Position numbers and translations under genes: made by a program
Part shown: piece after piece, positions 1 through 64,000 of the stretch
How the letters are laid out: each line of letters opens with the position of its first letter
How positions within the stretch are numbered: position 1 is the first letter of the stretch
Notes under the pieces: model-generated
Databases searched by the model: none
What the model saw: only the letters and a program-made list of their open reading frames with translations
Told to the model about the DNA's origin: nothing
NCBI GenBank assembly: GCA_016186995.1
Contig: JACPKQ010000022.1
Span: forward strand, 78,556 to 142,555
Length of the DNA: 64,000 nt
Direction: 5' to 3'
Source: Deltaproteobacteria bacterium
GTDB lineage: Bacteria; Bdellovibrionota; JACOXK01

Positions 1-1
1 A

Positions 2-1552
2 CTAATCATTTTTTTTAGGGATTTGTACAGTTGTTAAAAACTTGGTGTACAGCCCTCTTTGAACTCTGAAGAAATAAGTTTCTCCTTCCTTAAATTGAGA
101 AACCATTTTTTCGACATCTTTGACAGTACGCACTTCTTTTTTATCAATATCAAGAATAATGTCTTTCTTTTGAAGATTGGCTGCTTCTGCAGGAGAACCT
201 GATTCAATAGCTGTGATGACAACGCCTTCTGATTTTGGAAGTTCAAGTTCATTGGCTAATTGTTTTGTAATTTGTGCAACAGAAATACCGACTAGGTTTT
301 CGGTTTTTTTGCTTTCTGATTTTTGAGCCAAGCGTTCATCTTTTCTTTCTTCGGTGACGACTTTAAATGTTTTCAATTTTCCGTCTCGGAGTACTTTAAC
401 ATTAACTGTTATATTTGTACCCAGGCTTCCTACAAGTCGGATAAGATCACGGGTTGTTTTAATTTTATGATCGTTCACTTCAACAATAATATCCCATGCT
501 TTAATTCCTGCTTTATCTGCAGGGTCTCCCTCAAAAATTTGGGTGACAACAACCCCATCTTGGTTTTCTGGAATATTAAACTTTTTTCTCATTTCATCTG
601 TGATTTCTTGAATACCCACACCCAACCAACCACGAATGACTTTTCCCTCTTGAAGTTGGGGAAGAAGATCTTTAGCAATATTAATAGGAGTCGCAAAACC
701 AATGCTTTGAGCATTTCTTAAAATAGCAGTATTAATGCCAACCACTTCTCCATGGGTGTTAATGAGTGGGCCACCACTATTGCCGGGGTTAATGGCTGCA
801 TCTGTTTGAATAAATGTATTGTAAGGGTGCTGAATGCCTTGATCGTCCAAAATTCTTCCTTTTGAACTCACAATACCTGCGGTGACGGTGTGACTAAAGC
901 CAAAAGGATTGCCAATAGCCAAAACCCACTCTCCCTTTTCCAGCTTATCAGAGTCGCCTAGGGGTAAAAAATGAAGTTTTTTCTTGGGCTCTATTTTAAT
1001 CAAAGCAATATCTGTTTGCTCATCTTTTCCGATAACTTTAGCATCGTATTCTTTATCATCTTTCTCGCCATTATCTTTGACTAAACGCACTTTAATTTCA
1101 TCGGCTTCGGAGACAACGTGATTATTAGTGATGATATAACCTTCTTCATTAATAACAAAACCAGAGCCTAAACTTTTTTGTTTAAATTCTTTAAAGCGAG
1201 GTTGTCTTTCGCGATCTTGACGTGGTGTTCGTGGAACACCAAAGAAATCATCATTATTAAAAAAATCACCAAAAAAATCCCACGGTGAAATAAATTGTTG
1301 TTTCACCGTTGTTGTAGTGTAGATGTTCACAACAGCAGGTTCCAAATTTTTTGTAAGATTTTTAAAGAGATGCAGAAATTCTGAAACATGGGCTGATTTT
1401 TCTAAGCTACTTGTCTCTTCTTGTTTTTCTGTCCAGAGAGGTTTTTTAGTGGATTCTGCTTTTTGTGGAAACTCAACTTTGCAAGAAGCAATCACCAAAA
1501 ATAGAGAAACGGCAATAAACAAAAAGGCAGGCATCCATTTTTTATATTTCAT
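2..1552 (-). CDS. degQ: DegQ/DegP (HtrA) family periplasmic serine protease, lipoprotein
   Basis: This is a complete HtrA-type protease of 516 residues. The N-terminus is a lipoprotein signal with lipobox VIASC (Cys about 24), so it is probably membrane-tethered and faces the periplasm, where the family degrades or holds misfolded envelope proteins. The chymotrypsin-like domain carries the triad His145 (TNNHVV), Asp181 (TDIALI) and Ser259 (GNSGGP). Two PDZ domains follow (about 305-400 and 420-510). A Phe/Asn/Asp-rich loop at about 88-120 matches the regulatory LA-loop region. The start overlaps the stop of the upstream DUF1844 gene in an ATGA, so the two are translationally coupled. Family assignment is secure; DegQ versus DegP cannot be told apart here. 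Confidence 0.95.
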   Translation of the reverse strand: MKYKKWMPAFLFIAVSLFLVIASCKVEFPQKAESTKKPLWTEKQEETSSLEKSAHVSEFLHLFKNLTKNLEPAVVNIYTTTTVKQQFISPWDFFGDFFNNDDFFGVPRTPRQDRERQPRFKEFKQKSLGSGFVINEEGYIITNNHVVSEADEIKVRLVKDNGEKDDKEYDAKVIGKDEQTDIALIKIEPKKKLHFLPLGDSDKLEKGEWVLAIGNPFGFSHTVTAGIVSSKGRILDDQGIQHPYNTFIQTDAAINPGNSGGPLINTHGEVVGINTAILRNAQSIGFATPINIAKDLLPQLQEGKVIRGWLGVGIQEITDEMRKKFNIPENQDGVVVTQIFEGDPADKAGIKAWDIIVEVNDHKIKTTRDLIRLVGSLGTNITVNVKVLRDGKLKTFKVVTEERKDERLAQKSESKKTENLVGISVAQITKQLANELELPKSEGVVITAIESGSPAEAANLQKKDIILDIDKKEVRTVKDVEKMVSQFKEGETYFFRVQRGLYTKFLTTVQIPKKND

Positions 1553-1974
1553 TGATTTTCTCCTTTAGTAGCATCGACATAACGCATTCTTAAATCGTAA
1601 AGAAAATTATCTAAAAGTTTTTCTTCATCTCTTGTGAGGTTACCTTTTGTTTTTTGTTTGATAAGGGCTAAAAGATCGATGTTTTGTTTAGCAGCGGGTA
1701 AATTTTTCTGATGTTTCCCTGTTGTAGGGTTGGGGGCTGCACCTAGTTCAACTAAAGCTGCGGAACCGAGAGAAAAAACAAAAGTTGCAAAGTTAATTTC
1801 TCCACCACTTTGTTCATCTTGTGGGCTTCCTTGAGGCTCTCCGAAGTGCATATCTTCTTTATTTTCTGTGTGGGAGTCGGGGACCCCTTCTCGAATATTG
1901 CCTTTGGAATCAAACCGTCTTTTATCATGAATTTTAACTTCTTCGTTTTCTTCTTTAGTTTTTTTATCAGTCAT
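1549..1974 (-). CDS. DUF1844 domain protein
   Basis: This 141-residue protein has a charged, low-complexity first half. The second half matches the DUF1844 pattern: a helix reading INFATFVFSLGSAALVELG, a Pro-rich turn (APNPTTG), then a helical segment about Leu-Leu-Ala-Leu-Ile and a charged tail. The family's function is unknown. It is encoded between htpX and degQ and overlaps degQ by four bases, which suggests a role alongside envelope proteolysis, by context only. The start follows a good AAAGGAG ribosome site on the minus strand. Confidence 0.85.
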   Translation of the reverse strand: MTDKKTKEENEEVKIHDKRRFDSKGNIREGVPDSHTENKEDMHFGEPQGSPQDEQSGGEINFATFVFSLGSAALVELGAAPNPTTGKHQKNLPAAKQNIDLLALIKQKTKGNLTRDEEKLLDNFLYDLRMRYVDATKGENQ

Positions 1975-1987
1975 AAAATCTCCTTTG

Positions 1988-2815
1988 CTAGAAACGCATA
2001 TTTTCTAAACGTTTAATTCTTTCTTCTGTAGATGGATGTGTACTAAAAAGATGAATTACACCCTTGCCTTTAAGAGGGTTTGAAATAAACAAATGCGCTG
2101 TTTGAGGGGATGCAGGAAGAGTAGCCTCTCTACTTATTTTTCGAAGAGCATTTGCAAGAGCATAAGGGTTGTGTGTTGTTTTAGCGCTTGCTTCATCAGC
2201 CAAAAATTCACGTGATCTTGAAACCGCTAATTGAATGAGCATAGCAGCAAGAGGCGCAATAATAGCTGTGAGAATGAGGGCAAAAGGATGAGGTCTGTCT
2301 CTATCTCCTCCTCCAACGCCAAAAATGGCTGACCATTTAGCAATATTAGCAATCATCATAATGGCTCCTGCTAAAGAGGCAGCAATCGTACTTACGAGAA
2401 TGTCTCTGTTTTCAACATGGCCTAACTCATGCGCAAGGACACCCTCAAGTTCTTCTTCTGAAAGTGCTTCTTCAATGCCTTGTGTGACGGCAACAGCTGC
2501 GTTTTGTGGATTTCTTCCTGTTGCAAAAGCATTCAAGGCACGGGAAGGAATACGGTAAACTTTTGGCATAGGAAGATTTTTGATGTGAGCTAACTTTTGT
2601 ACAACTTCGTAAGTTTTTTCAGAAGGGTCTATAGGTGTTGCTTTATAAAGTTTTAAAACAATTTTGTCAGAGTACCAGTAACTAAAAAGATTCATGAGAA
2701 GAGAGATGACGAAAAAGAGAATCATGCCATTTTGACCGCCTACTATGCCACCAATGGCGATAAGAAGACAGGTCAAGCTTGCTAAAAGAAGTGTTGTTTT
2801 TAATGTGTTATTCAT
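1988..2815 (-). CDS. htpX: HtpX-like M48 membrane zinc metalloprotease
   Basis: HtpX is an inner-membrane endopeptidase that cuts misfolded membrane proteins and works with FtsH in other bacteria. The 275 residues show two N-terminal transmembrane segments (about 8-26 and 30-47) and the zinc motif HELGH at 129-133. The downstream third ligand lies in SREFLADEAS (Glu about 203), and two further hydrophobic stretches sit between them (about 140-160 and 178-198). Length and order match HtpX. It lies 13 bases upstream of the DUF1844 gene and degQ in the same direction, making a compact envelope quality-control operon. Confidence 0.95.
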   Translation of the reverse strand: MNNTLKTTLLLASLTCLLIAIGGIVGGQNGMILFFVISLLMNLFSYWYSDKIVLKLYKATPIDPSEKTYEVVQKLAHIKNLPMPKVYRIPSRALNAFATGRNPQNAAVAVTQGIEEALSEEELEGVLAHELGHVENRDILVSTIAASLAGAIMMIANIAKWSAIFGVGGGDRDRPHPFALILTAIIAPLAAMLIQLAVSRSREFLADEASAKTTHNPYALANALRKISREATLPASPQTAHLFISNPLKGKGVIHLFSTHPSTEERIKRLENMRF

Positions 2816-2917
2816 AAAACTCCTTAAATTTTATACGTTTGTAAAAAGAAACGGGTTTACGAGCCCTTACTAATATAGGTATGCCTGCATCCCAAGTCAA
2901 TGGATAGGAAGTCGCCT

Positions 2918-5386
2918 TCAAATGCTATCAGTGCTTCCTATGTAGAATTTGTCTGGGTGTAAGTACTCTTCAATCAGTTTTAAGGTTTCAGAATAAGAAA
3001 GAAGTTGAGTATATTTTTCTGGATTTAATGGAAGATCAAAAAGAACAGCTTTGCTCAAGAACAGGGGGCGTTTAAGAGAATTTGAAAACATATATTCTTT
3101 TTTGGTTAAAAACCTATTTTTAATCCATGTCCATTCTTTTTGTGGCAATTTTTTATTATAAAGATTTTTAATTGTGTTTTGAAATTGTTTAAGAACAGTT
3201 TTTTTTAATACTTCTGAAGAAATAAATTCAAAGGCAAAGAGTGAATCTTCAGGATAATCAAAAAAATAAGAATTAAGAAAATGAGGGTGATTTTGTTCTA
3301 GCTCATGCGTTAGGTACCCAAAAAGAGGAGCACTACTTGGGTTTTTAACACTTACAGGAAACCCAGCTGATAAATGTAAGTAGCGAGCGCCACTGTGCTC
3401 AGAGCTTTCTCGAATGAGTAAAGGAGGTGAGGGTGGGAAAAAGCTTTCTTTTTGAGAAACATTTTGTGACATTTTTTGAAAGTATTCCTCAATATGGGAT
3501 TTGGCTTTAAGACTTGTCATATTTCCTGTGAAACAAACGAGCGTGTTTTGTGCAAAAATATTTTTTTCATAAAAACCAGCAAAGTCTTTTTCATCAAAAT
3601 TTTCTTCAACTTTGATTTTTGAAAAACTCATTTCATGAAGAAGTGAAGAGGGTTTTGAAATAAAATAACTATTTGTTGCTTCAAAATATTTTTTTGCATT
3701 TTCAACATTTTGCTTTGTGAAATGAGGATGAAGAAAAATATCCGAGAGAAGAAAAATAAACTCTTTAATGTTATTTTCCGGTAAAGAAAAAGAATAACCT
3801 AAGTATTGTGGGTGAATAACGGGTTTAAGGGTTACATGAAGCCGAGTTAATTCTTCCTGAAGCGTGTGGGCATCAAATGTTTTTGTACTCTGAGTTAAAG
3901 TCAGTAGGAAGGTTTTTAAAAAATTTTGTGAAACATGGGTTGAAAGATTTTTAAAAAGAATTGTTCCATAAGTATAATCTAGACTTTTTTCTGTGAGAAT
4001 AACGAGTTTTAATTGGTTTGAAAGTGTAAACTGCTCAACATTAATTTTTTCTTGGTTTTTATGGTTTTTAAAACGTATAAAATTTTTTGTGGAAGGAGTA
4101 AAAGCAGTTTCACTGTCTAGTTTAAGATTTGTTTTTTCAACTTGAGTTTGAATTGTGCTTTCAATGAGAGAATAAGAGGGGATTGTGTTTTTAATATGAA
4201 AATAAGTTTCATATAATTTTTTAAAATCCTCACTGGGCGTTTTAAAAACATCTTTTATATTTTGAAAATTTTCTTTTGTAGCCGAAAGAAGAGCTATTTC
4301 ACGTGCTTGGGTCGTATAAGAAGAACCTAAACTTTCATATTCTTTTAGAAAACTTTCTAAGCCCCCGTCATAAATAGATTGAGGGATTGCTTTTTTAAGT
4401 TGTTCTATCGTTGCAAAAAGAAGAACGTGTGCCTTCAAAACATCTTCACCATTGAGGCCAAATTGAAATCCATAAAGAGTGTTGTTTCCTAAAGGAAGTT
4501 CAAAAGTATTTGTTTCAATCGCAATATCTGTTTTAGAGAGATTTTTCAAAAATGCTTGTTTCAAAATGTGTAAAGCAAGACTTGTTTTCAGTTTCAAAAC
4601 TTTTTCGGGGCCTATGAAAGATATAATAAGCTCTGCATGCTTAGGTGTGATTTGTGCTTGCGCTTTGATGTTGGAAGATGAAGAAGGTGACCCAAGCAGG
4701 GGCGCCTCGCCTTGTTGAAGATGAGTGGCACGCTTTTCAATAAAACGAAGTAATCTTTTTGCATTAAAATCGCCTACAAAAGAAAGCGTGATGTTTTTTG
4801 AAGTAAATTTTTCTTTATAAAATTCAGTCAGGTTTTGTAAATTGATATTTTCAATTTCTTTATCAGAATAACGTTCTTTTCCAAGAAAAACTTTTTCTGT
4901 GAATGAAAAAAAATCATTATAATTTTTTATTTTAATATTGTGAGTCACTTTGTTTATTTTAGTTGGGTCAAGATATGGTTTTGAAAGAAGATCAAAAAGT
5001 ATTTCCACGGCTACTTCTTTTTTAGAACTAGGACCTTCTAAATCTATTGTGAGATAATTTCCAAAGAGAGAGGTTTGAAGGGTGAGTTTATGACTATCCA
5101 TATAATAGGGATCACTTCCTCTTAAAAGAAGCTTTTGAAAAGTTTTTGCATAGAGAAGTTCTTTGGCAGTTGGGGTAGAAGCACTTATTGGAATAAGAGT
5201 TGAAATACCTATTCTTGGTTTCAGACGATCTTCTTTAAGAAAAACTGTGAGTCCATTGGGAAGACGTACTTTCGAAACACCTTCTCCATTTTGTGGAAGG
5301 TGAAACCACGTGCAGGAAGAAAAAATCAAGACACATACTAGAAGCAGAATTTTGAAGGAAATCTTGAACATAGCCGTCTTTTCCAT
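2918..5386 (-). CDS. M16-like (insulinase fold) lipoprotein, zinc site degenerate
   Basis: This 822-residue protein begins with a lipoprotein signal (lipobox FSSC, Cys about 25). Two M16-like halves follow. The first opens with the typical RLPNGLTVFLKEDRLKPR strand; the second starts near residue 450 with LSNQLKLVILTEKS. Active M16 peptidases carry HxxEH after the first strand. Here the equivalent helix reads ELLYAKTFQKLLLRGSDPYY and lacks both histidines and the glutamate, so the protein is probably not a protease. It may be a structural or chaperone-like paralogue, as inactive M16 subunits are elsewhere. It stands alone, 103 bases upstream of htpX. Fold assignment is fairly sure; function is unknown. 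Confidence 0.75.
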   Translation of the reverse strand: MEKTAMFKISFKILLLVCVLIFSSCTWFHLPQNGEGVSKVRLPNGLTVFLKEDRLKPRIGISTLIPISASTPTAKELLYAKTFQKLLLRGSDPYYMDSHKLTLQTSLFGNYLTIDLEGPSSKKEVAVEILFDLLSKPYLDPTKINKVTHNIKIKNYNDFFSFTEKVFLGKERYSDKEIENINLQNLTEFYKEKFTSKNITLSFVGDFNAKRLLRFIEKRATHLQQGEAPLLGSPSSSSNIKAQAQITPKHAELIISFIGPEKVLKLKTSLALHILKQAFLKNLSKTDIAIETNTFELPLGNNTLYGFQFGLNGEDVLKAHVLLFATIEQLKKAIPQSIYDGGLESFLKEYESLGSSYTTQAREIALLSATKENFQNIKDVFKTPSEDFKKLYETYFHIKNTIPSYSLIESTIQTQVEKTNLKLDSETAFTPSTKNFIRFKNHKNQEKINVEQFTLSNQLKLVILTEKSLDYTYGTILFKNLSTHVSQNFLKTFLLTLTQSTKTFDAHTLQEELTRLHVTLKPVIHPQYLGYSFSLPENNIKEFIFLLSDIFLHPHFTKQNVENAKKYFEATNSYFISKPSSLLHEMSFSKIKVEENFDEKDFAGFYEKNIFAQNTLVCFTGNMTSLKAKSHIEEYFQKMSQNVSQKESFFPPSPPLLIRESSEHSGARYLHLSAGFPVSVKNPSSAPLFGYLTHELEQNHPHFLNSYFFDYPEDSLFAFEFISSEVLKKTVLKQFQNTIKNLYNKKLPQKEWTWIKNRFLTKKEYMFSNSLKRPLFLSKAVLFDLPLNPEKYTQLLSYSETLKLIEEYLHPDKFYIGSTDSI

Positions 5387-5410
5387 TCATAGTAAGTGAT
5401 CAAAAATGCC

Positions 5411-5650
5411 TTGTCGAGTTTATGTCACACGCATTATATCTTTCACTTCATGGTTCGCGATTTAGGCTCTTAAAATGGTTACTATCTTTCGCTTCATGGC
5501 TCGCTGTAGTTGCCATATCGAATTCTTCATTATCCCGTAAGTGCTAAAGCACTGTCCGGGATGCACAGTTTTGAATATTTACAAATCGTGGGCTGCGCTT
5601 TATTTCCGCTCCAGATAGTAACCATTTTCTCACATAAACTCGAATGCAAC
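5411..5650 (-). repeat. Composite palindromic repeat, type A, intergenic copy
   Basis: This is the left half of the 648-base gene-free stretch between the M16-like gene and tadC. Inverted arms AAAATGGTTACTATCT (5472-5487) and AGATAGTAACCATTTT (5613-5628) are perfect complements. Outside them are the family end motifs CACATAAACTCGAATGC and, on the other side, TTTAGGCTCTTAAAATGG. The interior holds CGCTTCATGGCTCGCTG, shared with the copies near 20.5 and 42.2 kb, plus a nested hairpin AGTGCTAAAGCACT inside a CGGGAT repeat. No ORF is supported here. Confidence 0.8.
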
Positions 5651-5688
5651 ATAAAGTTACCTAGTATGTTTTGAAGGCACATATAATC

Positions 5689-5842
5689 AAAAGATAGGGA
5701 TAGTGCTTACAGAGGGTCGTGTCGGAAGGCAAGCTGGCTTGGTCCACATAGAATATGTGGCAGATTGACTGAGACGCGAGGCGCACTTTTTCGCAGGAAA
5801 AAAGTGACGCCGTACCCGAGGGAAGTACTATCCCTATCTTTT
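5689..5842. repeat. Structured repeat element, type B, copy 1 (candidate structured RNA or MITE)
   Basis: This 154-base element has terminal arms AAAAGATAGGGATAGTGCTT and AAGTACTATCCCTATCTTTT that pair over 20 positions with one G.T wobble. The interior has internal hairpins: CCACAT..ATGTGG, and GGCG-ACTTTTTC pairing with GAAAAAAGT-CGCC. An almost identical interior recurs at 47196-47348. It is followed by the family end motif CCATTTTAAGAACCTAAG at about 5847. No coding sequence is evident. Confidence 0.8.
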
Positions 5843-5950
5843 GTGCCCATTTTAAGAACCTAAGAACGAGCTATGGTGTGAAATATTAAGTGTTATCAAG
5901 TGGTTAGAAGTCATTGATAAGTTCTCACACAGTTTGTTCTGGCGATTTCA

Positions 5951-5979
5951 TTGACGCTTATACCCTAAGATGCTAAAAT
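5951..5979 (+). promoter_or_regulatory. sigma70-like promoter for the tadC-FHA-PP2C operon
   Basis: TTGACG, 17 bases, then TAAAAT gives a near-consensus -35/-10 pair about 55 bases before the tadC start. The -10 lies in a dyad TGCTAA-AATTA-TTAGCA (5971-5987) that could be an operator; no regulator is implied. This differs from the main pilus operon, which has a sigma54 site. Confidence 0.6.
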
Positions 5980-6034
5980 TATTAGCATAGGGGTTGTGTT
6001 GGATTTTCCGTCCTTGAAGGAGTCCTAACATTTT

Positions 6035-6958
6035 ATGAATACATTAGTTTTAGCCTTACTGGCACTCGGTGTGGGTGTGTTTTGGGCTAGCCTTCAATTT
6101 TTTAAGAAGGATGAGCTTGAAATTTACTCAGAAGAAAAGCTGGGTGAAGAGAAAACAAGAAAGACGCCTTCTCTTGTTTTTAAATTAGCCTTGCCTGTGA
6201 TGAGCCGGTTCATGGTGCCATGGGTAAGAAATCTTAAAATTGATAATTTTAGAAAGAAAGCCAAAAGAGACATTATCTCTGCTGGAATGGAAGAAGAAAT
6301 TGACCCAGATGAACTTTTTTCTTTTAAAATTCTTTTAGCACTTCTTTTTCCTACAGTTATTGGTTTTGTGAGTATTTCGTATGGTTATGGTTTTTCTCCT
6401 TTGGCACTCATTGTTGTTGCTTTTTACGGGTATATTTTTCCTTATCTCTGGATAAAATCAAGAATCAAACAACGCCATCAAGATATTCGTAGAGCCATGC
6501 CTTTTGTTGTTGATCTTCTTACTCTTTCAACAGAGGCAGGGCTTGATTTTATGGGTTCGATTGCTCGTGTTGTTGAAAAATCAAAACCAGGTGCTTTTGT
6601 TGATGAGTTGCGACGTGCTTTACATGAAATTCAATTAGGAACATCTCGAGCTGATGCTCTCCGAAAAATGTCATGGAGAATTGACATGAGTGAGGTGTCT
6701 TCTTTTGTGGCCGTGCTTGTCAGTGCAGATCAAATGGGGGCCAGCATCGGTCGTGTTTTAAGGGCTCAAGCAGATCAAATTCGAAATGAGAGATTTGTGA
6801 GGGCTGAAAAAATGGGAGCAGCAGCCGCCCAAAAAGTTTTATTGCCGCTTTTTTTCTTTATTTTGCCAGCGGTATTTCTCGTTATTTTTGGACCACTCGT
6901 TTTAAGAGTACTTCCAGATATTGGTGCTATTTTGGGTGGAGCAACTATTGGTGGTTAA
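6035..6958 (+). CDS. tadC: TadC-type Tad pilus inner-membrane platform protein
   Basis: TadC and TadB form the inner-membrane platform of the Tad/Flp pilus machine and contact the assembly ATPase CpaF/TadA. The 307 residues carry an N-terminal transmembrane segment, a pair of hydrophobic segments near 105-145, and a GspF/T2SSF domain (about 155-290) with AMPFVVDLLTLSTEAGLDF. The C-terminal membrane hairpin reads LPLFFFILPAVFLVIFGP. Its gene is about 10 kb from the rest of the Tad locus and starts a separate operon. The next gene starts in the TAATG at its stop, so coupling is tight. The family call is strong; TadC rather than TadB is based on length and the ILPAVFLVI ending. Confidence 0.9.
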   Translation: MNTLVLALLALGVGVFWASLQFFKKDELEIYSEEKLGEEKTRKTPSLVFKLALPVMSRFMVPWVRNLKIDNFRKKAKRDIISAGMEEEIDPDELFSFKILLALLFPTVIGFVSISYGYGFSPLALIVVAFYGYIFPYLWIKSRIKQRHQDIRRAMPFVVDLLTLSTEAGLDFMGSIARVVEKSKPGAFVDELRRALHEIQLGTSRADALRKMSWRIDMSEVSSFVAVLVSADQMGASIGRVLRAQADQIRNERFVRAEKMGAAAAQKVLLPLFFFILPAVFLVIFGPLVLRVLPDIGAILGGATIGG

Positions 6959-7311
6959 TGTTTTTTCGAATCGAAAATAAAAAAGAGGGGAAGATTGTGG
7001 CCGAGAAAGCAATGTTAGCCGATACTTTTTTTTCAAGATTGAAAGGACTTTTAGGTACAAAAAAACTAGATAAAGGGGAAGCACTTATTTTAGAGCCATG
7101 CCAAAGTGTGCACACTTTTTTTATGAAATATGATTTAGATATTATTTTTTTAAATAAAGAAAACATTGTTATTGGAGTGGCTGAACATCTTAAACCCAAC
7201 AGACTTTCTGCATTTTACAGGCACGCATCCAAGGCTGTTGAACTTCCTTCTGGGAGTATTGTCGAGGGGAGAGTCACTGTTGGAGAAAAGTTGGAGTTTA
7301 TACAAATATGA
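6958..7311 (+). CDS. DUF192 family protein
   Basis: This is a 117-residue DUF192 domain with nothing added. It shows the family pattern: LADTFFSRLKGLLG near the start, EPCQSVHTFFMKYDLDIIF in the middle, then the Leu-Pro-Ser-Gly segment and a final short strand. The family is a small beta-barrel of unknown function. DUF192 genes recur beside Tad pilus genes in other genomes (general recollection, not checked), which fits the position between tadC and the FHA genes. It overlaps both neighbours by one to four bases. There is no signal peptide, so it is probably cytoplasmic. Confidence 0.9.
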   Translation: MFFRIENKKEGKIVAEKAMLADTFFSRLKGLLGTKKLDKGEALILEPCQSVHTFFMKYDLDIIFLNKENIVIGVAEHLKPNRLSAFYRHASKAVELPSGSIVEGRVTVGEKLEFIQI

Positions 7312-8885
7312 TAAGACTTATTGTAAGAGAGGGTTTTTTAGAAAAAAAAGAGTTTTCTCTTCAAGATGGTACTTACATTTTAGGAAGAGATCCAACATGT
7401 GATCTTGTTTTACACGCCAACGGTGTTTCAAGACGACACGCAAAGATTGAAGTAAAAGGGCAGTATGTTGCTGTTTCTGATTTGGGAAGTTCTAATGGTG
7501 TTTTTATTAATGGACTTCAAGTACAAGAAAAAGAGCTTCACCAAGGGGATATTATTTCTTTTGCTAATGTTGCTTTAGAAGTGTCTTTACAACCTGTTTT
7601 TGTTCCTTCTCACGATTTAAGTAGCCCTCCTATAGGCCCCTATACAACCCCACCTGCACAAAAGAGTTTTCAATCAAAATTTAAAAAATGGTTTCATGAA
7701 AATGCTGAACGAGAGTTCAATCAACTTCTTCACAATGTTCATTTGAGTGTTATTTATGGAGGACTTTTTTTAGGTTTTGTAGTTGTTAATCTATTTTTTA
7801 CTTTAGGGCCTTCTATTTCAGAGAGCCAACAATTTATTAAAAATGAAGCACATAAAAGAGGAAGTTTTCTTGTTTCACGACTTGTTGATTTAAATGAACA
7901 GGCTATCATTCATAATGATATTTCAAGAATTGATGTGAGCAACATTGACGAACTAGAAGGAGTTGTTTCAGCTGTGATTGTTCGTCCCTTTGTTGATTAT
8001 GAAGGTAAACTCAGAGCTGAAATCATAGCCCCTATTCACAGAGCTGCTGCAATGGATATGGGTGAGCCTTGGCAGAAGAAATCACTTGGAAAAATTAAAG
8101 AGATCGTCGATACCGATGGAAATAAGAAAAAGATTGTTACACAAGATCAAAGCTTTTATGTGCATGAAATTGATGATCAAAAAATTCTTTTTTCAAAACC
8201 TATTTTTGAAACTGTGAGTGGGGAACAAAGCGTTGCTGCTCTAGCACAAGTTACATTAGGTGTTCCAGGGCTTAAGATAAACTCAACAACTTATTGGACG
8301 ATGTTTACAAAAGCACTTCTTGCAGCTTTATTTTTAAGTTTTATTTTTCTTCTTCTTTTACAAAAATTAACAAAACATCACTTAAGCCTTCTTTATAAAA
8401 ATATTTCTTCACCACAAGCTTTGGAGGGTGGAGTTATTAAATCACCCGTTAAGTTTGAACCTATACAAAAAATTGTAAATGCTATGAATGAGGCTTTAGA
8501 TACTATTAAAAATAAAGCATCTTTAACAACAGAAAGCTTAACAGAAGACTATAACCAAGAAAAAATTGAAGCCCTTCTTAAAGCATCTCACGAAGGGATG
8601 GCCATTCTTGATTTTTCAAATAGGATTGTTGCTTTAAATCCACAATTTGAAAATTTTTTTCTCATTCCAGAAGGAAGTGCTCATTACCAAAATATTATGG
8701 ATGTGATGGAAGATACTTCTTTAGTAGAGAGTATTTTAGAATTGGTGAAAAACCAAATTATCAAAGGTGAAAGGCTTACACGTCGTGATGGGCATGTGGT
8801 TGATGTTCAAGTTCAGTTTGTAAGAAATCAAAGAGGAAGTATCGAGTATTCTATTTTATCTGTGAGAGAGGTATTGGTGGCATGA
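7308..8885 (+). CDS. FHA domain membrane protein with extracytoplasmic and PAS-like domains
   Basis: This 525-residue protein has an FHA domain (about 22-95) with the phosphothreonine-binding residues: Gly-Arg at 26-27, SRRH at 41-44 and SSNG at 61-64. A transmembrane helix follows at about 146-168, then a roughly 160-residue extracytoplasmic region, a second helix (about 333-352), and a C-terminal PAS-like domain (about 418-520, KASHEGMAILDFSNRIVALN). No kinase or cyclase domain follows the PAS, so it looks like a sensor or adaptor. It could link an outside signal to phosphothreonine partners. The start overlaps the DUF192 stop by four bases. Domain calls are good; the role is inferred. Confidence 0.85.
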   Translation: MIRLIVREGFLEKKEFSLQDGTYILGRDPTCDLVLHANGVSRRHAKIEVKGQYVAVSDLGSSNGVFINGLQVQEKELHQGDIISFANVALEVSLQPVFVPSHDLSSPPIGPYTTPPAQKSFQSKFKKWFHENAEREFNQLLHNVHLSVIYGGLFLGFVVVNLFFTLGPSISESQQFIKNEAHKRGSFLVSRLVDLNEQAIIHNDISRIDVSNIDELEGVVSAVIVRPFVDYEGKLRAEIIAPIHRAAAMDMGEPWQKKSLGKIKEIVDTDGNKKKIVTQDQSFYVHEIDDQKILFSKPIFETVSGEQSVAALAQVTLGVPGLKINSTTYWTMFTKALLAALFLSFIFLLLLQKLTKHHLSLLYKNISSPQALEGGVIKSPVKFEPIQKIVNAMNEALDTIKNKASLTTESLTEDYNQEKIEALLKASHEGMAILDFSNRIVALNPQFENFFLIPEGSAHYQNIMDVMEDTSLVESILELVKNQIIKGERLTRRDGHVVDVQVQFVRNQRGSIEYSILSVREVLVA

Positions 8886-9841
8886 GCCAAGTTGTAAAGT
8901 TTGAAAAATCACAATTGCTTCGAGAGCCTTCAGGTCATGAGGTACGTTTACACCTTGTTTCAGGACCTGAAGAAGGAACAGTTTATAAAATTACAGGGAA
9001 AAGTGTAAAGTTTGGAAGACATTCAGACAATGATATTATTCTTCAGGATTTGAAAGCTTCTCGATTTCATGCAGAGATGACGCTTATAGGGCATAGATAT
9101 GTATTGCGTGATTTGAAAAGTCAGAATGGGGTTTTTGTAAACAATCAGAAGATTCTTGAATCAGAAGTGCGATCAGGAGATTTTTTAAGTATTGGAAACA
9201 CTGTTTTTAAGTTTGTCGAGCATCTTCCATTGCCTATTCATAATGATGTCATGATTCACTTTGATGCTTCTAAGAGAAAGGAAGATAAAGTCCAGTTTAA
9301 AACCATTGCTGTCGTGGGTGGGTTCCTTATTTTAACTATTATCTTTATTAAAGTTTATTTTTCAGGGTCGCACATGAGAGAACCTTCAAGTATTGTAGAG
9401 CCGCAAGTCGTTTATGAACCCTCCATTTTTGAAACACCCACTCGGTTTGAGAGAGATGCTCAAACGTCCGATAAGAATGAAGAACAAGCAGAAATTCTCT
9501 ATCACCAAGGATATCGAGAGTATTTTGCGGGCAATTATGAGCGGGCTATTGATTATTTTCAAAGTTCTCTAGCTTTGATGAAAAATCATCGCCTTGCGAA
9601 TATTTATTTAAAAAATAGTTATAAAAAACTAGAGGATGAGGTGAAGTACAGATTTGAGGTAGGAAATACGTTTCTTGCAGCTCTTCAATTTAAAGAAGCA
9701 GAACGTGAGTTTGAAAGAATTATAGAGGTTTTAAATTTTTATCCTGAATCGAAGGTTTACCAAACGTACTATTTCAAATCGAAAGAATATTTAAAAAACA
9801 TTGAGAGTCGTTTGGCTTTAGAAAAAAAGGGTTATTATTAA
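8882..9841 (+). CDS. FHA domain protein with one transmembrane helix and TPR-like tail
   Basis: The 319 residues contain an FHA domain (about 42-115) with FGRHSDND, ASRFH and SQNG, so the phosphothreonine-binding set is intact. A single transmembrane helix sits at about 140-160. The distal part (about 205-312) has helical repeats of TPR type, such as EILYHQGYREYFAGNYERAIDYF. The topology places the FHA domain in the cytoplasm and the repeats in the periplasm. It overlaps the previous FHA gene by four bases and is followed one base later by the third FHA gene. It may scaffold a periplasmic part of the pilus assembly; that is inference from the operon. Confidence 0.85.
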   Translation: MSQVVKFEKSQLLREPSGHEVRLHLVSGPEEGTVYKITGKSVKFGRHSDNDIILQDLKASRFHAEMTLIGHRYVLRDLKSQNGVFVNNQKILESEVRSGDFLSIGNTVFKFVEHLPLPIHNDVMIHFDASKRKEDKVQFKTIAVVGGFLILTIIFIKVYFSGSHMREPSSIVEPQVVYEPSIFETPTRFERDAQTSDKNEEQAEILYHQGYREYFAGNYERAIDYFQSSLALMKNHRLANIYLKNSYKKLEDEVKYRFEVGNTFLAALQFKEAEREFERIIEVLNFYPESKVYQTYYFKSKEYLKNIESRLALEKKGYY

Positions 9842-9842
9842 A

Positions 9843-11759
9843 ATGAAAATCATTGTTTTTAAAAATGATGAAATTGTTTTAGAAAAAGTTTTTGATGGGG
9901 AAAGTGTGTCTCTAGGACGCGCTTCCGATAACGATATTGTTTTAGAAGCACCTCATATTTCAAGGCATCAAGTTACAATTACTTTTAAAAATGGAGAGTT
10001 TCTAGTTGAAAATAGAAGCTCTGTAAAAAAACTTATTTTTGAAGGAAAAGGTTTTGAAACCTTAAAACTTAAATCAAAAGAAAGTTTTAAAATTTCTCCT
10101 TATGAAATTCAGCTTATTCAAAAAGATGTTATTACACATCCTCTTGAACGGAATGATTCCCGCGAAGAGAGTCAAGAAACTTTGCCTGTTGGATTTAATG
10201 ATGCTGGCTCTGAGCATACACATATTAGTGAAACAAGTTTAATGGGTGTTTTAGAGCCCGTTTTTGGCAGTCCTGTTTCAAAAAAACAAGAATTGCGTTC
10301 TCAAGATGTTTTTACTATTGGAAGAGCTTCTTCAAATATATTACACATAGAAGACCCGCAACTTTCTCGCCACCATGCACAGATTGTTTTCGAGCATGGA
10401 AAGTTTTATATCGAAGATTTAGTAAGTGAAAATGGCACATTGGTTAATGGAACGCGCATTACTAAACATGAACTTCATACAGGAGATGTTATTAAATTAG
10501 GGGATGCAGAGTTTCAATTTAAAATGATTGATAAAAGATTTTATGGTGTGCCAGCTCCTTCTCATTACCTCCCCCCACAACCTTATGAAATGGTAGGATT
10601 GAGAAAACCCCAAAAAAAATCGAGAAAAGTAGCTCTCACAGCGCTTTTCTCTCTTTTAGTGCTTTGTATTTTATATCTTTTTCTTGGTCCAGAAAAGAAA
10701 GAGCAAGGTCCTCAACCTGCATCTGAAATACATTCCCAAGGTGTAAAATTTGAAAATCTGGCTCATGAAGAAAAAACAAAAATAACAGAATCGATCACAG
10801 AAGCTTTACGGCTTATGAACGAAGGTGATTTTTTAGGGGCTATTAACATTTTAGAAAAGATTCGTGCTCGAGTTCCTGCTTATGAAAAATCAAATGCTCT
10901 TTTAGCTCAAGCAAAAAAATTCTATCAAGAAAGAAGAGTCGAGGAGAGCAAACAGAAAGAAAACTTGACTCAAGCTCTTCTTCAAGCAAAAGAGGGGATT
11001 TCTTTCGAGGTTTCTACAGCCATTCAAAACTATAGAAGAAGGCAGTTTCAAGAGGCTTTAGAATCCATTGATAAAGCATTGGAACAAGACCCACAAGGTG
11101 AGATTGCACCACAAGAGATTGCTCAAGCAAAAGAGCTTAAAAAGATTATTCTTCAAGAACAAAGCAGAAAAGAAGAGATAAAAAATCAAAAAGAAGAACT
11201 CAAAAAACAAGAAGCACAAATTAAAAGTTATATGAATAGGGGAAGCGTGAGGTATGCACAAGGTGACTATGTTAAAGCGATTGCATACTGGCAAAAGGTA
11301 ACAAATTATAAAGAGCCTTCTTTTAAAAAATATGTTTCTCAGGCTGAAAAAAATATTAAAGAATCTGCGTCGCATATTTTAGGAAGTTTTATAATGATGA
11401 CTCAAAGCTTAGATCAAGAATTTGAGACACTTTTTCCACGTGGAAGAGCTTTGGCAGAGGCCCCAACTGTTGATCAATTATCTGAATTGCGTCGTAAATA
11501 CGTAGATGTGCACGAAAAAGTTCCTGAAGTGACAGCTGATTTACGTCTTCAAAAAAGAAAAATAGAAGAAAAACTAGAAATATTAAATAAAGAACTGAAT
11601 GCTCACGCACAGAACCAGTATTACCAATCACTTCTTTTCCAAAGCCAAGGCAATATGGGAGAGGCGGTTCGAGTATGGAAAGAAATTGTAACTCGCTATG
11701 ATATCAAAAGTGAGTATGTCAAAAAAGCAGAAGAAAAATTAAGGAAGTATGGAAAATGA
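9843..11759 (+). CDS. Double-FHA, TPR-containing membrane protein
   Basis: This 638-residue protein has two FHA domains. The first (about 20-85) has LGRASDND and SRHQ but reads SSVKK where most have SSNG, so it may bind poorly. The second (about 150-230) is complete (IGRASSN, SRHH, SENG). One transmembrane helix (about 263-281) is followed by a long helical region with TPR-like repeats, including SYMNRGSVRYAQGDYVKAIA at about 460. The last repeat unit (QSQGNMGEAVRVW) lies close to the C-terminus. The stop overlaps the PP2C start by four bases. It resembles its upstream neighbour enlarged by duplication. Confidence 0.85.
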   Translation: MKIIVFKNDEIVLEKVFDGESVSLGRASDNDIVLEAPHISRHQVTITFKNGEFLVENRSSVKKLIFEGKGFETLKLKSKESFKISPYEIQLIQKDVITHPLERNDSREESQETLPVGFNDAGSEHTHISETSLMGVLEPVFGSPVSKKQELRSQDVFTIGRASSNILHIEDPQLSRHHAQIVFEHGKFYIEDLVSENGTLVNGTRITKHELHTGDVIKLGDAEFQFKMIDKRFYGVPAPSHYLPPQPYEMVGLRKPQKKSRKVALTALFSLLVLCILYLFLGPEKKEQGPQPASEIHSQGVKFENLAHEEKTKITESITEALRLMNEGDFLGAINILEKIRARVPAYEKSNALLAQAKKFYQERRVEESKQKENLTQALLQAKEGISFEVSTAIQNYRRRQFQEALESIDKALEQDPQGEIAPQEIAQAKELKKIILQEQSRKEEIKNQKEELKKQEAQIKSYMNRGSVRYAQGDYVKAIAYWQKVTNYKEPSFKKYVSQAEKNIKESASHILGSFIMMTQSLDQEFETLFPRGRALAEAPTVDQLSELRRKYVDVHEKVPEVTADLRLQKRKIEEKLEILNKELNAHAQNQYYQSLLFQSQGNMGEAVRVWKEIVTRYDIKSEYVKKAEEKLRKYGK

Positions 11760-12496
11760 AAATACTCTGGTCAGCACATACAGTAGAAGGAAAAAGAAAG
11801 TTTAATGAAGATGCTTATTATGCAGACTCTGAAAAAGGGCTTTTTATGCTTTTAGATGGTATGGGTGGCCCTGGCTTTGGGGAAGAGGCAACAAGAAGGG
11901 TTTCTTTTTATGTAGCTGAATTTCTAGAATCTATGATGGAAAATGAAGAGGCTACTTGGCCTTATGAGCGGTTAGAGAAGTTAACACTACAGGAAAATAT
12001 TTTAAGAGTGGGTTTTCTTTCGGCTAATGAAAGGCTTTATAAGGAAGCACTACAAGAATATCAAAAAGAGGTGATGGGCACTTCTCTTCTTATTGCTCAA
12101 GTTAAAGGAAGAAAACTTATTTTAGGGCATGCGGGTACTTGTCATGCCTATCTTTTAAGAGATGGATATTTATCTGAGCTTACGGAGGATCATTCTTACG
12201 CAGCAGAAAAACGGATTGTTCCTTTACGAAGCGAAAAAAATATTTCACTTTCTGTTTTAGGCTTGCAAGAAAAACTACCCAAAGCTCAGTTTAAAGAAAA
12301 AACTCTTAAAAAAGGTGATCGAATTCTTTTAGTAAGCGATGGAGTGTCGTTAGTTGTGAGCAATCAAGAACTTCAGAGGATTCTTAATAAAAATTCTCAT
12401 GATCTTCATGCTTTTTGTGAAGAGATGACTTCTTTAGCCGAATCTCGAGATACTTCCGACAACGCCACTGCCTTCATCCTTGAAGTAGGGGATTAA
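11756..12496 (+). CDS. PP2C-family protein serine/threonine phosphatase
   Basis: This 246-residue PP2C phosphatase has the metal-binding motifs in order: NEDAYYAD (about 18), LLDGMGGPG (about 32), the HAGTCHAYLLRDG strand (about 121), LTEDHS, LVSDGV (about 194) and SDNATAF near the end. These enzymes remove phosphate from Ser/Thr residues and usually oppose Hanks-type kinases. It closes an operon of three FHA proteins, so it probably resets phosphothreonine marks that those domains read. No kinase is in this operon; the nearest is at 35.5 kb. The gene meets the minus-strand transporter tail to tail with a four-base overlap. Confidence 0.93.
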   Translation: MKILWSAHTVEGKRKFNEDAYYADSEKGLFMLLDGMGGPGFGEEATRRVSFYVAEFLESMMENEEATWPYERLEKLTLQENILRVGFLSANERLYKEALQEYQKEVMGTSLLIAQVKGRKLILGHAGTCHAYLLRDGYLSELTEDHSYAAEKRIVPLRSEKNISLSVLGLQEKLPKAQFKEKTLKKGDRILLVSDGVSLVVSNQELQRILNKNSHDLHAFCEEMTSLAESRDTSDNATAFILEVGD

Positions 12497-13251
12497 AGAA
12501 TCATTTTTATAAAATGCCCAATAGCATAGGCAAGAGTGGCAGCACCCCCACCTAAGAAGAGAGTTTCGAAACCAGAAATAAGAGGTGGATGACCTAAGTC
12601 TAAATACCTTCCTTTGAAATAACCTAAAAGATAAAAAGTAATGAATGTCATAACAGCACTCACTGTGTAAATTTTTGGAATTTCTATAAAATAAGAAGCA
12701 AGAAGTGGGAGAAGGGGAATAACCCCCACAAAACAAAAAGAAATAAATGTTGCTAATGCTGATTTAAGTGGATGTGGGTTTTCGATTCTTAATCCAAGTT
12801 CTTCAACAAGCATGGTATCAATCCATCTTTTTTCATCTGAAGTAATTGTTTTAACAATGTTATCAAGTGTTACACCTTCAAACCCTTTTGCTTTGAAAAT
12901 TTGACGCACTTCTTCTTTTTCACCTTCAGGGATAAGCTCGATATGTTTTTTTTCCATTTGTCTGGCTTTTTCTATGATTTCTTGATCTGACTTAGAGCGA
13001 AAGAAGTTGCTTACTGCCATACTAAAACCATCTGCTACAAGGTTTGCCACCCCTAAGATAAGAGCTACTTCAAGTTGTAATCTGGCCCCTACAACCCCAG
13101 CGATAACAGCAAAGGTTGTGACAAGGCCATCAATAGACCCAAGCATAAAATCGCCAAGATAACTGGGTTGTGCTTTTTCAGAAAGTCTTTTTTGGATAGC
13201 ATGATGGGTATGCTCATGCATAAGCTCTTTATCTTTCATTTTTTCTGACAT
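12493..13251 (-). CDS. VIT1/CCC1 family iron/manganese transporter
   Basis: This 252-residue membrane protein follows the VIT1/CCC1 fold. The first helices carry SIDGLVTTFAVIAGVVGA and ANLVADGFSMAVSNFF, with the metal-path Asp and Met residues of the family. A charged cytoplasmic loop rich in Glu (about 85-145) matches the metal-binding domain between helices 2 and 3. Three more helices follow. Plant and yeast members move Fe2+ or Mn2+ into vacuoles, while bacterial ones are thought to export or store them. A His-rich start (MHEHTHHA) may also bind metal. It stands alone. Confidence 0.88.
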   Translation of the reverse strand: MSEKMKDKELMHEHTHHAIQKRLSEKAQPSYLGDFMLGSIDGLVTTFAVIAGVVGARLQLEVALILGVANLVADGFSMAVSNFFRSKSDQEIIEKARQMEKKHIELIPEGEKEEVRQIFKAKGFEGVTLDNIVKTITSDEKRWIDTMLVEELGLRIENPHPLKSALATFISFCFVGVIPLLPLLASYFIEIPKIYTVSAVMTFITFYLLGYFKGRYLDLGHPPLISGFETLFLGGGAATLAYAIGHFIKMIL

Positions 13252-13299
13252 CCCACTCGCTCCTATTTTTGAAGTATAGCATATTATAAGAGGCCCACA

Positions 13300-14118
13300 T
13301 TAATCTAAAAAAAGATCTGGTTGAAGTGGGTTTTGAGGATTCACAGCGTATTTTGAAAAATCTTTGACACCTTCTTTTTTTAAAACGTCTTCATCTAAAA
13401 AGAAGTTGCCAGTGCATTCTTTTGAGTTTTTTGTAAGTATGGCATAGGCAGCGTCTGCAACTATTTCTGGTGTTCTTGAGCATTGTACCATTTCTTCTCC
13501 ACCCAAAAGGTTTTGAACGGCTGCTGTTGCAATCGTTGTTTTTGGCCACAGAGCATTAACCGCAATTTTAAAAACTTTAAACTCTTTTGCCATTCCTAAT
13601 ACACACTCGCTCATTCCATACTTGCTCATCGTGTAAGCAAGGTGAGAGGAAAACCAATGTGGCATAAGATTAAGGGGAGGAGAAAGATTAAGAATATGTG
13701 GATTCTCACTTTTTTTAAGATGGGGGATGCATTTTTGAGAGCAAAGATATGTGCCTCTGACATTCACTGCAAACATAAGATCAAATTTTTTCATAGGTGT
13801 GTTGAGGGTGTTTGTAAGATTGATAGCGCTGGCATTGTTTACAAGAATATCTATTTTTCCAAAGGTAGTAAAAGTTTTTTGAACGGCCAGCTCTACTTCT
13901 TCTTCAAAGCGAATATCGCAAGCTAGCGGAAGTGCGGTACCCCCTCTATTTTCAATTTCTTCAGCAGCTGTAAAAATAGTACCTGGTAGTTTTGGGTGTG
14001 GGTCTTTTGTTTTTCCAATAACTACAATTTTAGCTCCGTCACGGGCTGCTTTAAGGGCTATGGCAAGGCCTATGCCACGGCTTGAACCTGTAATAAAAAG
14101 TACTTTGTCCTTTAACAT
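13300..14118 (-). CDS. Short-chain dehydrogenase, HSDL2-like
   Basis: This 272-residue SDR has the nucleotide site TGSSRGIG (about 10-17), the NNAS motif (about 92) and the catalytic YTMSK (Tyr and Lys about 165-169). The overall sequence follows the SDR part of hydroxysteroid dehydrogenase-like 2: KDPHPKLPGTIFTAAEEIE, NVRGTYLCS, NLSPPLNL, NALWPKT and an end of NPLQPDLFLD. The natural substrate of this group is uncertain; links to fatty-acid or sterol metabolism come from eukaryotic members. It lacks the SCP2 domain of the animal protein. It overlaps the aminopeptidase gene by seven bases, so the two are co-transcribed. Confidence 0.88.
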   Translation of the reverse strand: MLKDKVLFITGSSRGIGLAIALKAARDGAKIVVIGKTKDPHPKLPGTIFTAAEEIENRGGTALPLACDIRFEEEVELAVQKTFTTFGKIDILVNNASAINLTNTLNTPMKKFDLMFAVNVRGTYLCSQKCIPHLKKSENPHILNLSPPLNLMPHWFSSHLAYTMSKYGMSECVLGMAKEFKVFKIAVNALWPKTTIATAAVQNLLGGEEMVQCSRTPEIVADAAYAILTKNSKECTGNFFLDEDVLKKEGVKDFSKYAVNPQNPLQPDLFLD

Positions 14119-16685
14119 TTGATATGCCTGATGTTAAAAGTTCTTTCATCTTCTTGTAGTTTTATAAGAAGTATTTTTTTAACAATAGGTAAAAGATTTT
14201 TTTTATTTTTTGAGATGAAAGTTTTTAATTTTTGAATTGTTTCTTTGGTTCCATAGGTAGGCGTTAAATTGAGTGTATAACTTTGCATGAATTCATTACT
14301 TTTATTGTGAGATAAAGGAACAATGTTTTTAAAAATGTCATCTGCACATTGAAGGTGAGTTTCTTCAATAGCTTCGCCACGAAAGAGATGTTCCATAATG
14401 ACTTTTTCTTCCGCTAATTTAAGATTAGAGTTTTGATTAAGCAATCTTTCAAAATACTTCTTCTTGTTGCTGAGAAGGGGAAGGGATGCTTTAGCCCCCA
14501 GAACACTTTGTTTTCCCCGTTCGGATGGGTCTTTGAGCTCTTCTTTTTTTCTTAACTCTTCAGCGTTTTTCCAATTTTCTTTGTGGAGTTGTGTTATAAG
14601 CCCCCAACGTCTGTCTTGGTCTATTTCATAATTTTTAAGTTTGAGGGCGCCTTCAAGTAAGTGTTCAAGCTTCTCTTGTGAGGTTAAAGTTTTTGCGCTT
14701 GCACAAAAACGATCCAGCCACAGTTTTTGAAAATCAGAACCATCTTCTGCTTTTTCAAGGTTTTCCCACAAAAAGTGTTCAATTTTTTCTCTATAAATGT
14801 TTCGTTCTTCTTCTTTTTTGGGAAGATAATGATAACAAGAAGAAATTTTTTGAGAAACTTTTGTTGCAATCTTAATATCTTTTTCCTTTCCAAGGTTTAG
14901 AAGCACAAGATCTAAAAACTCTTGAGGTGAAAAAAGGGCGTCTCTTACCATTTCCCAAAGGGATTGCCAGAACATCATGCGGGTTTGCACATCTTCAATT
15001 TTTGAAAGATGGTTTTTTGCGTTGTGAACGGTTGTTTTATCAAGTTTAATTTTTATAAAATCACAATCTCCATAATTTGGATAAATCATGAGAGGTTGTT
15101 TTTGTCCTTTAAGTGCAGAAATCACAGTTCTTTTTTTATTATAGGTGAGAGGTAGGGCTTTTCTTAAAACAACACTTCCTTTTTTAAGATCATAGAGTCC
15201 TATTTGTGTTTTGTGCGTTCGAAGTGTTCTATATTTTTGTGGTGCTGATTGAATAAGTTCAAAAGAACTGATTTTTCCCTTTCTGTTTGTAGAATATTTT
15301 ACTTCAATCGTATTAAGACTTGCTTTTTTAAGCCATTTTTTTGTCCATCTTTTAAGATCTTTTCCGGAGGCTTTGGCTAAGGATGAAATAAAATCACGCA
15401 TCATTGTGTTTTTGAAAGCATATTTTTTGAAGTAAGCACGTAGTCCATTTCTAAATTTTGTAGGGCCTAAGTAAAAAGCAAGTTGTTTTAAAACAGAAGC
15501 CCCTTTGCCATAGGTAATGCCATCAAAGTTTGCAAACGCTTGTTGGGTGTCAGAGGCATTTGTCACAATAGGATGTGTTGTCACCCACTGATCTTCAAGA
15601 TAAGCCCACTCTTTAATGCGGGCATAAAAATCTTTCCATGCATGTTTAAACTCAGTTCCTTCTCCTGCACACAAAAAAGAAATATAAGTAGCAAAGCTTT
15701 CGTTGAGCCAAAGATCATCCCACCACTTCATAGTGACAAGGTTTCCAAACCACATGTGTGCCATTTCATGAAGAAGAGTTTCTGCTAAACTTTCTCTTTG
15801 TTGATAAGTGAGTTCCCCTCTTGAAAGATAAGCTTCGTTGAAGGTAACGGCTGCAACGTTTTCCATAGCTCCCATATTGTAATCAGGACAAATAATTTGA
15901 TCGTATTTGTGAAAAGGATAAGGATAATCAAAATATTTTTGAAAGAATTCAAACCCTTGTTGAGTCAGTTTAAACCAGTCTTGAACAGGTACATAGTTTG
16001 ACATAGAGTGCCTGGCAAAAAGTCTTAAAGGAATTTTTCCTGCTTCGTCTTTCCACATTTTGTAAGGGCCTGCATGGAGAGAGAAAATATAGGTGCTAAA
16101 CTTTTCTGATTTCGGAAATTTCCAAAGTTTTTTATTTTTTGAACTTTTTGTGACAGATTTTTCTGTAGTTGAGGAAATAACATGCCACTCTTCGGGTGCG
16201 TCAACGTAGAGAGAATAAGTTGCTTTAAGATCAGGTTGATCAAAGCATGGAAACATGTGATTGGCTTCAAAGGGTTCAAAATCAGAATAAACATAAACTT
16301 TTTGGTCTTCTGGGTCTTGAAAACGATAAAGCCCGTTTCCTGTTTTGCTGTAATCTCTTTGAAACTGAATAGAAATAATGTTGTGTCTGTAAACGAGAGG
16401 TTTGGACGGAATTTCAATGTAAAAATTATTGTAAGTAGGTTTTAAAATTTCTTCATCGTTTACAAAAAGTCGAAGTACTTTTCCGTTATCAAAATCAACG
16501 GTTAAAGGATAGGTGCCATCTTTAAGAAAAAAGTGAATATCAACACGGCCTGAAAAGTATGGCTTTTTTTCGTCCAAACTCATATCAAGGTCGTAATGAA
16601 CGTTTGAGATAAGAGATGAACGAAAAAGGGCGTGATCTTGAGTCATGTAAGGCCCCGGTTTTCTTTTGATTTTTAATCTACCCAT
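14112..16685 (-). CDS. pepN: M1 family aminopeptidase (aminopeptidase N type)
   Basis: The 857-residue protein is a full-length M1 zinc aminopeptidase, which removes N-terminal residues from peptides. It has the N-terminal beta domain, the exopeptidase motif GAMENV (about 268), and the zinc site HEMAH (about 305) with the second Glu in LWLNESFATY 18 residues on. A long helical C-terminal domain of ERAP type begins at about 520. No signal peptide is seen, so it is cytoplasmic. The chosen ATG has only a weak ribosome site. A second ATG 14 codons in (MTQDHALF) is an alternative and would give a start closer to many homologues. Confidence 0.93.
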   Translation of the reverse strand: MGRLKIKRKPGPYMTQDHALFRSSLISNVHYDLDMSLDEKKPYFSGRVDIHFFLKDGTYPLTVDFDNGKVLRLFVNDEEILKPTYNNFYIEIPSKPLVYRHNIISIQFQRDYSKTGNGLYRFQDPEDQKVYVYSDFEPFEANHMFPCFDQPDLKATYSLYVDAPEEWHVISSTTEKSVTKSSKNKKLWKFPKSEKFSTYIFSLHAGPYKMWKDEAGKIPLRLFARHSMSNYVPVQDWFKLTQQGFEFFQKYFDYPYPFHKYDQIICPDYNMGAMENVAAVTFNEAYLSRGELTYQQRESLAETLLHEMAHMWFGNLVTMKWWDDLWLNESFATYISFLCAGEGTEFKHAWKDFYARIKEWAYLEDQWVTTHPIVTNASDTQQAFANFDGITYGKGASVLKQLAFYLGPTKFRNGLRAYFKKYAFKNTMMRDFISSLAKASGKDLKRWTKKWLKKASLNTIEVKYSTNRKGKISSFELIQSAPQKYRTLRTHKTQIGLYDLKKGSVVLRKALPLTYNKKRTVISALKGQKQPLMIYPNYGDCDFIKIKLDKTTVHNAKNHLSKIEDVQTRMMFWQSLWEMVRDALFSPQEFLDLVLLNLGKEKDIKIATKVSQKISSCYHYLPKKEEERNIYREKIEHFLWENLEKAEDGSDFQKLWLDRFCASAKTLTSQEKLEHLLEGALKLKNYEIDQDRRWGLITQLHKENWKNAEELRKKEELKDPSERGKQSVLGAKASLPLLSNKKKYFERLLNQNSNLKLAEEKVIMEHLFRGEAIEETHLQCADDIFKNIVPLSHNKSNEFMQSYTLNLTPTYGTKETIQKLKTFISKNKKNLLPIVKKILLIKLQEDERTFNIRHIKC

Positions 16686-16905
16686 AACCTATTGTAAATA
16701 CTTGTGAATTTTACTCAAGTCAATGCCTTGCCATTGACTAGATTTTAGTTTTGTTAAGTATTTAACCAAAAATGCACAACCTGCTGAAAACACATGTAAA
16801 AATAATGAAATCACGAGTATTTTGTCTATTTTTTAAACAAATGTCAGTGTTTTAGTCCCAGGTTAAAATAGAAGAATATCTATTAATTTTAATGAGTTAG
16901 CTTTA

Positions 16906-16921
16906 TGGCATAGAGCTTGCT
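16906..16921 (+). promoter_or_regulatory. sigma54 (-24/-12) promoter of the main Tad operon
   Basis: TGGCATAGAGCTTGCT has the invariant GG and GC ten bases apart, as in sigma54 promoters (TGGCAC-N5-TTGCW). It lies 190 bases before flp. The 426-base gene-free region 16686-17111 also holds AT-rich sequence upstream, where an activator could bind, and a hairpin GTCCCTG-TTTCAA-GCAGGGA (about 17064-17083) just before the ribosome site. No riboswitch class was recognised in the leader. Confidence 0.75.
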
Positions 16922-17111
16922 CTTTAAATAAGTGAAGCAATACAAGGCCACCATAAAGGGGGGCCAGATTGGAGAAAAACCAAGAAATTTGGTATACTTA
17001 GGTAAGAAGATTGGGGAGTTCCTCTCAAGAATCCTTGTCTGTATCTAAGTTAAAAAAACAGAGGTCCCTGTTTCAAGCAGGGATGATAGGAAATAAAGGG
17101 AGGCTATCGTT

Positions 17112-17303
17112 ATGTTAAAAAGATTTTTCACAGAAGAAAAAGGTCAATCAGCTACTGAATATATCTTGATCGTTTCTGTTATTGTCGGTGTTGTTCTTGT
17201 TGTAGGACGAGTTTTTAAAGACCAGCTTCAACAGATTGTCGGAAACGTTATGGGTCAAGTTCAAAAAAGCGCCCAATCATTTATGGGTGGCGGCGGTCAA
17301 TAA
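17112..17303 (+). CDS. flp: Flp-type major pilin
   Basis: This 63-residue prepilin has a short charged leader ending in EEKG, followed by QSATEYILIVSVIVGVVLVV, the hydrophobic helix of Flp pilins. The cut by the TadV peptidase should fall after the Gly (residue 11). A Gln/Gly-rich tail follows (MGGGGQ). The gene is first behind the sigma54 promoter, has a strong AGGGAGG ribosome site, and is followed by a stable stem-loop, all fitting an abundant pilin subunit. Confidence 0.9.
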   Translation: MLKRFFTEEKGQSATEYILIVSVIVGVVLVVGRVFKDQLQQIVGNVMGQVQKSAQSFMGGGGQ

Positions 17304-17341
17304 TTATTTTTTGAAGGTCGAAAATCAAAAAGTAAGTTAAG

Positions 17342-17382
17342 GAAAAAGGAAGAGTCCACATAAAAAGGGCGCTTCCTTTTTC
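17342..17382 (+). terminator. Stem-loop after flp, likely attenuator or mRNA-stabilising hairpin
   Basis: GAAAAAGGAAG (17342-17352) pairs perfectly with CTTCCTTTTTC (17372-17382) around a 19-base loop. It sits between the first pilin gene and the rest of the operon and is not followed by a clean U tract. It is therefore better read as a partial terminator or 3'-end stabiliser that raises flp mRNA over the downstream genes. Confidence 0.55.
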
Positions 17383-17397
17383 TAGGGTTTTGTTCAT

Positions 17398-17595
17398 ATG
17401 GTACGTTTGTGGAAACAATTCCTAAAAGATGAAAGTGGTCAAACGGCCACAGAATACATTCTTGTCATCGCTATTCTCTCGCTTTTTATTATTAAAGCGC
17501 TCGGTTTTTTTCGCGAAATTTTTTTAGAAGCAACACCTCAATTTGCAGACATCATTGAAGATGATTTGAAAACAGGAAGGGGGTTTGGAGAATAA
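17398..17595 (+). CDS. Second Flp-like pilin
   Basis: This 65-residue protein has a leader ending DESG, then QTATEYILVIAILSLFIIKAL, the same processing site and hydrophobic helix as Flp. The tail is acidic (DIIEDDLKTG), unlike the Gly-rich end of the first pilin, so it is more likely a minor pilin than a duplicate major subunit. Its stop overlaps the tadV start (TAATG). Confidence 0.85.
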   Translation: MVRLWKQFLKDESGQTATEYILVIAILSLFIIKALGFFREIFLEATPQFADIIEDDLKTGRGFGE

Positions 17596-18143
17596 TGGTT
17601 TTTGATATTCCGAGTTCTGTAGGCATTATTCTTCTAGCTACTACTTTGTTTTGCGTTATTACAGATTTTGTCAACGGAAAAATTTATAACTCTGTGACTT
17701 TTTCTATTATAGGTGTGGGTCTTTTATACCACAGCTTTTTTGCACAAGGTCATGGTTTTCAATTTTCAATTTTGGGCGTTGCGCTTGGTTTTGCTCTCTT
17801 TTTTTCATTTTTTGCTTTGCAAGCTATGGGGGCAGGAGATGTTAAACTTCTTATGGCTATAGGAGCTTTAACAGGGTGGCGCTTTACTTTAGGGGTAGCC
17901 ATCCTTTCATTTTTAGCAGGGGGGGTGATCTCAATCTTCCTTCTTATAAAACATGAAAGGTTTAAAAAAACTTTGAAATCAATAGGAACACTTTTGTGGA
18001 CGATGGTTGTTCCAGAAATGAAAATGCAAACACCAAAGATTGAAGATTGTCTTTTGTCTCCTTTTGCTTTGCCACTTTTTATTGGAGTGGTTCTTCAATA
18101 TTTTAAATTTATCGATATCGTTTCTCTTATGTGGAAGTTTTAA
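17595..18143 (+). CDS. tadV: TadV/CpaA prepilin peptidase (A24 family)
   Basis: This 182-residue membrane protein is an A24 aspartic prepilin peptidase that cuts the leaders of Flp and TadE-type pilins. The two catalytic aspartates are in VITDFVNGKI (Asp about 24) and in the family motif MGAGDVKLL (Asp about 81). About five hydrophobic helices span the sequence. It lacks the N-terminal methylase domain of PilD, as is usual for TadV/CpaA. Its position between pilin genes supports the call. Confidence 0.93.
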   Translation: MVFDIPSSVGIILLATTLFCVITDFVNGKIYNSVTFSIIGVGLLYHSFFAQGHGFQFSILGVALGFALFFSFFALQAMGAGDVKLLMAIGALTGWRFTLGVAILSFLAGGVISIFLLIKHERFKKTLKSIGTLLWTMVVPEMKMQTPKIEDCLLSPFALPLFIGVVLQYFKFIDIVSLMWKF

Positions 18144-18145
18144 AA

Positions 18146-18388
18146 ATGAATGAAAAAGGCCAAACCATTGTTGAGTATGTTCTTGTGTTGGCGATGAGCA
18201 CAATGATTATTGTCATAGTTTCAACCTATTTTCAAAAACCCCTTGGGCAGATTTTAGGTTTCTATCAAACAAGTATAGAATCGCTTGTTCGTTCTGGAGA
18301 TCTTAAATATGGAACACCCAGTGGGGATAAAGAAAAGCAAGAAGCTCCTCGGTTGAGGCATCAAGCTTTTAAGGAGTTTGCGAAATGA
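18146..18388 (+). CDS. Third Flp/TadE-like minor pilin
   Basis: The track ORF begins at 18131 inside tadV, but the start at 18146 (MNEKGQTIVEYV) is better: it follows GGAAG at a normal distance and gives the usual short leader. The 80 residues contain the cut site EKG/Q and hydrophobic helix TIVEYVLVLAMSTMIIVIVS, then a soluble, Lys/Glu-rich tail. It is probably a minor pilin. The stop overlaps the next start by four bases. Confidence 0.8.
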   Translation: MNEKGQTIVEYVLVLAMSTMIIVIVSTYFQKPLGQILGFYQTSIESLVRSGDLKYGTPSGDKEKQEAPRLRHQAFKEFAK

Positions 18389-18990
18389 AATTGTTGCGAA
18401 GCTTAAGTTCTTGGAATGGCATAATAACAACTTTGGTTCTGAGTAGGGAGGGTATTTACCCAATCCCTACTCTCTCATGGATACGTGTCATTGCGAGTGC
18501 AGCGAAGCAATCCCCTAGAATTCTTAAAAGAATTCTAGGAGATCACCACGGTTCATTTCATGAACCTCGTGATGACAGAAAAGCTGAAAAGGGGCAGGCG
18601 TTGACTGAATTTTTGCTTATTTTTATTTTACTTCTTTTTTTAATTCTTCTTCACTTTCAAGCTTCCATGAGTTTTGTTTCAAGTTCCTATATGAACTATG
18701 TTTCTTTCATGGGGGCTCGTACCAATATGGTGAGTGGAGAAGATCGTGCCCGGGCTGTTATTGAAAACATGTTAGGGCCATCTGAAGCAGGTTATCTAAG
18801 CCCTTTTGCTAGAGCAGAAGAAGCTCGGGTTACAGAAGGTGGGGTGGGTATTCCTTATAAATCCTATCTTTATATTCCTATTTTAAGATTTCAGGGACAA
18901 AAGGAAATGAATTTAGAAGCTACAACCCCTATGCGAAGAGAACCTGATTCTAATGCCTGTGGAAATCTGGAGCATGACAATGGGTGCTAA
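18385..18990 (+). CDS. TadE-like minor pilin with a repeat-expanded leader
   Basis: The mature part starts at AEKGQALTEFLLIFILLLFLIL (about residues 67-88), a TadE-type processing site and membrane helix. A soluble domain of about 110 residues follows. Between the initiator region (MKLLRSL) and this site lie about 60 residues encoded by a dispersed repeat (18401-18578), including the tell-tale WIRVIASAAKQSPR. Without the repeat, the leader would be about ten residues, as in its neighbours. The insert keeps the frame and would be removed by TadV with the leader, so the mature pilin is unchanged. Whether so long a leader is processed well is unknown. Confidence 0.8.
   Translation: MKLLRSLSSWNGIITTLVLSREGIYPIPTLSWIRVIASAAKQSPRILKRILGDHHGSFHEPRDDRKAEKGQALTEFLLIFILLLFLILLHFQASMSFVSSSYMNYVSFMGARTNMVSGEDRARAVIENMLGPSEAGYLSPFARAEEARVTEGGVGIPYKSYLYIPILRFQGQKEMNLEATTPMRREPDSNACGNLEHDNGC
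18401..18578 (+). repeat. Composite palindromic repeat inside the tadE-like gene
   Basis: It opens with the family end motif GCTTAAGTTCTTGGAATGGC. Then come the hairpin CTTTGGTTCT-GAGTAGGGA..TCCCTACTC-TCTCATGG, the unit TGTCATTGCGAG..GAAGCAATC, the palindrome CCTAGAATTCTT-AAA-AGAATTCTAGG, and GGTTCAT-TTC-ATGAACC before GTGATGACAG. The same module order recurs at 46925-47168. It is read through in frame. Confidence 0.85.
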
Positions 18991-19531
18991 CAATCTTTAT
19001 CTTTTTGTGAAATACGCCGATAAGCTCTCGGGATGTATTATTATGAAGTTTCGAAGTTATGTAAAGAAATGGTCTAGCATGTCCATGAGCACGGGGCAGT
19101 CGGCTATTGAATTTGTCTTTGTTGTTCCTGTTTTATTCCTATTGCTGTTATGGACGTTTCAATTTTTTTACGCGATCCACACATCAAATGTGAACCAAAA
19201 ATATGCGAGAGAAGAGCTTATGAAACAAATAAATCACCACAGGGATTTAAGAAACTCATCGGCTCCCGGGGTTGCACAATATGATTTTGAAAATGATGGG
19301 TACTTCCTCTCTGAGAGAATGCCGCATATGGAAAAAGATATTTATAGAAATCGTTTTTCAAACGGAAAAACTTTTTTTGCAGTGAGTGTGACAGGTACAC
19401 CTGAAGGAAGCGATGTACCGCAAAGAATTGTAGGAGAACCGAAGGTCAACGAAAAAGGTGAAATGGATCAAAAAAATATTTTAAAAGTTTATACGACGGT
19501 CGGAATTTGTCGTGATGAGGAATGTAAGTAA
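18980..19531 (+). CDS. TadE-family minor pilin
   Basis: This pseudopilin carries the TadE pattern STGQSAIEFVFVVPVLFLLLLWTFQFFY, then a soluble domain of about 140 residues. The track start is 18953. The ATG at 18980 is preferred because GGAG lies seven bases before it. A further ATG at 19043 (MKFRSYVKKW) would give a shorter leader. The stretch GTTATGTAAAGAAATGGTC just before the processing site matches one end of the dispersed repeat family, so the leader may carry a repeat remnant. It is co-transcribed with its neighbours. Confidence 0.8.
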   Translation: MGANNLYLFVKYADKLSGCIIMKFRSYVKKWSSMSMSTGQSAIEFVFVVPVLFLLLLWTFQFFYAIHTSNVNQKYAREELMKQINHHRDLRNSSAPGVAQYDFENDGYFLSERMPHMEKDIYRNRFSNGKTFFAVSVTGTPEGSDVPQRIVGEPKVNEKGEMDQKNILKVYTTVGICRDEECK

Positions 19532-19548
19532 AGGGGAAGGTTAAATAC

Positions 19549-20364
19549 ATGAAAAATTCAAAAGCTGTTATTATTTCAGGTTTATTAGCTGCAGTTTCAG
19601 TAGGGTTGCTTTATCTATGGGTTCAGCAAAAAACGGGCCCAAGCCTTGGAGAAACAGCAGAAGTTTATGTTATGGCAGGAGATGTAGGAGAGCTTGTTTC
19701 TATTGATGAAACGATGGTGCGAAAAGTGGCGTTACCTAAAAAATATATTCAACCAGGTGCGCTTGATAATTTAAATGTGATTATTGGAAGTATTGCTCGT
19801 GCCCCAATACAAAAGGGTGAACAAGTTCTTTTTACAAAGCTTTATTTAAAAGGGCAGCAAAATATTAATCTTTCCAGGCGTGTTTCAAAAAACAGCCGTG
19901 CTATTACGATTCCTGTTTCAGATGTTCATGGGGTCGCTAAGCTTATTCAACCCGGAGATCGAGTTGATGTTGTTGTTTCTGTTGATTACGGCGAGGGAGA
20001 TCGTGAAGTGCGCGAAGTAAAAACAGCTATGCAGGATGTTCTTGTTTTAGCAACAGGGCAATACATTGATTCAAACATTCCTTTAGAAAGACATGTTGAT
20101 GAAGTTACAGGTGCTATTAAAAGACAAGATTTAAGGCAAGAAAGGTACCGAAGTGTCACTTTAGAAGCAAACCCTGAACAAGTTCAAAAACTTGTTTTTA
20201 TGATGACGGCAGGGGAAGGGCTTATTTTCCTTTCTTTAAGAAACCCGTTGGATCGAGATTTTACAAGCATGGGAACAGCAGATCATGACACAGTATTGGG
20301 GCCAACGAGTAAAAGAGGGTCTCGAATTCGAATGCAGCGTCGACCTTTATGGCAGGAGTTTTAA
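19549..20364 (+). CDS. cpaB: CpaB/RcpC pilus assembly protein
   Basis: CpaB/RcpC is a periplasmic protein tied to the Tad secretin. The 271 residues show an N-terminal membrane anchor (about 6-24), an SAF-like domain (about 38-105, VYVMAGDVGELVSIDETMV) and the RcpC domain with RRVSKNSRAITIPVS and KLIQPGDRVDVVVS. It lies between the minor pilins and the secretin, the standard order. A clear AAGGGGAAGG-type ribosome site precedes the ATG. Confidence 0.92.
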   Translation: MKNSKAVIISGLLAAVSVGLLYLWVQQKTGPSLGETAEVYVMAGDVGELVSIDETMVRKVALPKKYIQPGALDNLNVIIGSIARAPIQKGEQVLFTKLYLKGQQNINLSRRVSKNSRAITIPVSDVHGVAKLIQPGDRVDVVVSVDYGEGDREVREVKTAMQDVLVLATGQYIDSNIPLERHVDEVTGAIKRQDLRQERYRSVTLEANPEQVQKLVFMMTAGEGLIFLSLRNPLDRDFTSMGTADHDTVLGPTSKRGSRIRMQRRPLWQEF

Positions 20365-20378
20365 AAAAGGATATTTTC

Positions 20379-22202
20379 ATGAGAACTTATAAAATAAATA
20401 ACACAGTTAAGTTCTTGAAATGGCTAGTTTACATAAACACGAGCTTAAGCAAGCACACTATTCGTGACTATGTGAAGAAATGGTCAGTGTTTGGAGCGGA
20501 AGTAAAGCGCAGCCCACGGTTCGTAATAAAAAGAATATCGATCCTTTGGCTGAAGCCTCTGGATGACAAACTACAGCGAGCCATGAAGCGGAAAACACTG
20601 CCATTTCAAGAACCTAAGCTGCAAAATACATTATTGCTGTTGATAACCTTTTTTTTACTAAGCATCTCAAGTATGAATACCGCTTTTTCGAAGACGGAAG
20701 AGAAGGTGGATATTCCTACTGTTTATCTTAATTTTACAAACAATATTCCAAAGTTTCGCCGTGTTGATTTTTCCATTGGTAGAGTTGTTCCAGCAGATAG
20801 AAATATTGCAAATGGGCTGATTCCACCAGGGCAAAAAGTGCCAAGTCTTATTCACTTTATTCCTAAAACACCCGGGCTTACAAGTATTACTGTTTACGAT
20901 ACCAAAAATAACCCACGTATTGTTTACCAAATTACAGTTCTCTCCAAAGATCAGGGGGCTATTATTTCTGAACTCAATCAACTCTTAGGAGAAGTCGAGG
21001 GTATTCAGATAAGCCCAGTAGGTACTAAGGTCGCTATTGGTGGAGAAATTATTTTGCCTCGTGATTTAAGAAAAATTATTTCTGTTATAGGTCAAGTTGA
21101 TAAAGATAAAGATTATAAAGGTAAAATTATTTTAACTGCAGCTCTTTCAGATCTTTCAAAACAACTGATTGCTAACATGATTATGAGAGAAATTTCAGAA
21201 AATGAAGCTCTTAAATCTGTAGCCGCCAAGGTTTATGTAAAACCTATTAAAAATAATTTTCAACTCGTAGGTATTGTTGATACCGATGATCAAAGAAAAA
21301 AAATAGAAACCATTGCTTTTGAATTCATTCCCGATTTTTATAGAGAGCCTTCTCAATTTAAAGAATTTGAAATTCAAATGCCCTTACCACGAATTGTAAA
21401 CTTGATCGATTTAGCGCCTGAAAAGAAAGAAGCACCTAAAGCGCCCACACTTTATAAGATTACAGCTCGTTATGTTGAGATGAATAAAAACTATCTTCGT
21501 CAGTTTGGTATTGATTGGGGACCAGGGTTTGTGGATACCTCAAAGCTTGAGGTCGATTCTGAAAAGGTAGGTGTTATTGGAGCTGTCACAGGAACAATAA
21601 ATAGCCTCATTCCAAAATTAAAAACGGCCAAGGAATTAGGTTTAGCGCGCGAACTTCAAGCTTTTGAAATTCTTATAACTGAAGGAGAAAACGGCATTAT
21701 TTCTAATGTAACGAATATTCCTTTTCCTGTGATTGGCGAAAGAGGGCAAGAGGGCACCGAGTTTGCTCCGACAGGTTTAGATGCAGTCGTCAAACCAAAT
21801 GCTATTGGAGATAAAGCCAATAATGTTAAATTAGCACTTAAGTTCAGTCTTAAAACATTAGCTGGTTTCGTCAATGCTAGACCTTCTATTACTGAAAACA
21901 AAATGGATACAACCATTACTCTTAAACCAGATCAAAGTGCTGCTATTGGTGGTTTAGTGACGGCAAGTTTAGGAAAAGAGTTTAATAGAATGCCTAAAGC
22001 AACACAGGAAATATCAGATCCTATTTTTAGATTACTTCGTTCTAAAGCGTTTCGAGATAATAAGTCTCAATTTGTTATTTTCGTGACTCCTCAGATCATG
22101 ACAGATGTCAAAGTGAATGCTGAGGCTTCTACTGTTGGAGATAAGTTTAACATCAAGTTACCTGAGGCTATTAAAGATGATCCGGGGTTAACGGAGAATT
22201 AA
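20379..22202 (+). CDS. cpaC: CpaC/RcpA outer-membrane secretin of the Tad pilus
   Basis: This secretin forms the outer-membrane pore for the pilus. The track ORF begins at 20349, but the ATG at 20379 (MRTYKINN) has AAGG at a good distance and leaves the cpaB end free. A signal-peptide core (NTLLLLITFFLLSIS) appears only at about residue 85 because about 70 residues encoded by a repeat are inserted before it. Downstream are a pilus-secretin N domain (about 115-190), a BON-like segment (IISVIGQVDKDKDYKGK), and the secretin domain (about 430-590) with LKPDQSAAIGGLV and FVIFVTPQIMTD. A second ATG inside the repeat (MKRKTLPFQ, about 20584) would give a normal signal peptide and may be the start now used. 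Confidence 0.9.
   Translation: MRTYKINNTVKFLKWLVYINTSLSKHTIRDYVKKWSVFGAEVKRSPRFVIKRISILWLKPLDDKLQRAMKRKTLPFQEPKLQNTLLLLITFFLLSISSMNTAFSKTEEKVDIPTVYLNFTNNIPKFRRVDFSIGRVVPADRNIANGLIPPGQKVPSLIHFIPKTPGLTSITVYDTKNNPRIVYQITVLSKDQGAIISELNQLLGEVEGIQISPVGTKVAIGGEIILPRDLRKIISVIGQVDKDKDYKGKIILTAALSDLSKQLIANMIMREISENEALKSVAAKVYVKPIKNNFQLVGIVDTDDQRKKIETIAFEFIPDFYREPSQFKEFEIQMPLPRIVNLIDLAPEKKEAPKAPTLYKITARYVEMNKNYLRQFGIDWGPGFVDTSKLEVDSEKVGVIGAVTGTINSLIPKLKTAKELGLARELQAFEILITEGENGIISNVTNIPFPVIGERGQEGTEFAPTGLDAVVKPNAIGDKANNVKLALKFSLKTLAGFVNARPSITENKMDTTITLKPDQSAAIGGLVTASLGKEFNRMPKATQEISDPIFRLLRSKAFRDNKSQFVIFVTPQIMTDVKVNAEASTVGDKFNIKLPEAIKDDPGLTEN
20407..20619 (+). repeat. Composite palindromic repeat, type A, inside cpaC
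   Basis: The element is bounded by inverted ends TTAAGTTCTTGAAATGG (20407-20423) and CCATTTCAAGAACCTAA (about 20601-20617). Inside, GAAATGGTCAGTGTTT (about 20477-20493) pairs with AAACACTGCCATTTC near the right end. The interior shares TGGAGCGGAAGTAAAGCG and GCGAGCCATGAAGCGGAA with the copy near 42.2 kb. It is about 213 bases, so it adds about 71 codons without breaking the frame. Confidence 0.85.
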
Positions 22203-22204
22203 TT

Positions 22205-22288
22205 CTGGATCCCCGCCTTCGCGGGAATGACAGAGGTTGTCAGTGAAGATCGCCACGGGTTCTTTCCAAGAACCCTCGCGATGACAGA
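22205..22288. repeat. Two short palindromic repeats between cpaC and cpaEF
   Basis: First unit: CTGGATCCCCGCCTTCGCGGGAATGACAG. Second: GATCGCCACGGGTTCTTTCCAAGAACCCTCGCGATGACAG, with stem GGGTTCTT-TCC-AAGAACCC. They fill most of the 106-base gap and end shortly before the ribosome site of the next gene. Confidence 0.85.
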
Positions 22289-22308
22289 GAGGATTTACGG
22301 GAGTAACG

Positions 22309-24459
22309 GTGGCCATGAAGCATATTGTTAGTATTTTTGGGGGGAAAGATGGCGTTGGCAAATCTGTTTTTGCCGCCAACTATGCGTGTACCTTTTTAAA
22401 TAATCAAAGAAAAAGAACACTTCTTATTGATCTTGATGCAGAGCGCTGTGGTGATCAAGGGCTTATTTTTGCAACAGCTTTTCCTAAAACTCTAGCACAA
22501 TATTCAAGTGGAGAGCGTGCAGATCTTCAAGCTATTCAAGGTTGTATTGTAAAACATTCGGGGGGTGTAGAGATCATTCAGGCTTTCCGGGATCAATATG
22601 AAAAGGCTCAGTTAAGTCCTGCTTTTTTCGATAAAATTTTAAGAGAACTTCATCGTCATTATGATCTTATTGTCATTGATGGGGGTGCTCAGTTTGATCC
22701 TCTTGTTATTAAAGCATTTGAAGTTTCTACAGCACTTTTCCTTGTGACAAATCCAGATGTGCTCACACTTTCTCAAACTAAAAAAACATTAGAAAAACTT
22801 CACTCACTTCTTTTTCCAAAAGAAATGATTAAAATTATTTTGAACAAGTACAGCAGTGAAGCACTTATCTCGCCTCAGATGGTTCAAAAAAATTTAGGCT
22901 ACCCTTTGTTTGCTGCCATTCAACAAGACGACAGAACGTGTTCCTATGCTCTTGCCAAAGGGCAACCCTTTGCTCTTTATCAAACTCGTACAGGGGTTGC
23001 GCAATCATTTATTCAATTTGATCAGGTGCTTTCTCAAAGAAAAGTTTTAGAAGGGTTGCAATCTCTGAAAAAGCCAAGGGCTTCTTTTCAGATTCAAGAG
23101 AACATGGAAGAACTTAAAGCAACAGGTACTGAAGGCAGACAAGTTTATCAAAGAGGTTCACGAAGAAAAGTGTCCCAAGATCCGCGAACACTTTTAAAGC
23201 TTCAGATTCATGAACAACTTGTTGAAACGCTTAATTTAAAAAAAATGGATACAGCTGAAGTTGAAGCAGACCCACATAAAAAAGAACAGCTTCGTGAAAA
23301 AACAAAAAAGGCTGTTTTAGAGTTGATCGATAAACATGATTTATCGTCCTATACACACGAAGATAAAAAGACTTTGGTTGGGGAGATTTTAGATGAAGCT
23401 TTGGGTTTGGGACCTCTTGAAAAACTTCTTCAAGATGAGGAGGTGAATGAGATCATGGTCAATTCCAGAGATCAAATTTATGTTGAAAAGGGTGGAAACA
23501 TTACTTTAACAGATCTTTCTTTTACCTCCGACAATCAGTTACTTACAGTTATTGAAAGAATTGTAGCTCCTTTAGGAAGACGTATTGATGAACAAACTCC
23601 TTACTGTGATGCGAGATTACCTGACGGCTCTCGTGTGCATGCTATTATTCCACCACTTTCTATTCAAGGGCCTATGATTACTATTCGTAAATTTTCCAAA
23701 ATACCACTTCAGGTGAAAGATTTGATTCGCTTTGATTCTTTTACAGAAGATATGGCTGCTTTTTTTAAGGCGTGTATTGAAGCACGTCTTAATATTGTCA
23801 TTTCAGGGGGTACAGGAACTGGTAAGACGACACTTCTCAATGTTCTTTCTTCTTTTATTCCACAGCGAGAAAGAATTATTACCATCGAAGACTCAGCTGA
23901 GTTGCAGTTAAAACAACCTCATGTAGCGCGTCTTGAAGCCCGACCTCCTAATATTGAAGGAAAAGGGGCTGTGACGATTCGCGATCTTGTTAAAAACACT
24001 TTGAGAATGCGCCCTGACCGTATCGTTGTTGGAGAGTGCCGAAGTGGAGAAGCACTCGACATGCTTCAAGCGATGAATACAGGTCATGATGGGTCACTCA
24101 CAACAATTCACGCGAACTCGCCCAGGGATTGTCTTTCACGTTTGGAAACCCTTGTTATGATGGCTGGAATGGATCTTCCAAGCCGTGCTATTCGTGAACA
24201 AATTACTTCTGCCATTGATATTATTGTTCAAATTTCGCGTCTTTCTGATGGGTCTAGGAAGATTACAAAAGTAACTGAAGTGACGGGTATGGAAGGGGAT
24301 GTGATTACCCTTCAAGATATTTTTGTTTTTAAGCAAACGGGGCTTTCAGCAGACAGAAAAGTACAAGGTGTTTTCACAACAACAGGTTTTGTGCCCCGTT
24401 TTGTTGAAGAACTTAAACAAAAAGGAGTTCATTTACCAGAGGGGTTATTTAATAAATAA
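22309..24459 (+). CDS. cpaF: Fused CpaE-like ATPase and CpaF/TadA secretion ATPase
   Basis: This 716-residue protein joins two Tad proteins that are normally separate. Residues 1 to about 240 form a CpaE/MinD-like ATPase with deviant Walker A GGKDGVGKS (11-19), LLIDLDAE and DLIVIDGG. CpaE usually localises the pilus machine. From about 290 on it is CpaF/TadA: an N-terminal helical domain, Walker A GGTGTGKTT (about 500), the Asp/Glu boxes TIEDSAELQL, RMRPDRIVVGECR, and the His box LTTIHANSPRD. The track start is GTG at 22309 behind GGGAG. An ATG two codons later is equally possible. There is no frameshift between the halves; a linker of about 50 charged residues joins them. Confidence 0.93.
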   Translation: MAMKHIVSIFGGKDGVGKSVFAANYACTFLNNQRKRTLLIDLDAERCGDQGLIFATAFPKTLAQYSSGERADLQAIQGCIVKHSGGVEIIQAFRDQYEKAQLSPAFFDKILRELHRHYDLIVIDGGAQFDPLVIKAFEVSTALFLVTNPDVLTLSQTKKTLEKLHSLLFPKEMIKIILNKYSSEALISPQMVQKNLGYPLFAAIQQDDRTCSYALAKGQPFALYQTRTGVAQSFIQFDQVLSQRKVLEGLQSLKKPRASFQIQENMEELKATGTEGRQVYQRGSRRKVSQDPRTLLKLQIHEQLVETLNLKKMDTAEVEADPHKKEQLREKTKKAVLELIDKHDLSSYTHEDKKTLVGEILDEALGLGPLEKLLQDEEVNEIMVNSRDQIYVEKGGNITLTDLSFTSDNQLLTVIERIVAPLGRRIDEQTPYCDARLPDGSRVHAIIPPLSIQGPMITIRKFSKIPLQVKDLIRFDSFTEDMAAFFKACIEARLNIVISGGTGTGKTTLLNVLSSFIPQRERIITIEDSAELQLKQPHVARLEARPPNIEGKGAVTIRDLVKNTLRMRPDRIVVGECRSGEALDMLQAMNTGHDGSLTTIHANSPRDCLSRLETLVMMAGMDLPSRAIREQITSAIDIIVQISRLSDGSRKITKVTEVTGMEGDVITLQDIFVFKQTGLSADRKVQGVFTTTGFVPRFVEELKQKGVHLPEGLFNK

Positions 24460-24470
24460 TTATACTCAAG

Positions 24471-24546
24471 GTCATCCCCGCGAAGGCGGGGATCCAGGAT
24501 TTCTAGATTCCCGCTTGTGCGCTGAGCGCTAGTGCGGGAATGACAG
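24471..24546. repeat. Two palindromic repeats between cpaEF and tadB
   Basis: CCCCGC-GAAG-GCGGGG is followed by ATTCCCGC..GCGGGAATGACAG, whose loop is itself a small hairpin (GCGCTGAGCGC). Together they occupy nearly all of the 97-base gap, just before the tadB ribosome site. Confidence 0.85.
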
Positions 24547-24556
24547 AAGGGGACTT

Positions 24557-25417
24557 ATGGAACTTGTCATAGCTCTCATATTTGGACTGGCTGTTTTTTG
24601 GTTTATCTTTTCCAACTTTGAAGCGTTGGAAAAGAAATTTTCCTTTTCTCTTTCAGAAACGGTTGATCAAACAGTTTCTGAGCTTGATACACTTTTTATT
24701 GAGATGAAGCCTCGACAAGTTTTTTGGTTTTATGTTTTAACGGGAAGCATTGGTTTTTTATTTTTCTTTTCAATGCTTTTACCCCATTGGATAATAGGCT
24801 TCATTGTAGGTTTCATGTGGGTTTTTTTTTCATTTCGTCTTCCCAAAATTGTGATTCATATTTTAGTTCGTAGGCGTGTTTCAAAGTTTAACTCACAAAT
24901 GATCGATGGGCTTACTCTTTTATCAAATGCTTTAAAATCAGGGCTTTCGATTGTGCAAGGTATTCAGGTTGTGGTGGATGAAATGCCCAATCCTTTTTCA
25001 GAAGAATTTAATCTTGTTCTTTCTCAACAAAAGGTGGGTGTTCCGCTGGACGAGTGCTTTACGAAATTAGCTGAAAGAGTTCCTTCTGAAGACGTTGAGA
25101 TGTTTGTCACAGCTATTGTTATTTTAAGAGAAACAGGGGGTAATCTTTCTGAAACATTTGATACGGTTGTTCACACCATTCGAGAAAGAATTAAGGTTGA
25201 GAAAAAAATTGGTTCCATGGTTTTTATGGGTGTTATGCAGGGTGTGATTGTGACAGCTATTCCTTTTTTTCTTTTGGTTTTACTTTATGTCATTGACCCA
25301 CAGCATGTGACTATTCTTTTCACTAATGTATGGGGGTATGTCATTTTGGGAATCATGCTCTTTATGCAGCTTATAGGTGGGTTAATGATTAAGAAAATTG
25401 TGACGATAAGAGTATGA
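24557..25417 (+). CDS. tadB: TadB-type Tad pilus platform protein
   Basis: The 286 residues carry an N-terminal helix, a helix pair at about 53-95, and a GspF/T2SSF domain with FNSQMIDGLTLLSNALKSGLSIVQG (about 113-137). The C-terminal helices are PFFLLVLLYVIDP and GYVILGIMLFMQLIGGLMI. It is the inner-membrane partner of TadC for the Tad machine. Its tadC partner is not next to it as usual but in the operon at 6.0 kb. Confidence 0.92.
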   Translation: MELVIALIFGLAVFWFIFSNFEALEKKFSFSLSETVDQTVSELDTLFIEMKPRQVFWFYVLTGSIGFLFFFSMLLPHWIIGFIVGFMWVFFSFRLPKIVIHILVRRRVSKFNSQMIDGLTLLSNALKSGLSIVQGIQVVVDEMPNPFSEEFNLVLSQQKVGVPLDECFTKLAERVPSEDVEMFVTAIVILRETGGNLSETFDTVVHTIRERIKVEKKIGSMVFMGVMQGVIVTAIPFFLLVLLYVIDPQHVTILFTNVWGYVILGIMLFMQLIGGLMIKKIVTIRV

Positions 25418-25452
25418 GCCTCTCGCAATGAAGGGTTTATGGGGGAGAAGAT

Positions 25453-27306
25453 ATGAAGAAATATCTAATATTATTAAGTTTTTTAATTTTAAATGCAACG
25501 CACGTTTTTGGAGGCAGTGTCAACCCTGAAACAGGTGGGTACACACTTGCCCTTCAAGATTTTAAAATAGAAGACACAGTTTATGATTTGGAACTGAACC
25601 GTACTTATAACAGTCTTTCTCTTCACAAAAGCCTTTTTGGGTTTAAGTGGAGAAGCACTTTAAGGCCTTCTTTTGAAGTGATGCCTAATGGGTATATTCA
25701 AATTGTAGATGGCCATGGTTTTCACACCGTTTTTAAACCCAAAACGATTTCTTCACAATCTAAAATAGATCTTGCGCGCAATGTTTTTAATAAATTAGAA
25801 GAATCAGAAAAAACAGAAGCCGTTAAGAAAAAACTAGAAACAGATGAGAAGTTTCTTGAAACAAAAATGAATGAGGTTGTTATAGCCGAAATTGTTAGAA
25901 AATTTCCTAAAGCCAAACAAGTACAAATGAAATCTTTGATAGAAAAAAATTCTTTTTTAAGAGAAAGATGGGCGCAAAGTTTTAATGTGCATCTTTTTAA
26001 ATATTCAGAAGGATCTGTTTTTGAAACCCATGACAGAGGCCCTGAGCTTTTAGAATATAAAAGATTTCAAGTTCAGGAAAAAAATATTTTAAAAAATGAA
26101 TTAGGTTACGTAAGAACTTATCTTTTAACAGGTAAAAAAGAGTTTTATGATCGTTATCATAGAATCGTGCGGTCTTTAGACCCATCTGGAAATTTTCTTG
26201 AGTATGAATATGTTGATAATAGTGAAAACAAATATCAACTTAAACAAATTAAAAATAAATCAGGTCAGTATATTAGGTTTACATACAATAAAAAAGGTTT
26301 TGTGGTACAAGCTCAAAGTTCAAAGGGTGATATAAGAACATATCAGTATAACGATAAAGATCTTTTAATGGAAGTTCTCAATCAAAAGGGTGGTAAAGAA
26401 ATTTATAAATATGGTAAAAATAGCCTTTTAGAAAGCGTCCAGCGTAGTGACAAAGAAGAGTTGCTTTCTTATTATCCTGATAATCGTGTTAAAACCTATG
26501 GCCTTAAAGGCACTACTTTAACAACACATTATGCTTATGAGCCTGAAACCTATGCTTCACACTCACTTCATAATAAAACAAGTATTAAGCGTGTTTATGA
26601 AACAACAAAAGATAAGAGTTTCAGTAGTGTTGTATCAACAGAACGTTGGTATGGTTTAAGAGATAATCACACACGTTTTCTTAAAAAAGAAAAAATTGAG
26701 CGAGGCAATGAAAGCACTGAAACGGAATATAGCGAGTGTTGTGGCAAGCCTTTAAAAATTATAGAAACAGTGAAAGACCCTAGTGGAAGAACACCGACCA
26801 GTATTCGTAAAGCAAGTTTTACTTATGATGTTCAAGGAAGGCTTACTGAAAAAGTGGAGCCTAATGGGCAAGTAGTTAAACGAGAATATTATGAAGGGGC
26901 CCTATCCCATAAAATTAAAAGAGTGTTGCGTGGTAATTTAGATCTCAATTTTGAATACAATAAAGAGGGCGATGTTAAAAAAGCCATAAAAAAAGAAAAA
27001 TTAGGGGATGCTACAGAAGTAACAACCGTGTTTATCGATTATGACAATCGAGGAAGGGTTAAAACCATGACTGATAAAAACCCTAAAGGTGAAGTCAGAA
27101 TTGTTACTTTTGAACATAATAGAAGTGGAAATCCTATTACGATTGGTATTAAGGGTTTGGGCACTATTCATGTGAAGTATAATAGTGAAGGTAAGATCGT
27201 TGATATTCAATCTCAAAAGGGCCAAGAGGTGGCTGTGCAGGTAACAGAGGCTTTTAATAAGCTTCTTAACATCTTAGAGCCTGCTGGGGTTAATTTAAGT
27301 TTGTAG
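25453..27306 (+). CDS. Secreted RHS/YD-repeat protein without a toxin end
   Basis: This 617-residue protein has an N-terminal signal peptide (cut near HVFG/GS). An RHS-type opening follows (VNPETGGYTLALQDFKIEDTVYDLELNRTYNS), then YD-like repeats, for example GNFLEYEYVDN, YIRFTYNKKGFV and IRTYQYNDKDLLM. It is short for an RHS protein and lacks both the conserved core boundary motif (PxxxxDPxG) and a variable toxin domain. It is more likely a surface carbohydrate-binding or wall-like protein than an effector. It lies 35 bases after tadB in the same direction with a GGGGGAG ribosome site, so it may be made with the pilus. Confidence 0.8.
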   Translation: MKKYLILLSFLILNATHVFGGSVNPETGGYTLALQDFKIEDTVYDLELNRTYNSLSLHKSLFGFKWRSTLRPSFEVMPNGYIQIVDGHGFHTVFKPKTISSQSKIDLARNVFNKLEESEKTEAVKKKLETDEKFLETKMNEVVIAEIVRKFPKAKQVQMKSLIEKNSFLRERWAQSFNVHLFKYSEGSVFETHDRGPELLEYKRFQVQEKNILKNELGYVRTYLLTGKKEFYDRYHRIVRSLDPSGNFLEYEYVDNSENKYQLKQIKNKSGQYIRFTYNKKGFVVQAQSSKGDIRTYQYNDKDLLMEVLNQKGGKEIYKYGKNSLLESVQRSDKEELLSYYPDNRVKTYGLKGTTLTTHYAYEPETYASHSLHNKTSIKRVYETTKDKSFSSVVSTERWYGLRDNHTRFLKKEKIERGNESTETEYSECCGKPLKIIETVKDPSGRTPTSIRKASFTYDVQGRLTEKVEPNGQVVKREYYEGALSHKIKRVLRGNLDLNFEYNKEGDVKKAIKKEKLGDATEVTTVFIDYDNRGRVKTMTDKNPKGEVRIVTFEHNRSGNPITIGIKGLGTIHVKYNSEGKIVDIQSQKGQEVAVQVTEAFNKLLNILEPAGVNLSL

Positions 27307-27481
27307 AGATATTGGGCAGGCAAGCTGTATAGAAGGTATACAAAATAAGTTATTGATTTTATTAGTTATTTTTTTAGATCACGTAGATTTAAGAGTGGAT
27401 GTGGACAGTCGAATTTCAAAAGGGTTTGAAAGATTAATGGTAAGTATTTGAAACTACTTATAAAATATAAGAGCCTTCGTA

Positions 27482-27498
27482 TTGGCACCTCACTTGCA
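27482..27498 (+). promoter_or_regulatory. sigma54 promoter with full consensus
   Basis: TTGGCACCTCACTTGCA matches TTGGCAC-N5-TTGCA exactly. It lies 38 bases before the start of the 71-residue secreted protein. The rest of the 230-base gap after the YD-repeat gene (27307-27481) is AT-rich and shows no repeat or ORF. Confidence 0.85.
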
Positions 27499-27536
27499 AA
27501 CTTAAGATGTGAGAATCTATACGAGGAGGAGTCTAA

Positions 27537-27752
27537 ATGAAGAAGTTATTTGTTCTTTTAGCTGTTTTAGGAGTGCTCTCTATTCATGGAGTTTCTTTTG
27601 CCGATCATGATCATGGAAAAGAAACAACTAAAGTTTCTAGCGAAATTGAAGATCCATGTGGTGATGAGCTTGCTGCCTTAGGTGTTTCTGAAACTGTTGT
27701 TAGAGACGTTGAAGAAGCAGAAGATGCAGGCGATGCTGGTGAAACTGACTAA
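27537..27752 (+). CDS. Small acidic secreted protein, sigma54-driven
   Basis: This 71-residue protein has a clear signal peptide (MKKLFVLLAVLGVLSIHGVSFA) followed by ADHDHGKE, a possible metal-binding start, and a strongly acidic tail (EEAEDAGDAGETD). I do not recognise a family. It has a perfect sigma54 promoter, a strong AGGAGGAG ribosome site and its own terminator, so it is a single-gene unit built for strong, conditional expression. One Cys remains after cleavage. Confidence 0.8.
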   Translation: MKKLFVLLAVLGVLSIHGVSFADHDHGKETTKVSSEIEDPCGDELAALGVSETVVRDVEEAEDAGDAGETD

Positions 27753-27794
27753 TCACTATTGAGTGGGCCCTAATTCAGTAGATTAAAATACGTA

Positions 27795-27836
27795 TAAAAA
27801 AAGGATGTGATTCTAACGAATCACATCCTTTTTTTA
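27795..27836. terminator. Rho-independent terminator, probably bidirectional
   Basis: AAAAAAAGGATGTGATT, loop CTAACG, AATCACATCCTTTTTTT: a 10-base core stem flanked by A and T tracts. It serves the small secreted protein on the plus strand and the opp operon on the minus strand. Confidence 0.93.
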
Positions 27837-27841
27837 TTTTA

Positions 27842-28048
27842 CTAATTCGTTTCTACACTATTTTCAAACCACTTTTCAGAAAGCTCATTCCACGTATTTT
27901 CTATCCACTCTCTCATATTGAAAATCATGAACCTAGCTTCTTGAAGTGGAAGTACTTGGTAGAGTTTTCGATCTCTTCCGATAGGCATGATAGCAATGGC
28001 ATAAAGTGCTACTCCTACAAACAATATTTTTAAAAGCTTTCTCAACAT
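27842..28048 (-). CDS. Small single-helix membrane protein after oppC
   Basis: The track ORF (90 residues from 28114) starts inside oppC. The ATG at 28048 (MLRKLLKIL) has AGGA eight bases upstream and avoids the overlap, giving 68 residues. It has one N-terminal transmembrane helix (LLKILFVGVALYAIAIM) and a charged tail with LPLQEARFMIFNMREWIE. I do not recognise it. It is the last gene of the opp operon before the terminator. Confidence 0.6.
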   Translation of the reverse strand: MLRKLLKILFVGVALYAIAIMPIGRDRKLYQVLPLQEARFMIFNMREWIENTWNELSEKWFENSVETN

Positions 28049-28064
28049 CGGGCCCATCCTAACA

Positions 28065-29003
28065 TTATTTCTTACCCATGACAAAGCGTGGGTCAAAGGC
28101 ATCACGAAGGCCATCGCCTATGAAATTAAACGAAACAACAGTCATCAAAATAAGAAACCCTGGATAAAAAGCTAAAAGAGGTGCAGTCCGCATATACTCT
28201 TGAGAATTAGTCAGCATATTTCCCCAAGAAGGAATGGGCGGTTGAATACCCAAGCCTAAAAAACTTAAAACAGATTCATAAAGAATATTACCACCCACCG
28301 CAAGTGTGGAGGCAACAATAATAGGGGCTACACAATTTGGAACAATATGCCTTAAAATAATTTTTCTATTTGAAACTCCTACCGCGTTAGCTGCCAGAAC
28401 AAATTCTCTTTCTTTTAAAGAAAGAGTACTTCCTCGGACAAGACGGGCTACAGACATCCAACCAAAGAACACAATAATAATCATTATTTTAAACATGCTC
28501 GCTTCGTTACCACTCACAAAAGCATGGGGTAAAAAAGGCAATGCTTTTTCAAGATCGACCGCAGCAAGAAGAATCATAAGAGGAAGCGTTGGCAAAGAAA
28601 GCATGGCGTCTGTAAAACGCATCAGAACAGTATCCCACGCGCCCCCAAAATAGCCAGCGCTTGCCCCTATGAGAGTGCCTATAAGCGCTGACATCAAAGC
28701 TGAAATAATTCCAACTGTTAAAGAAATTTGACCGCCATAAAGAAGACGTGCCAGCATATCTCGCCCCACATCATCTGTTCCTAAAAGATGTTTTAAGGAA
28801 GGTGGCAAAAGTTTTACTGCACTCGTATCATGAAATGAAACACCTAAAATCTGCGTTAACCAGGGGGCACAAAGAGCAGAAAGAACAAGAACAAAAAGGA
28901 GCCCCATACTGATCCTAGCTAATCTATGTTTGAGAAAACGACGCCATGCTAAAGCAAGCGGGCCATCTGATTTTTCTCTAACTTCTGTTTTATTTTCCAC
29001 CAT
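28065..29003 (-). CDS. oppC: Peptide ABC transporter permease, OppC/DppC type
   Basis: This is the second inner-membrane permease of an oligopeptide-type importer. It has an N-terminal OppC segment, five to six helices, and the EAA loop for ATPase contact (LVRGSTLSLKEREFVLAANAVG about 205-226). LGTDDVGRDMLARLLYGGQ is typical of OppC. The track start (29030) lies deep in oppB. The ATG at 29003 (MVENKTEV) has AAGGATT five bases upstream and is preferred. Confidence 0.92.
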   Translation of the reverse strand: MVENKTEVREKSDGPLALAWRRFLKHRLARISMGLLFVLVLSALCAPWLTQILGVSFHDTSAVKLLPPSLKHLLGTDDVGRDMLARLLYGGQISLTVGIISALMSALIGTLIGASAGYFGGAWDTVLMRFTDAMLSLPTLPLMILLAAVDLEKALPFLPHAFVSGNEASMFKIMIIIVFFGWMSVARLVRGSTLSLKEREFVLAANAVGVSNRKIILRHIVPNCVAPIIVASTLAVGGNILYESVLSFLGLGIQPPIPSWGNMLTNSQEYMRTAPLLAFYPGFLILMTVVSFNFIGDGLRDAFDPRFVMGKK

Positions 29004-29955
29004 GTCGAATCCTTGGGTCCACAACAGCATAAAGAATATCCGCTAAGAAATTTGCAATCATTGTTAGAAAAGCTAAAAACAAAAAACTAATCATTGCTAC
29101 ATAATAATCAACGCCAATAATAGAATCATAAAGAAGTTTTCCCATTCCTGGCCAAGAAAAAACAGTTTCAGTAATGGTTGCCCCACCGACAAGCCCCGGA
29201 AGAGAAAGAGCAATAATAGTCACGACAGGAATCAGTGCGTTTTTTAAGGCGTGTTTAAAAAGAATAGTATCTTCATCAACCCCTTTAGCCCGTGCAGTTC
29301 GAATATAATCGCGCTTCACGACTTCGAGCATACTTGACCTCATATATCGAACCCAACCCCCAATTTGCTGTACAGAAAGGGCTATGACAGGTAACACCAT
29401 GTAGCGCATCTTATCCACAAAATCAGAATAGCCTGGGGTTTGCATACCCGAAGCTGGAAACACCTGTAGTTTTTCTGCAAAAATAATAATGAGCATGAGC
29501 CCCAACCAAAAAGAAGGTATGGATATCCCCACAAAAGAAGCAAAATTAGCAATATAATCAAAAGTGGAATACTGCTTCATTGCAGAATACACTCCTATGG
29601 GAACAGCTATGAGCAAACTTAAAAGAAGAGAAGCAAGCATGAGTTTTAAAGAATTAGGAATACGGTCTTTGATAAGATCATAAGTACGAACACCTTTATA
29701 GGTTCGTGAATAGCCCAGATCTCCTTTAAGAGTTACTTGTTTCAACCATTTAAAATAACGAATGTGAATAGGCTGATCAAGCCCATAGACTTTTTTAAGT
29801 CGCGCCTCATCTTGAGGCTTCATATTAGGGATACTTGTAATAAGAAGCTCTATAGGGTCGCCAGGCATCAGCCCTAAACTGTAATAAACAGCAAAGGAAA
29901 GTGCAAAAAGCACAATGAGTGTTTGAAGCGCCCTCTTAACGAAGTAACCCATCAT
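28990..29955 (-). CDS. oppB: Peptide ABC transporter permease, OppB/DppB type
   Basis: This 321-residue permease has the OppB order: a first helix (ALQTLIVLFALSFAVYYS), the loop with MPGDPIELLI, DEARLKKVYGLDQPIHIRYF, and an EAA loop reading VVKRDYIRTARAKGVDEDTI (about 224). It overlaps oppC by 14 bases and follows oppA by six bases, so the three are one operon. Confidence 0.94.
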   Translation of the reverse strand: MMGYFVKRALQTLIVLFALSFAVYYSLGLMPGDPIELLITSIPNMKPQDEARLKKVYGLDQPIHIRYFKWLKQVTLKGDLGYSRTYKGVRTYDLIKDRIPNSLKLMLASLLLSLLIAVPIGVYSAMKQYSTFDYIANFASFVGISIPSFWLGLMLIIIFAEKLQVFPASGMQTPGYSDFVDKMRYMVLPVIALSVQQIGGWVRYMRSSMLEVVKRDYIRTARAKGVDEDTILFKHALKNALIPVVTIIALSLPGLVGGATITETVFSWPGMGKLLYDSIIGVDYYVAMISFLFLAFLTMIANFLADILYAVVDPRIRHGGK

Positions 29956-29961
29956 AAGCTA

Positions 29962-31626
29962 TTAAAGCATCTTATATTTCCAGCTCTCAGCATTCCACGT
30001 CACCGGTGTGTCTGTACCCGTTGGTTTCCAATTTTCAAGCTCCTTATCTGTGACAGAAATATCGACTCTCCAGAAAAGTGGAAGGGCTGGAAGATCTTCA
30101 ACCCAAATTTCTTGTTCTTTACTCAAAAGTTCCTTTCTTTTTGATTCTTCGAGAGTGACAGGAACCTGTATATCAATTTTATTTGCTTCTTCATTTCTCC
30201 ATCCAGGATTATTTTGCCCCTGCCAATTATTTTCCTTACTTGGAATATTTTTAATTGTCCAAAGACTTTCTCCATCGGATTGAGGGCTATTCACCCATGC
30301 ATACATTGCAAAATGTTGAAATTTTCTTTCGTGAACTGTTTCACCAAAAAAAACTTTTGCGGGTTGGTTTTTAATTTCAAGCTTGACTCCAATTTTTCTC
30401 CAATCTGCTTGAATCAACTGCTGCACATCCGAACGCGCTTTATTATCGGCTGTGGTCATAATGGTAAACTCAAGTTTTTTTCCATCTTTTTCACGCACAC
30501 CACTACTTCCCATCTTCCAACCTAAATCTTCAAGAATTTGTTCGGCTTTGAGAGGATCATAAGGATATTTTTTGACATTGGGGTTGTATCCATAATGTTT
30601 TGGAGGAAGCCACGAGTGTGATACTGCTTGCTTTCCAGAAAAAAGCTTTTCAACCATACCCACACGATTCATTCCATAAAGAAGTGCTTGTCTCACACCC
30701 CTTTCTTTAAGAATCGGATCGTCCAAATTGACATCAACGTGTTCCCACACCATGCCATCAATATAATAAAAATTAAAATCATTTCTTTTTCTTTCTTCAA
30801 AGCCAAGTGCCTGAGGAAGATTAAGCCCTACTGTTGAAATTGCTTTAATTTTTCCAGAAACAAGCTCTGATTCTAAGGTGTTACCCCCTGTAACAACATT
30901 GTAAATAACATGATTGATACTAGGTTTTTCACCAAAATAATTTGGATTTGAGGAAAAAGACAAATAAGAACCCGGCTTCCATTCATTAAGAACATAAGCG
31001 CCATTTCCTAGCGGTTTTCTATTATATTCACTTTGATCCATTTTGTCTGGGGCTTCTTTAAAGTCTTTTTCCAAAACATGCTTAGGTAAAAAAGAATGCC
31101 CTAAATAATAATAAGCATAAGGTTGCTTCCACGTAACAACAAAGGTTCTGTCATCTTTTGCTTCTATTTTTTGGATGCGTTCGTCACGATCACGCGATAC
31201 TACAGGCACCCGATTATCCATAATGACTTCATGAGCAAAAACAAAATCATGAGCTGTCAAAGGCCATCCATCACTCCATTTAAGTCCTTCTTTAAGCTTC
31301 CATGTTGTTCTCATGCGATTGCCTGAGAGTTTTTCAACTCCCCCCTTTTCAAGACTTGGAATGCTTTCAGCCAAGCGGGGATAAAGCTTCCAGTTGTTGT
31401 CATATTCAACAAGATCTTCAAAAAGAAGCGCATACATCTCGGTTGAAACCGCCATTTGTTGAAACAGCGGATGTAAGCTATCGGGCTCTTGTGCAAACCC
31501 AACAACAATTTGATCTTTTGAGTTTAAAGATGAGTTTTTTTGAAGCGCTAGAAAAACAGCAAAAATAAAAACGACAACAAAAATACCTAAAAAAATAAAA
31601 CCTTTTTTACTTCTCTTCTTAGCCAT
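29962..31626 (-). CDS. oppA: Peptide ABC transporter substrate-binding protein (OppA-like)
   Basis: This 554-residue SBP_bac_5 protein binds peptides or related solutes in the periplasm for OppBC. An N-terminal basic stretch and helix (KKGFIFLGIFVVVFIFAVFLAL) act as signal or anchor. There is no lipobox Cys, so it is anchored or released rather than lipidated. Family features include GFAQEPDSLHPLFQ and LKEGLKWSDGWPLTAHDFVFAHE (about 120). No OppD/OppF ATPase is encoded nearby, so the ATPases must come from elsewhere. The start has GGGAGGTG six bases upstream. Confidence 0.92.
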   Translation of the reverse strand: MAKKRSKKGFIFLGIFVVVFIFAVFLALQKNSSLNSKDQIVVGFAQEPDSLHPLFQQMAVSTEMYALLFEDLVEYDNNWKLYPRLAESIPSLEKGGVEKLSGNRMRTTWKLKEGLKWSDGWPLTAHDFVFAHEVIMDNRVPVVSRDRDERIQKIEAKDDRTFVVTWKQPYAYYYLGHSFLPKHVLEKDFKEAPDKMDQSEYNRKPLGNGAYVLNEWKPGSYLSFSSNPNYFGEKPSINHVIYNVVTGGNTLESELVSGKIKAISTVGLNLPQALGFEERKRNDFNFYYIDGMVWEHVDVNLDDPILKERGVRQALLYGMNRVGMVEKLFSGKQAVSHSWLPPKHYGYNPNVKKYPYDPLKAEQILEDLGWKMGSSGVREKDGKKLEFTIMTTADNKARSDVQQLIQADWRKIGVKLEIKNQPAKVFFGETVHERKFQHFAMYAWVNSPQSDGESLWTIKNIPSKENNWQGQNNPGWRNEEANKIDIQVPVTLEESKRKELLSKEQEIWVEDLPALPLFWRVDISVTDKELENWKPTGTDTPVTWNAESWKYKML

Positions 31627-31705
31627 AAAACACCTCCCACATAAAACAGATGTGAATACGATTAGTTAACACGCACAGGTTAAGAAATCAAATAGATACA
31701 ATAGA

Positions 31706-32422
31706 TTATTTTCCAAGTTCTTTGAGGAAAAGATTTCGAATTTCTTCAATTTTTTGATCTAAATTATCTTTATTCCAGTCTTGGGTAATGATGGGTTCTA
31801 AAACCTTCACTCGAATAGTTCCAGTTTTAATTCTTAAAGAGCCTTTCTTCATGGCTTCAAATGCATTGTAGATAATAATAGGAACAAGTGGAATGTGTTC
31901 TTGCATGGCTAAGTAAAAAGCACCTTTTTTAAAAGGAAGAAGCTTTCCATCTGTTGTTCTTGTACCTTCAGGGCAAAAGAAAGCAGAGACTTTTTCATGC
32001 ACCACTCTTGTTTGAATCTTTTTCATGCTTCGCATGGCTTTTTGATGATCTTCTCTATCAATAGGAATTTGTCCTACAAGGCGGAACACCCATCCCATCA
32101 AGGGGTAATTAAAAATTTCTTTTTTCCCGATGAAAAAAACTCCTTTGGGCAAGAAAGAAGGAAAAAGAAAAATATCAAGCAAACTTTGATGATTTCCTAC
32201 AAAAACAACAGGTTTGTATTGAGTCAGAAAATGTTTGTTTTCGAGGGCTACTTTAATTCCTGAAATCCACAACATGGCTTTGCCATAAGGGCCTTTCAGG
32301 AGATCTGTTGTTTTAATTGGATTCCAAGTGATGAGATAAACAACAATACCTAAGATGCTAAACAGAAGGATAAGAAGTAATCCTAAGAAAATCGAGATAA
32401 TATTTCTTAAAAGAGCCATCAT
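31706..32422 (-). CDS. plsC: 1-acyl-sn-glycerol-3-phosphate acyltransferase (PlsC type)
   Basis: PlsC adds the second acyl chain to lysophosphatidic acid in phospholipid synthesis at the inner membrane. The 238 residues have an N-terminal helix (about 7-30), the acyltransferase box NHQSLLD (His about 77), FIGKKEIFNYPLMGW, CPEGTRTTDGK (the EGTR box) and PLVPIIIYNA. The start overlaps the stop of the cystathionine enzyme gene in ATGA. Confidence 0.93.
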   Translation of the reverse strand: MMALLRNIISIFLGLLLILLFSILGIVVYLITWNPIKTTDLLKGPYGKAMLWISGIKVALENKHFLTQYKPVVFVGNHQSLLDIFLFPSFLPKGVFFIGKKEIFNYPLMGWVFRLVGQIPIDREDHQKAMRSMKKIQTRVVHEKVSAFFCPEGTRTTDGKLLPFKKGAFYLAMQEHIPLVPIIIYNAFEAMKKGSLRIKTGTIRVKVLEPIITQDWNKDNLDQKIEEIRNLFLKELGK

Positions 32423-33576
32423 TGTGCATGGAGTGCTTGATTGAGGTCTTCTACGAGATCATCAATATGTTCAAGCCCCACAGATAGTCTAATCAAACAA
32501 TCTGAAATGCCAAGACTTTCTCTCATCTTTTTTGGAATAGAAGCATGGGTCATAATGGCTGGGTGTTCGATGAGAGATTCAACTCCACCTAAACTTTCAG
32601 CAAGAGAAAATATTTTGACTTTTTCTAGAAATTTTTTTGCTTTGAGAAGATTGCCTTTGATGACAAAAGAAATCATACCTCCAAAACCTCGCATTTGTTT
32701 TTGAGCTAACTCATGTTGTGGATGTGAAGGAAGGCCCGGATAAATAACCTTTTCTACTTTCGAATGATTTTCTAAAAAAAGAGCTATTTTTTTTGCATTT
32801 TCTTCATGACGTGTCATTCGAACGGCCAATGTTTTTAAACCTCTTAAAACAAGAAAACAATCAAAGGGGCTGGGAATAGCACCTATAGCATTTTGAAGAA
32901 AGTAAAGTTTTTCTGCTAATTTTTGCTCATTTGTAACAACTGCGCCACCCACCACGTCACTATGACCATTTATAAATTTGGTGGTGGAGTGAACTACAAG
33001 TGAGGCTCCACACTGAAGTGGATTCTGAAAATAAGGGCTCATAAAAGTGTTATCTACAATAGAAATCAATTTTTGGTTACGTGCTACACCAATTGTTTTT
33101 TTAAGATCAATCAATTTTAAAAGTGGGTTCGTAGGTGTTTCAATCCACACTGCTTTTGTATTTTTTCGAATTGATTTTTTAAGATTATGAGCATCACAAA
33201 GATCAATAAAAGAAAACTCTAAACCCATTTCTTTGATCACTTTATCAAAAAGACGATAGGTTCCCCCATATACGTCATCAGCGCAGATGATGTGATCTCC
33301 AGATTTAAAAAGGTGCATGAGAGTTGTTGTTGCAGCACACCCCGAGGCAAAAGCGAGTCCAAACTTGCCCCCTTCAAGTGCGGCTATATTTTCTTCAAGA
33401 ACTTTGCGTGTTGGGTTGCCTGTACGTGAGTACTCAAAGCCCTTATGTTTGCCTGGGCTTGTTTGCACGTAAGTACTTGTTTGGAAAATAGGGGTCATGA
33501 TAGCACCTGTAGAAGGGTCTGGATGAATACCGGCATGGATGAGTTTTGTCTCAAATTTTGTATCTAATTTTTTCAT
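32419..33576 (-). CDS. Cystathionine gamma-lyase/gamma-synthase family PLP enzyme
   Basis: This 385-residue Cys/Met-metabolism PLP enzyme has FEYSRTGNPTR, the AFASGCAA cofactor loop, VDNTFMSPYFQNPL, and the PLP lysine in HSTTKFINGHSDV (about 202). Next to cystathionine beta-synthase it most likely acts as the gamma-lyase, splitting cystathionine to cysteine and 2-oxobutyrate. A gamma-synthase (MetB) cannot be excluded by sequence reading alone. It lies five bases after the CBS gene. Confidence 0.9.
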   Translation of the reverse strand: MKKLDTKFETKLIHAGIHPDPSTGAIMTPIFQTSTYVQTSPGKHKGFEYSRTGNPTRKVLEENIAALEGGKFGLAFASGCAATTTLMHLFKSGDHIICADDVYGGTYRLFDKVIKEMGLEFSFIDLCDAHNLKKSIRKNTKAVWIETPTNPLLKLIDLKKTIGVARNQKLISIVDNTFMSPYFQNPLQCGASLVVHSTTKFINGHSDVVGGAVVTNEQKLAEKLYFLQNAIGAIPSPFDCFLVLRGLKTLAVRMTRHEENAKKIALFLENHSKVEKVIYPGLPSHPQHELAQKQMRGFGGMISFVIKGNLLKAKKFLEKVKIFSLAESLGGVESLIEHPAIMTHASIPKKMRESLGISDCLIRLSVGLEHIDDLVEDLNQALHAQ

Positions 33577-33581
33577 ACTTT

Positions 33582-34961
33582 TTAAGGATGAAGTTTATTT
33601 TTATAATGAGTGATGAGGTCTATTTTTGTAATAATGCCTTTACACTTTCCACCTTCGTAAACAACAACAACTTTGCCATTATGTATTTCATGAGAGATTT
33701 TTTCAATAGGCTCATCGAGGGAACACTGAACAATATTTTTTGTAATAAGATGCTCGATTGAGTCTTTTGTAGAAGCATTTTTGTTGTGAGCCAAATATCT
33801 TAAAAGTGGTGTTTCTTCAATAACTCCAACAAGATTCGCTCCAGCAAAAACAGGAAGTTGTGAAATATTAAACTCTTTCATGAGGTCAATAATAGTAAAA
33901 GGACTGTCATCTTTCTTTGCAGTTTTGACTTCTTTGTCTTTCTTTTCATTAATAATATCTCTGGCAGTTCCAAAAGCTTCACCCCCGTCAAGACACCCAT
34001 TTTCTTTCATCCATGTATCATTAAAAATTTTACTTAAATATCTATCGGCTGAATCTGGCAGAAGAACAACGATATTTTTAGGTACGTTGAGTTTTTCGGC
34101 TACTTGAATAGCCCCTTGAACAGCAAAACCACTTGAGCCACCTGCAAAAATACCTTCTTCTTTGACAAGGCGCCGTGTCATAAGGAAGGATTCTTTATCA
34201 GTCACCTGAACAATATCATCAAGAATTGAAAAATCCATGTTTTCAGGCAAAATATCTTCTCCAACACCTTCTACAAGATAAGTTTTGGCTTCACCTACCT
34301 TTTTGGTTTTAAAATATTCATAAAAAATGGAGCCAATAGGATCAACTCCTATTATCTTAATATTTGGATTTTGTTCTTTTAAATATTTTCCAGCACCCGA
34401 GATGGTACCTCCTGTTCCCATACCAGCAACAAATATATCAATTTTACCTTGTGTTTGTTCCCAAATTTCAGGTCCTGTTGTTTGGTAATGTGTTTCTCGA
34501 TTGGAAAGATTGGCATACTGGTTAGCAAAGAAAGAATGTGGGGTTTCTTCCGCAATTTTTCTTGAAACGCTATAATAAGAGCGTGGATCATCTGGCTCTA
34601 CAGCGGTTGGGGTAATAATAACTTTGGCGCCAAAAGCACGAAGGTTTCTTATTTTTTCTTCGCTCATTTTGTCAGGCATGACAAAAATGGTTTTATAACC
34701 CTTTACGTTGGCAGCAATGGCAAGCCCCACCCCTGTGTTACCACTTGTGCCTTCAACAATAGTACCTCCTGGTTTGAGAAGCCCTTTTTTTTCAGCATCT
34801 TCAATCATATGAATCCCAATTCGGTCTTTGACCGACCCACCTGGGTTCATAAACTCACATTTGACATAAAGAGAAGAGTTAAGATGCTGAGCGATAGAGT
34901 TAAGTTTAACTATAGGTGTGTTTCCAATAGCCTCAAGAATGTTTTGACATAATTTTTTCAA
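33582..34961 (-). CDS. cbs: Cystathionine beta-synthase with C-terminal CBS pair
   Basis: This 459-residue enzyme has a fold-type II PLP domain: the lysine is in GGSVKDRIG (Lys45), with SGNTGVGLA and the glycine loop GTGGTISGAGKYLK. At the end are two CBS domains (about 335-455, for example TIIDLMKEFNISQLPVF), as in eukaryotic and some bacterial cystathionine beta-synthases. It joins homocysteine and serine to cystathionine. With its downstream partner it gives reverse transsulfuration from methionine to cysteine. The start overlaps the stop of a 61-residue ORF by four bases. Confidence 0.93.
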   Translation of the reverse strand: MKKLCQNILEAIGNTPIVKLNSIAQHLNSSLYVKCEFMNPGGSVKDRIGIHMIEDAEKKGLLKPGGTIVEGTSGNTGVGLAIAANVKGYKTIFVMPDKMSEEKIRNLRAFGAKVIITPTAVEPDDPRSYYSVSRKIAEETPHSFFANQYANLSNRETHYQTTGPEIWEQTQGKIDIFVAGMGTGGTISGAGKYLKEQNPNIKIIGVDPIGSIFYEYFKTKKVGEAKTYLVEGVGEDILPENMDFSILDDIVQVTDKESFLMTRRLVKEEGIFAGGSSGFAVQGAIQVAEKLNVPKNIVVLLPDSADRYLSKIFNDTWMKENGCLDGGEAFGTARDIINEKKDKEVKTAKKDDSPFTIIDLMKEFNISQLPVFAGANLVGVIEETPLLRYLAHNKNASTKDSIEHLITKNIVQCSLDEPIEKISHEIHNGKVVVVYEGGKCKGIITKIDLITHYKNKLHP

Positions 34962-35143
34962 TCCAAGATCTCCTCAAATCTATGAAGCCTTTTTAAAATT
35001 TCGTTTGTGACTAAGAAAGGATCTTCATTTTCAGGAATGCCTACTTTTTGAAGAAGGCGAGAGACTTTTTTCTTATTAGGCTTTGTTTTTGTAAGTTCTT
35101 CGCTTAAAGCCAAAAGATCTTGTTTTTGAGTGCTATACGCCAT
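34958..35143 (-). CDS. Small conserved-looking protein upstream of cbs
   Basis: This 61-residue, highly charged and mostly helical ORF reads like a real small protein rather than a shadow. It is followed by cbs in an ATGA overlap and no other frame is coding here. There are no membrane or metal motifs, and I do not recognise a family. Its ribosome site is weak. Confidence 0.5.
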   Translation of the reverse strand: MAYSTQKQDLLALSEELTKTKPNKKKVSRLLQKVGIPENEDPFLVTNEILKRLHRFEEILD

Positions 35144-35164
35144 GCCGGCGTTTTAACATGGAAC

Positions 35165-35460
35165 ACAACTTCTGTCATCCCTGCATCCCTCTTTGTCATC
35201 CCTGCGTAGGCAGGGATCCAGTATTTTTCTTTTTACAATCCTGGTTCTGAGTAGCTTATGTTCTTGATGACCTGAAGAATCTTTCAGTGCCCCTCCGCCC
35301 GGTGTGGATCCTCCCTGAAAGACTCTTCAGGTCATCTTCACATAGACTCGAATGCTGTCATTCTGAGCGTATGCGAAGAATATAATTCGTATTATACCCT
35401 TCACTACGTTCAGGGTGACAGAGAAAGCACTCGGGATGACAGAGGGGTTCGTGGGGATGA
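35165..35460. repeat. Array of mixed palindromic repeats, with a 22-base-pair hairpin
   Basis: The 366-base gap before the kinase gene is filled with repeats. A GTCATCCCTGCGTAGGCAGGGATCCAG unit is followed by the partial module CTGGTTCTGAGTAG. Then comes the hairpin GATGACCTGAAGAATCTTTCAG (about 35266-35287) pairing 21 of 22 with CTGAAAGACTCTTCAGGTCATC (about 35315-35336), flanked by the usual ends TTATGTTCTT and TTCACATAGACTCG. A TCATTCTGAGCG..TTCAGGGTGACAG unit and GATGACAG fragments close the array. Confidence 0.85.
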
Positions 35461-35509
35461 CGAAAAAAGAGGCTTGCCAAAAGTTTTTGAGTTTATATAG
35501 AAAGACTGC

Positions 35510-36667
35510 ATGCACGCAATTGGAAGATACTCTATTTTAGAAAAAATTGCCTCGGGTGGAATGTCTCAAATCTATAAAGGCATTTTAAAAGGGCCCCAGG
35601 GCTTTAAAAAAGAAGTTGTTTTAAAAAATATTACAGAGCTTCACAGCTTTTCAAAACATCTTATACACGAAGCTAAAATTCTAAGTTCCTTTCAGCATCC
35701 TAATGTTGTTTCAGTTTATGAATTGGTCGAGGAGAAAAAAAACTTTTTCCTTGTTATGGAATATATTCAGGGTCAAGATTTAGATGAACTCAATTCTTCA
35801 AAAATGTGTCTTTCAGAAAAAGTTCATTTTTATCTTGTTTCAGAGATTTTAAAGGGGCTCGAATACATTCATGAAAAAGGTTTTATTCATCAAGATTTAT
35901 CTCCTTCTAATATTCTCATTTCTTACGATGGTTATGTGAAAATAACTGATTTTGGATTAGCTGTAAAAAAGAATGAAAGAACAACGCGATCTCTTTATGG
36001 AAAGTGTTCTTATCTTTCACCTGAGCAGGTTAGGGGAGAAAATATTACTTTTCAGACAGATCTTTTTTCTTTAGGGCTTATTTTGTATGAAATGTTAAGG
36101 GGTAAGAAATTTTTTGAAGGAAAAACAGATTTTGAAATTTTAGAAAAAATTAGAAAATTTAAAACAATAGAAGAGAAAATAAATTCACAAGTCGATAGTT
36201 TTTTAAAAAATTTATTACAACAAAGCCCTTGTAAAAGATTTCAAAGTGCTCAAGAATGCCTTGAATTTATTCAAGGACATTTTCAGATAGCTTCAAGAGA
36301 AGAATTTTTGAAAGAAATACAAGAAGGTCCCCAAAAAACACATAAACTGAGTTTTGTGAGGGATATGCCTCAGAAAAATGCTTTTTTAAAACATTACGTT
36401 ATCGGTGTATGTATTTTTTTTATACTTCTTGGTGGGGTGTCTTTTCACTATTTCTATAATTCAGGAAGTGGTTTTTTAAGTATTCAAACTGAACCTTGGA
36501 GCTATGTAACGATTCAAGGTGAAAAGCTTATGACTCCACTTTACCACTATAAAATAAAATCTGGACGAGTGAGTGTTATTTTTGAAAACCCACATTTGAA
36601 TCAAAAAAAAAGTAAAACTGTATGGGTGCGAAGAAATGGCAATACTTTGATTTTGGATAAATTTTAA
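35510..36667 (+). CDS. Membrane Ser/Thr protein kinase with PEGA-like C-terminal domain
   Basis: This 385-residue Hanks-type kinase has the glycine loop IASGGMSQIYKG (about 13), the VAIK-type lysine in KEVVLKN, and a catalytic loop IHQDLSPSN in which Gln replaces the usual Arg of HRD. DFGLA and the SPEQ activation end follow. The HQD form is often seen in RD-minus kinases that do not need activation-loop phosphorylation. A transmembrane helix (about 297-316) leads to a small PEGA-like domain (SIQTEPWSYVTIQGEKL) outside the membrane. It is the only kinase in the window that could feed the FHA/PP2C operon. It ends tail to tail with the second Tad locus. Confidence 0.9.
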   Translation: MHAIGRYSILEKIASGGMSQIYKGILKGPQGFKKEVVLKNITELHSFSKHLIHEAKILSSFQHPNVVSVYELVEEKKNFFLVMEYIQGQDLDELNSSKMCLSEKVHFYLVSEILKGLEYIHEKGFIHQDLSPSNILISYDGYVKITDFGLAVKKNERTTRSLYGKCSYLSPEQVRGENITFQTDLFSLGLILYEMLRGKKFFEGKTDFEILEKIRKFKTIEEKINSQVDSFLKNLLQQSPCKRFQSAQECLEFIQGHFQIASREEFLKEIQEGPQKTHKLSFVRDMPQKNAFLKHYVIGVCIFFILLGGVSFHYFYNSGSGFLSIQTEPWSYVTIQGEKLMTPLYHYKIKSGRVSVIFENPHLNQKKSKTVWVRRNGNTLILDKF

Positions 36668-37734
36668 AATAAACTCATTTTAAAGTGAAGGAAGAGGGGT
36701 GAGAGAATGACAAGAAAAACAGAGGGAAGGATGAAGAGAAAAAGAGGAATGAGTAATTTAAAATAAAGATTTTGTTTTTTTTTCTCAAGTTCTTGTGTTT
36801 TTTCAAAATAAAGATCTTCACTTAAGTTTTTAATGGGTGAGCTTAAACTACAACCTTTATGGAGGGTTTGAAGAAGAATGAAAAGAAAGCGTTCAATATG
36901 AGGATTTTCTTCTTTTTTTAAAAAATCTTCTAAAGTTTTCTTTCTGCTTGGGCTGTTAAGAATTTTGTGGAGAAGATTTTTAAACTTATTCTGTAAAGAT
37001 GAAGAAAGGGTAGGAAGTAAATAATGAAAAGCTTGTATCCATGATTGCCCTGTTTCGATAATAAGTGCAAGTGAATCTAGAAACCAAGGAAACTCAGTTA
37101 AAATGGGTGGGTGAGATATCCATCTTTTAATAAGAAAGAAACCCAGAATATTAAGTCCTAAAGCCAATAAATAAATTTTTTGTGTAAGGGGGGTTAAGAA
37201 AGAGTTTTTTACAAGTTCAGGTTCAAAAAAGGAAAATCCTAAAAGAGTCAACCAGGGAAGAAGTACACAGAGAAGAGCTTGTATTGAAATATGCCTTGAT
37301 TGTGTTTTCATTTTTTCTTGAAATTCTAATTGGGTTTTAAATTGTGTTTCTAATTTTCTTAAAAAAGGTGAAATCTCACTTCCATTTTTAAGCAAAATAG
37401 GCATAGTGAGAGAAAAAGTGTGAAATTGGGGTACTAACTTGTTTATTTTTAATTTAACCAAAGAAGCTTCTAGAGTGCAGCCTGCATGAATATATTCAAG
37501 AAATGGTTGTAATTCTTCTTTAAGAGGTTGTGGAAGGATAGGAATTATGTTTTCAAGAGATTTTACAAAGGAATGCCCAGCAATCATGCTATGTCTTAAT
37601 TGTTCAAGAAAAAGTGGAAAAGAGGTTTTAAGTTTTTTGATCTTATGTTGCTTTTTGAAAAAATGAATTAAGAAATAGAATAGGTTAAGAAGAAAGAAGA
37701 TGCTTACAATATGACACAAAAACCCAAGAATCAT
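36664..37734 (-). CDS. TadB-TadC fused platform protein of a second Tad-like locus
   Basis: This 356-residue membrane protein contains two GspF/T2SSF-like units in a row. The first (about 35-170) begins FPLFLEQLRHSMIAGHSF and ends with a helix pair (ALLCVLLPWLTLLGFSFF). The second (about 215-350) begins FPWFLDSLALIIETGQSW and ends LLIPLFLFILPSVFLVILSP, the TadC-type ending. Separate TadB and TadC are each about 290 residues, so this is a compact fusion. It is encoded downstream of a CpaF-like ATPase and a secretin gene. No pilin gene lies next to it. Confidence 0.8.
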   Translation of the reverse strand: MILGFLCHIVSIFFLLNLFYFLIHFFKKQHKIKKLKTSFPLFLEQLRHSMIAGHSFVKSLENIIPILPQPLKEELQPFLEYIHAGCTLEASLVKLKINKLVPQFHTFSLTMPILLKNGSEISPFLRKLETQFKTQLEFQEKMKTQSRHISIQALLCVLLPWLTLLGFSFFEPELVKNSFLTPLTQKIYLLALGLNILGFFLIKRWISHPPILTEFPWFLDSLALIIETGQSWIQAFHYLLPTLSSSLQNKFKNLLHKILNSPSRKKTLEDFLKKEENPHIERFLFILLQTLHKGCSLSSPIKNLSEDLYFEKTQELEKKKQNLYFKLLIPLFLFILPSVFLVILSPLFLHFKMSLF

Positions 37735-37748
37735 TGTTAAGGGTTAAA

Positions 37749-37764
37749 GCAAATCCTGTGCCAA
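37749..37764 (-). promoter_or_regulatory. sigma54-type promoter before the TadB-TadC fusion gene
   Basis: On the minus strand, TTGGCACAGGATTTGC has GG and GC ten bases apart. Only 14 bases separate it from the ATG, so the transcript would have almost no leader. The same layout occurs at 40584-40599. Confidence 0.65.
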
Positions 37765-37794
37765 TTTTGTTGAGGCCAGGCCAGCTCAGCGGGG

Positions 37795-38118
37795 TCAGTT
37801 AAAAGAGGGGGGAATGTGGCGGATGACATTCACCTTATTGGAAGAAGGGAAAAGAAAAATCTTTTTTCTTAAAAGTAAAAGACTTACAGCCAAAAGACTC
37901 AAAAAAGCATTTGTAGTGCCATAGGTTTTTAAATATTTTTCAAGAAAGTTATTTTTAAGTTCTACCCACTGGGTTTCTTGAGCTGCTTGATCATAAAAGC
38001 CTTGTTTAATAAGAGATTGCACCTTTTTCTCATGTTGCCCAAGGCTTGCACTTAAAGATGCAGAGATGAAAACAAAAAGAATAGATGTAAAAATAAATAT
38101 TTTTCCTAGTTTTCTCAT
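37795..38118 (-). CDS. Small exported or membrane protein of the second Tad-like locus
   Basis: The track start is 38151, but the ATG at 38118 (MRKLGKIFIFTSILFVF) begins the signal-like sequence directly. The region upstream looks like a promoter: TTGGCATCAATTTTGG at 38136-38151, GG to GG rather than GC. The 107 residues have a signal peptide (cut near LSAS/LG), a helical middle with GFYDQAAQETQW, and a C-terminal hydrophobic helix (AFLSLLAVSLLLL) followed by basic residues. I do not recognise it. The layout recalls small exported proteins with a sorting-like tail. Confidence 0.6.
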   Translation of the reverse strand: MRKLGKIFIFTSILFVFISASLSASLGQHEKKVQSLIKQGFYDQAAQETQWVELKNNFLEKYLKTYGTTNAFLSLLAVSLLLLRKKIFLFPSSNKVNVIRHIPPSFN

Positions 38119-38217
38119 GACATTTATAGACATATCCAAAATTGATGCCAAGTTTTTAAAATAAATAACTTAGTAATTTCAATATCTTAGGTTTTTATCG
38201 AGGAAGTCAAGACTGCC

Positions 38218-39204
38218 TTAATTTGTCATTGGGGTGTTATTTTTCCACCCTTCACTGAAGGAGGAAAAAACATCATGAAGAATAATAGTATCCCCCTCTA
38301 GACCACATATTTGGGTAATATGAGATATTTTTCTAACCCCCACCTCCGTTTTTTCTAGGTGGATGATGAGATCTACCGCTGACTCAATATGTTGTCTTAA
38401 AGCTTTAATAGGAAAATCACACCCGCTTAAGAGCATAAGCATTTCAAGTCGTCTCAAGGCATCGCGTGGAGAGTTTGCATGAAGGGTTGTGAGGGAACCT
38501 TTGTGTCCGATATTCATGGCTTGAAGCATATCGAGAGTTTCTTCCCCTCGGCATTCCCCAACAATGATACGATCAGGTCTCATCCTTAAAGCATTTTGAA
38601 GAAGTTGTCTTAAAGTAATTTCACCTTTGTTTTCAATATTGGGTTTTTTAGACTCAAGTGAAATGACATGTTCTTGAAGAAGGTGAAGCTCTGCCACATC
38701 TTCAATGGTAATAATACGCTCTTCTTTATGGATAAAAGAAGAAAGAATATTAAGAAGAGTTGTTTTACCAGTGCTTGTTCCTCCTGAGATCAGAATATTT
38801 TTCTTTTCTTGTATTTGAGTTTTTAAAAAAAGAAGCATTTCTTGATTGAGTGTCTTGTACTCGATCAATTTTTCCTGATTTACAAAAGTGGGTAAAAACT
38901 TTCTAATTGTGAGAATAGGGCCTTGCAAAGAGAGAGGTGGGATAATGGCATGAAGTCGCATGCCATTATGAAGTCTTGCATCAACGAAAGGGCATGCTTC
39001 ATCAAGTCGTCTGTGAGTCTGAAGCAAAAGGTTTTGAGCAAGGTTTAAAACTTCATCGTGGGTTTCAAAACAAAGTGAAGTTTTAATGACTTGTCCCTGT
39101 TTTTCAATATAAACAGGGGAGATCCCGTTAATCATAATTTCATTTATTTCTGGATCTTCAATGAAAGGAAGAATTTTTCCAAAAGGTGCTTTTAAAAAAT
39201 TCAT
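38218..39204 (-). CDS. CpaF/TadA-like secretion ATPase, short form
   Basis: This 328-residue ATPase matches the second half of the fused CpaEF protein at 22.3 kb almost box for box: DPEINEIMINGISPVYIEK, RRLDEACPFVDARL, Walker A GGTSTGKTT (about 143), TIEDVAELHL, RMRPDRIIVGECRG and LTTLHANSPRD. It lacks the roughly 100-residue helical N-terminal domain and any CpaE part. It would power the second Tad-like machine. It overlaps the secretin gene by four bases. Confidence 0.92.
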   Translation of the reverse strand: MNFLKAPFGKILPFIEDPEINEIMINGISPVYIEKQGQVIKTSLCFETHDEVLNLAQNLLLQTHRRLDEACPFVDARLHNGMRLHAIIPPLSLQGPILTIRKFLPTFVNQEKLIEYKTLNQEMLLFLKTQIQEKKNILISGGTSTGKTTLLNILSSFIHKEERIITIEDVAELHLLQEHVISLESKKPNIENKGEITLRQLLQNALRMRPDRIIVGECRGEETLDMLQAMNIGHKGSLTTLHANSPRDALRRLEMLMLLSGCDFPIKALRQHIESAVDLIIHLEKTEVGVRKISHITQICGLEGDTIILHDVFSSFSEGWKNNTPMTN

Positions 39205-40568
39205 GGCTTGTGAATCTTTTTGAATTTTGAAATCAAATTTGTAAATTGTGTTTTTGTGTGAAGGTGTGGGGTGACTAAAATGATGAGCTCTTTTTTATTT
39301 TGAAGAGAACCTTGTGTTTTTAACAAATTTCCTAACAGAGGGATGTCGCTTAAAAAAGGAACGCCACTTTCAGATTGAGATGATTCATAGGTTTCAAGCC
39401 CAGAAAGAATAATTGTTTCTCCGTTGTGAACATTAAGTGATGTTTCTACTTTTCGGCTTAAAATACCTGGGATGCCATCTGTTGTGTGAGCTGGGTCAAG
39501 AGAAGAAAGCTCAGCATTCAGTGTTGTAAAAATTCTATTTTGAGAATCAATAAAGGGTTTAATTTTGAGAATAATGCCGTAAGAGCGCCAGGTAATTTGA
39601 GAGGTCACCCTTGAAATAATTCTAATGGGTATTTCACCCCCTACTAAAAACTGGGCTTCTTCTCCATTTCGACACACAAGTTTTGGATTTGAAAGAATTT
39701 TTCCAAAACCCTTTTCAGATAAAAGATGAAGAAAAACATCAAGTGCTTCGTGGGAGGAGGTGTTGGAAAATCGTCTTAAGAGGTTGTTTAAAGAAAAAAT
39801 ACGGATTTGATCAGGGTAATCAAAGCCAACTTGTGTGCTTTTGCTTTTGGCTATTTCAAGAATTTTGACATCAACAAGAATCATCTTTTCAAATTTCTGC
39901 TGAGTTGAAATATTATTAATAAACTGTGGATAAACATGCATTGTGAGGGATGAAATCAATTCGTACTCTTTTTGAGATTCTACTTTACCCTCAAGGTAAA
40001 GAGTTTCTTCTTGAGCCAGTACTTGGATGTGAAGAAAGCCTTTTTCTTTTAGGATAGAACTTATTTTTAAAGCAAGGTTTGAAAGAAGTGTAGAACGGAT
40101 ATGTGTCATATCAAGAATGTTTTTTTGTTCTTTAAGGGGGAGGATGAGTTTGAGTGTTTTTTCATCGCTGATCCATCCAGAAATAAGAATTTTCTTATTA
40201 AAATAATGAATGTGAATATCTTCTGTGTGTTTAAAAAGCTTTTCTACTTCATTTTTAAGTTGAGCCATTTCATAAGAGTAGATAGAAACCGAAATTTCAT
40301 TTTTATTGTTTTCTGTCCACAGGGTGAGCGTTGTTCCCCCCTCTTTAAGGGCCTGGACAATGATTTCGTTGCCCGGCGGAAGAACTTGCACTTGAGCGAT
40401 TTGTGTATTTGAAAGAGCCACTCTTTTTAAATGGGGAATGATAAAAGTTTTTTGTTCCCCTTTTCCAAGAGTTATACTTTGTGGAAGTTCTAAAGTATTG
40501 TTTTGAAGCGCTTCTACTAAAGTTATTTTGATTAAAGCAACAAAGAAAACAAAAAAAATATTTTTCAT
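39201..40568 (-). CDS. CpaC-like secretin of the second Tad-like locus
   Basis: This 455-residue secretin has a signal peptide (about 1-20), a pilus-secretin N domain (ITLGKGEQKTFIIPHLKRVAL), BON-like segments with HYFNKKILISGWI, and a C-terminal secretin domain. The latter carries FLVGGEIPIRII, ETIILSGLETYESSQSESG and LIILVTPHLHTK. It is shorter than the main CpaC. It is probably co-transcribed with the downstream CpaF-like gene from the sigma54-type site at 40584-40599. Confidence 0.9.
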   Translation of the reverse strand: MKNIFFVFFVALIKITLVEALQNNTLELPQSITLGKGEQKTFIIPHLKRVALSNTQIAQVQVLPPGNEIIVQALKEGGTTLTLWTENNKNEISVSIYSYEMAQLKNEVEKLFKHTEDIHIHYFNKKILISGWISDEKTLKLILPLKEQKNILDMTHIRSTLLSNLALKISSILKEKGFLHIQVLAQEETLYLEGKVESQKEYELISSLTMHVYPQFINNISTQQKFEKMILVDVKILEIAKSKSTQVGFDYPDQIRIFSLNNLLRRFSNTSSHEALDVFLHLLSEKGFGKILSNPKLVCRNGEEAQFLVGGEIPIRIISRVTSQITWRSYGIILKIKPFIDSQNRIFTTLNAELSSLDPAHTTDGIPGILSRKVETSLNVHNGETIILSGLETYESSQSESGVPFLSDIPLLGNLLKTQGSLQNKKELIILVTPHLHTKTQFTNLISKFKKIHKP

Positions 40569-40583
40569 TATTTAAGGTTCATA

Positions 40584-40599
40584 GCAAATGTTGTGCCAA
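40584..40599 (-). promoter_or_regulatory. sigma54-type promoter before the second secretin gene
   Basis: Minus strand TTGGCACAACATTTGC, GG and GC ten bases apart, 15 bases before the ATG. It closely resembles the site at 37749-37764 (TTGGCACAGGATTTGC), so both transcripts likely respond to one activator. Confidence 0.7.
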
Positions 40600-40628
40600 T
40601 TTTTTACAAATGAGACAGTTTTTCACTT

Positions 40629-40711
40629 CCTGTCATTGCGAGTGAAACGAAGCAATCTCATCGCTACCGCGATGGGATCGCCACGGTCGTTACACTCCCT
40701 CGCGATGACAT
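40629..40711. repeat. TCATTGCGAG-type palindromic repeat
   Basis: TGTCATTGCGAG..GAAGCAATC, hairpin CATCGC-TACC-GCGATG, GATCGCCACG, then CTCGCGATGACA, which mirrors the first end. It lies just after the histidine kinase gene. The track ORF 40588-40779 is an artefact of this repeat. Confidence 0.85.
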
Positions 40712-40719
40712 GTCCTTTT

Positions 40720-41796
40720 TTAGAAAATAATCACTGTTTGAAAGGTTTTATCTTTTTTATGAAAAGAAAGCGTGCCTGAGAGGGTTTTAACTATAAGCCC
40801 AGAAAGAGGCAGTCCTAAGCCTAAACCACCTTGGTGGTATTTCATATCTTTCGGGTTATTAAGATCTCCAAAAATATTTTTAAATTCTTTTTGAGAAAGG
40901 TTTTGGGTCTTGTTTTCTATAAGAATTTTAACATTTTTTTGTATTCTCTCACTCTCTATTTTAAGCGTGCCCTTATCCTCATTATAAATAAGAGCATTTT
41001 CAATAAGGTGGTAGAAGAGAGATTCAAGCAGTTTGGGGTCTCCTTTTATCTTGAGAGAGGGGATCGCAAGAGTAACTTGTATTTTTTGTTTTTGAATAAG
41101 TGTGTCAAAATGGGACAGTGTTTTTTCGATGACACACTTTAAATCTATGTTTTCGGTTTTGATTTTGTGAGTTTGTGTTTTAAGGGTAGTTAAAAGAATC
41201 ACATCTTCTGCCATGCGTAGAAGTTTTTGGGCAGCTTTATGAATATATTCTAAAGCTGTTTTGTCAGTGTTGTCATTCCCGCGAAGGCGGGAATCCAGAT
41301 TTTTGCCTTCAAGAAGAGTTTCTGTAAACCCTAAAATAGTCGTAAGAGGTGTTCTTAAAGCATGAGAAATAACGTTTAGAAAAGATGTTTTGGCTTGGTC
41401 AAGAGTTTTTAGTTTTACTTCTGCAAGTTTAAGTTTTAATCCTTTTTCTACAATGTTTTTAAGTCTATGACTATCCCACGGTTTTGTTTCAAAATGATAA
41501 ATTTTGCCTTCATTAATAGCCGAAATAATAGATTCGATATCGGCATAAGCTGTGATGAGGATACGAACGGCATCAGGGTTCAATGCAATCGATTTTTCAA
41601 GCATGTGGGCACCTGTCATTTCAGGCATTCTTTGATCGCAAATAATAACTGAGACAGGTTTTTCAACGAGGAGTTTTAAGCCCTCTTTGGCTGAAAGGGC
41701 TGTGAGTACATCATAATCCTTCCAAAACACCCTTTTTAAAGCATCGAGGGTGTCTTGATCGTCATCTACTATCAGGATTTTATGCTTCTCGCTCAT
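40720..41796 (-). CDS. Response-regulator receiver plus histidine kinase (hybrid)
   Basis: The 358 residues hold a receiver domain (about 5-118; phospho-Asp in IICDQRMPEM, Lys in FETKPW). Next is a HisKA domain with the H-box ISHALRTPLTTILGF (about 141) and an HATPase domain with LIENALIYNEDKG (N box) and GGLGLGLPLSG (G box). Such REC-HK proteins are usually mid-pathway kinases. The peptide NLDSRLRGNDN in the turn between the two HisKA helices is encoded by a palindromic repeat. No partner regulator is adjacent. Confidence 0.9.
   Translation of the reverse strand: MSEKHKILIVDDDQDTLDALKRVFWKDYDVLTALSAKEGLKLLVEKPVSVIICDQRMPEMTGAHMLEKSIALNPDAVRILITAYADIESIISAINEGKIYHFETKPWDSHRLKNIVEKGLKLKLAEVKLKTLDQAKTSFLNVISHALRTPLTTILGFTETLLEGKNLDSRLRGNDNTDKTALEYIHKAAQKLLRMAEDVILLTTLKTQTHKIKTENIDLKCVIEKTLSHFDTLIQKQKIQVTLAIPSLKIKGDPKLLESLFYHLIENALIYNEDKGTLKIESERIQKNVKILIENKTQNLSQKEFKNIFGDLNNPKDMKYHQGGLGLGLPLSGLIVKTLSGTLSFHKKDKTFQTVIIF
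41271..41298. repeat. CATTCCCGC palindrome inside the histidine kinase gene
   Basis: TGTCATTCCCGC-GAAG-GCGGGAATCCAG, read in frame as LDSRLRGNDN on the coding strand. It lies in the helix turn of the HisKA hairpin, where most homologues have a short loop. Confidence 0.88.
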
Positions 41797-42325
41797 ATCC
41801 CCCTTATCGGAATATTACGTGTCATCCTGAGCCGCTTCATGGCTCGTGTTCAAAAATCCTTCAACTTTAAGTTCTTAAAAATGGCCACAAAAGACAGGGA
41901 TAGTGCTTCCCTCGATATATTACATCGGTGGGACTGTATTTCTCAAAAACACGCTATCAAAATTCCCTGCGAGAATTTTGCGCTCTCTCTCGGCCGCGAG
42001 AAGGTTTTTTTGAAACACAGTTCCACCTCTTTATATCTTTTGCCCTATAACTTTATTCTCGAGTTTATGTGAAGATGGGCTGAATTTCGAGTCCATGAGA
42101 GAGTAGGGACTGGGTAAACACCCTCCCTACTCAGAACCAAAGTTGTAATTATGTGAGGAAATGGTCAGTGTCTGGAGCGGAAGTAAAGCGGAGCTCTATG
42201 AGGCCTTGCCGAATAAAGAGCGAGCCATGAAGCGGAAGACACTGCCATTTCAAGAACTTAAGTTCGAATAAACCCTGGATTCCCGCCTTCGCGGGAATGA
42301 CAGAGGGGGATCCCGGGAATGACAA
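41797..42325. repeat. Composite repeat array before the 42.6 kb gene
   Basis: This fills most of an 800-base gene-free stretch. Blocks in order: a family end TTAAGTTCTTAAAAATGGCC; a type-B-like arm ACAAAAGACAGGGATAGTGCTT; the inverted pair GGTGGGACTGT..ACAGTTCCACC; the end CGAGTTTATGTGAAGA; and the hairpin module GAGTAGGGA..TCCCTACTC (reverse). Next is a type A copy with AAATGGTCAGTGTCT..AGACACTGCCATTTCAAGAACTTAAG (about 42151-42262), then CATTCCCGC palindromes. From 42326 to 42550 I see no repeat or gene. Confidence 0.85.
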
Positions 42326-42550
42326 TGGAGAACTGGCTTGGCTTCGTGGAAAAGAGTGTTTAAGAAGTGAACAGCGGACTAAAAAACAAATCAGTGGTCT
42401 TAAGTATATAAAATTATTAAACTAATACAACTCTATGACTTGTTTTTAGTCACTCAAAGACGGTATGACAACGGTTTTTGCTTTTTCGAGAAAAAAGCTC
42501 TAAGAATGCTAAGTATTCAATATTACTTAATAAATCTATTTTTCCTGTTC

Positions 42551-42566
42551 TGGCATGGGGCTTGCT
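42551..42566 (+). promoter_or_regulatory. sigma54 promoter of the 42.6 kb secreted protein gene
   Basis: TGGCATGGGGCTTGCT has GG and GC ten bases apart and resembles the flp site (TGGCATAGAGCTTGCT) at all but two positions. It lies 31 bases before the ATG at 42597, which has GAGGAG ten bases upstream. Confidence 0.78.
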
Positions 42567-42596
42567 CATAAGTAAAGTACGAGGAGTCTCATTTTC

Positions 42597-44147
42597 ATGT
42601 TGAGATTTGTGCGAAGGCAAAAAAAGAAAATGATGAAAAATAAGATGAATTTCATGTTGAAAGTAGAGGAGAAAAAGACAATGAAGACCCAAAAAATGTA
42701 CTCAGTGCTCATTTCAGTTTTAAGCTTTTTTGTATTGTGCGCTTATACCCCACAAGTATTTGCAGTCGATAGAACAGAAGCTCTTAAAGCAGAGTTTAAG
42801 AAATCTAACAAGGAATTAGCAGATACTGTGAAAGATACAAAAAGTTATATTGGTTCATTTGATGAACATGATGATTGGTTTATAAATTCTTCTATTGGTG
42901 AACTTATTGATGATCTTGATAACGATCGAGATATTTCTTATGATCGTATTCAAGAAGTCAAAAGCGAGCTTGAAGAAGATGTTAAACCTCGCAAAGATAG
43001 AATTGTAAAACTTCATCGCAAAACACAACGTCTACATGAGCGTTTAACAAGTTTTGGAGTTACTGATTTTAATTTTGATACTGATGTTGAAAATCATTTA
43101 TCTCAAGCGGGTTTTATAAAAGTAGGTGAAAAATATTTACCTCGAGCAGCTTGGTATAGAATTTTAGACTTAGGTTATGCAAATGATCTTAATTTTGAAA
43201 CTCTTAACGGGCTTGAGAGAGAAGTTTTAAAACGCGATCATAAAGCTCGCAAAAAAATAGCAGAAGAAAATCCTATTATTAAATATTATCGTATTGGTAA
43301 GCAAGTTTATAAAGTTAATTGTACAACCGGTGAAGTAGAGCGTGTTGATGCCAATAGAAAAATTGAGAAAACACAAAGTGGTTGGTCACAAGTAGGGAAT
43401 GCTTTAAAAGAAATAGGAAGAGGTCTTTTAACAACCGCTGTGGTGGGTGCAGAATTATACCGTCCTTATCTTCAAAATAAGCAAAGCAAAGAAGCATGGA
43501 AATCTTGGAGAGACAGTGCTGTGTTTGCTCAAAACTATGGTTATCCTGTGCCTCCAACTCCATTGTTACCCCCAATTGCACCTATCAACCTCACATCTAT
43601 GTTTGATCTTTTAGGTGTCGGTCCGCAGCCTACAAAGTTTGAAAGAATGTTTATGTCTATGAACGGTCAAGGGCAAGGATCCATGAATCCATGGCAACAA
43701 CAAAATCTTCTTTATAATATGCAGCTTATGCAAAGAAATGGAATGAACCCAATGACAGGACAACCTATGTTTAACAATAGTGGCGATCCTATGGCTAATA
43801 TGATGCAACAACTTAATGGAATTATGAGTGCATTACCACAACAACTTTCAACTATCGAGCAAGCAACTCAAAGTATGAATGAACGACTCACCATTGAAAG
43901 AGAAGCTTTATCAAATCAACTTCAAACATTTGAAGCAGCACAAGCAGCACTTTCAGGCCTTCAAAGATTATCTCCTGATCTTCAAGGTGCTATGAATCAG
44001 TTTAGAACAGGATTACAAAATTATAATAGAGCTTTAAACAGACATACAAATGCTTCACAAAGTTATAATCAGCGAGTTACTTATGATGCAAACGGAAGTG
44101 GAAGTTTTGGTGGCCGATTTGGTGGTGGTGGATTTCCTCAGCAGTAA
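42597..44147 (+). CDS. Large exported protein of unknown family, sigma54-driven
   Basis: The 516-residue ORF has a signal peptide core (MYSVLISVLSFFVLCAYTPQVFA) after a long basic leader. An internal ATG at 42681 (MKTQKMYSV) with AGAGGAG would give a normal signal peptide, but the first ATG also has a good ribosome site. The mature part is helical and charged (about 60-290) with LEREVLKRDHKARKKI. Then comes a Met/Gln/Asn/Pro-rich region (about 350-410), a coiled-coil-like stretch (about 420-490), and a Gly/Phe tail (GGRFGGGGFPQQ). I do not recognise it. Composition and regulation suggest a surface or pilus-associated structural protein. A strong terminator follows. Confidence 0.8.
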   Translation: MLRFVRRQKKKMMKNKMNFMLKVEEKKTMKTQKMYSVLISVLSFFVLCAYTPQVFAVDRTEALKAEFKKSNKELADTVKDTKSYIGSFDEHDDWFINSSIGELIDDLDNDRDISYDRIQEVKSELEEDVKPRKDRIVKLHRKTQRLHERLTSFGVTDFNFDTDVENHLSQAGFIKVGEKYLPRAAWYRILDLGYANDLNFETLNGLEREVLKRDHKARKKIAEENPIIKYYRIGKQVYKVNCTTGEVERVDANRKIEKTQSGWSQVGNALKEIGRGLLTTAVVGAELYRPYLQNKQSKEAWKSWRDSAVFAQNYGYPVPPTPLLPPIAPINLTSMFDLLGVGPQPTKFERMFMSMNGQGQGSMNPWQQQNLLYNMQLMQRNGMNPMTGQPMFNNSGDPMANMMQQLNGIMSALPQQLSTIEQATQSMNERLTIEREALSNQLQTFEAAQAALSGLQRLSPDLQGAMNQFRTGLQNYNRALNRHTNASQSYNQRVTYDANGSGSFGGRFGGGGFPQQ

Positions 44148-44312
44148 GAGAAATTTATAAAGTACTTGAGGGTGAGAGTCCTCAGGTGGTCGACGTGAGA
44201 GCTGAGTAGGACGTACAGATCACTTTCGTAAGCGCTGAAGTTGAAGTAGAAGTTCTTGAAGTTGTCGTTCAAAAAAGAGAGTTGTTTTAAGAAACTTACG
44301 GAAGTCAAAAGA

Positions 44313-44345
44313 AATACCTGGGGCCCTTGCCCCGGGTATTTTTTT
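44313..44345 (+). terminator. Rho-independent terminator just before mutS
   Basis: AATACCTGGGGC-CCTT-GCCCCGGGTATT followed by TTTTT: a 12-base-pair stem with one wobble. It ends 17 bases before the mutS ATG. The 165 bases between the preceding stop and this stem hold no ORF; GAGGGTGAGAGTCCTC is a small local dyad. Confidence 0.92.
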
Positions 44346-44362
44346 GTCTTATAAATAGGTTC

Positions 44363-46921
44363 ATGAATCTATCTCACACCCCCATGATTGAGCAGTACTT
44401 ACGGCTTAAAAAACAATACCAAGATTGCATTCTTTTTTTTAGATTGGGTGATTTTTATGAGATGTTTTTTGAAGATGCCAGAGCTGCTTCAAAAATCCTC
44501 AACCTCACTTTAACTTCCCGTTATAAAAAGACAGATCACGAAGTTCCTATGTGTGGAGTGCCCCACCATGCAGCTGGCTCTTATATTAAAAAGCTCACTC
44601 ACAAGGGCTATCGTGTTGCTATTTGTGAGCAAACAGAAGAACCGCAACCTGGAAAAAATATTGTTGATCGCGATGTGGTTCAAATAGTAACACCTGCGCT
44701 TCCCTTTAATGAAGATGATCTTTTAGGAGAAGAAAACTATTATCTTATGGCAGTGTGTCCAACTTCACCTGTCATTGCGAGTGAAACGAAGCAATCCCAT
44801 CGCGGTAGCGATGAGATCACCACGCCCTCTGTCATCCCGGAAACGCGGAGCGTTATCCGGGATCCAGGGATCCAGAATTCAGAACTCCTGGATTCCCGCT
44901 TTCGCGGGAATGACAATAAAATTTTCAATGTTGCCTACATGTCTATTGTGACAGGAGAGTTTTATACTTTTTCCTGCGCCTCTCAAGAAGAGCTTATTTC
45001 AGAGTTGACTCGAATTGACCCTAAGGAAGTTTTAGTAGAAGAATCTTTCAAAAACGCAGAATGGGTGCAGTCTTTAAAACGAGAAAATTTTTATATTTAT
45101 TTTATTGCTTCCGCTCGTCATTGCGAGGAGTCAAAGACGACGCGGCAATCCCATCGCGGTAGCGATGAGATCACCACGCCCTACGGGCTCGTGATGACAC
45201 CCTGTTATTCTGCACAAGACATTTTATTTGAATATTTAAAACTCACAAAACATTATAAAACTACACTTTCTCCAGATTCAAACCTTCATCAAAACATGGT
45301 TTTAGATGGTAAAACTTTAAAAAACCTTGATGTTGTCCATCCATGGGGAGAAGAAAAACAATCTCTTTTTAAAACGCTTAACTTCACAAAATCAGCTTGT
45401 GGCGGAAGGCTTCTTAAAAAGTGGCTTAAATTTCCTCTTCTCAAAAGAAATCTCATTGAAGAGCGTCTCCACATTGTAAAAAAACTTTTTGATGTTCAGT
45501 ATTTAAGAGAATCTCTTCAAAAAAAATTAAATAACGTTTACGATTTAGAAAGAATTTGTTCCAAACTAGAGAGAAACCGCGCCCACCCGAAAGATTTAAA
45601 ACAACTTTTAGTAACCTTGGAGGTGGCCGTGGGGCTTCAGGCTGATGCGGCCCCCCTGTCATTGCGAACGAATGTGAAGCAATCCCCTAGAATAAACTCT
45701 TTAGTTGAAGATCCTCCTTTAAGTTTTTATGAAGGGGGTGTTTTTAAAAAGGGCTATTCCAAAGAGCTTGATGAGCTTATTGATTTAACTCACAATTATA
45801 AAACATGGGTTTTGCGTTATGAGGAAGAAGAAAAATCAAAAACAGGGATTTCTAGTCTTAAAGTAAAATATAATTCTATTTTTGGTTATTATATCGAAGT
45901 TCGAAAAACAAATTTAGATAAAGTACCTGAAACCTATCACAGAAAACAAACTCTTGTTCAAGCAGAAAGGTATACAACAGAAGAACTCAAAGATTTTGAA
46001 TCAAGAATTCTTTCCGCAGAAGTAAAAAGAAAAAAACTAGAAACTCAACTTTTTGAAAAACTGAGAGAAGATTTAAAAAGTTCTCTTTACCTTTTTATGA
46101 AAATAGGTACGGCTTTAGCAGAGCTTGATGTTTTTTGTGCACTTTCAGAAGCAGCGAATCGTTATCATTATGTCATGCCTCATATTGTAGAAGATCAAAG
46201 TTTAAAACTTTTTCAAAGTCGTCATCCAGTTGTGGAACAGGGTCACGATTTTATCCCCAACGATATTGTTATAGAAAAAGGGCATCTCCATCTTATTACG
46301 GGGCCTAATATGGGTGGAAAATCAACTGTGATGCGGCAGGTGGCTCTTTCACTTCTGATGATGCAGATGGGGAGTTTTGTGCCTGCAGAAAAAGCTTTTC
46401 TTCCTATCGTTGATCGCATTTTTACCCGAATTGGGGCTTCTGATGATATTGCTCAAGGAGAGAGTACTTTTATGGTTGAGATGAAAGAAACTTCACATAT
46501 TTTAGCATCTGCGACACATCAAAGCTTTATTATACTTGATGAGGTGGGGCGTGGCACAAGTACATTTGATGGATTGAGTTTAGCGTGGTCTATTGCTGAG
46601 TGGATTGTAGAAGAAATAAGGTGTCTGACGCTGTTTGCAACGCACTATCATGAATTGACTGTTCTTTCTCAAAAATATGAAAATATTAAAAATGAGCATA
46701 TGGCAGCTCTTAAAAAAGGAAATGAGATTGTTTTTCAAAGAAAACTGAAACCAGGTGCTTTAAGTGCAAGTTTTGGAATTGAAGTGGGGCGTTTGGCAGG
46801 TCTTCCTGTGCAACTTTTAGAAAGGGCCCAAGAAGTGTTAAAAGGGCTTACCTTGCAGTCTCGTGAAAGCAAACCATCGTCTCTCAAACCCTCACCTTCC
46901 ACCCAAAAACTCCTCTTTTAA
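44363..46921 (+). CDS. mutS: DNA mismatch repair protein MutS, with three in-frame repeat insertions
   Basis: MutS finds mispaired bases and recruits MutL. The mismatch-binding domain is present (RLGDFYEMFFEDA, with the Phe-x-Glu pair). So are the clamp and the ATPase with TGPNMGGKST, the Walker B region IILDEVGRGTST and LFATHYHELT. The track start (44327) is a TTG inside the terminator stem; the ATG at 44363 (MNLSHTPMIEQYL) matches other MutS starts. Three repeat-encoded peptides interrupt the normal sequence: about 49 residues between domains I and II, about 28 in domain II, and about 12 in the lever/clamp region. No stop or frame change results, so a working protein is plausible. Confidence 0.95.
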   Translation: MNLSHTPMIEQYLRLKKQYQDCILFFRLGDFYEMFFEDARAASKILNLTLTSRYKKTDHEVPMCGVPHHAAGSYIKKLTHKGYRVAICEQTEEPQPGKNIVDRDVVQIVTPALPFNEDDLLGEENYYLMAVCPTSPVIASETKQSHRGSDEITTPSVIPETRSVIRDPGIQNSELLDSRFRGNDNKIFNVAYMSIVTGEFYTFSCASQEELISELTRIDPKEVLVEESFKNAEWVQSLKRENFYIYFIASARHCEESKTTRQSHRGSDEITTPYGLVMTPCYSAQDILFEYLKLTKHYKTTLSPDSNLHQNMVLDGKTLKNLDVVHPWGEEKQSLFKTLNFTKSACGGRLLKKWLKFPLLKRNLIEERLHIVKKLFDVQYLRESLQKKLNNVYDLERICSKLERNRAHPKDLKQLLVTLEVAVGLQADAAPLSLRTNVKQSPRINSLVEDPPLSFYEGGVFKKGYSKELDELIDLTHNYKTWVLRYEEEEKSKTGISSLKVKYNSIFGYYIEVRKTNLDKVPETYHRKQTLVQAERYTTEELKDFESRILSAEVKRKKLETQLFEKLREDLKSSLYLFMKIGTALAELDVFCALSEAANRYHYVMPHIVEDQSLKLFQSRHPVVEQGHDFIPNDIVIEKGHLHLITGPNMGGKSTVMRQVALSLLMMQMGSFVPAEKAFLPIVDRIFTRIGASDDIAQGESTFMVEMKETSHILASATHQSFIILDEVGRGTSTFDGLSLAWSIAEWIVEEIRCLTLFATHYHELTVLSQKYENIKNEHMAALKKGNEIVFQRKLKPGALSASFGIEVGRLAGLPVQLLERAQEVLKGLTLQSRESKPSSLKPSPSTQKLLF
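44770..44914. repeat. Palindromic repeat block 1 in mutS
   Basis: GTCATTGCGAG..GAAGCAATC with stem CATCGC-GGTAGCGATG, then GTCATCCCGGA..CCGGGATCCAG, then CTGGATTCCCGC-TTTC-GCGGGAATGACA. These are three unit types in tandem, translated without a stop (IASETKQSHRGSDEITTP and LLDSRFRGNDN). Confidence 0.9.
45116..45199. repeat. Palindromic repeat block 2 in mutS
   Basis: CGTCATTGCGAGG..CGGCAATCCCATCGCGGTAGCGATGAGATCACCACGCCCTACGGGCTCGTGATGACA. The CATCGCGGTAGCGATGAGATCACCACGCCC part is identical to block 1, and both are read in the same frame (SHRGSDEITTP). Confidence 0.9.
45657..45692. repeat. Partial TCATTGCGAG repeat in mutS
   Basis: CTGTCATTGCGAACGAATGTGAAGCAATCCCCTAGAAT is a half unit without its right arm. 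It encodes LSLRTNVKQSPRI between conserved stretches of the lever/clamp region. Confidence 0.85.
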
Positions 46922-46924
46922 AAT

Positions 46925-47168
46925 TCTTCAGCAACTTTAGGTTCTTGATAGCCTCAATGGCCCTCATGAACAACCTTGGTTCTGAATTGGGGCACACACA
47001 GCCAATTCTCTCATGGATACGTGTCATTGCGAGCGTAGCGAAGCAATCTCCTAGAATTGCTTTAGCAATTCTAGGACAACACTTGCGTGTTGAGATCGCC
47101 ACGGGTTCTTTAAGAACCCTCGCGATGACAGCCAGACCATTTCTTCACATGGTCACGAATAATTGATG
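46925..47168 (-). repeat. Composite palindromic repeat between mutS and lysS
   Basis: It carries end motif TTTAGGTTCTTGATAGCC, the hairpin module GAATTGG..CCAATTC, TGTCATTGCGAG..GAAGCAATC, CCTAGAATTGC-TTTA-GCAATTCTAGG, CAACAC-TTGC-GTGTTG, GGGTTCT-TTA-AGAACCC, CTCGCGATGACAG, and the end motif CCATTTCTTCACATGGTCACGAATAATT. Module order matches the copy in the tadE-like gene, with different stem sequences. The track ORFs here (46884, 46945) only translate the repeat. Confidence 0.88.
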
Positions 47169-47195
47169 CGAAAAATAAAAACTAAAGCTTATGTA

Positions 47196-47348
47196 AAAAA
47201 CAGGGGGAGTGCTTGCAGAGGGTCGTGTCGGAAGGAAATCTGGCTTGGTCCACATAGAATATGTGGCAGATTGACTGAGACGCGAGGCGCACTTTTTCGC
47301 AGGAAAAAAAGTGACGCCGTACCCGATGGAAGCACTCTCCCTGTTTTT
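47196..47348. repeat. Structured repeat element, type B, copy 2
   Basis: Terminal arms AAAAACAGGGGGAGTGCTT and AAGCACTCTCCCTGTTTTT pair over 19 positions with one wobble. The 115-base interior differs from copy 1 (5689-5842) at about five positions. It is flanked by TTATGT and by CCATTTCAAGAACTTAAG. The track ORF 47163-47369 and the long N-terminus of the lysS track ORF run into it and are not real. Confidence 0.82.
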
Positions 47349-47421
47349 GTTACCATTTCAAGAACTTAAGTACCGTTCTGAGATGACAGGGATGGAGTTT
47401 TTTGTTAGGTTTTCAAAGATT

Positions 47422-48882
47422 ATGGACCAATATTATAAACTCCGTTTAGAAAAGCTCGAGACTTTAGCCAAAAAGCGCAACCCTTATCCTAACGATTTTA
47501 AACCACAAAATCTTGCATTGGAGCTTGCTCAAAAGTTCAAGGATCAAGAAACACAAGAACTTGAAAAGCTCAAAGAAAAGTTTTCCCTAGCAGGTCGTAT
47601 CATGGCCAATCGAAGTTTTGGTAAAGCAGGGTTTTTAAAACTTCAAGATCGCTCTGGGTCTCTTCAGATTTACATAGGAAAGCAATTTTTAACAGGCGAA
47701 GATTTTGAAGAAACAAAACTTCTTGATATTGGAGATATTATAGGGGTTCAGGGCTCTATTTTTAGAACTCATAAGGGTGAGCTTTCTCTTAAAGCAGAAA
47801 GTTTTAAAATTTTAGTTAAAACTCTTCATACTCTTCCAGAAAAGTTTCATGGTTTAACAGATATAGAGCGGCGTTATCGAGAGCGCTATGTCGATCTTAT
47901 TATGAATCCGGAAGTAAAAGAAAAGTTTAAAGTTCGCGCGCACATGGTTTCTTATATAAGAAAATTTTTTACTGAAAGAGATTTCATGGAAGTGGAAACC
48001 CCTATGATGCAGCCTTTGTGTGGAGGGGCTACTGCTAAACCTTTCACAACACATCATAATGCACTCAATATGAAGCTTTACTTAAGAGTAGCTCCTGAAC
48101 TTTATTTAAAACGCCTTGTTGTAGGCGGTTTAGAAAGGGTTTTTGAGCTTAATCGGAATTTTAGAAATGAAGGGCTTTCCGCAAAACACAATCCTGAGTT
48201 CACCATGCTTGAGTTTTATCAATCTTATGCCACGTATGAAGATCTCATGAAATTAACAGAAGAACTTCTTTCAAACCTTGTAAAGCATCTTTTTAATTCT
48301 CATGAAGTTACTTTTGAAGAACGAAAAATTTCTTTTAAAACGCCTTTTGAAAAAATGACAGTGAAAGAAGCTATTCATAAGTATGTGGGTCTGTCAGAAA
48401 AAGATTTAAATGATGAAAAAAAACTTCAAGAGTTTTTAACTCAGAAAAAGATTCATTCAAGTGTAGAGAGTCCCCACATAGGAGATCTTCTCATGGATAT
48501 TTTTGACACTCAAGTTGAAGAAAAACTTGTACAACCTACTTTTATTACCCAATATCCACTTTCTGTCTCACCTCTTTCAAGAAGAAATGATAGCAATCCA
48601 GAATTTGTCGATCGTTTTGAGCTTTACATTTGCCAGCGTGAGATTGTCAACGCCTTTTCTGAGCTCAATGATCCTTTAGATCAGAAGAAAAGGTTTGAAG
48701 AGCAGGTTGAGCAAAATCGCGAAGGGGCTCAAATTGATGAAGATTATGTACGAGCTTTGGAATATGGACTTCCTCCAACAGGAGGTGAAGGAATAGGTAT
48801 TGATAGATTGGCTATGATTTTAACTGATTCTCATAATATTCGAGATGTTATTTTATTTCCTCACCTACGGCACGAACCTTGA
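47422..48882 (+). CDS. lysS: Lysyl-tRNA synthetase, class II
   Basis: LysS charges tRNA-Lys. The track ORF starts at 47311 inside a repeat. The ATG at 47422 (MDQYYKLRLEKLETL) fits the usual LysS start before NPYPNDF; an ATG at 47392 is also possible. It has the OB-fold anticodon domain (about 60-145), then motif 1, motif 2 (RNFRNEGLSAKHNPEFTMLE) and motif 3 (GEGIGIDRLAMIL) near the end. The stop overlaps the TTG start of lolC. Confidence 0.95.
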   Translation: MDQYYKLRLEKLETLAKKRNPYPNDFKPQNLALELAQKFKDQETQELEKLKEKFSLAGRIMANRSFGKAGFLKLQDRSGSLQIYIGKQFLTGEDFEETKLLDIGDIIGVQGSIFRTHKGELSLKAESFKILVKTLHTLPEKFHGLTDIERRYRERYVDLIMNPEVKEKFKVRAHMVSYIRKFFTERDFMEVETPMMQPLCGGATAKPFTTHHNALNMKLYLRVAPELYLKRLVVGGLERVFELNRNFRNEGLSAKHNPEFTMLEFYQSYATYEDLMKLTEELLSNLVKHLFNSHEVTFEERKISFKTPFEKMTVKEAIHKYVGLSEKDLNDEKKLQEFLTQKKIHSSVESPHIGDLLMDIFDTQVEEKLVQPTFITQYPLSVSPLSRRNDSNPEFVDRFELYICQREIVNAFSELNDPLDQKKRFEEQVEQNREGAQIDEDYVRALEYGLPPTGGEGIGIDRLAMILTDSHNIRDVILFPHLRHEP

Positions 48883-50120
48883 TTTCACTCACACTTGCAC
48901 GACGCTTTTTAAGACCGCAACAAAAAGATTCTTTTTTTTCATCTTTAGGTTTCATTACAATGTTAGGGGTGCTTATGGGTGTGACAACGCTGATTGTTGT
49001 TTACTCTGTTTTTTTAGGATTTGAGAAAAAACTTAAAAGTATTATTATGGATTCTTATCCCCATGTTCTCCTGGAAAAGCGTTTTGAGGGGAGTGACAAG
49101 CCGCTTCTTGATTTTTTGAAAAAAGATGACAAGGTTCAGGGGGTTTCACCTCTACTTTCTTATCAGGGATTACTTTCTCACAAGGGACAAGTAAAAGGGG
49201 TAGGACTTTATGGGATTGAATTAAACTCGTTTAAAAAGGTTGTTTCCATCAATAAATTTCTCATTCAAAACAACTCTGTCATTCCCGCCAAAAGCCCTGG
49301 GCACAAGCGGGAATCTAGAAAGCGTAGCCACCTCATAGATCTCAAAAACAATGAAATTATTTTAGGAGATAAACTTGCACATTTTTTAAATGTTTCCGAA
49401 AATGAAAAAGTAAAATTTGTCTATGTTGATGATGAAGGTGGCACCCATATTGAAGAGCTTAAAGTTAAAGCTGTATTTCACATTGGACGCTTTGAACAGG
49501 ATTTTAAAACAGCTTATGTTTCTTTCAATTGGCTTAAAGAAAAACTCAATGAAAAAAGTCTTGTTTCTTTTGGAATCAGTTTAAAAAATCCATATAAAGT
49601 AGAAGAATTTATCCACAATTTAGAAAGTAGATTTCTTTTCTCTTATAATATTCAAACATGGAAGAATGTTGATAGACTTTTTCTCCGATCTATTGTTGTA
49701 GAACGTAGAATGATGATTGTTATTTTGGCTATTATTATTCTTGTAGCAAGTTTTAACATTATGAGTCTTCTTCTCATTATTGCAAAAAAACGCATGAAAG
49801 AAGTGGGTATTCTTTTAGCTATGGGAGCACAACCCAAACTTTTAAGACGGGTTTTTTTATGGATGGGAATTCTTGTTTGTAGCGGAGGGATTATTGGGGG
49901 TGTATTAGGTGCCTTCGGGGTTGCTTTTATTTTAAAAAACTATCCTCTTCTAGAGCTTCCTTCCGATGTCTATCAACTTTCTTATCTTCCTATTTATATA
50001 GACCCAATTTTTGTTATTTTCGTTATAAGTTTAAGTATTATTATTTGTTTGTTGAGTGTTCTCGTTCCAAGTATTACAGTTTCAAAAGTGAACCCCATTC
50101 AAGGGATACAGTATGAGTGA
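48879..50120 (+). CDS. lolC: LolC/LolE-type lipoprotein-release permease
   Basis: This is the inner-membrane part of the LolCDE machine that lifts lipoproteins from the inner membrane for transport outward. It starts at TTG (MISLTLARRFLRP), overlapping lysS by four bases. Helix 1 (about 22-46) is followed by a periplasmic domain and an FtsX domain with three helices (about 275-405). One gene serves for both LolC and LolE here (LolF-like). Residues about 134-146 (SVIPAKSPGHKRES) are encoded by a CATTCCCGC palindrome inserted in the periplasmic domain. LolD follows with an eight-base overlap. Confidence 0.92.
   Translation: MISLTLARRFLRPQQKDSFFSSLGFITMLGVLMGVTTLIVVYSVFLGFEKKLKSIIMDSYPHVLLEKRFEGSDKPLLDFLKKDDKVQGVSPLLSYQGLLSHKGQVKGVGLYGIELNSFKKVVSINKFLIQNNSVIPAKSPGHKRESRKRSHLIDLKNNEIILGDKLAHFLNVSENEKVKFVYVDDEGGTHIEELKVKAVFHIGRFEQDFKTAYVSFNWLKEKLNEKSLVSFGISLKNPYKVEEFIHNLESRFLFSYNIQTWKNVDRLFLRSIVVERRMMIVILAIIILVASFNIMSLLLIIAKKRMKEVGILLAMGAQPKLLRRVFLWMGILVCSGGIIGGVLGAFGVAFILKNYPLLELPSDVYQLSYLPIYIDPIFVIFVISLSIIICLLSVLVPSITVSKVNPIQGIQYE
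49278..49320. repeat. CATTCCCGC palindrome inside lolC
   Basis: TGTCATTCCCGC..GCGGGAATCTAGA around a 20-base loop that reads CAAAAGCCCTGGGCACAA. It is translated in frame in the periplasmic domain. Confidence 0.85.
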
Positions 50121-50802
50121 AATTTTAAAAGCAATTCAGATATGTAAATCGTTTCATATACAGGGTGAAGAGAAATTAGAGGTGCTTAAAAACCTCAATT
50201 TTTCAATGAACCAAGGTGAGACGGTTTGTATTAAAGGTACCTCTGGAAGTGGCAAAAGTACTTTACTTCATATTTTAGGAACACTGGATAGGCCTCATAC
50301 AGGAAAAGTTTTATTTAAAGGTCAAGAACTTGTTTACGGTAACACTTATGAAACAGCTCTTTTTAGGAATGAAAACCTTGGGTTTATTTTTCAGTTTCAC
50401 CATCTTTTGCCTGAATTTACTGCTTTAGAAAATGTTCTCATGCCAGTTTTGGTAAGCTCTCACAAAGTAAAAAATCAGAAAAAAAGAGCTGAAGAACTTT
50501 TGGAGTTTGTAGAACTTAAAGAAAGAATGCGCCATAAACCGTATGAGCTTTCCGGTGGGGAACAACAAAGAGTTGCTCTAGCACGGGCACTCATTCAAAA
50601 ACCAGCTCTTATTTTGGCTGATGAGCCCACTGGAAATTTAGACAGTCATAATGCCCATAATGTTTTTAGTTTATTGAAAGATTCTATCAAGGAATTTCAG
50701 ACGTCTCTTCTTTTTGTGACACACAATGAAGAGCTTATTTCTTATGCAGATCAAACTTACACGCTTAAAGAAGGTATTCTTGAGGCTTTGGGGTTGTCAT
50801 AA
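50113..50802 (+). CDS. lolD: LolD ABC ATPase of lipoprotein release
   Basis: The 229-residue ATPase has Walker A GTSGSGKST (about 42-50), the Q-loop region FIFQFHHLLPEFTALENV typical of the LolD/MacB group, the signature LSGGEQQRVALARAL, and Walker B LILADEPTGNLD. It powers LolC. There is no ORF in the 49-base gap that follows. Confidence 0.95.
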   Translation: MSEILKAIQICKSFHIQGEEKLEVLKNLNFSMNQGETVCIKGTSGSGKSTLLHILGTLDRPHTGKVLFKGQELVYGNTYETALFRNENLGFIFQFHHLLPEFTALENVLMPVLVSSHKVKNQKKRAEELLEFVELKERMRHKPYELSGGEQQRVALARALIQKPALILADEPTGNLDSHNAHNVFSLLKDSIKEFQTSLLFVTHNEELISYADQTYTLKEGILEALGLS

Positions 50803-50809
50803 ATCTTTC

Positions 50810-50839
50810 TTGAGGATAGAAATATCTTTGGTGTAAAAA
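50810..50839 (+). promoter_or_regulatory. Possible sigma70-like promoter for bamA
   Basis: TTGAGG, 18 bases, TAAAAA, twelve bases before the bamA ATG. The match is moderate and the leader would be very short, so this is tentative. Confidence 0.25.
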
Positions 50840-50851
50840 AGACATAATTGT

Positions 50852-51679
50852 ATGGTTTTAATGAGAAAGAAAATTATTTTTAGTTTTGTTTTTTCTTTGG
50901 TGTGCTTGTCTTCTGCTGGAGCACAAACTATTACTTCTATTCGTATTGTAGGTACACATAAGATTGAAAAAGCGGTTATTTACAAGAACTTAACATCTAA
51001 GAAGGGTGAGGTTTATACTTCTTCTTCTGTGCGTCGGGATATTAAAAAGCTTTATGAACTGGGTTATTTTGAAAATATCAGTGTTTATAAGAAGGACGTA
51101 TCTCAAGGTGTTGAACTTTCCTATGTGATCGAAGAAAAACCTATTATAAAGGATATTCTTACCCATGGTTTTCATGAAATTGATAAAGAAGATATCGAAG
51201 CTCTTATATCTCTTAAGAAGTATTCTTTCTTAAATATTTCCGATGTGAAGCGAGTTCAAGAGGCTATTCTTAATCTTTACACAGAAAAGGGATTTACGCT
51301 TTCTGATGTTCGTTACGAGATTTCTCAAAAAGATAAAAATAATCAAATTGAGGTTCATTTTTATATTTCAGAGGTAGCCAAAGTTGCTATCAAAAAAATT
51401 ACGTTTGTGGGTAATCATGCCTTGAGTTCTGAAGAACTTAAAAGCAAAATGTTCACAAAAGAAAAAGACATTTGGTATTGGATAACAGATAGTGGGGTTT
51501 TTAAAGAAGAAATTTTTCAAAGAGATGTGAGCCAAGGGCTTGTTTATTATTATCTTATGAATGGTTATGTTGATATTAAAATAAGTGAACCACAGATAAC
51601 TCTTTCTCACATGGCTTTATTTAACAGTTACACTTCAAGAGGGCGAAAAGCATCATTTTGGAAAAGTAGATTTTTCTAA
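50852..51679 (+). CDS. bamA: BamA, N-terminal part (frameshifted gene, POTRA 1-3)
   Basis: BamA inserts beta-barrel proteins into the outer membrane. This piece has a signal peptide (cut near SAGA/QT) and three POTRA domains, such as ITSIRIVGTHKIEKAVIYKN and IKKITFVGNHALSSEELKSK. After EPQITLSH the frame is lost: the next 20 residues (MALFNSYTSRG..) are out of phase and a stop follows. In the +1 frame the sequence goes on smoothly as WLYLTVTLQEGEKHHFGKVDFS from about base 51609, which is the expected POTRA 4 entry. One extra base near 51605-51612 explains it. With 51756-53099 it makes one gene. Confidence 0.9.
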   Translation: MVLMRKKIIFSFVFSLVCLSSAGAQTITSIRIVGTHKIEKAVIYKNLTSKKGEVYTSSSVRRDIKKLYELGYFENISVYKKDVSQGVELSYVIEEKPIIKDILTHGFHEIDKEDIEALISLKKYSFLNISDVKRVQEAILNLYTEKGFTLSDVRYEISQKDKNNQIEVHFYISEVAKVAIKKITFVGNHALSSEELKSKMFTKEKDIWYWITDSGVFKEEIFQRDVSQGLVYYYLMNGYVDIKISEPQITLSHMALFNSYTSRGRKASFWKSRFF

Positions 51680-51755
51680 AGGGTTTATTAAATCACAAGG
51701 AGAGTTAAGTAAAGAATCAAAAATTAAGACGGGAGAAATTTACAACCATGATCTT

Positions 51756-53099
51756 ATGCGACAAGAAATAGAAAGGCTTACAAATCTTTATAAAGATGAA
51801 GGCTTTGCCTATGCTAATATTATTCCACGTACCAACATTAATAGAGAAAAAAAAACTGTAGATTTGTACTTTGATTTTGAAAAAGGAGAGCAGATTTATA
51901 TTGGTGAAATTAATGTACAAGGTAATATAAAAACGAGAGATAAAGTTATTCGGAGAGAGCTTCGTATTAAAGAGGGTGAGCTTTATAATGAAACAAATAT
52001 TCAAACAAGCTTGAGCAGACTCCATCGTCTCGGGTTTTTTGAGGAAATAGATCTTCAAAAGAAAGAATATCAACAGGGTAAAATAGATCTTGTTTTTAAA
52101 GTTAAAGAAAAACCAACTGGAAGTTTCAACTTTGGCGCTGGATTTAGTAGTGCCAAAAATATTTTTCTTCAGGGTTCTGTTGCCCAAAATAATCTTTTTG
52201 GTCGTGGACATGTGCTTAATTTTTCTACTTCTATTAATGCAGAAGATCAGCTTTTTGATTTAGGTTTTAACGAGCCTTATCTTTTTGATACCTTGTGGAA
52301 TACAGGTGTGAATGCTTTTAGAAGTAACCTTCAACAAGAAGCCTATACTCAGTTTCAACAAGGAGGTGTTTTACAATTAGGCCATTCTTTTTGGGATTAT
52401 GGGAATGTAAGTCTTTCTTATAAGCTTCAGAAGATTGAGCTTACCATTCCCACTGAAAACACAAATATTATTTCTGCAAGCCTTAATAATGGGATTGAAA
52501 GTTCGCTTACAACCAACGTTTCTTTTGATGTGAGGAATAATGTGTTATCACCCACAAAAGGATCTTTTCATAGTTTGAGTGTCGGAGGGGCAGGTTTGGG
52601 TGGAGATCATAAATATTTAAAAACAGATTTTGATTCAAGATGGTATTTTCCTTTGCTTTGGAATAATATTTTACGCTTACGTGTAGATGCAGGGGCCATA
52701 GAGCCCTATGCAGGTAGAGATGCTCCTCATTATATACGTTATGTTTTAGGGGGGCCTCGTTCTTTAAGAGGTTTTGATCCTCTAACCATAGGGCCTAAGG
52801 CTTTGAATAATGCAACCCCCCCTCGAAAAATGGTGGTAGGGGGCCGCTATCAAGTGCTTTTTAACGCGGAATACGAAATTCCAGTTCTTAAAGAATTACA
52901 GCTCAAAAGTGTATTGTTTTTTGATTATGGAAATGCTTTTAATAGTTTTGACTTAAGTGATTTTAGAGGAGATGTTGGTTTTGGTTTTAGATGGGTTTCT
53001 CCCATGGGGCCTCTACGGCTTGAATGGGGGTTTCCTCTCGCTAAAAAAGAAGGGGAGAGGAGCCCAGTATTTAATTTTGTTATTGCTCCTGCTTTTTAA
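51756..53099 (+). CDS. bamA: BamA, C-terminal part (POTRA 4-5 and beta-barrel)
   Basis: The track starts at the first ATG in the new frame, but homology runs back to about 51609. The fifth POTRA (IYIGEINVQGNIKTRDKVIRRE) and the 16-strand barrel (Omp85) follow. The barrel includes the L6 motif region VLGGPRSLRGFD (conserved VRGF-like Arg) and an end with the aromatic last residue AF typical of outer-membrane proteins. It is complete apart from the frameshift. Since bamA is essential in diderms, an assembly error or a rescued frameshift is likelier than a dead gene. Confidence 0.9.
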   Translation: MRQEIERLTNLYKDEGFAYANIIPRTNINREKKTVDLYFDFEKGEQIYIGEINVQGNIKTRDKVIRRELRIKEGELYNETNIQTSLSRLHRLGFFEEIDLQKKEYQQGKIDLVFKVKEKPTGSFNFGAGFSSAKNIFLQGSVAQNNLFGRGHVLNFSTSINAEDQLFDLGFNEPYLFDTLWNTGVNAFRSNLQQEAYTQFQQGGVLQLGHSFWDYGNVSLSYKLQKIELTIPTENTNIISASLNNGIESSLTTNVSFDVRNNVLSPTKGSFHSLSVGGAGLGGDHKYLKTDFDSRWYFPLLWNNILRLRVDAGAIEPYAGRDAPHYIRYVLGGPRSLRGFDPLTIGPKALNNATPPRKMVVGGRYQVLFNAEYEIPVLKELQLKSVLFFDYGNAFNSFDLSDFRGDVGFGFRWVSPMGPLRLEWGFPLAKKEGERSPVFNFVIAPAF

Positions 53100-53124
53100 G
53101 GGGAGAGTATAGAAGGGGTTAAAA

Positions 53125-53628
53125 ATGAAAAGGTTTTTTTTATTTTTGGGTGTTTTAGTTTTTTTTTCAAGCCAAGGTGCTGCAGCTCAAAAGATAGGGT
53201 TTATTGATTTAGATCGTATTTTATCTGAATCTTCTCAAGGGAAAAATGCCAAAGCTCAATTTGATAAGTTAGCTAAACCCAAACAAGAAGAAATTCAGAA
53301 ACGCCAAGAAAGTGTTAAGAAAAAAATTGAAGAATTTCAAAAAAAGAAGTTTGCTTTGACGGAAGAAGGACAAAAGCAGGAAGAGCAAAAACTTCAGATG
53401 GAAGTGATGGAGGTACAACAAGTTTCTCAAGCTTGGTTTCAAGAAATGCAAAAGAAAGAACAAGAGCTTCTCCAACCACTTGTAGAAAAGGTAAGATCTC
53501 TTATTCAAGAGATTGCTAAAGCTGAAAAATATAAACTTGTGGTAGATAAGAAAGCTCCTTTTCTTCTTTATTCAGATGATAGTGATCAATTAACAGAAAA
53601 AGTTCTTAAGAGGTTAAATAAAAAATAG
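53125..53628 (+). CDS. skp: OmpH/Skp family periplasmic chaperone
   Basis: This 167-residue protein has a signal peptide (cut near GAAA/QK), the IGFIDLDRILSES opening strand, a long charged coiled-coil pair (about 50-125), and the closing EKYKLVVDKKAPFLLYS strand. Skp carries unfolded outer-membrane proteins to BamA. Position directly after bamA is standard. Ribosome site AGAAGGGG. Confidence 0.93.
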   Translation: MKRFFLFLGVLVFFSSQGAAAQKIGFIDLDRILSESSQGKNAKAQFDKLAKPKQEEIQKRQESVKKKIEEFQKKKFALTEEGQKQEEQKLQMEVMEVQQVSQAWFQEMQKKEQELLQPLVEKVRSLIQEIAKAEKYKLVVDKKAPFLLYSDDSDQLTEKVLKRLNKK

Positions 53629-53630
53629 TT

Positions 53631-54116
53631 GTGGGAGAAGTAAAAAATATTGCTATTCGTTCTCTTATTCCTCATCGAGAACCCTTTCTTTTTGTAGATG
53701 AGATTACAGAAGTTTGTTTTCCAGATAAAAAAACAATGTTAGATAGTTTTGTGAAGGGATATAAAAATCTTTCTAAAGATGAATGGTTCTTTAAAGGGCA
53801 TTTTCCTGGAATGCCCGTTATGCCCGGGGTTCTTATTGTAGAGGCTGTGGCACAGCTTGCCTGTTGTGCTTTTACACTTCATCCATTAAAGATGTTTGAT
53901 GTAGAAAAAGATCTTGTTGTTTTAACTGCTATACAAGGTTTTAAATTTAAGAGAAGGGTCGTTCCTTGTGAGAGGCTTGAAATGCAAGCTCGTTTTTTAA
54001 AAGGAAGAAAAAATAATAAGTTTTTGGTTGTAGAAGGAACTGCCTTTGTAGGTGGAGAACTTGTAGTCCAAGGAACCCTTTCTTGTTATTTTGTAAAAGG
54101 TGGGCGTCTTTCATGA
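53631..54116 (+). CDS. fabZ: 3-hydroxyacyl-ACP dehydratase FabZ
   Basis: This 161-residue hot-dog protein removes water from 3-hydroxyacyl-ACP in fatty-acid synthesis. It has IPHREPFLFVDEI near the start and the active-site segment FKGHFPGMPVMPGVLIVEA (His about 58, Glu about 72). The start is GTG at 53631, two bases after the skp stop; no ATG lies nearby. lpxD, often found between skp and fabZ, is missing here. Confidence 0.93.
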   Translation: MGEVKNIAIRSLIPHREPFLFVDEITEVCFPDKKTMLDSFVKGYKNLSKDEWFFKGHFPGMPVMPGVLIVEAVAQLACCAFTLHPLKMFDVEKDLVVLTAIQGFKFKRRVVPCERLEMQARFLKGRKNNKFLVVEGTAFVGGELVVQGTLSCYFVKGGRLS

Positions 54117-54886
54117 TTCATAAAACGGCCATGGTTCATCCACATGCTTCTATTCATAGCGAGGTTAACATTGGGCCTTATTGTGTTATCGGGGAAGGAG
54201 TTCATATTGATTCAGGATGCGAGCTTAAATCACATGTAGTCGTCCAAGGGCCAACACATTTAGGAAAAAATAATAAAATTTATTCTTTTGTAAGTCTGGG
54301 TGAGGCTCCTCAAGATTTGAAATTCAAAGGAGAAAACTCAGAACTTATCATAGGAGAAAATAATACTATTCGAGAATATGTGAGTATTCATAGGGGAACT
54401 CAAAAGGGTGAAGGAAAAACGGTTATTGGGAATAATAATTTGCTTATGACCTCTGTTCATATTGGTCATAATTGTATTTTAGGAGATGATATTATTATTG
54501 CTACAGGAAGTGGGGTTGCAGGACACGCTGTTGTTGAAGATAGGGTTGTTTTTGCAGGAATGGTCGGTGTTGCTCCTTTTATACATGTAGGAAGAAATTC
54601 TTATATTACAGGTTTTTCTGTTATCGACAAAGATGTACCCCCTTTTTCTATTTGTTCAGGGCGAGGAGAGTTTAAAATTCGAGGAGTGAATGTGATTGGT
54701 CTTAAGAGAAATAATTTTTCTATAGAGGATATTCAGATTTTAAGAAAAAGTTTTAAACATTTATTTACACATATAAATCCCTTAAGTATACAAATAGATA
54801 ATATTGAGAGAGATTGGAAACAAAATGTTCATGTTCAGTATCTTCTCAATTTTCTTCTAAATTCAAAAAATAGTAAAAATAGATGA
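54113..54886 (+). CDS. lpxA: UDP-N-acetylglucosamine (or GlcNAc3N) acyltransferase LpxA
   Basis: LpxA adds the first 3-hydroxyacyl chain in lipid A synthesis. The ATG at 54113 (MIHKTAMVHP) overlaps the fabZ stop as ATGA and is better than the track start at 54083. The 257 residues form a left-handed hexapeptide-repeat helix. The catalytic His is in SVHIGHNC (equivalent to E. coli His125), with VAGHAV (His144). The E. coli His160 position (AVHQF) is Ala here (GVAPF). With gnnB and gnnA next to it, the substrate is more likely the 3-amino sugar UDP-GlcNAc3N, giving an amide-linked chain. Confidence 0.93.
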   Translation: MIHKTAMVHPHASIHSEVNIGPYCVIGEGVHIDSGCELKSHVVVQGPTHLGKNNKIYSFVSLGEAPQDLKFKGENSELIIGENNTIREYVSIHRGTQKGEGKTVIGNNNLLMTSVHIGHNCILGDDIIIATGSGVAGHAVVEDRVVFAGMVGVAPFIHVGRNSYITGFSVIDKDVPPFSICSGRGEFKIRGVNVIGLKRNNFSIEDIQILRKSFKHLFTHINPLSIQIDNIERDWKQNVHVQYLLNFLLNSKNSKNR

Positions 54887-56007
54887 AAGTTCCTCTTCTT
54901 GATTTAAAAGAGCAGTACAGTTTTATTAAAAATGATGTTCTGCGTTCTATAAATCAGGTTTTAGAAGATGGGCATTATATTTTAGGCCCTCATGTTGAGG
55001 AATTTGAAGAAAAGATTTCAAAGTATTGTGGTGGATATTATGCATTGGGTGTTTCTTCGGGAACTGATGCTTTGCTTTTAGCGCTGTTGAGTATTGGAAT
55101 AGAACCAGATGATGAGGTAATAACAACGCCATTTTCTTTTTTTGCAACATCTGAAGTCATTTCTTTTTTAAAAGCAAAACCTGTTTTTGTGGACATTGAT
55201 CCTAAAACCTACTGCCTTAACCCAGAAAAAGTTGAGCGAGCTCTCTCTCATAAAACAAAGGCTATTATTCCAGTGCATCTTTTTGGTCAATGCGCAGATA
55301 TGGATCCTCTTGTGGATATAGCTCAAAAACATAATCTTCATATTATTGAGGATGCATGCCAAGCTTTAGGGGCTACTTATCGAAATAAGCAAGCGGGTAC
55401 TTTTGGGGCTTTTTCTTGTTTTAGTTTTTATCCTTCAAAAAACCTAGGTACCTATTGTGATGCAGGACTTTTATTGGTCAAAGATTATGAATACTATCTT
55501 TTGGCAAGAGATTATAGAAGTCATGGGGAGTACCAAAAAAACTTTAATCATAAAAGAATCGGAATGAATGCAAGAATGTCAGCTCTTGCTGCATCAATAC
55601 TCAATGTGAAATTTAAATATTTAGATGAGTGGAATGAAAAGAGAAGAGAAAAAGCAGAAGTGTACAATAGTTTACTTTGTGAATATAAACTCGATCAAAA
55701 ATTAACGCTTCCCTTTACGCATAATAAAAACACTCATATTTTTCATCAGTATGTTATTTTGACTCAGTATAAAGACAAACTTCGTTCTTTTTTAGAGTCT
55801 AAAGATATTCAAACAGGAAATTTTTATCCCATTCCTTTGCCTTTTCTTCCTTGTTATAAAGACTTTAACTTTAAGAAGGATGATTTTCCTCAAGCCATGG
55901 AAACCTCTCAAAAAAGTGTTGCTTTGCCACTATATCCAGAAATAACTCTTGAACAACAAAAGTATGTCGTTTCTCACATAAATGATTTTTTTCGTTACCA
56001 AATATGA
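54883..56007 (+). CDS. gnnB: DegT/DnrJ-family aminotransferase, GnnB type
   Basis: This 374-residue sugar PLP aminotransferase has SSGTDALLLAL, IIPVHLFGQCADM, IEDACQALGATY and the PLP lysine in FYPSKNLGTYCDAG (about 183). In Acidithiobacillus ferrooxidans gnnA and gnnB lie between lpxA and lpxB and turn UDP-GlcNAc into UDP-GlcNAc3N; the same order here supports GnnB. The general DegT family makes many amino sugars, so without the context the substrate would be open. It overlaps lpxA and gnnA by four bases each. Confidence 0.88.
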   Translation: MKVPLLDLKEQYSFIKNDVLRSINQVLEDGHYILGPHVEEFEEKISKYCGGYYALGVSSGTDALLLALLSIGIEPDDEVITTPFSFFATSEVISFLKAKPVFVDIDPKTYCLNPEKVERALSHKTKAIIPVHLFGQCADMDPLVDIAQKHNLHIIEDACQALGATYRNKQAGTFGAFSCFSFYPSKNLGTYCDAGLLLVKDYEYYLLARDYRSHGEYQKNFNHKRIGMNARMSALAASILNVKFKYLDEWNEKRREKAEVYNSLLCEYKLDQKLTLPFTHNKNTHIFHQYVILTQYKDKLRSFLESKDIQTGNFYPIPLPFLPCYKDFNFKKDDFPQAMETSQKSVALPLYPEITLEQQKYVVSHINDFFRYQI

Positions 56008-57002
56008 ATAAAAAAGGACTGAAAGTGCTTCTTATTGGGCTTGGACATATGGGGGAGTTCCATTTGAAAAAAATATTGAGTACCCCACAAGTATCAAAAA
56101 TAGTGGGTGTTGATAGCAGCAAAGAAAGACTTAATATAATAAAAAATACCTACCCTATTGAAACTTCCGAAAATTATGAAACTCTTTTAAAAACGAAACC
56201 GTTTGATGTTGCTTTTATAGCAACCCCTTCAGTCACTCATTTTAAAATTGCTAAAGCCTGTTTATCTTTTGGTTTAGATATTTTTATTGAAAAACCAGCT
56301 GTGACAAATATGAGTGAAGCAGAGGAGCTTTTAAGGCTTTCTAAAAAAAATGATTGTTTGATTCAAGTTGGTTTTTTGGAAAGGTTTAACCCAACCTTTA
56401 AAAAATGTTATGAATTTTTTAAAAACCCTCTTTTTTTTGAGGCTCATCGACTGGGGACTTTAAAGAGGAGAAGTTTAGATATTGATGTTGTTCATGATCT
56501 TATGGTGCATGATTTAGATCTTATTTTAGCTATAAATCCTTATCCTGTTGAGTCTGTTGATGCACTTGGAGTTTCTATTATTAGTCACCAAGTGGATTTA
56601 GCTAACGCTAGGATTCATTTTTCTAATTCTTCAATTGCAAATTTAACAGCAAGTCGAGTTTCTATGAAAGAAATGAGAAAGATGAGATTATTCCAAATAG
56701 GAGCTTATATTTCTTTAGACTTTGTAGAAAAATCTGCCCAAGTTGTAAGGCTTGATAAGAAAGAAGGTTTTAAATTAGAAAATATAGTAAGTGAGGGTGA
56801 GCCTGATGCGCTTCAATCCCAAACAAAAGCTTTTTTTGAGGCTGTTCAAAATAGAACTCAACCTCAAGTAACAATGTATGATGCGATGAGAACCATGGAG
56901 GTGATTGACCACATTAACTCTTCTATTGCAAATAATCTTAAAAAAATCAAAAAGGCGAACAAATTAAGTAACCCCAATGAAGTTTTATTTTCTGGATTAT
57001 GA
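56004..57002 (+). CDS. gnnA: Gfo/Idh/MocA-family oxidoreductase, GnnA type
   Basis: This 332-residue NAD(P)-dependent oxidoreductase has the Rossmann start VLLIGLGHMGEFHLKKIL (about 8-25), FIATPSVTHFKIA and the family motif IEKPAVTN (about 95). By position and partner it should oxidise C3 of UDP-GlcNAc to the 3-keto sugar that GnnB then aminates. It overlaps lpxB by four bases, so the whole lipid A set is translationally coupled. Confidence 0.87.
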   Translation: MNKKGLKVLLIGLGHMGEFHLKKILSTPQVSKIVGVDSSKERLNIIKNTYPIETSENYETLLKTKPFDVAFIATPSVTHFKIAKACLSFGLDIFIEKPAVTNMSEAEELLRLSKKNDCLIQVGFLERFNPTFKKCYEFFKNPLFFEAHRLGTLKRRSLDIDVVHDLMVHDLDLILAINPYPVESVDALGVSIISHQVDLANARIHFSNSSIANLTASRVSMKEMRKMRLFQIGAYISLDFVEKSAQVVRLDKKEGFKLENIVSEGEPDALQSQTKAFFEAVQNRTQPQVTMYDAMRTMEVIDHINSSIANNLKKIKKANKLSNPNEVLFSGL

Positions 57003-58078
57003 GTTTAAATAAAAATATTTTTATCGTTAGTGGAGAGAGTTCAGGAGATTTTTATGGATTCGAGCTCATGGAAAAGCTTAAGGCTCACAATTCCAATATT
57101 TCCTTCTTGGGCATGGGAGGAGGTGAAATGCACTCTCTTGCTTCGAATCTTCTTTCAAACTCTGATATTTCAGTGACAGGACTTTGGGAAGCTGTTTCAA
57201 AATTTAAATTATATGTAGATAAAATTAAAAAACTTAAACGGATTGTTGAATATCATAAGATTGACTTAGCTATTCTTATAGATTTTCCAGGTTGTAATTT
57301 TCGGTTATTTAAAATTTTATCAAAACACAAAATTCCCATTCTTTATTATATAAGTCCTCAACTATGGGCGTGGCGGAAAAATAGGGTCAAAAAAATTAGA
57401 AAATATGTAGATGAAATGTGTGTTATTTTTCCATTTGAAGTAGATTTTTATAAAAAACATGGAGTTGGTGCTCGATATGTAGGACACCCGTTAGTTGAAG
57501 AAGTTCAAAGTATAGAGCTACCTCAGAGAAGGTTAGGCGGTATTCCAAAAATAGGAATATTTCCAGGAAGCAGGCTTAATGAAGTTCATCGTTTGATGCC
57601 TACCCTTGTAGAAACAATATGTTTATTGCAAAAAAAAGGAAATTTCCAGTTTTTTCTTTTTAAAGCCCCTTCTATTGATCGTGAAATATTGTCTTTTTAT
57701 GTGAATGATATGCAAGGAGTGGAGATTGTTGAAAGAAAGCACATCTCTCAATATAAAGATTTAGATTTTGCCCTTGCCTGTTCAGGAACTTTAACTTTTG
57801 AGTTAGGGCTTTTAAAAGTTCCTATGATTATTTTATATAAAACCTCAATGTTTACTTACGTTGTTGTAAAAACTTTTTTTAGAAAAATTAAAAATATTGG
57901 AATGGTGAATATTATTTTAGAAAAACCCTATTTTCCTGAGCTTATTCAAAATCAAATGACCCCTCAGAATATAGTTGGAGCAACACTTGGTTTTTTGAAT
58001 AATAATTCTCGATATAAAGAGGCTCTTTCTCATCTTGATAATTTTAGAAAAAAATGGAGGCTCACAAGTCTCAAATAA
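56999..58078 (+). CDS. lpxB: Lipid-A-disaccharide synthase LpxB
   Basis: This GT19 glycosyltransferase joins two acylated sugar units into the lipid A disaccharide. The 359 residues have VSGESSGDFYGFELM at the start, FLGMGGGEM, DFPGCNFRLFK, YYISPQLWAWRKNR and FPGSRLNEVHRLMP. These are the regular LpxB boxes, and the length is normal. It is followed by lpxK. Confidence 0.95.
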   Translation: MSLNKNIFIVSGESSGDFYGFELMEKLKAHNSNISFLGMGGGEMHSLASNLLSNSDISVTGLWEAVSKFKLYVDKIKKLKRIVEYHKIDLAILIDFPGCNFRLFKILSKHKIPILYYISPQLWAWRKNRVKKIRKYVDEMCVIFPFEVDFYKKHGVGARYVGHPLVEEVQSIELPQRRLGGIPKIGIFPGSRLNEVHRLMPTLVETICLLQKKGNFQFFLFKAPSIDREILSFYVNDMQGVEIVERKHISQYKDLDFALACSGTLTFELGLLKVPMIILYKTSMFTYVVVKTFFRKIKNIGMVNIILEKPYFPELIQNQMTPQNIVGATLGFLNNNSRYKEALSHLDNFRKKWRLTSLK

Positions 58079-58109
58079 ATTTAGAAGAAATCATTTTACA
58101 AAGGTTACA

Positions 58110-59171
58110 ATGATAAAAGCTTTAGGGGCTGATCTTTTCAAGTTGGGTGGCTCACTTCACAGGCACTTTTATTCCAAAAAGATAAAACATGAGCTTTCTT
58201 TACCGGCTCCTGTCATATCAGTTGGAAATATGACTTTAGGTGGAAGTGGAAAAACCCCTTTTGTTATTTATGTAAGCCAAAAATTAAAAAAAATGGGTAA
58301 ACGTGTGATTGTTTTGTCACGTGGTTATAAAGGAAAAGCAACTCAAAAAGGAGGTGTTGTAACCGATGGTAATAGGATTTTACTGAGTGCTTATGATGCA
58401 GGTGATGAACCTTATCTTATGGCACATAGACTAGAAGACACTCCTATTTTTGTAGGTAAAAAGAGATTGTGCAATGCTTTAAAGGCTGCCACGGTTTTTA
58501 AACCGGATTTTTTTATTTTAGATGATGGTTTCCAACATTTTAAAATGAAGTCTGATATGAACATTTTACTGATTAATGCTTTAGATCCTTTTGGTGGAGA
58601 AGAGCTCTTTCCAGTTGGGCGTCTAAGAGAACCACTTCAAGGAATGGAAAGGGCTCACGTTATTGTTCTTACAAGTGCTTCTTTAATTGACTCTACTTCG
58701 AAAGATAAAATAGTTGAAAAAATAAAAAAATATAATCATAAAGCTCCTATTTATGAAGTAGTAACAAAGTTAGAGGGTGTTTTAAGACAAGATCGAAAAG
58801 AAGAACTTACTTTAGAAGAACTTAGAACTAAAAAAGTATTTTTGTTTTGTGCATTAGGTTGTCCTCAAAAATTTAAAATGGAGATTGAAAAAAATGATGT
58901 TACAGTAGTTGGAGAGTTATTTTTCAAAGATCATCATGCTTATACAAAATCTGATATTGTGAGACTTATTCAATTGGCTGTCCAAAAAAATGCTGATATA
59001 CTTTTAACAACAGAAAAAGATATTGTGAAGTTAAAAAGTTTTCATGAAATAATATATTATTTGAAAATCAGTACTGAAATTGTTCAGGATGAGAACCCAT
59101 TCTTTTCTTTACTTACGAAGCTTCGTCACTGTCGTTGCGAGGAGCAAAGCGACGTGGCAAACTTACCTTAA
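58110..59171 (+). CDS. lpxK: Tetraacyldisaccharide 4'-kinase LpxK
   Basis: LpxK phosphorylates the lipid A disaccharide at the inner-membrane face. It has VGNMTLGGSGKTPFVIYV (P-loop, about 43-50), LSRGYKGKA, DAGDEPYLMA, FILDDGFQH and PVGRLREPL. The track start (58035) lies within lpxB; the ATG at 58110 (MIKALGADLF), eight bases after AAAGG, is preferred. The last 12 residues (RHCRCEEQSDVANLP region) come from a palindromic repeat that sits across the end of this gene and the start of the next. Confidence 0.92.
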   Translation: MIKALGADLFKLGGSLHRHFYSKKIKHELSLPAPVISVGNMTLGGSGKTPFVIYVSQKLKKMGKRVIVLSRGYKGKATQKGGVVTDGNRILLSAYDAGDEPYLMAHRLEDTPIFVGKKRLCNALKAATVFKPDFFILDDGFQHFKMKSDMNILLINALDPFGGEELFPVGRLREPLQGMERAHVIVLTSASLIDSTSKDKIVEKIKKYNHKAPIYEVVTKLEGVLRQDRKEELTLEELRTKKVFLFCALGCPQKFKMEIEKNDVTVVGELFFKDHHAYTKSDIVRLIQLAVQKNADILLTTEKDIVKLKSFHEIIYYLKISTEIVQDENPFFSLLTKLRHCRCEEQSDVANLP

Positions 59172-60069
59172 GTTTTTTGTTTTATCCTTTTTTATTGTAA
59201 GTTGTACTTCTCTTAAGAGGGATATACCTCAGGAGGTTCCTGACCAAAGACCTAAAAAAATCATTAAAAAAATTAAAGTTGAAAAAGTTTTGCCCCCCCC
59301 ACAAAAACCTCAATTAGAGGAAAAAGCTTACAAACAAGAAAAGCCCTTACCTCAATACCCGTTTCAAGTGGGTGAGAAACTTACCTATTTAGCAAGTTGG
59401 AGCTTGTTTTCGGTGGGTACTATCGATTCTGAGATTATGCCGCTTGTGAGTGTTAATGATGAGTTGAGTTACCACATTAAAGGGGTTGCTAAAACAAACG
59501 AGTTTTTTTCAGCTATTTATAATGCGCAAGAAGATTTTGAAACTTTTTTTAACGCCAGAGATTTTAGGCCGTATAAATTTGAACTTCAGGCAAGAGAAAC
59601 AAAATGGACACGTCAGCATATTACGGCTTTTGATTATGAAAGCGGGGAAGTTTATTATTGGAAGAAAAGCGTTCATGTAGAAAACCCACAAAAGATAAAA
59701 ACTAAAGAAGCTAGTTATAAGATTAAAACCAAACTCTTTGATGCTTTAACCCCTATTTATTATATGAGAACACTGCCTCTTAAAATCAATACAAAAGCTG
59801 TTTTTAAAGTAGTTGAAAATGCCGAGATTCTTCAAATTTCTTGCGAGATTCTTAAAGAAGAAAATATTAAAATAATGGAAGTAAACCAGCCAGCCTTTTA
59901 TTTTGAATGTCAGCTCAAAAAAATCGAATCAAAAGGAAAAATTAAAGAAAATCAAAAAGATAGCAATTTTTTGGGGTGGGTCGCTAAAAACTCACCCCAC
60001 GAGCTTTTAAAAACTCAGGCTGAAGCTAAAATTGGCTCTATATCCATAGAACTCATTAAAAAACAATAG
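59080..60069 (+). CDS. DUF3108 lipoprotein with repeat-derived N-terminus
   Basis: This 329-residue protein carries a DUF3108 domain (about 95-320, FQVGEKLTYLASWSLFSVGTI). A lipoprotein signal (FFVLSFFIVSC, Cys about 42) comes after 30 extra residues that overlap lpxK and are partly repeat-encoded (VVARSKATWQTY). No in-frame start codon lies between the repeat and the signal, so either the long form from 59080 or 59089 is made, or the gene is now poorly translated. DUF3108 function is unknown; the lipid A gene context suggests an envelope role. Confidence 0.75.
   Translation: MFRMRTHSFLYLRSFVTVVARSKATWQTYLKFFVLSFFIVSCTSLKRDIPQEVPDQRPKKIIKKIKVEKVLPPPQKPQLEEKAYKQEKPLPQYPFQVGEKLTYLASWSLFSVGTIDSEIMPLVSVNDELSYHIKGVAKTNEFFSAIYNAQEDFETFFNARDFRPYKFELQARETKWTRQHITAFDYESGEVYYWKKSVHVENPQKIKTKEASYKIKTKLFDALTPIYYMRTLPLKINTKAVFKVVENAEILQISCEILKEENIKIMEVNQPAFYFECQLKKIESKGKIKENQKDSNFLGWVAKNSPHELLKTQAEAKIGSISIELIKKQ
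59129..59161. repeat. Partial TCATTGCGAG repeat across lpxK and the DUF3108 gene
   Basis: CACTGTCGTTGCGAGGAGCAAAGCGACGTGGCAA is a half unit of the family. It is read as RHCRCEEQSDVANL in lpxK and as VVARSKATWQ in the next gene: one repeat coding for two proteins in two frames. Confidence 0.85.
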
Positions 60070-60130
60070 CATAGACATAAATTTTCAATTATTATAAGCT
60101 GTTAGATAGGGAGGAGCCTCATTTTAAGTC

Positions 60131-63100
60131 ATGCGAGTTAAGAAGCTTGAAATAGCTGGTTTTAAGTCTTTTGCCAGACGCACATCTGTTCTTTTTGATG
60201 GTGAAGGGGGTAACGAGCGCCCTAAAATCATTGGTATTGTAGGCCCTAATGGTTGTGGAAAAAGTAATGTTGTTGACGCTCTTTTATGGATTTTAGGGGA
60301 ACAAAGCTATAAAGAACTTCGTGGAAAAACAAAAGACGATATCATTTTTAGTGGTACCGATATTGAGCCCGCGCATTCCTTTGCAGAAGTTTCTATTACT
60401 CTTGATTTAGATGCAGGGGAAGCGGAAAAAATCTCTCTAGATTATAAAGATTTACGAGAGGTGACGCTCACTCGCCGAATTTATCGTTCTGGTGAAAGTG
60501 AATTTTTTCTAAATAAAACTCCTTGTCGTTTACAAGATATCTCTGCTTTCTTTTTAGATACAGGTGCTGGTCGTGGTGTCTATTCTATCATTTCTCAAGG
60601 GCAAATTGATTCTCTCATTCAAAGTAAACCAGAAGAAAAAAGACTTTTGATTGAAGAAGCCAGTGGCATTTCTGCATTTAGAATGCAAAGAAGAAGAGCG
60701 CATAACAAACTTATTTCTACCGAAGAAAATATTTCACGTTTGACTGATATTATTAAAGAGGTTGGAGATCAACTTAAATCGCTTAAAAAATATGCAGAGC
60801 GTGCTAAGCGTTATAAAGAAGCCCGTGAAGAATTGAGAGATATTGATTTAGCATTAGCAGCCAAAACTTATGCTGAACTTAAAGAACAAAAAGAGGATTT
60901 TGAAGAAATACTTAAATCTTATGATCACAAAGTAGAGGAATTAACACTACAGTTTAATGAAACGACTAAAAATATTTATGAAAAAGAAGCACTCATGGCT
61001 GAAGAAAGAGAAAAACATGAAGAGCACCAGAAAGAACTTTTAGAAAAATCAACACTTTTAGAAAAGAAAAAAGGCCAGATCCATTTTTATCAAAACAAGC
61101 TTAATGAAATTTCTAAGCGAGGTGAAAAACTGGCTCTCGATTATCGAAAAATAGACGAAAAGAAAAAATCTTTTTTAGAACAAAAAGAAAAAGCTCACAG
61201 AGAGCTTTCTGAAATACAAAAACAACTTAGTATTATGAAAGAAGCACTTCATATGGATTCGGATGAAGAAAATGACACATTAGCAGTTAAAATTAGAAAG
61301 AAGAAAGAAGAGATACAAAAGCTTCGAGAAAAAAACCTTGAAGAACAGCTTAAATTAAACTCACTAGAATCAAATTTTGGAAATCTTCAAGAAAGAAAGG
61401 GACAATTAGAAAAAGATCAAGAAGGAGTATTGGAAGAGCTTCATAAATGTGAAGAATCTTGTGAAACTGTGCTAAGCAATCTTCAAGAACAGAATAGAAA
61501 TTATGAAGGGCAGAAAAATGAATATGGGTTTTTAAATACACAATATGAAGAACTTGAAAGTGAAATAGAAAATTTAAAAGAAACCCTTTTTCAAAAAGAA
61601 GAAACCTATCGCTCAAATAACGAGAAACTTAACCAAACTAAACTGTCTTTACAGATGCTCTCCCGATTTAATGTTGATGGAGATGCAGTCAATGATGGCA
61701 AATACACCTATTTACACGAGCTTTTTGAAATTCCTGAAAAATATGAAAACCTTGTTTCTCTTGCTTTAAGAGGGCTTTTAAAGGGTATTGTGCTGGAAAC
61801 GAGAAAGGACGTTGAAGAGTTTCTTCTAAAAGAGAATAAACCTTCTCGATTTGTTTTGATCCCTTCAGATATTAAAAAGCAAGAACAGAAAAATCTTTTT
61901 GTATCTCATCTTTCAAAAGATCAAAAGCTTGGCTTTTATATTAAAGCAAAAAAAGGTTATGAAAAGTTAAGAGATTTCTTTTTTGGTAATTGTTACATAG
62001 CCTCTGACATTCAATCAGCACTTTCAAACTGGCAAGAAGGTCTTATTTATATTACAGATGATGGCTATTACGTTTCTCATGAAGGTATTATTTATTCGGA
62101 TAGAACATCTCAGGCTAACATTCTTCAACAGAAAAGAAAGTTTGAAGAAGAATTAAAAACTTATGGAGAAGAAAGTAGTATTCTTGCGTCTCACATCAAA
62201 GAGTTAAAAGAAAAACTTGTTTCGCAAGAACTTGAGTTAGAAGAATCCCAAGAGAACTTGGAAAGTTTTAGAGAAAGTTTGCTTAATTTGGAACATGAAA
62301 ACAAATATAACCAAGAAAAAGCCCACGAAGTAGAGAAAAATATTGAAAAGGTGAAACAACGTCAAGTAACTTTGACTGAAGATATTAAAAATAGTGTAGA
62401 AAAAACCTATCTTCAAAAAGAAAATATTCAAAACACTCAAAAGCAAATTGAAAAAACTGGGCAAGATTTAAGTTCTTGTGAAAAAGAATTGGGTATTCTT
62501 GAAGAGTGTGAACAAGATTTAGATCTTGCACAAAAACAAGAAAAGCTTCAATTTCTAAAAGAAAAAGAAGGAACCTTGCTCAAGAATCTTCAGTTTTTTG
62601 AAGTAGAGCTCCAAGAAGCTCTCCTTGGTTTAGGTGATAGCTCCAAAACTTTCGAATTACTTAAAGAAGAAAGTGATCAATCAACAGAGTTTATTTCAGA
62701 GTTACAGAAAGAAATTGATGTATTGAACCAAGAATGTTCACTTCTTCACCAAAAAATCCAAGAATTCTCAAGTGTTCATAAAACCAAATTAGCTGAAATT
62801 ACTTCTTTCAAAGAGCAAAACAGAGAAAGAGAAAGAAAGATATTAACTATTAAAGATGATAAGCACCAAACTACCCTTCAACTTCAAGAGGTTGATTTAA
62901 AAATTAAGTACTGTGTTGATGAAATAAGAGAAAACTATGTTTTAGAATTGCAAGATTACTATCAACAAATCAATATTGATTTCAAAATAACTGACCACAG
63001 ACAAAAACAAAAAGCTTTGAGGGCTGAGCTTAAGAGTATTGGTGAAATTCCACTTTCTGTTATTTCAGAATATGAAGAAAAACAAAGCCGTTTTGACTTT

Positions 63101-63685
63101 TTAGAAGCCCAAAAGAATGATTTACAATCTTCCATGGGCAACCTTCACAAAACAATTACAAAATTGGATAAACTTTCAAAGGATAAATTTAAGGAAACTT
63201 TTGATAAGGTAAACCGTGAGTTTCAAAAGGTTTTTCCAGTGCTTTTTCAAGGTGGAATGGCAAAACTCATTTTAACTGATGAAGAAAACCTCCTTGAAAC
63301 AGGGGTTGATATTTTAGCAAGGCCTCCTGGGAAAAAACTTCAAAACCTCAATCTTCTTTCAGGTGGAGAAAAGGCTATGACAGCTATTGGGCTTATTTTT
63401 GCTCTTTTTATGATTCGTCCAAGTCCATTCTGTGTTCTTGATGAAGTGGATGCTCCATTGGATGACACCAATACAGATCGTTATCTTCAGCTGATTCAGG
63501 AACTTTCCGAAAGAACACAATTTATTGTTGTAACCCATAATAAGAGAACCATGTCAAAAGCAGATATTTTATATGGCGTTACAATGCAAGATCCTGGTAT
63601 TTCAAAACTAGTTGGTGTTCAATTTTCAAGCTCTTTCGTTCAAAACTTAAAATCCCCAGAATCAAAACCTGAAATAACCGTTTAA
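60131..63685 (+). CDS. smc: Chromosome segregation protein SMC
   Basis: This full-length SMC of 1184 residues folds the chromosome with ScpA/ScpB. It has Walker A GPNGCGKSN (about 38-46) and a first coiled coil (about 170-500). The hinge (about 510-660) contains GDAVNDGKYTYLHELFEIP. A returning coiled coil (about 670-1030) leads to the ABC signature LLSGGEKAMTA (about 1076) and Walker B FCVLDEVDAPLDD (about 1100). A GGGAGGAG ribosome site stands 14 bases before the ATG, somewhat far. Confidence 0.96.
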   Translation: MRVKKLEIAGFKSFARRTSVLFDGEGGNERPKIIGIVGPNGCGKSNVVDALLWILGEQSYKELRGKTKDDIIFSGTDIEPAHSFAEVSITLDLDAGEAEKISLDYKDLREVTLTRRIYRSGESEFFLNKTPCRLQDISAFFLDTGAGRGVYSIISQGQIDSLIQSKPEEKRLLIEEASGISAFRMQRRRAHNKLISTEENISRLTDIIKEVGDQLKSLKKYAERAKRYKEAREELRDIDLALAAKTYAELKEQKEDFEEILKSYDHKVEELTLQFNETTKNIYEKEALMAEEREKHEEHQKELLEKSTLLEKKKGQIHFYQNKLNEISKRGEKLALDYRKIDEKKKSFLEQKEKAHRELSEIQKQLSIMKEALHMDSDEENDTLAVKIRKKKEEIQKLREKNLEEQLKLNSLESNFGNLQERKGQLEKDQEGVLEELHKCEESCETVLSNLQEQNRNYEGQKNEYGFLNTQYEELESEIENLKETLFQKEETYRSNNEKLNQTKLSLQMLSRFNVDGDAVNDGKYTYLHELFEIPEKYENLVSLALRGLLKGIVLETRKDVEEFLLKENKPSRFVLIPSDIKKQEQKNLFVSHLSKDQKLGFYIKAKKGYEKLRDFFFGNCYIASDIQSALSNWQEGLIYITDDGYYVSHEGIIYSDRTSQANILQQKRKFEEELKTYGEESSILASHIKELKEKLVSQELELEESQENLESFRESLLNLEHENKYNQEKAHEVEKNIEKVKQRQVTLTEDIKNSVEKTYLQKENIQNTQKQIEKTGQDLSSCEKELGILEECEQDLDLAQKQEKLQFLKEKEGTLLKNLQFFEVELQEALLGLGDSSKTFELLKEESDQSTEFISELQKEIDVLNQECSLLHQKIQEFSSVHKTKLAEITSFKEQNRERERKILTIKDDKHQTTLQLQEVDLKIKYCVDEIRENYVLELQDYYQQINIDFKITDHRQKQKALRAELKSIGEIPLSVISEYEEKQSRFDFLEAQKNDLQSSMGNLHKTITKLDKLSKDKFKETFDKVNREFQKVFPVLFQGGMAKLILTDEENLLETGVDILARPPGKKLQNLNLLSGGEKAMTAIGLIFALFMIRPSPFCVLDEVDAPLDDTNTDRYLQLIQELSERTQFIVVTHNKRTMSKADILYGVTMQDPGISKLVGVQFSSSFVQNLKSPESKPEITV

Positions 63686-63690
63686 ATAAA

Positions 63691-63739
63691 TAATTCAGGG
63701 GACACAATACTTAATTAAATAATTGTGTCCCCTGAATTA
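63691..63739. repeat. GGGGACACA palindrome after smc, possible terminator
   Basis: TAATTCAGGGGACACAAT (63691-63708) pairs perfectly over 18 bases with ATTGTGTCCCCTGAATTA (63722-63739) around a 13-base AT loop. There is no U tract. It looks like the REP-type hairpins that occur with Y1 transposases in other genomes, although no transposase is seen here. Confidence 0.75.
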
Positions 63740-63809
63740 CGATATGGATTTTGATCAAGAAACCGTGGAATTTAATTTAGTGATTCGATTTTAACTAGAG
63801 CTAGACAAA

Positions 63810-64000
63810 TTTAAAGCCTGAGATTCTTCGCTTCGCTCAGACAAAGCTGTAATTCATGCTGTAATCCACACCTCGTCATTGCGATTGTTCTCTCTGTCAT
63901 TGCGAGCGAATGAAATGAGACCCGGGGATCCAGTATTTTCTCTTTCTGGTAGTTATCAGCTATTCCCTCTCCCTTGATGGGAGAGGGCTAGGGAGAGGGT
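63810..64000. repeat. Repeat-rich window end
   Basis: The last 261 bases have no gene. They hold GAGATTCTTCGCTTCGCTCAGAC, TGTCATTGCGAGCGAATGAAATGAGACCCGGGGATCCAG, and CCCTCTCCC..GGGAGAGGGCTAGGGAGAGGG, the last a further palindrome type that is cut by the window edge. Confidence 0.7.

Follow-up and report, generated by a model that had tools for sequence, protein, structure and literature searches.

The window, a stretch of 64,000 nucleotides (G000:C10:78556-142555) from a 93%-complete genome of 1.68 Mb in 30 contigs, here referred to as G000, contains three copies of a hairpin repeat that we call type A. The 5.5-kb copy (5462..5644, delineated from the sequence and from relatives) lies on the minus strand relative to the 20.5-kb and 42.2-kb copies, and comprises ends, arms, core 1 and a nested palindrome. 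Its arm AAAATGGTTACTATCT is found at 5472..5487 and the partner arm AGATAGTAACCATTTT, also supported by pairing statistics, at 5613..5628. Between the arms and likewise on the minus strand are the right half of core 1 at 5488..5508 (reverse complement of ACAGCGAGCCATGAAGCGAAA), which is kept in the relatives G002 and G004, and the left half at 5591..5612 (reverse complement of GGAGCGGAAATAAAGCGCAGCC), recognised in the sequence, the alignment and relatives. The nested palindrome ATCCCGTAAGTGCTAAAGCACTGTCCGGGAT, seen in sequence and alignment, occupies 5532..5562 and is given no strand. On the plus strand, the 20.5-kb copy (20461..20618) has the arm GAAATGGTCAGTGTTT at 20477..20492 and its partner AAACACTGCCATTTC, one base short, at 20593..20607, and the 42.2-kb copy (42143..42263), whose interior is short, has the arms AAATGGTCAGTGTCT at 42159..42173 and AGACACTGCCATTT at 42237..42250. 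The right arms of these two copies are without one A that is present elsewhere in the family (CTGCCATTT vs CTGACCATTT), which leaves a one-base bulge in both stems. The first-pass annotation had listed three arm pairs with different sequences, the last two separated by a single compensated pair; all three pairs were located at 5.5, 20.5 and 42.2 kb, and the compensated pair was borne out on reading the sequence.

The 20.5-kb copy stands at the 5' end of an open reading frame (20349-22202) identified as a secretin by a PF00263 match. On reading of the sequence, the ATG inside this copy (GCCATGAAGCGG; ATGAAGCGG, Met-Lys-Arg), which precedes a signal peptide, may be the secretin start codon, and one copy in G002 has a similar arrangement (MKRKKTSSFSLLFGIIFISIPVFS). 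The reading frame itself (window 20349-20620) begins in a second repeat (TTAAGTTCTTGAAATGGCTAGTTTACATAAACACGAGCTTAAG) immediately ahead of the type A copy, and the two repeats together may therefore make up the N-terminus. Other repeats are also present in the window. One of about 155 bp, with arms CAAAAGATAGGGATAGT/ACTATCCCTATCTTTTG and halves that are 94% and 89% alike, lies at 5687-5841, adjoining the 5.5-kb type A copy, and again at 47195-47348. Dispersed repeats of the GTCATTCCCGCGAAGGCGGGAATCCAG type occur at 22196, 24471, 35195, 41272, 42266 and 44879, and those of the GTCATTGCGAG...GAAGCAATC type at 18466, 40629, 44768, 45140 and 47002. Finally, a hairpin on the minus strand (35255..35352) carries the type A left end together with core 2 (GGATCCACACCGGGCGGAGGGG, 35290-35311).

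DNA searches with the three window copies, mapped onto the stretches that were read, gave 61 places, or about 60 type A places in G000, counted over stretches around matches. Both core halves are present at 45 places; at 13 more the right half was identified, the left half being absent or unrecognised. Read in the direction of the 20.5-kb copy, the elements follow one another as TTCGAGTYYATGTGA, arm, GGAGCGGAAGTAAAGCGCAGCC, interior, TACAGCGAGCCATGAAGCGRAAG, second arm and AAGAACYTAAG; the interior frequently includes a nested palindrome that belongs to a different repeat, and in units of the 42.2-kb type it is short. The shared outer ends proposed from the three copies were confirmed in G000, with 50 matches to the left-end motif TTCGNGTYYATG against 1 for the reversed control, and 82 matches to the end motif AAGAACYWARG against 12. 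These ends are particular to the window's genome: the strict left-end motif has 33 matches in G000 and 0 or 1 per genome in 38 relatives. They are common to the G000 copies yet only partly complementary to each other, and within G000 the same ends occur on hairpins with different cores, namely core 1 in type A, core 2 in others and a third type with GAGAGTAGG/CCTACTC. Palindromes sampled around repeats in G000 form families with shared arms, and a second, unrelated arm family (GCTAACCTTTCAAATTTT) is found beside the same core.

The arms remain paired while their sequence changes, as had been suggested from the window alone. Among the 45 copies with both core halves, the mean pairing score of own arms is 34.4, compared with 22.8±1.0 when the right arms are permuted, and 0 of 20,000 permutations reach the observed value; when identical pairs are left out of the main arm group, the score is 33.9 compared with 24.4±1.1 (again 0/20,000). 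In an alignment of 35 copies with 15 arm pairs, 98.3% of the arm cells are paired (89.0±0.8 after shuffling), two-sided change affects 9 of the 15 pairs and 52 cells, and the covariation score is 0.320 compared with 0.141±0.013, with all slid versions far lower. Pairing of this degree is far above chance. None of 500 shuffles matched the observed number of paired cells, changed pairs or changed cells, or the covariation score. Since the copies are related by descent, these pairing counts measure the strength of pairing and not the number of independent events. Eleven G-U states were seen at one arm pair in the 35 copies, and some copies (C25:17304, C3:75747) have mismatched hybrid arms.

Copies in G000 and G004 are mostly intergenic, several of them directly after stop codons, and long open reading frames hold just 3 of the 45 G000 copies, each near the 5' end. 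Such positions, together with the two-sided change of the arms, would fit hairpins that act as RNA (terminators, mRNA-stability or regulatory elements), in which case covariation would reflect selection on RNA folding. We regard this as improbable: copies are found on the same strand as genes, on the opposite strand and between convergent genes, relatives also have copies in frame inside the coding sequences of purL, comEC and selB, and Rfam gave no match in the window at the gathering threshold, with only implausible permissive matches at five loci.

A sequence-only model of type A gave weak matches in G002, a complete genome of another family in the same class, and these matches have the type A core but other arms. 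The part conserved across the class is the apical core (GGAGCGGAAGTAAAGCGCAGC…GCGAGCCATGAAGCG), and neither the ends nor the arms. When 368 genomes of the phylum were scanned for the pattern with at most 3 mismatches, core 1 was multi-copy in G000 (52), G002 (4) and G004 (13); elsewhere there are scattered near-matches with 2-3 mismatches, similar to those of the reversed control. Core 2 was counted in G000 (16), G002 (2), G004 (12), G005 (4), G006 (1) and G007 (1), with 0 in the control and none in G001 or G003. Neither core 1 nor core 2 was found in G001, the sole genome of the same family that was compared (89% complete). Contigs scanned with the secretin yielded no relative, and MutS placed the host loosely, its best match being 41% identical and from a deltaproteobacterial MAG. 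Outside the phylum, E. coli genomes gave no match and viral contigs none to core 2; for core 1 in viral contigs the left strand had 0 matches and the right strand 2, which were judged chance on reading. A plasmid and phage match of 21-22 nt around CCCTTCGGG was likewise set aside as a common tetraloop hairpin matching by chance. Betaproteobacterial conjugative plasmids (L328, L329) have intergenic hairpins beside ssb and DUF932 genes that have 21 nt (GCTCGCCCTTCGGGCTGCGCT) in common with core 1, probably by chance.

In the relatives, the cores sit in palindromes with arms of 15–38 bp, mostly near-perfect, and the arm sequence is unique to each locus. Every core 1 copy in G004 has its own arm, for example CACGCCTAAAATCCACAGAAAATTAAAGTAATA with its exact complement, and for 20 G004 arms checked for third copies no other full-length copy was present in the G004 sequence examined. 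Core 2 copies in G002, G004, G005, G006 and G007 have locus-specific arms too. Where palindromes in the 332 kb analysed from G004 have arms of at least 17 bp, they contain core 1 or core 2, with two exceptions, L332:3515 (unknown core) and L349:9169 (another repeat); the former has 29-bp arms around a GC-rich loop of 114 nt unlike any named core. Most long palindromes of G005, G006 and G007 hold core 1, 2, 3 or 4, the exceptions being L421:3565 and L417:17076.

Orthologous arms, aligned gap-free outwards from the core, diverge between species while staying largely paired within each. In the comparison of G005 with G007 at the core 4 locus, changes on both arms affect 10 of 18 positions and other changes 1; the corresponding figures are 4 of 24 and 4 for selA in G006 and G007, and 9 of 37 and 9 for purS-purQ in G004 and G005. 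The region upstream of the selA-like gene has core 3 in G005 and core 2 in G006 and G007 (L415:3482-3632, L392:1466-1577, L413).

Four loci, purS-purQ, purL-purF, comEC and selB, could be compared with and without a core, and no single insertion model fits all of them. G006 is without a core at purS-purQ and retains the sequence of the G005 left arm; this locus was dropped as a clean filled/empty pair, because G004 has a core there too and the G006 state may have arisen by deletion. In G004 the stretch added at purL-purF seems to include both arms, with a possible 7-bp direct repeat, TTTAAAT, around the copy (read by eye). By hand count, comEC of G004 exceeds three orthologs by 19 residues (57 bp), and selB of G002 exceeds one ortholog by about 78 bp. 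The net length added at comEC corresponds approximately to the core and inner arms only, as would be expected if the core inserted into the loops of already existing palindromes. That reading is very hard to sustain, given that long palindromes without a core are nearly absent from the 332 kb of G004, and that shuffling 369 kb of G000 sequence gave no such palindromes.

The direct repeat at purL-purF would instead favour a non-autonomous unit with defined ends, similar to a MITE or a Rickettsia palindromic element, that is moved in trans by an enzyme reading the hairpin while selection keeps the pairing. The conserved ends at about 60 places in G000, the strong two-sided change of the arms and the intermediate G-U states, which are expected of stepwise compensation, are also consistent with it. 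Set against these, the arms of relatives are locus-specific around the same core, and the ends are missing from those genomes. Moreover, target-site duplications, which the first-pass annotation had proposed to look for, were sought by comparing flanks within G000, and a mosaic of repeat modules was seen with no consistent duplication; nor was a mobilising enzyme found in G000 in a search for the Y1 transposase family (PF01797), for which control genomes were positive. We regard this explanation as possible but less likely than not. As for the defined mobile unit recognised by structure that had been suggested for the window copies, the dispersed unit, its shared ends and its covarying arms stand, and recognition by structure is not supported, in view of the locus-unique arms of the relatives.

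The origin of the arms could be polarised in one gene, purL. In G007, the purL linker contains core 3 with 28-bp arms. Read in gene direction, the right arm codes for NESLSFEE, whose homologues are DESLSLEE in G005, DKSLSLEE in G006 and DESSSLED in G002. The left arm is an inverted copy of the native coding right arm. The two arms differ at two sites, where the inverted copy has the G005 state, which fits copying that preceded mutation of the native arm. The linkers of G005 and G006 retain a truncated core 3. The same holds in G002, where GATGAGTCATCTTCTCTAG, the right arm, is native coding sequence and the left arm an imperfect inverted copy of it, but core 3 itself lies in the opposite orientation to that of G007 (88.9% identity over 99 nt). 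An inverted copy of host coding sequence together with inversion of the core is a signature of template switching, so that arms would pair without any recogniser. The G003 linker has two different palindromes, and the linker in general (L384, L386, L383, L382, L385) is a tolerated hot spot; independent insertions of core 3 in two orientations are accordingly possible.

On balance we favour, with a probability of roughly 55%, an explanation in which hairpin cores are dispersed and replication template switching both creates their arms and later matches them again, with amplified units of fixed arms in G000. A replicating strand would switch template at the hairpin of the core, copy the neighbouring host sequence backwards and return. 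The long arms would then be reverse-complement copies of each other, and the core the conserved piece. Later switching would re-copy one arm onto the other, so that a mutation in one arm would soon be present in both. In G000, some finished hairpins, with the core, particular arms and the TTCGAG.../...AAGAACYTAAG ends, would have then spread as units. Because the sides can copy neighbouring host DNA in the relatives, matched changes probably represent one side copied onto the other as the DNA replicates, and not the action of a protein that recognises the hairpin shape. We infer from these observations template switching as the agent, its action on the G000 copies and the route to new sites. 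The evidence for switching comes from the relatives; the arms of the three window copies are common to many copies.

Several findings weigh against template switching. Change is stepwise too, given the G-U states noted above, and stepwise compensation in the arms is possible; at two of the orthologous loci, selA and purS-purQ, other changes are as numerous as those on both arms; and the placement of both G004 arms within the added stretch at purL-purF does not fit easily. These cores might represent a class of mobile elements without terminal repeats of their own, in which the core alone is transmitted, copies the target flank backwards into arms at each new site and keeps them matched as they evolve, although we consider this less likely than not.

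Dispersed bacterial palindromes, Rickettsia palindromic elements (RPEs) in genes and template-switch hairpins are already known, while short conserved cores with locus-specific inverted-repeat arms across a class were not found in the literature searched, which was limited in extent. Among the known systems, REP/BIME sequences moved by RAYT transposases (PMC3733652) are also short dispersed palindromes of bacteria, mostly extragenic and some intragenic. However, the stems of REP sequences measure 5-13 bp and have a GTAG or CGTC tag, whereas the arms here reach 15-38 bp with no such tag noticed, and G000 gave no PF01797 match to the Y1 transposase gene that accompanies REP. The palindromic elements of Rickettsia and Wolbachia (RPE/WPE, PMC3767692) are dispersed palindromic repeats of 100-150 bp that also occur in unbroken reading frames, as the copies of relatives do in purL, comEC and selB. 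Compared by description only, RPE families differ from the present one in that the arms of our relatives are unique to each locus. Coding palindromes of nematomorph mitochondria (PMC6649704) are perfect inverted repeats in genes with arms kept identical, for which template switching has been proposed; a conserved dispersed core is not mentioned in that account, unlike the palindromes described here.

The family also resembles template-switch hairpins, which have perfect reverse-complement arms derived from neighbouring sequence, re-matched stems and inverted spacers (PMC8794818; PMC8604942). Template switching is reported to produce a perfect hairpin in a single step and to make stems match again (PMC8794818), and arm homogenisation and spacer inversion are its documented products (PMC8604942). 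In the present family, an arm is a reverse-complement copy of its native neighbour at purL in G007 and G002, arms were homogenised over time at three orthologous loci, with exceptions, and the spacer, core 3, is inverted at purL between G002 and G007, where independent insertion is possible too. Compensatory change is the usual proof of a functional stem, yet the covarying arms, in the relatives at least, copy arbitrary host DNA. The family also illustrates one way in which bacterial proteins have their linkers and N-termini rewritten. Template-switch hairpins are known as scattered single events; here, in contrast, short conserved cores are repeated at dozens of loci throughout a class. The family thus provides dozens of natural replicates for finding out how frequently covariation arises by template switching and not by selection.

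Follow-up and report, generated by a model that had tools for sequence, protein, structure and literature searches.

In the uncultured bacterium studied here, which is related to Bdellovibrio, short and dispersed palindromic repeats have inserted in frame between the native start codons and the export signals of two Tad pilus genes, tadE and cpaC. The best explanation, which we consider likely, is that these are selfish insertions tolerated in leaders that would subsequently be removed. Extended to the whole genome, the proposal would be that cleaved leaders are a safe harbour for selfish coding palindromes, with long inserts found almost only where they are removed, and that two genera or more arrived at this independently, through different repeats. 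We lean slightly towards this broader version.

Repeats lie in frame in the leaders of Tad pilus genes

We analysed a window of 64,000 nucleotides (contig C10, positions 78556-142555) from a MAG-like genome of 1.68 Mb in 30 contigs. It includes the Tad pilus operon that hosts both inserts (Table 1). Judged from the ORF list and Pfam, the operon consists of two Flp-like pilins, a prepilin-peptidase-like gene (17595-18143), three pilin-like genes, cpaB, cpaC, a fused CpaE-CpaF gene and a T2SSF gene. The fused gene is a single ORF (22309-24459) that joins CpaE/TadZ-like (CbiA/AAA_31) and CpaF/TadA (T2SSE) domains, for which two separate genes are usual, and an RHS/YD-repeat-like ORF (25453-27306) lies directly 3' of the T2SSF (TadB-like) gene. 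The secretin gene cpaC stands beside RcpC/CpaB, and homologues of its product were found in all 59 genomes searched.

The start codon of tadE overlaps the stop codon of the preceding tad gene (ATGA). Its insert of 180 nt, a multiple of three, encodes residues 6-65, between MKLLR and the predicted prepilin cleavage site KG↓QALTEF, and the original prediction of about 60 repeat-encoded residues before this site was borne out by a count of exactly 60 codons. The leader counted to the glycine is 70 aa long, and excision of the insert keeps the frame and leaves MKLLR-KAEKG↓QALTEF. The Pfam TadE score of the product lies just under the 22.9-bit cutoff; its G↓xxxxE site is intact. Self-comparison resolved the insert into a mosaic of three parts: a family end (TTAAGTTCTTGGAATGGC), a stretch of 62 nt with 95% identity to 42092-42153 in inverse orientation, and a TGTCATTGCGAG...CTCGTGATGACA palindrome. 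Ahead of the cut the sole ATG is that at 18385; the remaining in-frame candidates, TTG codons, fall at the very start or inside the repeat. Since no ATG follows the insert and the ATG at 18385 overlaps the upstream stop, translation would have to cross most of the insert.

In cpaC, the native ATG is 14 nt past the cpaB stop codon. Self-comparison delimited the repeat as 20394-20641, which we take as about 20394-20621. The insert is 219 or 228 nt long, both multiples of three, and its exact 5' edge is uncertain because ATAAATAACACA is also common to tolB. We counted about 73-76 codons between MRTYKINN and the signal-peptide core, close to the predicted 71 or so. The insert is composed of two or three nested repeats: positions 20394-20449 are a 56-nt module with 91% identity to the tolB insert, and the core belongs to the family with about 40 genomic sites described below. 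Without the insert the frame is kept and the leader reads MRTYKINN-QNTLLLLITFF (MRTYKINN-QNTLLLLITFFLLSISSMNTAFSKTEE). As had been proposed, then, both repeats sit in leaders that are expected to be cleaved, and excision gives ordinary leaders in both genes.

A second TadE-like gene, between tadE and cpaC, starts within a shorter remnant, a repeat end. This remnant had been missed by the original prediction, which was right in assigning a repeat to the leaders of the other two genes and wrong in treating the cpaC insert as a single repeat.

Table 1. Features of the Tad leader inserts and related repeat copies in the window
Feature	Position	Strand	Basis
Family copy, in frame of no adjoining gene	5462..5645	-	Family match; fold z -5.75
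Shine-Dalgarno AAGGAG of tadE	18371..18376	+	Duplex -8.7 kcal/mol for ATG 18385
tadE-like minor pilin gene, 70-residue leader	18385..18990	+	ORF; Pfam TadE 21.5 bits
Composite repeat insert, tadE leader, 60 codons	18399..18578	+	Self-comparison; excision restores frame
Gly codon of predicted prepilin cut site KG↓QALTEF	18592..18594	+	Sequence and class III signal peptide rule (PMC4471445)
Second TadE-like (tadG/tadF) gene, leader 18 residues to TG↓QSAIEF	19043..19531	+	Pfam TadE 36 bits
25-nt repeat end TTCGAAGTTATGTAAAGAAATGGTC inside leader of second TadE-like gene	19050..19074	+	1 mismatch to family end; 0.00 expected, 100 shuffles
Shine-Dalgarno AAAGGA of cpaC	20366..20371	+	Duplex -5.4 kcal/mol for ATG 20379
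cpaC (Tad secretin), 607 aa from native ATG	20379..22202	+	ORF; Pfam Secretin 50.2 bits
Composite repeat insert, cpaC signal-peptide n-region	20394..20621	+	Family match; tolB match; frame kept on excision
Repeat-borne ATG (MKRKTLPFQ...), without Shine-Dalgarno, family-wide	20583..20585	+	Duplex +0.4 kcal/mol; family copies
Hydrophobic core and predicted signal-peptidase region TLLLLITFFLLSISSMNTAFS↓KTEE	20628..20690	+	Sequence; cut site inferred
Intergenic composite copy, modules in common with tadE and cpaC inserts	42060..42273	+	Self-comparison

The repeat family and the leaders of relatives

The family is dispersed, with 71 matches at about 40 sites of the genome. Its members are hairpin-forming palindromes, with DNA fold z scores of -5.2 for the tadE copy (18485-18580), -5.75 for the copy at 5462..5645 and -2.3 for the cpaC copy, in which the terminal inverted repeats AAATGG.CAGTGT...ACACTGCCATTT are paired. 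An Rfam scan of the window gave no match. In seven relatives we found no full element; two of these genomes, from the class, have just a 26-nt core in common with the family. A second dispersed repeat of about 180 nt (GGATAGTGCTTACAGAGGGTCGTGTCGG...), likewise without an Rfam match, is found near many copies of the first family; its two copies in the window (5688-5867 and 47179-47373) are 90% identical.

The 33 full-length copies assigned to no leader gene are seldom open: 5 of 198 frames (2.5%). Five copies border a downstream gene's open frame; of these, three (cpaC, tolB and lptE, all encoding exported proteins) are fully open and in frame, an outcome that at 2.5% chance each we would expect roughly once per several thousand trials. 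We considered and rejected the idea that the repeats encode a conserved peptide: cpaC, tolB and lptE read different frames, so no peptide is conserved among them, and the other copies are mostly closed.

The original prediction also called for a comparison with repeat-free relatives and would have been refuted by equally long non-repeat leaders in the closest ones; the leaders of repeat-free relatives proved to be short. CpaC alone as query gave no match, and relatives were found with an alignment query. Among named relatives, the best matches belonged to uncultured MAGs labelled 'Deltaproteobacteria', Oligoflexia or Bdellovibrionota, with JACOXK010000083.1 (58% identity) closest. We scored the N-termini of 90 CpaC relatives by a hydropathy rule; 84 had an ATG ahead of the core, and their first ATG lay a median of 5 and at most 55 residues from that core, with two above 30, versus 83 residues here from 20379. 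TadE leaders in the related class measure about 9-25 residues, and published prepilin leaders 6-26 aa (PMC4471445), versus 70 here.

The sister genus (G001, same family) has a TadE leader of about 43 residues (MNRLLHKEKYRSRVYPELQRRAFTQDDREPTQDDREPAQDDRG↓QALTEF). The DNA that encodes it is a dispersed repeat, unrelated to the present one and matched a further 16 times in the G001 genome. The G001 cpaB-cpaC gap (171 nt; L079:2842-3016) holds a 93-nt repeat-like segment with 92% identity to another site in the same contig stretch, and this segment is outside the reading frame and untranslated.

Long in-frame repeats precede export signals

In-frame repeats occur in the conserved genes mutS, rnhB, ribE, murE, rnr, tolB, lptE, cpaC and tadE, and in tolB and lptE the family lies in frame ahead of the export signals. 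Three contigs (442,771 bp) served as an unbiased sample for a survey; they contain 85 repeat segments, 47 of them intergenic and 38 touching ORFs. Leader regions, called by a hydropathy rule, held 8 of the 27 in-gene (leader or internal) repeat runs, compared with the 3.0% of coding sequence expected (binomial p 9e-7). Hand inspection removed one false positive (a D-aminoacylase-like protein) and added one false negative (an FN3-type secreted protein, C10:27492-28697, 62 codons), leaving the total at 8. Leader runs were longer than internal runs (p 0.006): the four longest in the sample (59, 62, 72 and 74 codons) all precede export signals, and the internal maximum was 34 codons.

A pilin-like protein (C19:40597) is a further case from the sample. 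Outside the sampled contigs, lptE (C28; Pfam LptE) has an insert of about 85 codons, and a putative lipoprotein at C13 (L111) one of about 40 codons, with the pattern seen in leaders. In two more proteins from the sample, at C4:155522 (L160:15522-15869, minus strand) and C10:30519 (L150:10519-12357, plus strand), the repeat starts directly after the hydrophobic core and appears to encode the presumed signal-peptide cleavage region itself.

Among the conserved genes, that of the mismatch-repair protein MutS (window 44327-46918) has three or more in-frame palindromic inserts, of 34, 10, 22 and about 9 codons, located within and next to domains II and III. Short in-frame inserts of 13-28 codons are present in LolC/E-like (window 48879-50117), RNase HII (L161:566-1264), riboflavin synthase (L160:12479-13243), MurE-like (C19:26259-27749, L163) and RNase R-like (C19:70298-72478, L165) genes.

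The leader enrichment might also arise if the repeats targeted gene starts, at AT-rich junctions or promoter regions, with cleavage irrelevant to their survival. The large intergenic share of the repeat segments fits such targeting, as does the fact that the cpaB-cpaC and tadE junctions were hit in two genera, and part of the enrichment could stem from insertion favouring sites close to gene starts. However, the starts of sampled cytoplasmic genes lack long in-frame inserts: repeat at their start edge spans 16-21 codons (lysS-like and D-Ala-ligase-like genes), an overlap that may simply reflect ORF calls extended into the repeat, and every insert of at least 59 codons precedes an export signal. 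We regard targeting without a role for cleavage as unlikely, if still worth serious consideration.

Start codons, function and assembly

We next consider where translation begins. The original prediction held that the cpaC repeat supplies an ATG and basic residues and so provided a new translation start. An in-frame ATG followed by basic residues is indeed present, 45 nt before the core, starting at 20583 rather than 20584. This ATG lies in GCGAGCCATGAAGCG, which is present in nearly every listed family copy, so its presence in cpaC is not special. For reference, Shine-Dalgarno duplexes had a median of -3.7 kcal/mol at long ORFs and -1.5 at random positions. The ATG at 20583 has no Shine-Dalgarno sequence, the ATG at 20379 has one, and the frame from 20379 is open across the whole insert, and therefore the data do not support the repeat as the source of the cpaC start. 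The ATG at 20583 may serve as a secondary (internal) start.

The same observations bear on the possibility that the cpaC repeat lies in a 5' untranslated region and that the true start is ATG 20583 (MKRKTLPFQEPKLQNTLLLL), giving an ordinary signal peptide. The position of this codon would suit such a peptide, and the untranslated repeat in the G001 cpaB-cpaC gap offers a parallel. Yet its duplex energy compares poorly with that at 20379 (+0.4 vs -5.4 kcal/mol), the native start has the close spacing behind cpaB that is also usual in relatives, the insert is fully open when 2.5% of frames are in unassigned copies, and for tadE an untranslated repeat is inapplicable. We consider this reading of cpaC improbable. 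In lptE the ATG ahead of the insert has a strong Shine-Dalgarno sequence (duplex -6.2 kcal/mol), and that behind it has none (+0.5). In tolB neither candidate is strong (+0.4 upstream, -2.2 downstream); because its upstream ATG has no Shine-Dalgarno sequence and comes directly after the preceding stop, the tolB insert could be 5' untranslated, with the start 243 nt downstream. A later ATG is also possible in some leader cases, such as the M48 lipoprotein.

That the inserts were recruited for a function, in targeting, translation pausing or the regulation of pilus and envelope proteins, strikes us as very improbable. The independent hits on the TadE leader in two genera and the strongly basic cpaC insert would suit recruitment, but the peptides and frames differ among cpaC, tolB and lptE with none conserved, and similar repeats are also found in mutS, rnhB, ribE and murE. 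Finally, although the genome is MAG-like, in 30 contigs, and repeats are hard to assemble, we reject an assembly or binning artefact as extremely unlikely, since no other copy exceeds 82% identity to that in cpaC, which is therefore no assembly duplicate, and an uninterrupted series of Tad genes in conserved order flanks the insert.

Discussion

Our preferred explanation is tolerance of selfish DNA in removed leaders. Short nested palindromic repeats would be mobilised and insert around the genome. An in-frame insertion between a start codon and an export signal would be tolerated, with the native start and ribosome-binding site staying in place; it would lengthen the cytoplasmic n-region or leader, and Sec/SRP would recognise the hydrophobic core behind it. 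The 60-80 extra residues would then be removed by signal peptidase I (CpaC, TolB), signal peptidase II (LptE) or the CpaA/TadV prepilin peptidase (TadE), and the mature protein is probably unchanged despite them, which would leave the insertions nearly neutral. Selection would act as a filter, purging long inserts from folded domains, with short ones persisting in loops and long ones in leaders. Leaders could hold long inserts because the extended n-region, mostly basic and cytoplasmic, would still be followed by a recognisable core and would later be cleaved away. The net charges of the inserts, +13 for cpaC and +3 for tadE, are compatible with the positive-inside topology of prepilins (PMC10191384). 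The tadE leader itself resembles class III (prepilin) signal peptides in being basic or neutral, ending in Gly and preceding a hydrophobic stretch with Glu5; it differs in its length.

Excerpts from the literature on Rickettsia (RPE) and Wolbachia palindromic elements describe short dispersed repeats in frame in conserved genes (PMC10969869, PMC3767692, PMC2229807). The present repeats are likewise palindromic, dispersed and in frame in conserved genes, with the frame tolerated. Unlike RPE, they occur in a different phylum (relatives in Bdellovibrionota, Oligoflexia or Deltaproteobacteria), their reading frame varies among copies with no conserved peptide, and their long inserts concentrate in leaders predicted to be cleaved, a bias that the RPE descriptions in those excerpts do not give. 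Our best view is that these are Rickettsia-type coding palindromes in a new phylum, likened to RPE by description, and tolerated in leaders because leaders would be removed. In Yersinia, one predicted signal peptide consists partly of a repeat (PMC2759123). In this RU-2/YPAL case (YPO1552) the repeat makes up the signal of a putative exported protein that would be new, whereas here the n-region of pre-existing conserved exported proteins is lengthened, in four genes or more, besides some weaker cases. Intragenic MITEs such as the Neisseria NEMIS/Correia and enterobacterial ERIC elements are also non-autonomous, have terminal inverted repeats and can fuse to genes, but the copies here are nested mosaics, and we noticed neither a transposase nor a target-site duplication with them. 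The literature that we searched, the original RPE papers apart, contained no report of such elements in Bdellovibrionota, nor of a bias towards cleaved leaders.

The finding suggests a rule, open to testing, on where DNA of this kind persists, namely in the parts of proteins that get cut off. It is also a warning to gene callers, since starts near repeats can be miscalled in either direction. Leaders of 70 or more residues are natural extremes for testing how much length Sec and prepilin peptidase tolerate.
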